26,870 nucleotides of DNA. It comes from a virus. The DNA lies in IMG/VR virus record IMGVR_UViG_3300037493_001858, positions 1 through 26,870 of that record; one strand, given 5' to 3'. The notes under the pieces were generated by a model. It ran no database searches. It worked only from the letters and a program-made list of their open reading frames with translations, and was not told where the DNA came from. Positions within the stretch are counted from its first letter, which is position 1. Each line of letters opens with the position of its first letter. This document shows, one piece after another, positions 1 through 26,870 of this stretch. The translations under genes were made by a program, and so were the position numbers.

Positions 1-1604
1 AAATCAAAATTAAAATTTCGCGCCGATGGCAAACGGGGATTGTCGATATAATGGAACAATGAATATAAATTGTTATTATAACCCTCTTTAAACCATAAAG
101 GATAATTAAACAAATTCGATGTTGAAACCGTTTGGCCGCCACTATTTACCGGCCCACCCGTGAACGAATCCGGATAATCATGTTTGATTGTCCCGTTTTG
201 ACGATCCACGCCGTCCCAAATTAACAATTTGTAATTCATGGCCGTGTGTTGATTCATCAACAACGCGTTTGTGTTTCCGGATGTTAATTGTCCCCCAAAA
301 AACAAATTCAATAAACCGCCTTGAAATGTGGCCAATATATCAAAAATTGTCCCCTCGTTATCAACGCCATCGGAACGGAAACGGGCCGGTGAAAATGGCA
401 ATGTGTTAACTAATTGACCTTTTTGAATTGGATTGAATGGATTATTCCATTCGACGATGTCGGAATATCGTTTCATTGCTTCATTGCCAATTATATCAAT
501 TGCATCCGGAACGTATTCATAACGACCAAACGCGAATCGTTCATCGTCAATCCATGCAAAACAAATTTTGTTTTCGACAATTCGATTGTCGTTCATCAAT
601 TGTTCCGAATCAATCCATGACGCGTTTGAAATAAATGAATCCTTTCGTTCAAAATATAATGTGTTCCCGACAATTTGCCAATCGCCGTTGAATGTCGGTT
701 TCATTAAATTATTCAAAAACGTTTCGGCCGTTTCGATTGGGTTATTATCTTCAATCATGTTTGATGATATAATACCTTGATTCAATCCCTTTTCAATCGT
801 CGCCGAAAACAATAATAAATTGTAATAAGGTGACGCCGGATCGGTTAAAATTGACGATTGAAAATTCAATCCACATTCGTCACATAATCGTTCCAAATAT
901 TCACGAACTAATCCGGTCGGATGTTTTTTATTGCATGTATCAAAAAAACCAATTGCACTACTCAATCCATCCAACAACGAATCCAAAATTCCATTTGGCG
1001 CCAAATCAGCATCGTCACATGTATCCTGGTCGCAATCGGTGAATGGAATCGCGCAAACGATGGAACAAATGAGAAAAAAAACGCCGGAAATAATCAAAAT
1101 GACCAAAACAAACGGCAATAATACCGTTGAAACAATATTCCCCAATAACGCCAATAAAAAACCCAACACGATATGCCACCATTTCGGCCGTCCCTCCAAA
1201 CAATAATTCACGTTAACCGGCGACGTAATAAATTGACCGATGATTGGTTTTGATTCGATGCAATTATATTGCAATTCATTTTCAATCACATTGGCCGTCA
1301 CCGAACAATCCGGTTCGCACCAATCCAACGAATCGCCCCGAATAATTCCAACAAACACCGGTTCCGAACAACACGAATCATAAATTTTGACATCGATTTT
1401 TTGATTGAATCCAAATGGATCATCAATCAACAATGTTTTTATCAATTGATAGCCATCATCATAAAATGTTAATTCGGATGAAAACGATCGTGTTGTTTTT
1501 CCGGCGTTATCTGTTCGCCTTAGTGTGACTTCAAACGTTTCGATTCCATCGATTCGACCGGTCAACAATGCGTTGTTGAACGTGATTTTCATGTTTGAAT
1601 TCAT
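1..1604 (-). CDS. Tail protein downstream of tape measure, partial (3' end outside window)
   Basis: An uninterrupted reading frame of 534 codons begins at ATG 1604, overlapping the tape measure stop as ATGA, and runs off the left edge without a stop. A second ATG lies four codons downstream. Its position directly after the tape measure gene suggests a distal tail, baseplate or tail-tip protein, but I do not recognise a named family. The N-terminal 130 residues look like a beta-rich domain with cysteine pairs (C78/C79, C96, C100, C115, C135). Residues about 142-186 are strongly hydrophobic (WWHIVLGFLLALLGNI, then VLLPFVLVILIISGVFFLI), enough for one or two membrane spans. They are followed by an acidic, cysteine-containing stretch (DCDQDTCDDAD) and a long soluble region. 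The hydrophobic block is unusual for a virion tail protein. The existence of the gene is secure; its exact role is inferred from position. Confidence 0.8.
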   Translation of the reverse strand, partial: MNSNMKITFNNALLTGRIDGIETFEVTLRRTDNAGKTTRSFSSELTFYDDGYQLIKTLLIDDPFGFNQKIDVKIYDSCCSEPVFVGIIRGDSLDWCEPDCSVTANVIENELQYNCIESKPIIGQFITSPVNVNYCLEGRPKWWHIVLGFLLALLGNIVSTVLLPFVLVILIISGVFFLICSIVCAIPFTDCDQDTCDDADLAPNGILDSLLDGLSSAIGFFDTCNKKHPTGLVREYLERLCDECGLNFQSSILTDPASPYYNLLLFSATIEKGLNQGIISSNMIEDNNPIETAETFLNNLMKPTFNGDWQIVGNTLYFERKDSFISNASWIDSEQLMNDNRIVENKICFAWIDDERFAFGRYEYVPDAIDIIGNEAMKRYSDIVEWNNPFNPIQKGQLVNTLPFSPARFRSDGVDNEGTIFDILATFQGGLLNLFFGGQLTSGNTNALLMNQHTAMNYKLLIWDGVDRQNGTIKHDYPDSFTGGPVNSGGQTVSTSNLFNYPLWFKEGYNNNLYSLFHYIDNPRLPSARNFNFD

Positions 1605-4600
1605 CGCGCTTTGTTTCTTATACGGTTGTTTTTATATTGAATCTTCGAAACGATTCCGTTGATTCCACGTTCATCGATGGACAAATTCAATCCCTTTTGT
1701 TCGCGAATTGCTTTCTCAATGCGATCCAACTTTCCATCCATTGAACGATTGTTCATCGTCATGATTTGGCCGTTCAATCCTTTCGCCAATAATGGATCGC
1801 GGCCGGAATGTATCGCCTCCAATAAAGGCCGGAACCTTTGCGTTTTTTCCTTTGTGATCACGAATTCGCCGCGATGGACGGTTCCGGCCGATTCGTATTT
1901 TCCGCCGTCGCCCGTATATCCACCCGTCGCAAATGACGCCGCCGCCCTTGCCTGGGCCCTTGCCGCCACCAATCCGGCCGCCAATGCAATCAATGTCGCC
2001 GCAATCGTAAACGGCGCCGCCGCGCCACCTTCGGCCGCCGCCTTTGAAATGGCCACCGCCGAATTCGCCACCAATTCAATCGCCGCCAATGCTTGTTGTG
2101 CGCGAACGAAATTCGCCTTTTTTTCGTTCAATTTATTCAAACGATCTTCCTCAATTTGCAACAATTCGGCGTTCCCTTTTTCGGCAATTTTCGCCGCCGC
2201 GTCAACACGTTTTTGTTGTGCGTTAATTTGTCCCTCGGTTTCGGAAATGGCGGCGTTCAACGCCGTGTTTGCCAAATCAACCGTCGCCTTTGCTACTTTC
2301 TCAATTCCATCCAAAACGGCTTGTTTCCGTTCATCGGCTAATTTTTTTGATTCGGCCGTTTGTTCATCATCCAACGCCAATATTTGGTCGCTGAAATCTT
2401 GACGCGCTTTCAAAATATCCAAATCGGCTTGTTTCTCAATCAACACGCGTTCATCGGCCGTCAATTTAACATTCAATAATTCGGCGTCCCTTTTACTTTC
2501 GATTCCTTGAACAACCAAACTTTCCTCCGATTGAATTGAATCCTTTAAATCGCCTAAATTGGCGTTCAATTGTTCTTTTATTGCGTTTCGTTCGGCCGTT
2601 GATCGTGACGCCGCGAATTGTTCAATCAAAAATCCACGTTGACGTTCGATTTCGGCCGTGTTTTGTTCAACCTCTGTCAATTGACTATCCAAATCAACTT
2701 GACGAATTTCGGCCAATGTTTGATTTCGTTTTTCCGCCGCTTGTTTTGTGACCTGGTCGATTTCGTCGTTTGTGTCGTTAATGACCTTTAACGTTTGCAA
2801 TCGTTGAACCTCTTTAAATTGTTGTTCGATTGTCGTTGTTAACGTTCCGGCCTCACGCGCCTTTTGAATTCGATCTTTTATTGTGTTTTCAATTTCATCA
2901 ATTTCGAATTGGGCCAATGCTTTAATTTTCGTTTTTTGTTCATCCAATGTTTTTGCATCGATGAATTCAATCGGTTGTTTTTTAACCTCAACACCCAAAT
3001 CACGAATTTCACGTTGCAAATCTTGAATCAATTCGCGCCGTTTGTCACCGGTTTTTTCCGCCGATTTAGATGTTTCGCCATCTACTTTTTTAATCGTTTG
3101 ACCGGAATCGACAATCTTTCTCGATAAATCATCAATCGCCTTTGTCGTTGCGTCGTATTGCGATTGCAACAAATCGGCGTCACCGGCGATTCCTTTCGCC
3201 AAATTCGCCGCGTTTTGCAATTCGATATTCCCCAACGCCGCGTTTTGATCCGTTGTTGCACGATTTTTATCGTTTGCCTTTTGTGTCGCCGTCGCCTTTG
3301 CCTCCTTTGCCTTTATCAATTTATCTTCCAAATCCAATTGTTGTTTGGTCAATTCAACCAATTGACCTTCGGCCGCCTTTGCAAATGCCACTTGTTTGAT
3401 TGATGCGACCAAATTTTGATATTGTGCATCTAATTCCTTAACGAATTTTTTTTCATCGGAAATGTTTTTGATTGTCGTTCCATATTGTCGATTCAATTGG
3501 TCAACCAATTTTTTCCGTTCGGCCGATCCGGTGTTGGCCGATTTTATTTCCTTGACTAATTTGTTCAATTCGGAAATCGATTTCGCCGATTCGGCGTTTG
3601 CCTCGGTGTTGGCCGTCGTTAACGCCGTTTGTGAATCCAACAATTTTTCGGTTTGAACCGCCGTTTCCTCAACCGAATCGCCAAAATCAACGAACAACGC
3701 CGCCGCCGTCGCCAATACGGAAACAACCAAACCGATTGGATTCGCTTTCAACGCCGCATTGAATCCGGTTGTTGCAATGGTCGCCGCGCGTGTGGCCGCC
3801 GTTTGTAATCCGGTTGATGTTGTTAATATATTCGTCGCCGTCGCCGATGCGCGTGTAAATAACGCCTTTGCACGTTGAACGACCAATCCAATTTGTTCCT
3901 GTATTAATAACGCCTTAAATCGCAATTCATAAATCAATTGTTGTTGAATTGCCGCCTTTTGTTGACCAACATAAAATGCAACCGCACCGGCCAACAACAA
4001 CAACGCCGTTTGGTTTTCCTCAACGAACGCCGGAACCTTTTGGATTGCCGTGATAAAATTGAACGCCGCGTCGGTTAACGTTTCGAAAATTGGCAATAAT
4101 CCCGTTCCGATGGATCGTTTCAATTCGTCGAACTTTCCTATCAATGTGGACAAACGACCGGCCGTTGATTGGGAAAGTTTTTCAGTCAAACCAAAATAAG
4201 AAATCACACTTTGGCCCTCGGTTGTTAAATCTTTGAACGCCTGTTCCAAATTAGTAAATGAAATTTGTCCCTCCGAACCCAATTTTTTCACTTGCGTTTC
4301 GGAAACACCCAATTGTTTCGCGAATTCACCGATGATTGGGATTCCGGCTTCAGTCAATTGGTTTATATCTTCAGCGAATAATGTTCCTTGAACACGCGCT
4401 TTCCCATAAATCACGGCCAATTCGTTGAAATCCTTTCCGGTCGCCGATGCAACGTCACCAATCCGGCCCAATGTTGTGGTTAATCCATCAACCGGTTCGC
4501 CGAATGCTAACAACGCCTTTCCGGCCTGGTTAACCTGTTCCGGTGTGAATGGCGTTTTGATTGAAAATTGGTTCAAATCTTCGAAAACCTCTTTCGCTTT

Positions 4601-4882
4601 TTCCGCCGATCCCAAAAACGTTTCCAATGAAATTTGAACGGTTTCATAATTCGAAACCGCTTCAATGGCGCCCTTTCCGAAATCAATCGCCGACGCCGCC
4701 AATGAAACGCCACCAAACGCCGCCGCCGCGCCCGTCAATGTTTTTTTCAATCCGGTCAATTGGGATTCGGCGCCCTTTGTCGCCGTTCCGATGTTTCCTA
4801 ATCCGGCCTTAACCGCCTCCAATTCGCGCCTTAATTGGGCCGTATCGGCTTGAATTTTGAATAGAACGTTTTTAACGGCCAT
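1601..4882 (-). CDS. Tail tape measure protein
   Basis: At 1093 residues this is the longest gene in the window. Tape measure proteins set tail length and often help DNA cross the envelope. The N-terminus (residues about 1-330) matches the common tape measure pattern: a short alpha-helical start, an Ala/Gly-rich hydrophobic stretch, and a conserved block containing FSIKTPFTPEQV and GRIGDVASATGKDF. Hydrophobic segments occur near ALLLLAGAVAFYVG and GLVVSVLATAAALFV. A long Lys/Glu/Gln-rich coiled-coil region follows (about 420-900). Near the C-terminus lies a second Ala-rich hydrophobic region and the motif FATGGYTGDGGKYESAGTVH, a glycine-rich element typical of tape measure C-termini. At the usual figure of roughly 0.15 nm per residue this predicts a tail near 160 nm, hence a siphovirus. 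It starts 7 bases after the tail chaperone frame and overlaps the next gene by 4 bases. Confidence 0.93.
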   Translation of the reverse strand: MAVKNVLFKIQADTAQLRRELEAVKAGLGNIGTATKGAESQLTGLKKTLTGAAAAFGGVSLAASAIDFGKGAIEAVSNYETVQISLETFLGSAEKAKEVFEDLNQFSIKTPFTPEQVNQAGKALLAFGEPVDGLTTTLGRIGDVASATGKDFNELAVIYGKARVQGTLFAEDINQLTEAGIPIIGEFAKQLGVSETQVKKLGSEGQISFTNLEQAFKDLTTEGQSVISYFGLTEKLSQSTAGRLSTLIGKFDELKRSIGTGLLPIFETLTDAAFNFITAIQKVPAFVEENQTALLLLAGAVAFYVGQQKAAIQQQLIYELRFKALLIQEQIGLVVQRAKALFTRASATATNILTTSTGLQTAATRAATIATTGFNAALKANPIGLVVSVLATAAALFVDFGDSVEETAVQTEKLLDSQTALTTANTEANAESAKSISELNKLVKEIKSANTGSAERKKLVDQLNRQYGTTIKNISDEKKFVKELDAQYQNLVASIKQVAFAKAAEGQLVELTKQQLDLEDKLIKAKEAKATATQKANDKNRATTDQNAALGNIELQNAANLAKGIAGDADLLQSQYDATTKAIDDLSRKIVDSGQTIKKVDGETSKSAEKTGDKRRELIQDLQREIRDLGVEVKKQPIEFIDAKTLDEQKTKIKALAQFEIDEIENTIKDRIQKAREAGTLTTTIEQQFKEVQRLQTLKVINDTNDEIDQVTKQAAEKRNQTLAEIRQVDLDSQLTEVEQNTAEIERQRGFLIEQFAASRSTAERNAIKEQLNANLGDLKDSIQSEESLVVQGIESKRDAELLNVKLTADERVLIEKQADLDILKARQDFSDQILALDDEQTAESKKLADERKQAVLDGIEKVAKATVDLANTALNAAISETEGQINAQQKRVDAAAKIAEKGNAELLQIEEDRLNKLNEKKANFVRAQQALAAIELVANSAVAISKAAAEGGAAAPFTIAATLIALAAGLVAARAQARAAASFATGGYTGDGGKYESAGTVHRGEFVITKEKTQRFRPLLEAIHSGRDPLLAKGLNGQIMTMNNRSMDGKLDRIEKAIREQKGLNLSIDERGINGIVSKIQYKNNRIRNKAR

Positions 4883-4889
4883 GATATGT

Positions 4890-5240
4890 TTATTTTATTT
4901 TTTCGAATGCTTCATTGCGTTCGTCAATAATTCGAAAATATGTTGCAACGGTTTGATAGTATTCGTCGGTTGATAGGTTTTCCAATGCTTTCATTTCGGT
5001 GACTTTCGAATCACAAATTATTTGATTGACGAAATTGATTTGGTCAATGTATCGCCCAATTTCAAACGATGCAAAATTTGATTGAATCGTTCGTTTGACG
5101 GGCCGTTGGCTTTCAAATAAACGTGAATATCGTTGGCGGATAATTCCGAATATTTCGTTGTGAATGCGAACGCCCGTTCCAAAAAAAAATCCTTTGAACG
5201 GCCGGATGATTTGATTTTTTCTATTTTTTTCGTTTTCCAA
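4890..5240 (-). CDS. Candidate -1 frame extension of the tail assembly chaperone (GT-like)
   Basis: This frame lies between the chaperone gene and the tape measure gene and is -1 relative to the chaperone frame, the arrangement of lambda G/GT. It is open from about 5240 to 4890 and overlaps the last part of the chaperone gene. The downstream part, from about 5075 (FEIGRYIDQINFVNQ onward), has codon use and amino-acid content like real genes here. The upstream part (5170-5080) is Arg-rich and uses codons that are rare elsewhere in the window, so it may be translated only through a shift or may be partly shadow. The only ATG close to the downstream part is at 4993, which would give a 34-residue peptide. 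A fused product made by frameshifting is the most natural reading, but the shift site is uncertain. Confidence 0.5.
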   Translation of the reverse strand: MENEKNRKNQIIRPFKGFFFGTGVRIHNEIFGIIRQRYSRLFESQRPVKRTIQSNFASFEIGRYIDQINFVNQIICDSKVTEMKALENLSTDEYYQTVATYFRIIDERNEAFEKIK

Positions 5241-5632
5241 ACGTCGGAAAAATCGGTTTCATCTTCGCCATTCAAAACGAAATAACACGCCGCCAATTCA
5301 ATCAATGTGTTTTCTTCGCCGATGTATGTCAACCGGAATTCAATTTCACTAAGTAAATGAAACAATTCAACGATGTTCCCGTTGTTCGCCGCTTTTTTCA
5401 TTGAATCGATGAACACGGTCATTGATTCGTTCGTCATGTTCATTTCGGCGAATCGTGTCGCGATTTCGGCCGCGATTGCACGTCGCGCCGGAATGGTCAT
5501 GATGTTGGTGTATTGAAACCATTCATCGCCATCATCGTCGATGAACACGCGTTCCAATGGAATTTTTGATCCGGTTGTTTGAATCGATTTCGATTCGATT
5601 TCATGTTTTGGTTTTCGGTTGAATAAATTCAT
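5018..5632 (-). CDS. Tail assembly chaperone (G-like)
   Basis: The 204-residue product starts at ATG 5632, 31 bases after the large terminase stop. I assign it from position: tail assembly chaperones sit just before the tape measure gene, are mostly alpha-helical and are followed by a -1 frame. The sequence fits, being acidic and helical with no membrane segment, and has features such as FIDDDGDEWFQYTNIMTIPARRA near residues 29-54. In the known families the protein coats the tape measure protein during tail-tube assembly and is not part of the mature virion. A run of nine T at 5189-5181 places T_TTT_TTT in frame at codons GAT-TTT-TTT (residues 148-150). The C-terminal 54 residues beyond that run have normal codon use, so the unshifted product is real. 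Confidence 0.7.
   Translation of the reverse strand: MNLFNRKPKHEIESKSIQTTGSKIPLERVFIDDDGDEWFQYTNIMTIPARRAIAAEIATRFAEMNMTNESMTVFIDSMKKAANNGNIVELFHLLSEIEFRLTYIGEENTLIELAACYFVLNGEDETDFSDVWKTKKIEKIKSSGRSKDFFLERAFAFTTKYSELSANDIHVYLKANGPSNERFNQILHRLKLGDTLTKSISSIK
5181..5189 (-). promoter_or_regulatory. Possible slippery sequence, nine-T run (T_TTT_TTT)
   Basis: In the chaperone frame the codons read GAT TTT TTT TTG, a canonical X_XXY_YYZ heptamer (5189-5183) for -1 ribosomal frameshifting. After slippage the frame reads TTT GGA and continues into the 4890-5240 frame without a stop. The site is 54 codons before the chaperone stop, earlier than in lambda G, where the shift is close to the end. Transcriptional slippage on T9 is an alternative mechanism, and a sequencing length error in the run is a third possibility. 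Confidence 0.4.
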
Positions 5633-5663
5633 GTTTTGGTTTTTGATTTGCCAAATTTAAAAT

Positions 5664-6944
5664 TTATTTGAACGTTTTGATGAAATCATTGTGAAATGTC
5701 CAAATGTAATATCGGAAACAATCCAATAAGTGTGTCAATTTCGCGTCCTTACCTTTGTCAATGTCGCCATCCGGTGTTGTTTCGACGGCCTGTAAATCAT
5801 GAATCAAAAATTGACAGGATGAATCAATGACCAGGTCGTTGTGTTTTTGCAACATCGAATTCAATAACACGCGTGAATTTTTAATCGATGGATTGACCGT
5901 TGGAACCTTGAACGCCGATTTTGGGATTTCAAGTTCGTCGCGAATGATTGTGTAATAATTCAACGCACCTTTCGTCATGGCGGAACGATTCGCGCCGGAT
6001 GCGTCACCGGTGACAATGAAAAACCGTTCACCGAATTCGATTTTGATCGCCTCGCATAAATTGAAAATATCGGAATTCCTTAATCGAAATTCACGAAATA
6101 TTCGAATTTTGTTTCCAAACGATTGTCCGGCAATACATGTAATTGGATCAACGTTGAAATCGAATGACAAAATGATTGGTTCATTTGGATGGATGTCAAC
6201 GTTCGGTTTGACCGTTTTGAATTTGTCGAACGCATACGCAAACGGCCGTTGAACATCAACGATGTCCCAATCGCCATTCACGAAAACCGCCCGTGTGACA
6301 TCGTCCAAATTTTCCATCGCGGCCATGTATTCCGGCGGCAATGTTGGATTGTCAATCATCAACGCCCGTTTGTAAAAATACGACGGTTTCAATTCGCCGT
6401 GAATGAATGGTTCGTGAAATTCCGTTTTCGTCCATGTTTGCGATGGATTGCATGTCATTAAAATTAATCGCGGCGGCGTTTTCAATGGTTCCGCCAATAT
6501 GTGACGGCCCACACGCAATTTGCATTTGTCAAACGTTTTTTTTTGTAGTTCCTGTGATTCCTCCAATAAAAAAAAATTCGTTTCCAATCCGTCGAACCTG
6601 GTCAAATTTTTGTCCATGTTGTAATTTTCGGGAAAAAATTCCAACGTTGAACCATTGGTGAACGTGACGATGTGATCCGTTTGATGATACGACCGAATGA
6701 AATTTTTCGGGCAAAGTTTAAAAAACGTCGGAATGGTCGTTCGTTTCAACGACGGCAATGATTCACGAATGACATGTGATTTTGAATTTGGAAATACACG
6801 GGCCAACGCGATCAACGTCGCCAACGAAACAAATGATTTGCCGCCACCGGCCGCGCCGCCAAACAATAAACATTCATGTCGAAACGAAAAAACCGCCTCC
6901 ATGAATTCAAATTGTTTTTGATGTGGTTCGAATGCAATGTTCAT
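5664..6944 (-). CDS. terL: Terminase large subunit
   Basis: This 426-residue protein is the ATP-driven DNA packaging motor and nuclease that docks on the portal. The ATPase domain carries a Walker A motif GGAAGGGKS (residues 29-37), a Walker B motif FFLLEE (124-129) and a coupling motif LMTCNPS (162-168). The RNase H-like nuclease domain shows its three acidic sites: SFDFNVDP (D262), TGDASG (D314) and DAKLTHLLDCFRY (D408). The length is normal for the family and both domains are intact. The start ATG at 6944 overlaps the preceding stop as ATGA, and the gene belongs to a tightly coupled run beginning with the small terminase. The downstream gene is the tail chaperone rather than portal, which is an unusual order. 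Confidence 0.97.
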   Translation of the reverse strand: MNIAFEPHQKQFEFMEAVFSFRHECLLFGGAAGGGKSFVSLATLIALARVFPNSKSHVIRESLPSLKRTTIPTFFKLCPKNFIRSYHQTDHIVTFTNGSTLEFFPENYNMDKNLTRFDGLETNFFLLEESQELQKKTFDKCKLRVGRHILAEPLKTPPRLILMTCNPSQTWTKTEFHEPFIHGELKPSYFYKRALMIDNPTLPPEYMAAMENLDDVTRAVFVNGDWDIVDVQRPFAYAFDKFKTVKPNVDIHPNEPIILSFDFNVDPITCIAGQSFGNKIRIFREFRLRNSDIFNLCEAIKIEFGERFFIVTGDASGANRSAMTKGALNYYTIIRDELEIPKSAFKVPTVNPSIKNSRVLLNSMLQKHNDLVIDSSCQFLIHDLQAVETTPDGDIDKGKDAKLTHLLDCFRYYIWTFHNDFIKTFK

Positions 6945-7192
6945 TTTTGATTGTCCCGAATGAATTCATCGAATTGATCCAATGGAATATCCAATGAAAA
7001 CGAAATTCCGGATTTCAAAAATATAGCCGTTCGATTATTGGCGTCGCCATAAAAACATTGCAATTCATCCAATCGAAACCGAAATGGATATCGTTCAACC
7101 GGATGTTCAATTCCCAAATCTTCGAAAACAATTTCGGATTCAATCATAAAAAACGCATCGCAAAAAACCAAATCGCCGTTTCGTTCAATCAT
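6941..7192 (-). CDS. Hypothetical protein between the terminase genes
   Basis: The 83-residue protein is acidic, with alternating hydrophobic and charged residues that suggest a small beta-rich fold (segments LVFCDAFFMI, YPFRFRLDELQCFY, TAIFLKSGISFSLDIP). It has no signal peptide, membrane segment or recognised motif. It overlaps the previous gene and the large terminase gene by four bases each, so it is probably translated by coupling. Its place between the terminase subunits suggests expression with the packaging genes, but I see no evidence for a packaging function. Codon use matches its neighbours. Confidence 0.8.
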   Translation of the reverse strand: MIERNGDLVFCDAFFMIESEIVFEDLGIEHPVERYPFRFRLDELQCFYGDANNRTAIFLKSGISFSLDIPLDQFDEFIRDNQK

Positions 7193-7386
7193 ATTTCCAT
7201 TTTTTTTCGTTCCATCAATTCCGAATATATATCAATCCAATAATCAACCGATTCGCCATCCAATGTACGTTCGTTTTTCAATTTGAATTCGGTCAATATA
7301 CTATCAATTTTTTTATGTACGAACAACATGGCCGATTGAACGTCGCCATGTTTATCAATTAACCTATCAACAACGTCGTTTTCCAT
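7189..7386 (-). CDS. Small helical hypothetical protein
   Basis: The 65-residue product starts at ATG 7386, sharing one base with the small terminase stop (TGATG). The in-frame TTG one codon earlier is less likely to be used. The sequence is charged and predicted helical (ENDVVDRLIDKHGDVQSA, SILTEFKLKNERTL, YWIDIYSELMERKKM), with no membrane segment. It overlaps the next gene by four bases. No family was recognised, and its conserved-looking position between the terminase subunits is the only hint about its role. Confidence 0.78.
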   Translation of the reverse strand: MENDVVDRLIDKHGDVQSAMLFVHKKIDSILTEFKLKNERTLDGESVDYWIDIYSELMERKKMEI

Positions 7387-7916
7387 CAATTAAATTCAAT
7401 AACCTGGTCACCAATTTTAAAAATTTGTTTGTCGCCCGAAATTTCGACATTCATATTGTCGCCCCAATTCGCCGGATCAACATTTTTCAACGCGAAAATC
7501 ACGGCCGTTGGATTCGGGCCAACATATCGTTTTTTGGTTTTGACGCGCTTTCCGGTCAATTGTCCGGTCATGGAAAAAATTTCATCGATTTCGGTTTCCT
7601 CTACCCAATAACCAACAATTAATCGAATCAAACCGTCCTCCGATTTTTCGCGAATGGATTCCTTTCCGATTTTGGCGTGTTTTTCCTTTGCCTTTTTATA
7701 TCGGTCGGAAATCCATGTATCGCGATCCGACCAATTCCAAAACGTTCGAACCGTGATTCCATGTTCGCCACAACACGATTCGATTGTGACATTGCCGGTT
7801 TCATAGTCGGAACAAATCAATTCGATTTTTTCGCGACGTTCGGCGTTGATTTCGGCGTCGGTTTTTTGAACCTTTTTTGGTTTTGCCGTTTTCGGTTTTG
7901 TTTTCTTTTTAATCAT
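7386..7916 (-). CDS. terS: Terminase small subunit (HTH)
   Basis: This 176-residue protein probably recognises the packaging start site and loads the large subunit. A very Lys-rich N-terminus (residues 1-20) precedes a helix-turn-helix region around residues 34-65 (YETGNVTIESCCGEHGITVRTFWNW), typical of phage small terminases. The central part (KKAKEKHAKIGKESIREKSEDGL) is helical and the C-terminal part includes GPNPTAVIFALKNVDPANWGD, a motif I associate with small terminases that pair with this type of TerL. It is the first gene after a short gap (7917-7991) holding a promoter-like sequence, and it starts a run of four overlapping genes ending with terL. Confidence 0.88.
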   Translation of the reverse strand: MIKKKTKPKTAKPKKVQKTDAEINAERREKIELICSDYETGNVTIESCCGEHGITVRTFWNWSDRDTWISDRYKKAKEKHAKIGKESIREKSEDGLIRLIVGYWVEETEIDEIFSMTGQLTGKRVKTKKRYVGPNPTAVIFALKNVDPANWGDNMNVEISGDKQIFKIGDQVIEFN

Positions 7917-7983
7917 GTTTCCATTTGTTTGGACATGGATGTCCCGTTGGCGTGTTTTACGAACGCCGAATCGTTTGGTTGTG

Positions 7984-7991
7984 CAAATATA
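7984..7991 (-). promoter_or_regulatory. Candidate -7 element upstream of the terminase genes
   Basis: The minus strand reads TATATTTG, an exact match to the Bacteroidota -7 consensus TAnnTTTG, located 68 bases before the small terminase start and just after the end of the previous gene. The expected TTG element about 19 bases upstream is not clear, so this is weaker than the promoters at 12944 and 15722. If active it would let packaging and tail genes be transcribed separately from the early region. Confidence 0.4.
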
Positions 7992-8381
7992 TCAAAACAT
8001 TGATTGTTGAACATTACGGTTGTTTAATCGTTGAATGTGTTGTTCGGCTTGTTCGCGAATTTTACGAATGGCGTTTTCGCGCGATTTCAATGATTCAATC
8101 CAATCGATTATTTCATCCGGCGATTGGGCGACGAAATAACCTTTTGACGTCGCGACCAAACCAGGAACCAAATTGTTCAATCGAATGTATTGAATCATTT
8201 TCCGGATTCGTGATTCCTTGAATTCAATTCCGAAATGTGCTTTTAATCCGATGGCGATTTTATCGGCCGTGACAATGTTTGATTTTCCAACTTTCGTTTC
8301 AAATCGTTTGATTATAATGTTGACCACATATTGTTCCTCCGATGATATTTCAACGGTGAAATCTTCGAATCCGACTATCAT
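7992..8381 (-). CDS. Winged-helix-like DNA-binding protein
   Basis: The 129-residue protein has a central region (about residues 38-85) resembling a winged-helix fold: ADKIAIGLKAHFGIEFKESRIRKMIQYIRLNNL, then PGLVATSKGYFVA as the wing. A helical C-terminal tail contains ESLKSRENAIRKIREQAEQH. I recall small proteins of this form as common in phages of Bacteroidota, often next to terminase or replication genes, but their function is not established to my knowledge. The ATG at 8381 overlaps the previous stop as ATGA. It is the last gene before the promoter-like gap in front of the small terminase, so it could be a late regulator. That role is inference. Confidence 0.75.
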   Translation of the reverse strand: MIVGFEDFTVEISSEEQYVVNIIIKRFETKVGKSNIVTADKIAIGLKAHFGIEFKESRIRKMIQYIRLNNLVPGLVATSKGYFVAQSPDEIIDWIESLKSRENAIRKIREQAEQHIQRLNNRNVQQSMF

Positions 8382-8545
8382 GGTTTTTTCAGTTTTTCCA
8401 ATTGGTCAACTAATTTTTGACGTTTTTCCGACCAACTATCAATCATTTTTTGCGTTGTTTTTTTTTGTTGTTCCAATTGATTGATTAATCGATCGGCGTG
8501 TTCAATTCCGTTTTGAATTGAATTCGATGTGTTGAATAGGTTCAT
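8378..8545 (-). CDS. Short coiled-coil protein
   Basis: This 55-residue gene is clearly framed by four-base ATGA overlaps at both ends (8545-8542 and 8381-8378). The sequence is almost entirely helical and charged with heptad-like spacing (ADRLINQLEQQKKTTQKM, then WSEKRQKLVDQLEKLKK), so it probably forms a coiled coil. It has no signal peptide or membrane segment. It follows a gene for a small membrane protein. Function is unknown; a helper or adaptor role is conceivable but not shown. Confidence 0.78.
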   Translation of the reverse strand: MNLFNTSNSIQNGIEHADRLINQLEQQKKTTQKMIDSWSEKRQKLVDQLEKLKKP

Positions 8546-8790
8546 ATATTTTTTTCAAATTGCGATTGAATGAAATCCGACTTTCGAATTTTCGACCATT
8601 GGTTTTTAATGTTTTGTGTTCGAATCTGTTCAAAAATCATTTGCAATGATCCGGCCGTTCCGGAATAAACCAAAACGATTTTGGAAATGTAAATGGCCAA
8701 TGTTAAAATGGCAATTGTAATAATTGCAACCGTTGAAATTGGAATTGTCCAAATCAATGATATTTTTTCGATGATGTTTAATTTTTTCAT
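8542..8790 (-). CDS. Small inner-membrane protein
   Basis: The 82-residue product has one long hydrophobic stretch at about residues 13-40 (LIWTIPISTVAIITIAIL through LAIYISKIVLVYSG), enough for one long or two short membrane spans. A basic, soluble C-terminal tail follows (MIFEQIRTQNIKNQWSKIRK). It overlaps its neighbours at both ends by four bases. The size and layout could suit an antiholin, a superinfection-exclusion factor or a replication anchor, but nothing in the sequence decides between these. It lies in the early region, away from the endolysin. Confidence 0.75.
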   Translation of the reverse strand: MKKLNIIEKISLIWTIPISTVAIITIAILTLAIYISKIVLVYSGTAGSLQMIFEQIRTQNIKNQWSKIRKSDFIQSQFEKNI

Positions 8791-9008
8791 AGTTCAAATG
8801 TTTCGTTGTAATATTTCAATGATGTTCGATTGTGAAATTTGGGAACACCGGTTTGTTGATCTGTTCGACCGTTTCTATATGCTTCAATTATTTGTTGTTT
8901 TTCCATTTCTTTGGCCTGGTTGATTGCCAATTTTAATATTTTGTCTTTCAAATCGACATCATTAAAAATCTGTTCAATCAACCATTCAACGGCCGTTTCT
9001 TTTTTCAT
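8787..9008 (-). CDS. Small conserved-looking phage protein, unknown function
   Basis: The 73-residue protein is helical and charged at its N-terminus (KKETAVEWLIEQIFNDV, ILKLAINQAKEMEKQQIIEAY) and ends in NGRTDQQTGVPKFHNRTSLKYYNETFEL. I recall the combination QAKEMEKQQIIxAY followed by a C-terminal YYNETF as widespread in small proteins of Bacteroidota phages, but know of no assigned function. It overlaps the next gene by four bases and has an A-rich rather than Shine-Dalgarno leader. Confidence 0.75.
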   Translation of the reverse strand: MKKETAVEWLIEQIFNDVDLKDKILKLAINQAKEMEKQQIIEAYRNGRTDQQTGVPKFHNRTSLKYYNETFEL

Positions 9009-9012
9009 GTGT

Positions 9013-9261
9013 TTAATTTATTAATAAAATGACAATGATTGATCCCGTCGCATAACCAAAACCCATACACATGGCAATTTTGAAACGTTCGGCGTTTGTT
9101 TTTGCTTCGATTTGATATTTGATAAATGGCAAACCTAAAAACGGGCCCACAAACGCCCAAAAAACCATTGGGATTGAATCTTTGTTTGCGACGGAACCAA
9201 TGTAAAATGTTGCGGCGATTTCAATGATTAAACTTGAAAAGAATAATATTAAAAATTTCAT
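9013..9261 (-). CDS. Small polytopic membrane protein
   Basis: The 82-residue protein has three hydrophobic segments: residues 2-22 (KFLILFFSSLIIEIAATFYI), about 30-49 (SIPMVFWAFVGPFLGLPFI) and the C-terminal 20 residues (MCMGFGYATGSIIVILLI). A positively charged loop (KYQIEAKTNAERFK) lies between the second and third. It is therefore an integral membrane protein with no signal for export. It sits between SSB and a small helical gene in the early region. No family was recognised; it could be a membrane-active early protein, which is speculation. Confidence 0.75.
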   Translation of the reverse strand: MKFLILFFSSLIIEIAATFYIGSVANKDSIPMVFWAFVGPFLGLPFIKYQIEAKTNAERFKIAMCMGFGYATGSIIVILLIN

Positions 9262-9264
9262 TTT

Positions 9265-9684
9265 TTAAAATGGTAGATCGCCGGATTCGGATTCAATTGA
9301 TTCCAAAAATGTTTGTGGTTGTGATTCCGGTTGTTGTTGAGGTTGATTTTTATTTGTTCCGAATTCGGAATCGCGTTCCAATGATGACATGATTTCGCAT
9401 TTTTCGCCGATGATTTGAATCGATTTTTGTTTGATTCCGTTTTTGTCGGTGTATTCATCAATTTCAATTTCGCCAACGATCAAAATTTTCATTCCTTTTT
9501 TGATGTAATTTTCGGCGAATTCGGCCGAATAACGAAATTGAATGATTCGAAACCATGTGGTTTTTTTTTCATCCTTAATTTTTTTAGTGACTGCGATGGA
9601 ATATTTCGCCGTTTTGATTCCGTTGGTTGATGTTGAAATTTCCGGATCCGATCCGACATTTCCGACAATTGTGATTTGGTTCAT
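9265..9684 (-). CDS. ssb: Single-stranded DNA-binding protein
   Basis: The 139-residue protein coats single-stranded DNA during phage replication and recombination. The N-terminal 100 residues form an OB fold recognisable from MNQITIVGNVGSDPEI, the aromatic-containing TTWFRIIQF and the strand segment GMKILIVGEIEIDEYTDKNG. This is followed by a disordered Gln/Pro-rich linker (PQQQPESQPQ) and the acidic tip ending SGDLPF, the conserved SSB C-terminal tail that recruits partner proteins. The gene is intact and of normal length. It overlaps the upstream gene as ATGA, and lies in a replication block with a replisome-organiser-like gene and the annealase. Confidence 0.96.
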   Translation of the reverse strand: MNQITIVGNVGSDPEISTSTNGIKTAKYSIAVTKKIKDEKKTTWFRIIQFRYSAEFAENYIKKGMKILIVGEIEIDEYTDKNGIKQKSIQIIGEKCEIMSSLERDSEFGTNKNQPQQQPESQPQTFLESIESESGDLPF

Positions 9685-10007
9685 GGTTTTATGATTTTAA
9701 GTTGATTATTTGGTTGAATGATGTTTGATTGTTCAATGATTAATTGGTTTTGAATTAACCAGGATTCGAAATTCAATCCCATTGGATGAACGGCGCGATC
9801 TAATGGTTGACCGGATTCGTCGATTCGTTGGATTCCGTTTTCATCCATTGCCGGTTCAATTTTACATTCACGAATGAATTCGCGTTGTAAGAGCATCAAA
9901 ACGGCGGAGCCGAATTGAATTTGTTGTTGGTTTTTATTCATTGTTTTGGTTTTGGTGTTTGGATTATTGAATCGATTTCCATGAAATGGTTGTTTGTTTT
10001 TGGTCAT
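9681..10007 (-). CDS. Hypothetical protein upstream of SSB
   Basis: Up to 108 residues are encoded, starting at ATG 10007, which overlaps the upstream stop as ATGA. A second candidate start at ATG 9941 would remove 22 low-complexity residues (Asn/Lys/Thr-rich) and leave an 86-residue protein beginning MNKNQQQIQFG. The remaining part contains a short helix (SAVLMLLQREFIRE), an acidic loop (EPAMDENGIQRIDESGQPL) and a hydrophobic helix-like segment LNFESWLIQNQLIIEQ. No membrane segment or known motif is present. It is coupled to ssb by a four-base overlap, suggesting shared timing with replication. Confidence 0.7.
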   Translation of the reverse strand: MTKNKQPFHGNRFNNPNTKTKTMNKNQQQIQFGSAVLMLLQREFIRECKIEPAMDENGIQRIDESGQPLDRAVHPMGLNFESWLIQNQLIIEQSNIIQPNNQLKIIKP

Positions 10008-10882
10008 TGTTTCAATTTTAATTGTTCAATAATTTCAATGAAATCGACATTGTTGTTTTTTAGTTTTTCAAAATATTCACGAATTGCGATTTCACGCGAT
10101 TTGGATTGAACCATGTCATTGAATTCGATGTGGCGTTCGCCGTTTTCGATTGTTTCAATTATTTTTCGCGCGTGTTGCACCTGGGACAATTTATTGAATG
10201 ACGCCGATTTTAATTCACCTTTCACGATTGGTTCGGCCCTCAAATATATTTCCCGTTTTTCGTTTAATGTCAACGCAATCAATCCCAATTCATTTTCCAA
10301 TGTATCGAAAACCGTTCGTGTTGAAATGGTTCCCCAATTGATTAAATGTTTTTCATTGAATTCAATCCATTTTTTGACGATGCAATCATCGACGAATTGC
10401 CAAAACAATCGTTTTTTTGTTTCCGGTGTTGGTTCCAATGGATCGGCCCGTTCATTCAATTGTTGGTTGAATTCCTTTTGGGCCGAATTTTTAATTTTTT
10501 GGAATGCGTTCATGACATCGGCAAAATAAACCGCGTTGAAATTTTGATAATGCGTCAAATCCACGTTTAATTTTTGCGCGGCCGCCATTCGAAATGCCAA
10601 TTTCATTTCATCGGTGTTGAATCCTTTCATTTCGGTTTTGATGAAATCGATTAGAACGGCCTTTTGTAGATCGGACGGCAAATTTTCCGCTTTCAAACCT
10701 ATCAACGCGAAAATATATCGCAATGATTGTTTGATTGGTTCGACATCGTCCAAATCGCGAATTTTGATTCCGGTGTTGGCGGCGATTAAAATTTCACGCG
10801 CGTTAAAACTCACGAATTGCATCGTCGAAATTTGGTTTTGAATTTCGATTTCCGTTTGTTGTTTGATTATTTGATTTTCCAT
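10004..10882 (-). CDS. Replication-module protein of unknown function
   Basis: The 292-residue protein is mostly alpha-helical. A central block (about residues 88-135, including DEMKLAFRMAAAQKLNVDLT and YFADVMNAFQKIKN) resembles a conserved block I recall in Bacteroidota phage replication regions. The first 80 residues overlap in part with the end of the upstream replisome-organiser-like gene (80-base overlap). The leader just before ATG 10882 carries the AATCAAATCAA element seen at several early genes, which supports this start despite the overlap. A helicase-loading or primosome role would fit its neighbours but is only inferred from context. No Walker motif or metal site was seen. Confidence 0.72.
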   Translation of the reverse strand: MENQIIKQQTEIEIQNQISTMQFVSFNAREILIAANTGIKIRDLDDVEPIKQSLRYIFALIGLKAENLPSDLQKAVLIDFIKTEMKGFNTDEMKLAFRMAAAQKLNVDLTHYQNFNAVYFADVMNAFQKIKNSAQKEFNQQLNERADPLEPTPETKKRLFWQFVDDCIVKKWIEFNEKHLINWGTISTRTVFDTLENELGLIALTLNEKREIYLRAEPIVKGELKSASFNKLSQVQHARKIIETIENGERHIEFNDMVQSKSREIAIREYFEKLKNNNVDFIEIIEQLKLKQ

Positions 10883-11609
10883 TTGATTTGATTTTGAGCC
10901 AATTTTTAATTGTTAAATTTACGGATGTATATTTTGAAACCAACGGTTTGAAATTTTCCATTTGATCCAAAACGTCACAAATATTTTGAAACGATTCCAA
11001 TGTCATGATTTTTTCGGATTGTTCAAAATTGATTTGCGTTTTCATTTTTTTTATGTTGGGACAATTTTCATCAATATAAATCATCAAATTGTTTTTTCGT
11101 TCATCAATATTAATACTATTAATATTGTTTAATGAAGATGAAAATGAAGATGAAAATGAAGGGGTTTGATTTTGGTTGTTGGTTTGCTTATCCAAACGAT
11201 TAACCAAATTTGAACCTTTCGATTTTTTTTCCATCAATTTTGGATTCCCTCCTAATTGACCAACATCGCGTCGAATTTGACGAATGCGTTCATCGTTGAC
11301 CATTCGTTTTGAAAAATATCGGTTTTTTTCGTCCAACTTTAGTATTCCGAATTTCGTCAGTTCATCGAATGTTTTTTTGAACTTTTTTTGACTTAATCCG
11401 GTCAACTTTTGGATTCCTTTTGAATCCAAAATGTGTTCATTTATCATCAAAACACCGATTTCATCCGACAAAAACATGATTGACAATAAATCAATCCAAA
11501 CGCCGCGTGTTTCATGGGAACACATTCGCAATGATGGATCTGTTAACCAATCGGCCGCGTAAAATTGAAACGCCGGTGAACGTTCGCGTGAATTTTTTTT
11601 GAATGTCAT
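10803..11609 (-). CDS. Replisome-organiser-like protein (DnaD/DUF1376-like N-terminus)
   Basis: The 268-residue protein begins with a block typical of phage replication initiators of this class: SPAFQFYAADWLTDPSLRMC, then GVWIDLLSIMFLSDEIGVL and a winged-helix-like segment IQKLTGLSQKKFKKTFDEL with TKFGILKLDEKNRYFSKRM. A low-complexity linker follows (Asn/Ser-rich, including SFSSSFSSSLNNINSIN), then a C-terminal helical part. In known phages such proteins bind the origin and recruit the helicase loader. The start ATG 11609 overlaps the previous stop as ATGA, and the 3' end overlaps the next gene by 80 bases. No origin iterons were identified inside the gene by eye. Confidence 0.75.
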   Translation of the reverse strand: MTFKKNSRERSPAFQFYAADWLTDPSLRMCSHETRGVWIDLLSIMFLSDEIGVLMINEHILDSKGIQKLTGLSQKKFKKTFDELTKFGILKLDEKNRYFSKRMVNDERIRQIRRDVGQLGGNPKLMEKKSKGSNLVNRLDKQTNNQNQTPSFSSSFSSSLNNINSINIDERKNNLMIYIDENCPNIKKMKTQINFEQSEKIMTLESFQNICDVLDQMENFKPLVSKYTSVNLTIKNWLKIKSNGKSNNQTTNGNRNSKPNFDDAIREF

Positions 11610-12025
11610 GATTGAATCGTTTTCATCAATTGGTCGAAACGTCCATCGCGAATTTTACGTTTTCCGGCGATCACATTATGAACGAACGTTCCGGAAAAAT
11701 CCGGATGTTGTGCAACAAAATTGCGCGTCGTTTTGAACCTGGTCAACAATTGAACGCGAATCATTTCGCGTTCATTGTCATTTATACATTCGTCACAATT
11801 TGGTTTCGGCGTTGATTCAATCAATTCATTCAATTGATTCAATATGAATTCGGTTTTGCGTTCCGACAATCGGCCATTGATGGCGTTGGTCGCCGTGAAA
11901 TAATTGAATTTCGTGATCCGACAAAAATTTTTGATGGATCCAAAATTTTCACGGATTTCATATTGTGTTGAAAATTGTTTATTTTTTGCGCCAATGCACG
12001 ACGGAAATTTGGTTTCGGTTTTCAT
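11606..12025 (-). CDS. Tandem helix-turn-helix DNA-binding protein
   Basis: The 139-residue protein contains two similar segments: residues 28-67 (starting FGSIKNFCRITKF and including NAINGRLSERKTEF) and 97-136 (starting FKTTRNFVAQHPDF and including NVIAGKRKIRDGRF). They align with one single-residue gap and share the FxxxxNF start, the N-x-I-x-G core and a following basic stretch, all in the style of an XRE-like helix-turn-helix. A linker with a Cys pair (NCDEC) separates them. Two DNA-binding units in one chain would suit binding of direct repeats as a monomer. It lies between the annealase and the replisome-organiser-like gene with four-base overlaps, so it is likely an early regulator; its targets are unknown. 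Confidence 0.65.
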   Translation of the reverse strand: MKTETKFPSCIGAKNKQFSTQYEIRENFGSIKNFCRITKFNYFTATNAINGRLSERKTEFILNQLNELIESTPKPNCDECINDNEREMIRVQLLTRFKTTRNFVAQHPDFSGTFVHNVIAGKRKIRDGRFDQLMKTIQS

Positions 12026-12921
12026 TCGATTTCGGATATAATGTTCATTCGGTCGTTTGCCGCCATCAAAATGGCCGGTTCGGTTTCGTCGATTGTCAAA
12101 TCAATTATTTCATCGCATGTGGACGCGTTTTGTATTTTGACCAACATTTCAACATGTTTATCATGTTTCGATTCATCCACGGCGTTAATTTGGGCCTTTA
12201 TCGCGATTTTACGTTCCGACATGGTTTGTTTGAATTCCGGATTCCCTTGAAATTTTTCATTTGCTTTCCAAATTTGAATCAATTCATCGATTGATTCGGC
12301 GGAATTAACTTTTGAAATGATTGGGCCAATTGGTTCATCAACCGGTTGAATCGTGATTTTGGTGTCAACAACAACATGTTCGACATCCATCGCGTTCATT
12401 TCCTCGCGTGTGTATGGCATCCCCCCCAATTCATCGGAAAAACACAATCGAAATCCTTGGGCCATGGCCACTTTTTTCGTCATTGTAATCGGTTTTTCTT
12501 TCCAAAATTTGGTCGGTTGACCGTCACGGCGACGGCCAACGTATTCAATAAAATAAACGTCATGGATGAACGGATGTTCGAAATCCTTTCGGTGAATTTT
12601 GATCCTGGCCATCAACGTCGAATTTTCGATGTTTTTCCAATCAACGGTTCCAAATGTTTCAACGTGCCATCCGGACAATAATCCCGAACGTTCGGCGCGT
12701 TTGATGTACGTTTCGAATCCAACAATGACCGAAAATTGATCGCCATATTTTGATGCGTAAATTTCGCGCTTAAATGGATTCAATCCGAACGATTGGGCGA
12801 TTTCAACAAATTGTTGGAATTCATTCGAATTTAGGTTGTTTCCCATTCCCATCGCGTTCAAATACGTTTGTAATTTTTCAACGTCGATTGGTGTTTGATT
12901 TGATTTTTGAATTGCTTTCAT
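12022..12921 (-). CDS. RecT/Redbeta-family single-strand annealing protein
   Basis: The 299-residue protein catalyses annealing of complementary single strands in phage recombination. The N-terminal half shows the family signature: FVEIAQSFGLNPFKREIYAS, YGDQFSVIVGFETYIKRAER and GWHVETFG, followed by FWKEKPITMTKKVAMAQGFR and FSDELGGMPYTREEM, which match the lambda Bet type. The C-terminal third is helical and less conserved. I chose ATG 12921. An upstream TTG at 12972 in the same frame is part of the promoter -33 element and would lie before the transcription start. The leader carries AATCAAATCAAATCAATC. No YqaJ/lambda-Exo-type exonuclease partner is visible in the window. Confidence 0.9.
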   Translation of the reverse strand: MKAIQKSNQTPIDVEKLQTYLNAMGMGNNLNSNEFQQFVEIAQSFGLNPFKREIYASKYGDQFSVIVGFETYIKRAERSGLLSGWHVETFGTVDWKNIENSTLMARIKIHRKDFEHPFIHDVYFIEYVGRRRDGQPTKFWKEKPITMTKKVAMAQGFRLCFSDELGGMPYTREEMNAMDVEHVVVDTKITIQPVDEPIGPIISKVNSAESIDELIQIWKANEKFQGNPEFKQTMSERKIAIKAQINAVDESKHDKHVEMLVKIQNASTCDEIIDLTIDETEPAILMAANDRMNIISEIE

Positions 12922-12940
12922 GATTGATTTGATTTGATTT
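12922..12940 (-). repeat. (AATC/AAATC)n leader of the annealase gene
   Basis: The minus strand immediately before the start codon is built from AAATC and AATC units. Similar leaders precede other early genes (starts at 10882, 13463, 14303, 14617 and 15215). No Shine-Dalgarno sequence is present, so this element probably contributes to ribosome access by staying unstructured; a protein-binding role is possible. Confidence 0.6.
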
Positions 12941-12943
12941 TTG

Positions 12944-12972
12944 CAAATATAATGATTATTTAATTCAAACAA
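12944..12972 (-). promoter_or_regulatory. Bacteroidota-type promoter for the annealase operon
   Basis: On the minus strand TTG (12972-12970) is followed by 18 bases and TATATTTG (12951-12944), matching the Bacteroidota consensus of TTG about 19 bases before TAnnTTTG. It sits in the short gap after the gene ending at 12984. The predicted transcript starts about 16 bases before ATG 12921, which excludes the upstream TTG as a start codon. The -33 region shares the string TTGTTTGAATT with the promoter at 15722-15751. Confidence 0.68.
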
Positions 12973-12983
12973 TAATTGTTTGA

Positions 12984-13463
12984 TTATTTTGCCAATGAAA
13001 TTTCAACGGTTGTTTTTGATGATTTGATTGGCGGAAAAACATCAATCAATTCACCGGTGTCCGGAATGGCGATTTGCGTCGATTTTTTGATTGTTTTCAA
13101 TGTGGTTTCGAATTCCTTTCGTTCGTCGGTCGCCAATTGTTCGGCGTGTTTCAAATCGTTCCACATTGGCGTTTGGCTGAAATCATATTTCACGGCCGTT
13201 TCCTTATGTTTGAACGTCACACCGAATTTCGTCACGCCGGTTCGTGATTCGGGCCCGTACAAATCCAATTCATCAATGGCGCGTTCCCTCAATTGATTTT
13301 TGGCGTTTTCAATAACCTGGCTAATGAATTCCATTCGGGCCAATATGGTCAATGTGTCGACATGTCCATCGTCATTCACTTGAATGATCATGTTCGCCAA
13401 TTCGGCGGCGCGTGATTTTGACAATTGTTGTTCGTCGTTTGCGATTTCCAATAAATTTTTCAT
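12984..13463 (-). CDS. Hypothetical protein upstream of the annealase
   Basis: The 159-residue protein is charged and helical at its N-terminus (SKSRAAELANMIIQVN, MEFISQVIENAKNQLRERAI), with a central segment SRTGVTKFGVTFKHKETAVKYDF that looks beta-rich, followed by a helical stretch (DLKHAEQLATDERKEFETTL). I recall proteins with a similar KYDFS-x-W pattern next to RecT-type genes in Bacteroidota phages, without a known function. The start at 13463 follows a leader containing AAATCAAATC. No catalytic motif was recognised. A recombination accessory role would fit its position but is inference. Confidence 0.75.
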   Translation of the reverse strand: MKNLLEIANDEQQLSKSRAAELANMIIQVNDDGHVDTLTILARMEFISQVIENAKNQLRERAIDELDLYGPESRTGVTKFGVTFKHKETAVKYDFSQTPMWNDLKHAEQLATDERKEFETTLKTIKKSTQIAIPDTGELIDVFPPIKSSKTTVEISLAK

Positions 13464-13464
13464 G

Positions 13465-13827
13465 TTAAATTGATTTGATTTTTGTGATTAATATGTCGGA
13501 AAGGATTCGGCCAACATTCCCGAATTGTTTTTTTTGCAAATATTGAATGATTGATAAATTTTTGATCGTCCCCAATTTAATTTCGTTGATTGGTTTCCCG
13601 AATAAATTATCACGATTAATGTTTGTGATTAGGAAATCGATTTCCATTTTACCGACCATTCCAAACAATGATGAAAATGTACTATTTTCGTCGATCATGT
13701 TGGCGATTTTGGTTTCGCCTTGGTGTTTGATTCGGTCGATGTATTCATCGACCGTTTCGTTTGATTGAAATTCCATGAAATCATTTGAACTCACAATCGT
13801 TCCGTCGTTCATTATGAAAAATGTCAT
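13465..13827 (-). CDS. Hypothetical protein
   Basis: The 120-residue product starts at ATG 13827, overlapping the previous gene as ATGA; an internal Met at residue 6 is an alternative start. It mixes hydrophobic helices with charged turns (VDEYIDRIKHQGETKIANMI, NLSIIQYLQKKQFGNVGRIL) and has no signal peptide or clear membrane span. The codon use resembles that of neighbouring early genes. No family was recognised, and it lies in a run of small accessory genes between the early promoter and the recombination genes. Confidence 0.72.
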   Translation of the reverse strand: MTFFIMNDGTIVSSNDFMEFQSNETVDEYIDRIKHQGETKIANMIDENSTFSSLFGMVGKMEIDFLITNINRDNLFGKPINEIKLGTIKNLSIIQYLQKKQFGNVGRILSDILITKIKSI

Positions 13828-14303
13828 GATTCAAATTTTGATTTGATAAATGAACACGCGTCAACCAGGGTTTCGAATTGTTGTGAAATCAAAATGTCGA
13901 ATGTGAATTGATTTTCAACGATTGAAATCAAATGGCCGTTTTTTTCCCAAATTTCAATTTTGCCGTCGAACATTGGCATTCGTCGCGCGTCAATGGATCG
14001 TAAAAAGAAACGCAATTTTCGCAAATGATCCGGTTTCATTTCATAATTGTCAACGTCGTTCAATGGTTGAATTTCGGATCCGGTTGTTTCCAAAACAACG
14101 GTTGTTTTTTTATCATCGGATTTGGCGGAAAAAACCAATTGTGGGACATAATTCGTCAATGAATGGATGTCGTAACCATGGCCGCGAAAATCGTTGATTC
14201 CATGTTCGGAAATTGTTTTCATGAAAAATTCGAACGATTGTTCCCAATTTTTCAAATCGACTTTAATTTTTGATTTTGGTGTTTTGATTGTGATTTTATA
14301 CAT
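13824..14303 (-). CDS. Hypothetical protein
   Basis: The 159-residue protein starts at ATG 14303 behind a leader of AATC/AAATC units. The N-terminus is a Lys/Ile-alternating beta strand (YKITIKTPKSKIKVDL), followed by a helical stretch (WEQSFEFFMKTISEHG), a mixed region, and HLRKLRFFLRSIDARRMP near residues 93-110. The C-terminus includes QQFETLVDACSFIKSKFES. It is soluble and of mixed charge. No known motif was identified. It overlaps the next gene by four bases. Confidence 0.72.
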   Translation of the reverse strand: MYKITIKTPKSKIKVDLKNWEQSFEFFMKTISEHGINDFRGHGYDIHSLTNYVPQLVFSAKSDDKKTTVVLETTGSEIQPLNDVDNYEMKPDHLRKLRFFLRSIDARRMPMFDGKIEIWEKNGHLISIVENQFTFDILISQQFETLVDACSFIKSKFES

Positions 14304-14323
14304 GATTGATTGATTTGATTGAT
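14304..14323 (-). repeat. (AATC/AAATC)n leader
   Basis: The whole gap between the stop of the upstream gene and ATG 14303 consists of AATC and AAATC units on the minus strand. It is one of six such leaders in the early region. Confidence 0.55.
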
Positions 14324-14617
14324 TTATGAAATTTGAATTAAAAATGATTCGATTTCGTCACCGGTTAAAATTGTCGCATGTGCCGCGTCGTAATTCAATC
14401 CCCAATTCGACAAATTGTCGAACATGTTCCGGATCGGTTCGTCGGAATATAATTCACGGGCAATTTTGGCCAGGTATTCACGCGCGTCCTCCACGGTGTT
14501 AAAATGTTGCCAACATACTAATTGACCAAATATTGTTTTTGAGTGTTCCAAACGGAACGATTTGGCGGAATTATATTGATAAGGTGTCGCCGCGAATGTT
14601 TTGATTAATGCGTTCAT
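14324..14617 (-). CDS. Hypothetical protein
   Basis: The 97-residue protein starts at ATG 14617 after a leader with AATCAAATCAA. Its N-terminal half contains SAKSFRLEHSKTIFGQLVCW, and the central part HFNTVEDAREYLAKIARELY looks like a helix following a short strand. This gives a small alpha/beta appearance. The C-terminus is TILTGDEIESFLIQI. There is no signal peptide, membrane span or metal site. It lies among small accessory early genes; function is unknown. Confidence 0.72.
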   Translation of the reverse strand: MNALIKTFAATPYQYNSAKSFRLEHSKTIFGQLVCWQHFNTVEDAREYLAKIARELYSDEPIRNMFDNLSNWGLNYDAAHATILTGDEIESFLIQIS

Positions 14618-14640
14618 TTGATTTGATTTTATTTGTTTGG
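14618..14640 (-). repeat. A-rich/AATCAAATC leader
   Basis: The minus strand before ATG 14617 reads as AAAC- and AAATC-type units ending directly at the start codon. It carries no Shine-Dalgarno sequence. It belongs with the other early-gene leaders of this composition. Confidence 0.5.
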
Positions 14641-14643
14641 TTT

Positions 14644-14829
14644 TTATTTAATTGATTTGATTTGAATCCATCGCCATCGATACCCGAAAAACTTTAAAAA
14701 TCCAACGAATTCAACACATTCGTTCAATGTCATTGGACGCGTTTTGTCCAATTCCGGATTGTCAACCAATTCGAAAACAACCATGTGGTTGAATTCGTTT
14801 TCCGGTTCGAACAAATTAATCGTTTTCAT
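14644..14829 (-). CDS. Small hypothetical protein
   Basis: I place the start at ATG 14829, giving 61 residues beginning MKTINLFEPENEF. ATGs at 14856 and 14853 would add nine or eight residues of Lys/Thr-rich sequence but lie deeper in the upstream gene. The sequence contains HMVVFELVDNPELD, TLNECVEFVGFLKFFGYRW and a basic end (WRWIQIKSIK). It is soluble and of mixed alpha/beta character. It overlaps the 3' end of the preceding zinc-finger-like gene by 14 bases, so translation may be coupled. No function can be given. Confidence 0.65.
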   Translation of the reverse strand: MKTINLFEPENEFNHMVVFELVDNPELDKTRPMTLNECVEFVGFLKFFGYRWRWIQIKSIK

Positions 14830-14983
14830 TTTCCTCGTTTTCGTCGTTTTCATCATCGTCGTTTATTGGTTCGCATCCATCGCCATCGCAATGGGAACAT
14901 TCAACCTGGTATGATTGGCGTTCGTCATGATCGAAATCCCAATCGAATCCGGCGCCGTTGCATTGTGAACATATTTCCTCCAT
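14816..14983 (-). CDS. Small DnaJ-like zinc-finger protein
   Basis: The 55-residue product starts at ATG 14983 and ends at 14816. It contains two CxxCxGxG-type knuckles, CSQCNGAG (residues 5-12) and CSHCDGDG (29-36), plus a nearby cysteine (GCEP, C37). This is the pattern of the DnaJ central zinc-binding domain reduced to one module. The C-terminal third is extremely acidic (Asp/Glu/Asn repeats from residue 42). Such a protein probably binds one zinc ion and may act as a small chaperone-like or protein-binding module. The gene follows an intergenic hairpin, and its 3' end overlaps the next gene. Its real status rests on the motif, normal codon use and exact fit between neighbours. Confidence 0.7.
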   Translation of the reverse strand: MEEICSQCNGAGFDWDFDHDERQSYQVECSHCDGDGCEPINDDDENDENEENEND

Positions 14984-15000
14984 GATATTTTTTTTAATTG

Positions 15001-15019
15001 GGGCCGGATTTTCCGGCCC
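15001..15019 (-). other. Intergenic RNA hairpin (copy 2)
   Basis: On the minus strand GGGCCGG, a five-base AAAAT loop and CCGGCCC form a 7-bp GC-rich stem, flanked by AATCAC before and CAAT after. It lies 8 bases after the stop of the upstream gene and 17 bases before ATG 14983. There is no following U-run, so it is not a standard terminator. It resembles the hairpin at 15246-15263 in stem, flanks and position. Confidence 0.65.
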
Positions 15020-15026
15020 GTGATTG

Positions 15027-15215
15027 TTATATTTTTATTTTGTTTTGTTGATGAACATTTTCATTAAAAAATTCGATCGGAATTTTAGATGATGAATGAA
15101 ATCCCTCGCATCTAATGAGAACATATTTTTCTGTTATTTTTCTAATTTCCCATTTTTGGCCATCAATTGTTGTAATTACATTTTCGTTTATAACGTTTAT
15201 ATCTCTTTTTTTCAT
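15027..15215 (-). CDS. Small hypothetical protein
   Basis: The 62-residue product starts at ATG 15215, behind an AATC-rich leader and a strong hairpin. It looks like a small beta-barrel-type protein, with alternating strands (INVINENVITTIDGQKWEIR, KITEKYVLIRCEGF, SKIPIEFFNENV). The DNA is AT-rich and includes more AG/CT dinucleotides than most of the window, as in the upstream gene, so both may be recent acquisitions. No family was recognised. Confidence 0.68.
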   Translation of the reverse strand: MKKRDINVINENVITTIDGQKWEIRKITEKYVLIRCEGFHSSSKIPIEFFNENVHQQNKIKI

Positions 15216-15245
15216 GATTTCGATTTGATTTTGATTGATTTTATT

Positions 15246-15263
15246 GGGGCCGTTTCCGGCCCC
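15246..15263 (-). other. Intergenic RNA hairpin with GNRA loop (copy 1)
   Basis: The minus strand reads GGGGCCG, GAAA, CGGCCCC, a perfect 7-bp stem closed by a GNRA tetraloop. It is flanked by AATCAC and CAATAAAA. It lies 18 bases after the upstream stop and 30 bases before ATG 15215. The absence of a U-tract argues against intrinsic termination. Possible roles are mRNA processing, stabilisation or binding of a regulator, all inferred. Confidence 0.7.
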
Positions 15264-15281
15264 GTGATTTTCTTTATTTAT

Positions 15282-15689
15282 TTATAGGTATTTATTTAAA
15301 GGATTGAAAATGATTTCACGTTTTGCCGTTTTACAATTTAAAATAATAGGATCGGCAATTTTTGAATAATCATCCCAATTTTTTTTTCTCCATTCATAGG
15401 TCGATATATTATTTTCAATTAATTCATTCATGTTTTGATTAAGTAATTCAATTGCTTGTTTTTCAGTTTTTGAAATGCCATAATTAAAATCACAATAATA
15501 TGCTCGTTTTGATAAAATATCATTTTGAATGATTAAATAACACTGTTTTTTCCCGATGGAATAAATCGTGTATTCTTGAACAAAAAATTGAATCGTTTTT
15601 TCTTCAAATCCGTTCCATTGTCCAAATAAAAATACTTTGTCGCCTTTTTTTAAATTGTGTTGATTGAATGTTGAAAGTAAATTTTCCAT
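15282..15689 (-). CDS. First early gene, AT-rich accessory protein
   Basis: The 135-residue protein is the first gene after the strongest promoter. The start is ATG 15689. A GTG at 15722 in the same frame overlaps the promoter -7 box and cannot be in the transcript. The sequence contains GDKVFLFGQWNGFEEKTIQF and YTIYSIGKKQCYLIIQND, a pattern of short beta strands suggesting a small SH3- or barrel-like fold, then a helical C-terminal half. The coding DNA is about 26% GC by hand count, much lower than the replication and structural genes. First early genes of this kind often encode host-takeover or anti-defence factors, but nothing here proves that role. Confidence 0.78.
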   Translation of the reverse strand: MENLLSTFNQHNLKKGDKVFLFGQWNGFEEKTIQFFVQEYTIYSIGKKQCYLIIQNDILSKRAYYCDFNYGISKTEKQAIELLNQNMNELIENNISTYEWRKKNWDDYSKIADPIILNCKTAKREIIFNPLNKYL

Positions 15690-15721
15690 GATTTCGTTTT
15701 TTTTAGTGATTGATTGGTTCA

Positions 15722-15751
15722 CAAATGTAAAAACATTTTCAATTCAAACAA
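15722..15751 (-). promoter_or_regulatory. Bacteroidota-type promoter of the early operon
   Basis: On the minus strand TTG (15751-15749), exactly 19 bases, then TACATTTG (15729-15722) match the Bacteroidota consensus TTG-N19-TAnnTTTG. Its position just downstream of the hairpin terminator at 15816-15849 and upstream of the early genes makes it the best-supported promoter in the window. Confidence 0.75.
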
Positions 15752-15815
15752 CATTCGTTTGATTTATTTTTTGATTTATTTTGTTGTTTTGATGTAAAAC
15801 GCTGAAAATGAGCAC

Positions 15816-15849
15816 AAAAAAAACGCGTGACAATCGCCACGCGTTTTTT
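15816..15849 (-). terminator. Intrinsic terminator ending the lysis/connector operon
   Basis: A 12-bp perfect stem (AAAAAACGCGTG with CACGCGTTTTTT, positions 15818-15829 and 15838-15849) encloses an eight-base loop and is followed on the minus strand by a run of eight T. It lies 53 bases after the last gene of the operon. The A/T symmetry means it could stop transcription from either direction. It separates the late block from the early promoter. Confidence 0.9.
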
Positions 15850-15901
15850 GAATTTACCCAATCATTTGTTCGCAAAAATCAAATCTGTCAAATATATGAA
15901 A

Positions 15902-16321
15902 TTATGCGTTCACTTTACGTTCCATGATCGCCAAAAATACATGTGACAATGCGGCCATCGGAATGAACCACCAAAATGAAATCGAAATGGATGTTTTGGT
16001 GACCATAAAAACGGCCAACGCCACCCAAATGTTCATACAATATAAACAACCTCCCATTGGCTTATATAACACCTTTAACGGATTGCGTTCGTGTTTGATC
16101 CATGTTTCCAAAAACCGCCCGTAAAACGCGAAGATTTGACCAGGTTGAATGATGAAATCAATGAACAATGAAATCGCCATCGTGAACGTCGCCATGGCCA
16201 CAATCCAAACGATTGTTGAATTGGTGTTGATTGTTGTGAAAAACGTCGCGGCCGCAAATCCGAACATCGCGCCAACGATCAACAAAATTGTGTTTTCAAT
16301 TGGTTTTTTTGCTTTTTTCAT
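15902..16321 (-). CDS. Polytopic membrane protein with a CxxC motif
   Basis: The 139-residue protein has four probable membrane helices: residues about 10-30 (TILLIVGAMFGFAAATFF), 37-57 (IVWIVAMATFTMAISLFI), around 95-107 (CMNIWVALAVFMV) and 112-132 (SFWWFIPMAALSHVFLAIM). Between the second and third lies a cytoplasmic-type loop with GGCLYCMNIW, a Cys-x-x-Cys plus Trp arrangement seen in small DUF1360-like phage and bacterial membrane proteins. No function is established to my knowledge. It is the last gene before the terminator. A lysis-related or superinfection role is possible but unproven. Confidence 0.8.
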   Translation of the reverse strand: MKKAKKPIENTILLIVGAMFGFAAATFFTTINTNSTIVWIVAMATFTMAISLFIDFIIQPGQIFAFYGRFLETWIKHERNPLKVLYKPMGGCLYCMNIWVALAVFMVTKTSISISFWWFIPMAALSHVFLAIMERKVNA

Positions 16322-16330
16322 TTTTTAAAA

Positions 16331-16636
16331 TTAACATGATGGAATGATTCCGGAAACCTCAAACGAACACGCGCCGTCGGATGTGGTCAAATAATAAAAA
16401 CCATAACCGGAAAAACCGGCGTCAACTTTTATTTTGATGATTGTGTTCGAATTTTCATTGAATGTAAATGGCAATGTCAAATCCAAACCTAATGTTCCCG
16501 TTCCTATTATTGTCGTGAAACCGGTGTTGGAAAATATTTCAAATATATAATCGCCGGTGTATGGTGCCAATATTCCGAAACTTATTTGGTCGTTTGGTAA
16601 ATAACAACCGATGTGTTTTGTGCAACCGCAATTCAT
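16331..16636 (-). CDS. Small beta-rich, cysteine-containing probable structural protein
   Basis: The 101-residue protein starts MNCGCTKHIGC and ends in SGIIPSC, placing cysteines at both termini. Between them are repeated beta-strand segments (ISFGILAPYTGDYIFEIF, TTIIGTGTLGLDLTLPFTF, TIIKIKVDAGFSGYGFYYL). The overall look is an immunoglobulin-like or carbohydrate-binding beta sandwich, perhaps a head or tail decoration. It sits between connector-type genes and a membrane protein. I assign it as structural from composition and context only. Confidence 0.7.
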   Translation of the reverse strand: MNCGCTKHIGCYLPNDQISFGILAPYTGDYIFEIFSNTGFTTIIGTGTLGLDLTLPFTFNENSNTIIKIKVDAGFSGYGFYYLTTSDGACSFEVSGIIPSC

Positions 16637-16664
16637 GATTTCAGTTTTTTAAATTTATATAATT

Positions 16665-17234
16665 TCAACACGATGGCGTTGAACATGGATTCAAACAATA
16701 ATATTCCAACGACATGTCGCGATCCCCCACCAAATCAAAATCGAACGCGATGAACGTCAAATTTTTATCAAATGGTTTTACAACACCTTTTGGCGATTCA
16801 TCAAACACAACCGCCATTGGATCAATCGTTGATTCAATTGGTTCAATTGATACATTGGCGAATGATGAATTGGAAACCAATCCGGCGTTCATGATTGCAA
16901 AACGAATTTTTTCCTCAAAACAAACCGGATCGGAATTTCTCAAACATGCAACGACGCGTAAATTGTAACGCATCCGATAAAAATTTTGCATCGATGCGAA
17001 TTTTTTCGATGTTGACGTTTCCGAAAATTGAATTTTCCCATCGTTCCGCAATCGGATATAAAAATATCCATCGTCGCGATCATGGATTCCGGCGAACACA
17101 TATTCATTTTGATTCAAATCGCGTTTCAAAACGCGTCCATCATCGTCAATCTTTGCCAAATAAATGGCCGTTTTCATTTCCGGAACATTCGTTTTGATCG
17201 AATCAACAATGATTTGAATTTGGTCGTTTGTCAT
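16665..17234 (-). CDS. Probable connector or tail terminator protein
   Basis: The 189-residue protein overlaps the preceding tail-completion-like gene by four bases (ATGA). It has a helical N-terminus (NDQIQIIVDSIKTNVPEM), a central beta-rich part with DDGYFYIRLRNDGKIQF, a segment RYNLRVVACLRNSDPVCFEEKI, and a C-terminus with clustered cysteines (CLNPCSTPSC). Its position directly after a tail-completion-like gene and its size suit a head-tail connector or tail terminator. No catalytic motifs are present. I am moderately sure it is virion-related and unsure of the exact role. Confidence 0.6.
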   Translation of the reverse strand: MTNDQIQIIVDSIKTNVPEMKTAIYLAKIDDDGRVLKRDLNQNEYVFAGIHDRDDGYFYIRLRNDGKIQFSETSTSKKFASMQNFYRMRYNLRVVACLRNSDPVCFEEKIRFAIMNAGLVSNSSFANVSIEPIESTIDPMAVVFDESPKGVVKPFDKNLTFIAFDFDLVGDRDMSLEYYCLNPCSTPSC

Positions 17235-17680
17235 AAATTGGCAATTAGGCGATCCAAATCCTCGTTAATTAATTCCGAAATATATATTTCGACTTCTGTT
17301 CGTTCGGCTTTGGACGGTTCAAAAATAATCTTTTTTCGTCGTTCCTCGTTTCCTTTTGCTTTGTCGAAATCTTTGTCGTTGATAATGGCCAAATAAACAT
17401 CGCCGCCGTCCTCAACAACCTGGATTGAACCAATCAAATCGCCGGTGAATTGCAAATCGACATATCCGGTTTGAAATCCCAATTCCGAACGCGTTTTTTT
17501 CCATGATTTGGATTTGTAATTTCCAATTTTTGAACCGGATGTGGCTTTCCCGTCGTTGAAAATCCTTTGTTTCATTAATCCCTCCAACAACAAACCCCCT
17601 TGAACCAAATAATCTGTTTTTTTTCGGGAAATGTCGGTCGCCAATGACGATATTTTTCGGGCCAATTCATCCGGTGTCAT
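17231..17680 (-). CDS. Putative tail completion protein (HK97 gp10-like)
   Basis: The 149-residue protein overlaps the u-spanin gene by four bases. The core YVDLQFTGDLIGSIQVVED, preceded by a long N-terminal helix (ARKISSLATDISRKKTDYLV) and a basic segment (KSKSWKKTRSELG), resembles the tail-completion/head-tail adaptor proteins that close the tail tube or join it to the head. In those families the helical arm precedes a beta sandwich with a GDLxxSI-type turn, which is present here. The C-terminal part is charged and helical. The assignment is by pattern and neighbours, without a search. Confidence 0.6.
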   Translation of the reverse strand: MTPDELARKISSLATDISRKKTDYLVQGGLLLEGLMKQRIFNDGKATSGSKIGNYKSKSWKKTRSELGFQTGYVDLQFTGDLIGSIQVVEDGGDVYLAIINDKDFDKAKGNEERRKKIIFEPSKAERTEVEIYISELINEDLDRLIANL

Positions 17681-18090
17681 GTGCTCAATTTTTTAATTCC
17701 TAAAAATATTAATACCAACAACATGAACATGACGATGAAAATCAAAAAATCACGCCAATTTAATTTGTCAACATCGTTTTCCGATTTCGTGATTGTTTGA
17801 ATATATTTTTCAATCCGGATTGTGTCGGATGGACATTTTGTGTCCACAAAAATCGAATCGTTAACACGAACCAATTTCGTTTCAATTCGCGTTTTCATGT
17901 CCCGAATGAATATTGTGTCACGTCCATTGAATTGAACGATTGTGTCGAACGATTTGGATTGTGTCACGATTTCCGTATCACGATAAACGGTTTCGATTTG
18001 TTGCATGAACGGAAAACGTTCGCGACATTTTTTTTTCGTGACGCATCCGGAAACCAAAACCAAAACAAAAATGATGAATGTAAATTTCAT
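17677..18090 (-). CDS. u-spanin candidate (lipoprotein with C-terminal membrane span)
   Basis: The 137-residue protein starts with a signal peptide ending in a lipobox: FTFIIFVLVLVSGC, with Cys16 as the probable lipidated residue. The C-terminus has a strong membrane helix (FLIFIVMFMLLVLIFLGI, about residues 114-131) followed by basic KK. The middle is a beta-rich periplasmic domain with repeated aspartate-threonine pairs (RDTEIV, FDTIV, RDTIF, SDTIR). A single protein carrying an outer-membrane lipid anchor and an inner-membrane span is the defining layout of unimolecular spanins such as phage T1 gp11, which fuse the two membranes at the end of lysis. It sits in a lysis block with a holin-like gene, with the endolysin further upstream. 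Confidence 0.8.
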   Translation of the reverse strand: MKFTFIIFVLVLVSGCVTKKKCRERFPFMQQIETVYRDTEIVTQSKSFDTIVQFNGRDTIFIRDMKTRIETKLVRVNDSIFVDTKCPSDTIRIEKYIQTITKSENDVDKLNWRDFLIFIVMFMLLVLIFLGIKKLST

Positions 18091-18099
18091 TTCATAAAA

Positions 18100-18612
18100 T
18101 TATGATTTTAATTCAAACGATAATTCATTCACAAATTCAATCCAATGGTCGAATGAATCGACCAGGTATTTCATTGAAATGAATGTCATGAATCCCAATG
18201 TCAAGGCAAAACAAACGCCATCAAAATTTTCGTGTTGTTTTTTTGCTTCATGATGAACCGGCCATTGAATAAATTCCGACGTCATTCGATTGTCGCCGGA
18301 TTGAATCGATTTCAAATCACATGGTTGAATTGTGTCGGAATCATATCGAACAACGGTTGTTTTTTCAACCTCAACATGTTTTGGTGTTGGTTCAATGGTC
18401 ATTGTGTCGCCAAATTCATTCACATGGAAATGAATCATTTTCCCATCAACAACGAAATCGATGTTTTCGGGTTTTTGTGGTTTCAATATGATAAATTTTT
18501 CAACCATTTTGTGATTGTGTTTTGAACATTCGGGCCCTAAAATACAAATTTCATCGCGATAATTTATCACGTTGATTATTGTGTCGCGCGTTCCATCATT
18601 TGTTTTCATCAT
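18100..18612 (-). CDS. Single-span membrane protein in the lysis region
   Basis: I place the start at ATG 18612 (or 18609), giving about 170 residues. An upstream TTG at 18642 would lie inside the holin-like gene. The soluble N-terminal part is beta-rich (RDTIINVINYRDEICIL, EKFIILKPQKPENIDFVV, KMIHFHVNEFGDTMTIEP) and includes TTVVRYDSDTI, similar in style to the aspartate-threonine repeats of the adjacent u-spanin. A hydrophobic helix lies near residues 136-158 (GVCFALTLGFMTFISMKYLV), followed by about 15 residues. No signal peptide is seen. It overlaps the holin-like gene by about 17 bases. A lysis-related role is suggested by its neighbours, without proof. Confidence 0.7.
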   Translation of the reverse strand: MMKTNDGTRDTIINVINYRDEICILGPECSKHNHKMVEKFIILKPQKPENIDFVVDGKMIHFHVNEFGDTMTIEPTPKHVEVEKTTVVRYDSDTIQPCDLKSIQSGDNRMTSEFIQWPVHHEAKKQHENFDGVCFALTLGFMTFISMKYLVDSFDHWIEFVNELSFELKS

Positions 18613-18799
18613 TGTTCGATTTTGGTAAATATCCGGCCGCAATTAGGGCCGCAATAATTGACGCCAACGTTTCAACCGATATTTTTTTGAATATCAATAA
18701 AAAAACAGAAACCAAAATCATCAATGAACCAATGGTTTTTCGCCAATGCTTCAAAACAATATCAATGATTTTTTGGAATTTGTTTAATTGTCGGGCCAT
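18596..18799 (-). CDS. Holin-like small membrane protein
   Basis: From ATG 18799 the product has 67 residues. A longer start at 18937 would add Arg/His-rich sequence that belongs to another frame. After a basic N-terminal helix (ARQLNKFQKIIDIVLKHWRK) come two hydrophobic segments, IGSLMILVSVFLLIFKKI and TLASIIAALIAAGYLP, and a charged C-terminal tail (KSNNDENK). This layout fits a two-span holin that forms lesions in the inner membrane and releases the endolysin. Neighbours include the amidase upstream and a u-spanin downstream, consistent with a lysis cassette interrupted by structural genes. Confidence 0.68.
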   Translation of the reverse strand: MARQLNKFQKIIDIVLKHWRKTIGSLMILVSVFLLIFKKISVETLASIIAALIAAGYLPKSNNDENK

Positions 18800-18863
18800 G
18801 TCGAATTTAACGAATTTAAAATGATTCGGTTTTCGACAAATTGCCGGAAAACTTACGAATGAA

Positions 18864-18977
18864 TCAACGTAATGGTTTCGGTCGTTGAACCGGTCGCGAC
18901 GTTGGCCGTTGTGTTGGCCTTGGTTTCGATGATCCACAATTGCAACCTTTGAAAATAATGTCGTTTGATTTTATCAT
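18864..18977 (-). CDS. Very short Cys/Pro-rich protein
   Basis: A 37-residue reading frame begins at ATG 18977 and ends with TGA at 18864, exactly filling the gap after the 314-residue structural gene. The sequence has a cysteine motif FKGCNCGSSKP followed by repeated proline-arginine units (RPTQRPTSRPVQRPKP). I recall very short GCNCG plus proline-rich proteins at similar places in Bacteroidota phages. Overlapping frames on this strand in the same region look like shadows because they give His/Arg-rich sequence. The function is unknown; binding to a structural protein is possible. Confidence 0.55.
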   Translation of the reverse strand: MIKSNDIIFKGCNCGSSKPRPTQRPTSRPVQRPKPLR

Positions 18978-18989
18978 GATGTCGATTTT

Positions 18990-19934
18990 TTAAGGTAGGC
19001 CATACACGAAACGCGATTGGTTGCATGTGATACAAATATCGTCCATCCTGGCAAATAATGACGGCAATGAATCGATGGATGTTTTGAATGTGGATTCATA
19101 TTGTTTTTCAAATTCGCCCAATAAAAATTCACATTTGGCCGAATCCAACAACGTCACCGAATTCAACCGGTCGGTTGTTAATGCTTCTTTTACAATTTCA
19201 ATTCCGGTTCGATATAATATTGGAAAACGTAGTTTTTGCGCCAATACACAACCAATTTCATCAACCGAACATTCGGCCGCCGCGTTCACTATCAAACCAA
19301 ACGATGTTGATGTTGTGGTTGATCCCGTCCATCCATTGGCCACCAAAAATTCCGATTTCGTTGTGGAACAATTACATGATCCTTTCACTTTCGTTTTGTT
19401 CGGATTGATGGCCGTGTTATCCATTGTGACATATATTTCCGACGTGTTCGATAAATAGTCAACGAAAATTTCCGCGTCGCCGTTTGCGTCGGTTGTAAAT
19501 GGAAACGAAACAACATCAACGCCATCAAATATTTCAATTGAATGCGTCAAATTTATTTCAACAATTCGGATTTTGATTGATTGAACCCTAATTCGTAACA
19601 TTCGCGAATCACGCGTTTGAATCCGGATCCCTTTGAAATTATTGGATGGCAATTCGAACGTCGATGTGAATTCGCCAATCTTCAATTCATCGACCAGGGA
19701 TTTCATTCGAAAATAAGGTGACGCATATTTTGAAATATCATTCAAAACCAATTGTGTGGCGAAATCAATTTTTTGCATCAACAACGAAATTCCCGACGTC
19801 GTTCCGGAATCGGCAATGTCCGCCGCGAACCTTAGATTGATTCCCTCCAAATCATCAACATACAATCCGGATTTCGGTGTTGTTGTGGAAACACATTTGA
19901 TTCCAATAAAATTTTCAAAACAATTTGTCGCCAT
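18990..19934 (-). CDS. Probable structural protein
   Basis: The 314-residue protein starts at ATG 19934 and overlaps the amidase gene end by 20 bases. The N-terminus (CFENFIGIKCVSTTTPKSGL, then YVDDLEGINLRFAADIADSG) resembles a block I recall from virion-associated proteins of Bacteroidota phages. The central part is beta-rich with KIRIVEINLTHSIEIFDG and AEIFVDYLSNTSEIYVTM, then a Cys pair (GSCNCSTTKS). The C-terminal third is helical (DSAKCEFLLGEFEKQYESTF) and ends with a second Cys pair (ICITCNQS). It has no enzyme motif. Its position between endolysin and lysis/connector genes is unusual. Confidence 0.65.
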   Translation of the reverse strand: MATNCFENFIGIKCVSTTTPKSGLYVDDLEGINLRFAADIADSGTTSGISLLMQKIDFATQLVLNDISKYASPYFRMKSLVDELKIGEFTSTFELPSNNFKGIRIQTRDSRMLRIRVQSIKIRIVEINLTHSIEIFDGVDVVSFPFTTDANGDAEIFVDYLSNTSEIYVTMDNTAINPNKTKVKGSCNCSTTKSEFLVANGWTGSTTTSTSFGLIVNAAAECSVDEIGCVLAQKLRFPILYRTGIEIVKEALTTDRLNSVTLLDSAKCEFLLGEFEKQYESTFKTSIDSLPSLFARMDDICITCNQSRFVYGLP

Positions 19935-20427
19935 AACCGAAAGGATCGTTTTTGTAAATATTTCTATCTTTTATTCCGATGGATTTTAAAAAATCCGGAA
20001 CCCAAAATGATGGACATGCTTTGTTCCCGAATTGATTGTGTCCACCAATTAAGACATCCGGCGCGTAATCAAGAACCATTTTGATAATTTCGGTCAATGT
20101 CTTTATTTGTGAAACCGTCATTGTGTTTTTCGGTGTTCCATCGGAATCCAAACCGCCAACATAAACAACATGACGCGAAATCGAATTGATTCCTTTCACG
20201 CCGTTTGTGATTTCCTTAGAATCAATCCACAAATCGCCGTTGTGTTCAACAAATCGATGTCGAATTCCGTCCAATAATATCATGTCGGAATATCCGACCT
20301 TTGTCCAACCGCGTCCATTTGGCGGCGGCGATGTATGCCATTGAATGATTTGTTCCGGTGTGACCTTTTGGCCCTCACGCGTCGCCGTGCAATGGATCAC
20401 GAAATATTTGAATGGTTGAATTTGCAT
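19915..20427 (-). CDS. N-acetylmuramoyl-L-alanine amidase (endolysin, T7 lysozyme type)
   Basis: The 170-residue enzyme cleaves the amide bond between N-acetylmuramic acid and L-alanine of peptidoglycan. I chose ATG 20427; a TTG at 20433 is an alternative adding two residues. The metal and catalytic positions of T7 lysozyme are present with near-identical spacing: H12 in YFVIHCTATREG, Y46 in GYSD, and GGHNQFGNKACPSF providing H130, K136 and C138. No signal peptide is present, so release would need the holin. It is preceded by an overlapping hypothetical gene and followed by a structural gene. Confidence 0.95.
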   Translation of the reverse strand: MQIQPFKYFVIHCTATREGQKVTPEQIIQWHTSPPPNGRGWTKVGYSDMILLDGIRHRFVEHNGDLWIDSKEITNGVKGINSISRHVVYVGGLDSDGTPKNTMTVSQIKTLTEIIKMVLDYAPDVLIGGHNQFGNKACPSFWVPDFLKSIGIKDRNIYKNDPFGYGDKLF

Positions 20428-20429
20428 GT

Positions 20430-20834
20430 TCAAAGTTGTTCAATTGGTTCATCAATTGATTCGGGTTTTTTAACGGTTTTTAAACTGAAAAAAAACACAT
20501 CGAATTTTTCATTTTTTATCACAACATCGAATTCAACATTCGGATGTTCAATTTTAATTTTTTCGAAAACGGATTTGATGTTTTCGTTTTGCTTTCGCCT
20601 CAAATATGTCGATTGAACGGTGAAAATCACGCCGTTTTTTTCGTCGATGTGACGCGGCCAATTTGTTTTCATCATTTTGTATTTCTTATTCCTTTCGTAA
20701 TCCCTTAACGCGTCCAAATGCGACGGTTCAAACGCCCAAACGAACAAATCATCGTTCACATCGAAATGAATCAAATCAACGATGAATTTCAACGTTTTTG
20801 GAATTTCGTGAATGTCGTGTTTGCAATAAATCAT
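20430..20834 (-). CDS. Hypothetical protein upstream of endolysin
   Basis: I place the start at ATG 20834, giving 134 residues; a TTG at 20852 in the same frame overlaps a -7-like box. The protein begins IYCKHDIHEIPKTLKFIVDL, contains DLFVWAFEPSHLDALRDYER, a basic segment with TYLRRKQNENIKSVFEKIKI, and ends in an acidic tail with IDEPIEQL. It is soluble with mixed alpha/beta content and no clear motif. It begins a new gene block just downstream of the terminator at 20864-20901. A TATCTTTG sequence at 20857-20850 could be its -7 element, though the upstream -33 part is poor. Confidence 0.7.
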   Translation of the reverse strand: MIYCKHDIHEIPKTLKFIVDLIHFDVNDDLFVWAFEPSHLDALRDYERNKKYKMMKTNWPRHIDEKNGVIFTVQSTYLRRKQNENIKSVFEKIKIEHPNVEFDVVIKNEKFDVFFFSLKTVKKPESIDEPIEQL

Positions 20835-20863
20835 TTGATCGATTTTTAACAAAGATAAAATAA

Positions 20864-20901
20864 AAAAATCCCCAATGACGAAAACGAAATTGGGGATTTT
20901 T
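20864..20901 (-). terminator. Intrinsic terminator after the head operon
   Basis: A 13-bp perfect stem (AAAAATCCCCAAT and ATTGGGGATTTTT, positions 20864-20876 and 20889-20901) with a 12-base loop is followed on the minus strand by a T-run. It lies 14 bases after the stop of the structural gene that follows the major capsid protein, so it ends the capsid transcript. Confidence 0.9.
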
Positions 20902-20915
20902 CAAATTTAGTCAAA

Positions 20916-21458
20916 TCAAATTCCGTCCAAATTAACGGCCACGCCACATTCGTTCAATGTCGCCGTCCATGAAATGGTACCGTCGAAAAATATTGAACCG
21001 GTGTTGTTATCCTCAATAACCTGGTCAATTTCGGTTTGAAACGATGCGATTGGGCCATAAAAATAGCCGTCACATGTATAATATCCGAATTGATAATTGG
21101 TCGCGTTATATTGGATTGTATTCCAAAACGTGATGTCACCACACGCCGCCGGATCCGAATTGTAATCTTGAAACGTGATTGTTTTTTCACCTCCAACAAC
21201 CGCCTCCGGGCCACATGATGAAATTCGTTTTTTCGTGAACGAACCTTTTGGTTTTTGGCCAATAATCAATCCCGTCAAAACAACGTCACCGGCCGCGATT
21301 GCCGCGATCCATTCGGCGCGATCATCAATGTCGGTGAATGTGTAATCACATTTGATAAATGCCAATTTTGAAATTCCCCCGTTTCTCGTAACCACGCCAC
21401 ATCCGGCCGATGGGGAAATCGGTAACGCCGGTGCGCATGAACTTGGACATAATGCCAT
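20916..21458 (-). CDS. Cysteine-rich structural protein, possibly major tail protein
   Basis: The 180-residue protein follows the major capsid gene and precedes a terminator, implying high-level expression. It starts MALCPSSCAPALPISPSAGC and contains many more cysteines (KCDY, SCGPEA, AACGD, YTCDGY, NECGV). The rest is beta-rich with Gly/Thr/Asp turns (EKTITFQDYNSDPA, TNYQFGYYTCDGYFYGPI), as in tail tube or decoration proteins. FTDIDDRAEWIAAIAAGDVVLTG and the region ending in ISWTATLNECGVAV are consistent with the tail tube fold, but I cannot confirm it without a search. Cysteine richness is shared with several other virion proteins here. Confidence 0.65.
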   Translation of the reverse strand: MALCPSSCAPALPISPSAGCGVVTRNGGISKLAFIKCDYTFTDIDDRAEWIAAIAAGDVVLTGLIIGQKPKGSFTKKRISSCGPEAVVGGEKTITFQDYNSDPAACGDITFWNTIQYNATNYQFGYYTCDGYFYGPIASFQTEIDQVIEDNNTGSIFFDGTISWTATLNECGVAVNLDGI

Positions 21459-21491
21459 TTTTTATAAAGTATTAAAAAGGTGAATAAAAAA

Positions 21492-22517
21492 TTAAGGACA
21501 TTCAACGATTGTTGAACAATCCTTGAAATTGAATGTGTAATTCACGCCGAAATTATCATCGGTTGTTGCGAATGAATTCGACGGTAAAAAGAAAATTCCC
21601 CAATTCAATGACAATTTCATCACCCATAAATCCTGGCAATCATCATAATGAACTTTCAAATCGTAAGTCAAACCGGTGAATGGATCCGTGATTGTTCCAT
21701 GTTCGAACACATCATTTCGTTTTGCATAGTCACCAACATATTTGTTCCATGTCACCAATTGAACCGCGTTTGGCGCTAAAACGATGAATTCACCGGCACC
21801 AATAACACCCTCAACAAAACGGTCGTTGAAATACATGTAATCCGTCCAACGGGCCATATCGGTTCCGGTTGTTGAATTACAACATGCGATTTGTTGTGTT
21901 TTTGCATACAAATCAAAATTTCCCGAACCGATAATCATCGGCGCACCCGACGCGCCAACCATGTCCAATTCATGCGTGATTTGTGCGGCGGCGATTGAAC
22001 GCGGCGCGTTTGTCGTTCCCTCAAATAATTTAACGGATTTCAACGATGTTCCGTCGGAAAACTTTCCAAAATTAGTTGATTGTTCGGTCAACAATTGTTT
22101 GTTCAATGCGACGTTCATCGCGTTGATTTGGGCCATCATGACATTTGATGTAAAAACCGAATCGGCCTCACACAAACGACGCATGTCGGATTCCGAAAAT
22201 CCCATTCCTTTCGTTTCGATGCAATTTTCAATGTTGAAAATTGTTTCTAACGGTTCAATTGTTTGATCCTTATCGCATGAATCCGTACATGTCAAGTTGA
22301 TGGAATCATCCGTTCCACGTTGAATGTAGTTGATTTGAACGCCACGATATTTTCCGTTCGTTGGAATTTGAATTGCTTCAAATCCGGCGCGATTTTCATC
22401 ACTCATTAACGCATCCAAATATCCGACGCGATCACGCTTTAAAGACGGCGCGTTTTGACCGGCGACCGCGTTTAAATTTTGTTGTAAGTTGGAACATAAT
22501 CCCTCTGTAAATGCCAT
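21492..22517 (-). CDS. Major capsid protein
   Basis: The 341-residue protein is assigned as the capsid subunit from its position after a scaffold-like gene, its length and its composition. It starts MAFTEGLCSNLQQNLNAVAG, has an N-terminal arm with RDRVGYLDALMSDENRAGFE, helical segments (DMRRLCEADSVFTSNVMMAQ, MNVALNKQLLTEQ), and beta-rich parts such as VEGVIGAGEFIVLAPNAVQL and LWVMKLSLNWGIFFLPSNSF near the C-terminus. This is compatible with an HK97-type fold. Cysteine pairs occur at LTCTDSCDKD and ACCNSTTG. The gene has its own 186-base leader with hairpins. Confidence 0.85.
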   Translation of the reverse strand: MAFTEGLCSNLQQNLNAVAGQNAPSLKRDRVGYLDALMSDENRAGFEAIQIPTNGKYRGVQINYIQRGTDDSINLTCTDSCDKDQTIEPLETIFNIENCIETKGMGFSESDMRRLCEADSVFTSNVMMAQINAMNVALNKQLLTEQSTNFGKFSDGTSLKSVKLFEGTTNAPRSIAAAQITHELDMVGASGAPMIIGSGNFDLYAKTQQIACCNSTTGTDMARWTDYMYFNDRFVEGVIGAGEFIVLAPNAVQLVTWNKYVGDYAKRNDVFEHGTITDPFTGLTYDLKVHYDDCQDLWVMKLSLNWGIFFLPSNSFATTDDNFGVNYTFNFKDCSTIVECP

Positions 22518-22703
22518 TTTGTTTTGTTTTTAGATTTTTAAAAAAAGTTAGTTGAAAATTGGTTTTTGGATATAACACAAAACCCATATCAAAACAATCG
22601 ATTGTAAAAATCGAAAATTCCGAAATGGGCCGGTTTCCCCAAATTTGCCGAATAGGTTCGGCGAACCCGTGAAAAATTACGTTTTCGGGCCGTCGCCCCG
22701 TTT
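22518..22703 (-). promoter_or_regulatory. Structured leader of the major capsid gene
   Basis: This is the second-largest gap in the window. In transcript order it holds a short GC-rich hairpin (22700-22686, CGGGGCGACGGCCCG), a perfect 6-bp hairpin GCCGAA-CCTA-TTCGGC (22662-22647), a smaller CGATT/AATCG inverted repeat near 22600, and an A-rich stretch before ATG 22517. I saw no convincing TAnnTTTG element. The structures could set expression of capsid protein relative to scaffold by RNA processing or stability. That role is inferred. Confidence 0.5.
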
Positions 22704-23525
22704 TTATTGTTGACCGAATGTTTTCATTGATTTCAATGATTCGGCGTTTTGTTGTGCTTTTTTCAACCCTACCAAATTAAATGTCGGTTTGTCGCCGTCA
22801 TTCGTCGGTTGTGTTGACGTTGTTGTTTTGTTTGGTGTTGGATTATTTGGATTGCCGTTTGATTGCTTTACAACACCCAATGACGCCAAATGTCCATCCA
22901 ATATTTCGTCAAATGTAACGATTTTTGTTCCATCCGAATTCAATGGATTCAAATTGTTTTTTGTTTTCACAATTAATTCACCCATATCGTCAACATCGAC
23001 GTTGAAATTTTGGTTCAAATAATTGTTCACGGCCGGAATCACAACATCCGACGAAACGATCAACGATTTTTTCGCGATCATCGAATTGATGATTGATTCA
23101 CGTTTGAACGATTTAATTGCGGCCTTTGCCTCGTTTTCCTTTGCCGGAATCACATCATCAACCAAACGTTTGTTTTCGTTGGTCAATTCAATTAAACGGT
23201 TTTGTAGTTCCTCGGCGCCGGTGTTGGTCGCCCTGGATGATTTTTCAAATGCCACGTTAATGATTTCGTCGAATTTTTTATCCTTGACATCATCCGGCGA
23301 CAATGAAAACGTTTTTTTGATTTTGTGTTCAATCTTCGATAATTGTTCGCCGCGAATTTCATCCTTTATTGGTTGAATGAATTCCGGATCGTTTTTCAAA
23401 ACGTCGCGTTGGATTGATTTGAACGATGTGACGATTTCGTCAACATTCGCATCGTCGGAATTTAATTTGGTTAACGTATCGGCGTTGATTCCGATTTTTT
23501 TCAAAAATGTTTCGATGTTTGTCAT
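22704..23525 (-). CDS. Probable capsid scaffolding protein
   Basis: The 273-residue protein lies directly upstream of the major capsid gene, the standard place for a scaffold. It is highly charged and mostly helical, with a long coiled-coil region (EELQNRLIELTNENKRLVDD, then AKENEAKAAIKSFKRESII). The C-terminal part is disordered and Asn/Pro/Thr-rich (NGNPNNPTPNKTTTSTQPTN) and ends in a short helix LVGLKKAQQNAESLKSM, possibly the capsid-binding segment. The N-terminus NIETFLKKIGINADTLTKL is also helical. No protease motif was seen. Scaffold function is inferred from position and composition, which agree well. Confidence 0.78.
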   Translation of the reverse strand: MTNIETFLKKIGINADTLTKLNSDDANVDEIVTSFKSIQRDVLKNDPEFIQPIKDEIRGEQLSKIEHKIKKTFSLSPDDVKDKKFDEIINVAFEKSSRATNTGAEELQNRLIELTNENKRLVDDVIPAKENEAKAAIKSFKRESIINSMIAKKSLIVSSDVVIPAVNNYLNQNFNVDVDDMGELIVKTKNNLNPLNSDGTKIVTFDEILDGHLASLGVVKQSNGNPNNPTPNKTTTSTQPTNDGDKPTFNLVGLKKAQQNAESLKSMKTFGQQ

Positions 23526-23534
23526 GTTGGTTTT

Positions 23535-23789
23535 TTAATTGATTTGTGATTCACTTGTTTCGTCAATGGTTGATTCCGGTGTTTGTTCCGGTGTTTCAAC
23601 ATCAACGGTTTTTTTGGTTTTTTTGTTTGGTGTTGGTGTTGGCGTTGGCGTGAATTTGATTTTTTCACGGCCGGATTCGTCAATGATGTCGAAACCTTTG
23701 TGACGTCCCGTTTTTTTCATTATGTCCCATGCCATTGGCGTGATTTCGGAAACCTTTCCCGTTTTCACATTTAAAACTTTTATTTTCAT
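23535..23789 (-). CDS. Small head-region protein with TP repeats
   Basis: The 84-residue protein has a short ordered N-terminus, KIKVLNVKTGKVSEITPMAW followed by DIMKKTGRHKGFDII, a pattern I recall as common in Bacteroidota phage head operons. A disordered tail follows with Thr-Pro repeats (FTPTPTPTPNK), a basic stretch and an acidic Thr/Glu-rich end. The ATG at 23789 is preceded by a TAAATTTG sequence at 23813-23806 that could act as a -7 element, though its -33 part is poor. The gene lies between the AT-rich cassette and the scaffold gene. Its role is unknown. Confidence 0.72.
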   Translation of the reverse strand: MKIKVLNVKTGKVSEITPMAWDIMKKTGRHKGFDIIDESGREKIKFTPTPTPTPNKKTKKTVDVETPEQTPESTIDETSESQIN

Positions 23790-23814
23790 AGTGTTGTGTT
23801 TTTTACAAATTTAG

Positions 23815-24039
23815 TTATTTAGGTATTAAAATTTCGCCTTTTAATTTACAAACGATTCCATCACAAAAAATCAAATCATTTTCACCAAACATTTCAAAAT
23901 CCAACGGTTGACCGGCTTCAATTGCCAATGAAACAAAATCAATAATTTGATTGTATGAAAATATTTCAAGGTATTTCAACGGATTATCGGCCGATGTAAA
24001 TGTTCGTAAATACAAATTTAATTTTTCTTGTTTTGTCAT
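23815..24039 (-). CDS. Small AT-rich protein coupled to the MuF fusion; candidate immunity protein
   Basis: The 74-residue acidic protein starts at ATG 24039, overlapping the stop of the MuF fusion gene as ATGA. It has a helical N-terminus (TKQEKLNLYLRTFTSADNPL, then YLEIFSYNQIIDFVSLAIEAG) and a short C-terminal beta hairpin (DLIFCDGIVCKLKGEILI). Its DNA is about 29% GC by hand count, like the C-terminal domain of the preceding gene and unlike the rest of the head operon, which suggests the two were acquired together. In polymorphic toxin systems a small overlapping gene directly after the toxin usually encodes the immunity protein. I propose that by analogy. It may instead be an unrelated small head gene. 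Confidence 0.7.
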   Translation of the reverse strand: MTKQEKLNLYLRTFTSADNPLKYLEIFSYNQIIDFVSLAIEAGQPLDFEMFGENDLIFCDGIVCKLKGEILIPK

Positions 24040-25649
24040 TTTATATTTGGATATTTTGGTTTAATTACAAAATCACGATAATATTTCAAAGTGAATTCAT
24101 GCAATTCCGGAAATTCAAATTGGAAAATTGGATTTCCAACCCAATAATTTTCCGAACAATGAGCAAAAAATTCAAATCGAGCATAGGAACCCAAATCCAT
24201 AGTTTGATATTTTTTCCCATGACCAAAACCGAATCGTCCATCGGTTAACGCTTCGATTGTATCAGCATAGGCCGTAACCATATTTTTTACTTCGCTTTCA
24301 TTGTATAGGCCTTTAAATTTTTTTATATATTTTGATTCAATTGAATCCCAATCAGTCGATGTATTAAATTTTTTATCGACAATTTTTTTTGCCTCATTAA
24401 ATTTTTTTTCGTGTTTCGGATTGTGATTTGCTCTGTTTAAAAAATATTTTTCCTCAAAATGTGTTCGATGGCCATATTCATGAACAATGACTTTGTTGAA
24501 ATTCCATTTGTCGTTATATCTTGAATTAACGGGAACATTTATAAATAATTTATTTTGATTATAAAACGCGCCGGATGAATTAGTTCGTTGAAAACGTCCA
24601 TTGTCGGAAAGTTCATAAATATATTCGGAAATTCCTTGAACGCCTTTCAATTTTTTTGGTGTCAATTTCGATTCGAATGTGTATAAATCGGGAAAATCCT
24701 TTTCGGCAGGAACCTTTCCAATTTCATCCGTCGCCGCCGCCGCCTTTTGTTCGATTTTTTGTTGTTCCTCCGGCAAATTTAATTTTTCGCGTTGTGATTT
24801 GGTTAACTTGAACGGAATGGCGGCGTGACGGCAATTGTAACCGCCGCGATACACGGGAAAATTTTCCGGTGTTGTTCCTCCAATCATTCCGGTTCCGTTA
24901 TTATTGGCCCAATTTATTTCACTTTGCAATTCCGATTTTTGCAAAACGCGTTTGGCAATCCATCGGCGACATTGCGGCCGTGAATCGTCAATCAATGAAC
25001 CAACGTATCGAAACGCATCCAATCCGAATTCATCGGCAATTCGCGCGTTTGTTTGGCCATCGAATTGGCCCAATGCGTCGCGTGTTACTTGTTTGACATA
25101 TCGACTATATAATCCATCAACATTCGGATTTCCCAAAACGTAATTCCTCAAATATTCCTCCAATTCCGTTCGATTGGTTCCGGCGACAATGTTTTGAAAA
25201 ATACCCTGGCGAACCGGTTCAACGAAATTCGTGTTCACACCGGATCCGGTCAAACCATTTAACGTTGTTTCGACGGCCAATTTTTGAACCGGTGAAACCA
25301 ATTTTTCCAATTCGGTTTTCGACAAATCGTTCACATCATTATGAACGTCGAAATTGAAATCCGAAATCGTTTGAAAATTCCGCAAATATTTTGTGATTGC
25401 CGATGGAAAGTTCGAACCTTGAATCGCGTCAATCATCACACGATCCAATTCATTCACCAAATCAATGTTTTTTTCATCGAATTGAATTTTGCCGCCATCA
25501 ACATTCAATTTGTTGATGGCCTTTTTTAAATCTTCAAAAATAATTTTTTCAACGTCATTCAATTGACCATACAAATCCAATTCGGCCGTGTCGATTGTCT
25601 TAATTTTTTTGTCGATGATTTTGATGATCGCGTCGGTGAATTCGGCCAT
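24036..25649 (-). CDS. MuF-type minor head protein with C-terminal HExxH metallopeptidase-like domain
   Basis: The 537-residue protein has two parts. Residues 1-285 are a phage Mu F-like minor head domain: long helices, QVTRDALGQFDGQTNARIAD near 187-206, then the conserved DDSRPQCRRW (221-230) and YRGGYNCRHAAIPF (267-280). Residues about 312-537 form a second domain with VIVHEYGHRTHFEE (HExxH at 390-394) and, 100 residues later, FEFFAHCSENYWVGNP, which could supply the glutamate ligand of a zinc gluzincin. Between them lies AYADTIEALTDGRFGFGHGKKY. The DNA drops from about 45% to 32% GC at the domain junction near 24720. MuF-linked C-terminal effector domains are known in prophages; here the domain may be such an effector or a virion protease. 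Confidence 0.88.
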   Translation of the reverse strand: MAEFTDAIIKIIDKKIKTIDTAELDLYGQLNDVEKIIFEDLKKAINKLNVDGGKIQFDEKNIDLVNELDRVMIDAIQGSNFPSAITKYLRNFQTISDFNFDVHNDVNDLSKTELEKLVSPVQKLAVETTLNGLTGSGVNTNFVEPVRQGIFQNIVAGTNRTELEEYLRNYVLGNPNVDGLYSRYVKQVTRDALGQFDGQTNARIADEFGLDAFRYVGSLIDDSRPQCRRWIAKRVLQKSELQSEINWANNNGTGMIGGTTPENFPVYRGGYNCRHAAIPFKLTKSQREKLNLPEEQQKIEQKAAAATDEIGKVPAEKDFPDLYTFESKLTPKKLKGVQGISEYIYELSDNGRFQRTNSSGAFYNQNKLFINVPVNSRYNDKWNFNKVIVHEYGHRTHFEEKYFLNRANHNPKHEKKFNEAKKIVDKKFNTSTDWDSIESKYIKKFKGLYNESEVKNMVTAYADTIEALTDGRFGFGHGKKYQTMDLGSYARFEFFAHCSENYWVGNPIFQFEFPELHEFTLKYYRDFVIKPKYPNIK

Positions 25650-25658
25650 TGTTTAAAA

Positions 25659-26870
25659 TTAGGCCGTCACCGGCGTTTCAATCGGTGTTCCCAATGTGTC
25701 GCCACCAAATTCATCGTCAACATTGATGATTGTTTTGGGGATGTATGATTCCAAAATCGGCGACATGGCCAAATCCAATTGATTGAAAATGTCGCCCAAT
25801 GGTTGTTCCAAAAATTGTGTTCCGTTCAACGCGACCAAACCGGCCAATGTTTTGTAGGCAAACAATGATTTCAACAAATCATCCTTTCGAATCGTTCCGG
25901 ATGCCAACAACATTTGTTTATCCTTAGTGTTCAAATTGAAAATTGGATCGTATGAAACCAATATTTCGACGATTCGTGAAACGGATTTGTTTCCGGAAAA
26001 ACGTTTTCGGGCCAAATCCTTTGTTGATTCAACCAAAAAAGCAACCGGCGCGTTTTTATCCGACAATTTCGTGATTTCATCAATCAAATCGGATTCGGAT
26101 TTCATTGAAAACGAAATCGGTTTCACAATGATTGGATCCGACGGTTCAACAACGTTTCGATATTTTTCAATGAACACCAATGAACGATAAATGATTTCAT
26201 CGAACACGTTGTTTGAAATCTTTGTCAATTGACTGAATGAATCTTCGCGATCAATTTGTTTGGCCGTTCCGCTTTGTGCTTCGTCAATCGTCGTTAAATG
26301 CAAAGCATCTTCCGCCTTTCTCAATAATGTTTCCCATGCTTCACCGGAATATTTGATTATATCAACCGGCGGCGAAATGAACCTTAACATTGGTTCGGAT
26401 GATGTTGTTTCGCCCATTGCCGTGTTTCCTTTCTCACGAATGAAAACGCCAAATGGCGAACGCGAAATCACGCGGCCCGAACCTTTGCATGTTCCACAAC
26501 GATCATGTTCGTCGGTTTCGGAATTATACACAATCCCGTTTCGACATCCTTTCGCGTCGCATGTTTCGGCTTGTTCCTCACGATATGGAAACGCCGATGT
26601 GGTCATGACGGCCGTCCAATCCGAATATTGTCGAATTGCTTCATTGGCAAACGGAACGAACGCGGAAAAATACGAATCGAAAAAATTTTCGTCGGTGTAA
26701 TCGCCACCCAAAACGATGGCCGGAACCATTCCAATGTTGTGTTCGTAAATCAAAACCGTGTTGAATTTCCGGTCGATTTTTGAACCGAATTGTTCGTGAC
26801 GATAAAAACCCGTTTCCGTCAATGAATAATAAATACACCCATCTTCAACATTGCGTCCATTTACGCGAAC
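25659..26870 (-). CDS. Portal protein with DnaJ-like zinc finger, partial (5' end outside window)
   Basis: The reading frame is open to the right edge; the TTG at 26822 is not the true start because the same frame continues in VRVNGRNVEDGCIYYSL upstream of it. Just over 400 codons are present. I assign it as portal from its place before the MuF gene and from segments such as FVPFANEAIRQYSDW, EPMLRFISPPVDIIKYSGEAW and KISNNVFDEIIYRSLVF, which match portal proteins I recall from Bacteroidota phages. Between positions 26561 and 26480 an insert carries CDAKGC and CGTCKGSG, a four-cysteine DnaJ-like zinc site. The C-terminal third is helical. The portal forms the dodecameric DNA channel on which terminase docks. 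Confidence 0.82.
   Translation of the reverse strand, partial: VRVNGRNVEDGCIYYSLTETGFYRHEQFGSKIDRKFNTVLIYEHNIGMVPAIVLGGDYTDENFFDSYFSAFVPFANEAIRQYSDWTAVMTTSAFPYREEQAETCDAKGCRNGIVYNSETDEHDRCGTCKGSGRVISRSPFGVFIREKGNTAMGETTSSEPMLRFISPPVDIIKYSGEAWETLLRKAEDALHLTTIDEAQSGTAKQIDREDSFSQLTKISNNVFDEIIYRSLVFIEKYRNVVEPSDPIIVKPISFSMKSESDLIDEITKLSDKNAPVAFLVESTKDLARKRFSGNKSVSRIVEILVSYDPIFNLNTKDKQMLLASGTIRKDDLLKSLFAYKTLAGLVALNGTQFLEQPLGDIFNQLDLAMSPILESYIPKTIINVDDEFGGDTLGTPIETPVTA

What the first reader, a model, noticed from the sequence alone, without database searches (positions are those of the whole stretch)
1047..1181. Membrane-like hydrophobic segment inside a tail protein
Residues about 142-186 of the protein following the tape measure are continuously hydrophobic for roughly 45 residues and begin with WW, followed by a cysteine/aspartate-rich loop. 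Tail-tip proteins are normally soluble in the virion. A buried segment could be released on adsorption to form a channel across the envelope, a role usually assigned to tape measure proteins.
Basis: partly seen in the sequence, partly recalled or inferred. Interest (0 to 1): 0.55.

Follow-up and report, generated by a model that had tools for sequence, protein, structure and literature searches.

The report
Phage tail hub with greasy hairpin
The gene makes the hub protein at the tip of a phage tail, and a long, very greasy helical hairpin is built into it near the spot where better-known phages keep the part that closes the tail and is thought to touch the bacterial outer membrane.

Summary
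Residues 142-186 of the ORF downstream of the tape measure (minus strand, 3..1604) are the most hydrophobic 45-mer of the window, with 48 residues free of D/E/K/R. The ORF is cut by the contig edge; full-length relatives have ~584 aa. By predicted fold the protein is a gp27/gp44/pb3-type tail hub. The stretch is predicted as one 45-residue helix plus a return helix, inserted between two adjacent hub strands; in a hairpin-less relative the same strands are joined by 8 residues. The site is hydrophobic in 78 of 83 evaluable non-redundant homologues (19-mer KD >=1.6; 77 at >=2.0), and none has a >=2.0 stretch elsewhere. Five flanking cysteines accompany it in 76 of 78 and are missing from the hairpin-less clade. 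Best reading: a built-in hydrophobic plug/penetration hairpin, analogous to the T5 pb3 plug, lambda gpI and the RcGTA/R4C megatron iris. New variant of a known kind.

The parts
3..1604 (-). Tail hub protein, residues 1-534 (3' end cut off by the contig edge; full-length relatives ~584 aa)
   Evidence: ORF; full-length relatives; hub fold of the 93%-identical relative L014
1281..1604 (-). Residues 1-108, first tail-tube-like hub domain (hdI); aligned with the tail-tip protein of phage Chi (8vjh_D)
   Evidence: VIA-align row 44, model 1..108, Z 6.3, rmsd 3.6, 93 aligned
1197..1217 (-). Residues 130-136, hub strand on the N side of the insertion
   Evidence: AF2 model of L014, same numbering
930..1196 (-). 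Residues 137-225, hydrophobic helical hairpin insertion; replaced by an 8-residue loop in relative L050
1050..1184 (-). Residues 141-185, continuous predicted hydrophobic helix with a central proline P164 (proline within 3 columns in 62 of 78 homologues)
1038..1181 (-). Residues 142-189, 48-residue stretch without D/E/K/R
942..998 (-). Residues 203-221, return helix
909..929 (-). Residues 226-232, hub strand on the C side of the insertion
1260..1262 (-). C115, cysteine accompanying the hairpin
1200..1202 (-). C135, cysteine at the base of the hairpin
933..935 (-). C224, cysteine at the base of the hairpin
882..884 (-). C241 of the CxxC after the hairpin
873..875 (-). C244 of the CxxC after the hairpin
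1601..4882 (-). Tape measure protein (PF20155), immediately upstream, 4-nt overlap

Best explanation
The ORF encodes the baseplate/tail hub of a siphophage-like virus, probably of Bacteroidota. Between two adjacent strands, just after its first hub domain, it carries an ~89-residue hydrophobic helical hairpin. In the virion trimer the three hairpins most likely sit in or under the tail lumen as a plug, against the tape-measure end. On receptor binding the hub opens and the hairpins swing out and insert into the outer membrane. The central proline would let each long helix fold into two membrane-length helices, six per trimer, to anchor the tip and help form the first pore. Shown here: the gene position, the predicted hub fold, the insertion site, the conserved hydrophobicity and the flanking cysteines. 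Inferred: trimer, plug position, release and membrane insertion.
For: Fold: Foldseek's first 21 PDB matches (E <= 3.2e-4) are hub or spike proteins of phage tails and contractile injection systems (some named from their titles). VIA-align places T5 pb3 (7zhj_b Z 9.8, rmsd 5.1, 265 aligned), phage 80alpha (6v8i_AE Z 8.5, rmsd 4.9, 301 aligned) and Mu gp44 (1wru Z 8.4, rmsd 5.2, 289 aligned) among the top rows. Architecture: a 45-residue helix and a return helix between strands 130-136 and 226-232, with the two strands joined by 8 residues in hairpin-less L050, itself hub-like. Conservation: 78 of 83 evaluable cluster representatives; of the 78, 52 have no charge in 39 columns and all have P140. 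Controls: hubs of lambda (gpJ 1.00), Mu (gp44 0.91), JBD30 (gp53 1.39) and T5 (pb3 1.06) have no such segment; known or proposed membrane-active pieces score less (gpI 1.78, pb2 1.82) than the window segment, 3.14. Precedents. Large ORF in the tape-measure place immediately upstream in 76 of 78 homologues with enough sequence.
Against: No experiment places this protein in a virion or a membrane. The helix has moderate pLDDT (block means 69-80), and only monomers could be modelled. A strongly hydrophobic helix can also be a buried trimeric coil: one face is more hydrophobic than the others (moment 0.69 against 0.32 in shuffles, fraction 0.022). Hairpin-less relatives exist (L050, L052, L057, and probably L104), so the element is not essential to every hub; L143 has an amphipathic version (max 1.15). 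Some hubs carry only 27-37 hydrophobic residues, enough for one crossing.
Confidence: 0.6

Rival explanations
1. Soluble plug only: in the trimer the three hydrophobic helices form a buried bundle that closes the lumen or grips the tape-measure C terminus and never enters a membrane.
For: Hydrophobic moment above shuffles. T5, 80alpha and JBD30 tape-measure C termini form trimeric coils in the hub, and lambda gpI acts as a tripod plug (passages). A hydrophobic trimer core would also conserve hydrophobicity.
Against: In a soluble three-helix bundle one or two faces are usually polar; here all heptad positions are hydrophobic (means 1.70-4.12) and 52 of 78 homologues have no charge in 39 columns.
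Confidence: 0.27
2. The segment is used during assembly, holding the hub at the host inner membrane while the tail tip is built, and has no role in infection.
For: Two TM-length stretches with opposite flank charges (N flank +0.9, C loop -3.9 mean net) could act as an anchor.
Against: I recall no hub that assembles this way. The insertion lies near the site of the plug/penetration elements of other hubs. The control hubs of lambda, Mu, JBD30 and T5 have no such segment.
Confidence: 0.06
3. The ORF is a cellular membrane protein or an unrelated membrane gene misread as a tail gene.
For: Very high hydrophobicity; weak NCBIfam match to an antiporter subunit (E 0.039, 13.8 bits against a cut-off of 116).
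Against: Direct synteny with the tape measure across viral contigs, 4-nt overlap, hub fold, and a relative in cultured Flavobacterium phages.
Confidence: 0.01

Closest known systems
T5 baseplate hub pb3 and its plug (PMC10038345; passages read)
   Same: Hub fold (VIA Z 9.8). A plug in the hdII insertion closes the tube, and its tip (LFGL) is proposed to enter the outer leaflet.
   Different: The T5 plug refolds as a beta-hairpin with a 4-residue hydrophobic tip, and pb3 has no 19-mer above KD 1.06. Here it is a ~45-residue hydrophobic helix.
Lambda gpI with gpJ/gpL (PMC11101478 passages and section 10; PMC10721106 passages)
   Same: Two hydrophobic helices, plug in the lumen, proposed outer-membrane insertion.
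   Different: A separate protein in lambda, less hydrophobic (1.78); here the element is part of the hub chain.
RcGTA / roseophage R4C megatron iris-penetration domain (PMC7296036, PMC10276861; passages read)
   Same: Helix of a hub-type protein constricts the channel and is proposed to form an outer-membrane pore. In those baseplates a four-Cys Fe-S site flanks an insertion after the attachment domain.
   Different: There the element is the short N terminus (1-46) of a giant protein and the Fe-S site is in another protein; here one protein carries both a long hairpin and flanking cysteines.
PHROG 12387 (Flavobacterium phage Fpv5 gp09; relatives in tant8-1 and 1/32), unknown function
   Same: Gene after the tape measure; homologous by profile (Fpv5 gp09 E 3.8e-23; PHROG match); TM-like segments at the corresponding place.
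   Different: 25% identity over a 246-residue stretch (relative L010 as query), segments less hydrophobic (best 19-mers 2.07-2.49), without the cysteine set at the hairpin (sequence).

Membership tests
gp27/gp44/pb3-type tail hub (baseplate hub protein) | Hub fold with two tail-tube-like domains and intervening hdII/hdIII | tested here: met
   Predicted model; Foldseek and VIA-align rows are hubs; hairpin-less relative too
gp27/gp44/pb3-type tail hub (baseplate hub protein) | Gene in the tail-tip module after the tape measure | tested here: met
   76 of 78 homologues with room; window
gp27/gp44/pb3-type tail hub (baseplate hub protein) | Trimer at the tail tip of the virion | not testable with these tools
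   No multimer prediction and no proteomics at hand
Hub plug / penetration element (T5 plug, lambda gpI, RcGTA iris) | Element located in or beside hdII | tested here: inconclusive
   Insertion between strands 130-136 and 226-232, after a domain ending near 108, as expected; but coordinates were not at hand, so the site was not superposed on the T5 insertion
Hub plug / penetration element (T5 plug, lambda gpI, RcGTA iris) | Hydrophobic, membrane-competent sequence | tested here: met
Hub plug / penetration element (T5 plug, lambda gpI, RcGTA iris) | Closes the lumen before, and contacts the outer membrane after, adsorption | not testable with these tools
   Needs cryo-EM or biochemistry
gpL-type Fe-S site | Four cysteines flanking an insertion after hdI that bind an Fe-S cluster | tested here: inconclusive
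   Five cysteines (115, 135, 224, 241, 244) flank the insertion in 76 of 78. Best local HHalign to lambda gpL pairs the 224-256 region with gpL 177-218, but at probability 0.7%

The most novel reading that the evidence does not exclude
In this phage lineage the hub itself makes the outer-membrane pore: three hairpins, each folding at the central proline into two membrane helices, form a six-helix ring, and a cysteine site at the hairpin base (Fe-S, zinc or disulfide) is the latch that holds the hairpins in the closed tip.
Probability: 0.18. Interest if true: 0.75.

Novelty: new variant of a known kind. Interest (0 to 1): 0.5.

Why it matters
How siphophages make the first hole in the outer membrane is open. 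In the systems read about here the candidate element is short (T5), in a separate protein (lambda) or at the N terminus of a giant protein (RcGTA/R4C). Here it is one long, conserved hairpin within a single-chain hub, with natural long, short and missing versions in related hubs, which makes its role directly testable. It also gives a likely function to post-tape-measure proteins that match only PHROGs of unknown function and no Pfam family.

Tried and rejected
Sequence search of the PDB with the family profile: no match at E<=10, so the hub assignment rests on predicted structure and synteny. tblastn of the window protein, and of relatives L047, L050 and L049, against named phages: none. HHalign of the family with single sequences of pb3, gpL, gpJ, JBD30 gp50 and gp53: nothing significant. 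Idea that the hub hairpin replaces TM segments of the tape measure: rejected, since tape measures of hairpin-bearing loci keep TM-like segments too. Idea that the Cys/Asp-rich loop is a functional metal loop: not supported, C191/C196 in 16 of 37. MAFFT places part of the hairpin-less clade badly: its R-x-GGLL...NFIFASGI stretch most likely corresponds to R-DYIKNVCDKCGLTFQSSIL (my reading), so gaps at 241/244 there are uncertain. The Rickettsiales MAG hit (L068) was not used for the host call because binning of viral contigs is unreliable. Paper searches for a membrane hairpin in a Bacteroidota phage hub listed no such report; most subscription papers and preprints are not in that library. The drift null does not account for shared ancestry, so its 32 rows are not independent.

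Selection effects: homologues were found with short peptide patterns. One of two patterns, one of six and one of six lie in or beside the hairpin and favour hairpin-bearing members; the patterns lie elsewhere. One search kept the best 80 of 124 relatives. L088 (cut) was dropped, leaving 83 of 84 clusters.

Full report
Observation. The minus-strand ORF 3..1604 follows the tape measure (PF20155, E 2.4e-23) with a 4-nt overlap. Its residues 142-186 (window 1047-1181) have no D/E/K/R, the best 19-mer has a Kyte-Doolittle mean of 3.14, and it is the most hydrophobic 45-mer of all frames of the window. The ORF runs off the contig; the record held as G000 is a virus record of 26,870 bases, the window itself. 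In the relative L014 the protein has 584 residues and is followed by a 938-aa protein, a 360-aa protein and the portal, so roughly 5 kb between the contig ends is probably missing here.

What the protein is. The window protein has no Pfam match and weak matches to two PHROGs of unknown function. The family profile has no PDB sequence match. AlphaFold2 on the 93%-identical full-length relative L014, with an alignment of 37 sequences, gave mean pLDDT 83.9 and pTM 0.75. Foldseek's first 21 PDB matches are hub or spike proteins of phage tails and contractile injection systems (MuSo2 43-kDa tail protein, phage Mu, T4 gp27 and others). VIA-align gives Z 10.6 to 8.4 for the first 20 rows, including T5 pb3 closed and open (9.8, 9.3), 80alpha (8.5) and Mu gp44 (8.4). 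Such Z values are not high, but the rows are consistently hubs and span the whole model. Together with the gene position this makes a tail hub the clear reading.

Where the hydrophobic stretch sits. In the model, residues 141-185 are one helix, 203-221 a return helix, and the pair lies between strands 130-136 and 226-232. A relative without the stretch (L050, pLDDT 68.9) has what look like the same two strands, 150-156 and 165-171, joined by 8 residues, and is also hub-like. The stretch is thus an insertion of about 89 residues between two hub strands, just after the first tube-like domain (1-108 aligns with a phage Chi tail-tip protein).

Conservation. Across 37 aligned sequences the region has a 19-mer of at least 2.2 in 34; the three without are L050, L052 and L057. 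In most of the more distant relatives the segment's identity to L014 falls faster than that of the rest (for example L019 0.29 against 0.51, L036 0.21 against 0.49, L040 0.12 against 0.34; L043 is an exception, 0.35 against 0.34) while the hydrophobicity stays. Expanding the set gave 149 loci with a hub hit, 84 clusters at 90%, 83 evaluable: 78 have a 19-mer of at least 1.6 at the site, 77 at least 2.0, and none of the 83 has one of at least 2.0 elsewhere in the protein (8 have 1.6 or more elsewhere). The five exceptions are L050, L052, L057 and L104 (no hairpin, or unclear for L104) and L143 (amphipathic, 1.15). In the 78, P140 is invariant, 52 have no charged residue in 39 columns, 62 have a proline near the middle (P164), and the region after the helix is acidic (mean net -3.9). 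Substituted sites are more hydrophobic than a BLOSUM62 drift null at p<=0.05 in 27 of 32 comparisons; L007, L031, L038, L039 and L049 are not. dN/dS is 0.04-0.16 in the segment, 0.12-0.18 in the rest (10 pairs).

Cysteines. C96, C100 and C348 are present in 37 of 37. C115, C135, C224, C241 and C244 accompany the hairpin: all five in 76 of 78 hairpin-bearing clusters (not L049, L147), none in L050, L052, L057 or L104, all five in L143. In RcGTA and R4C hubs four cysteines flanking an insertion after the attachment domain bind an Fe-S cluster, and in JBD30 four cysteines of the upper baseplate protein bind a putative metal (passages). The layout is alike; homology is not shown (gpL comparison not significant).

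Cultured relatives. Flavobacterium phages Fpv5, tant8-1 and 1/32 carry a homologue right after the tape measure, PHROG 12387 for Fpv5, with TM-like segments at the corresponding place (best 19-mers 2.09, 2.07 and 2.49). Polaribacter phage P12002L's post-tape-measure protein, a BFVD fold match, has none. Hosts of the window family are therefore probably Bacteroidota; of two MAG hits one is labelled Bacteroidetes, one Rickettsiales.

Controls. Hubs of lambda, Mu, JBD30 and T5 reach at most 1.00, 0.91, 1.39 and 1.06; lambda gpI reaches 1.78 and T5 tape measure pb2 1.82. The window segment exceeds all of these.

Mechanism. In T5 the hub plug closes the tube and after FhuA binding refolds into a hairpin whose tip is placed in the outer leaflet, with the tape measure proposed to make the channel. 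Lambda gpI's two hydrophobic helices are proposed to enter the outer membrane. In RcGTA and R4C the iris helices of the megatron constrict the tube and are proposed to form an outer-membrane pore. The hairpin here resembles these in place and character but is longer and more hydrophobic than the ones measured, and part of a single-chain hub. The likeliest function is therefore plug and outer-membrane anchor or pore; a purely internal plug is the main rival. Tape measures of the same loci keep TM-like segments (45 of 48 loci examined have a tape measure in view; only Fpv5's has none at the threshold), so a division of labour (hub at the outer membrane, tape measure further in) fits better than replacement.

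Limits. The hub fold and the insertion are predictions; membrane insertion is inference.

Noticed in passing
window 17677-18090 (-): 137-aa protein with a lipobox-like start (MKFTFIIFVLVLVSGC) and a C-terminal hydrophobic helix, the layout of a one-protein spanin (recalled pattern); no PHROG match.
   Followed up: no
window 19915-20433 (-): 172-aa protein that reads like an amidase-type endolysin (FVIHCTATREG..., GGHNQFGNKACPSF; recalled pattern); not scanned.
   Followed up: no
window 561-563, 1305-1307, 1317-1319 (-): C348, C100 and C96 of the hub are present in all 37 aligned sequences, hairpin or not, which suggests a second metal or disulfide site.
   Followed up: partly
L050, L051, L052, L053, L054, L056, L057: Hub relatives without the hairpin. 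The 1007-aa tape measures of L050, L053 and L056 have 3-5 TM-like segments up to 2.7, others of the clade 2-3. Possible compensation, too few lineages to judge.
   Followed up: partly
L028, L029, L030, L048: Hubs with a shortened hydrophobic segment (uncharged runs of 25-31 residues; 33 residues covered at KD>=1.6 in L030 and L048), enough for one membrane crossing rather than two.
   Followed up: partly
window 1-26870: Both contig ends lie inside genes (hub 3' end, portal 5' end); in L014 a 938-aa and a 360-aa protein lie between them, so the record is probably a fragment.
   Followed up: partly
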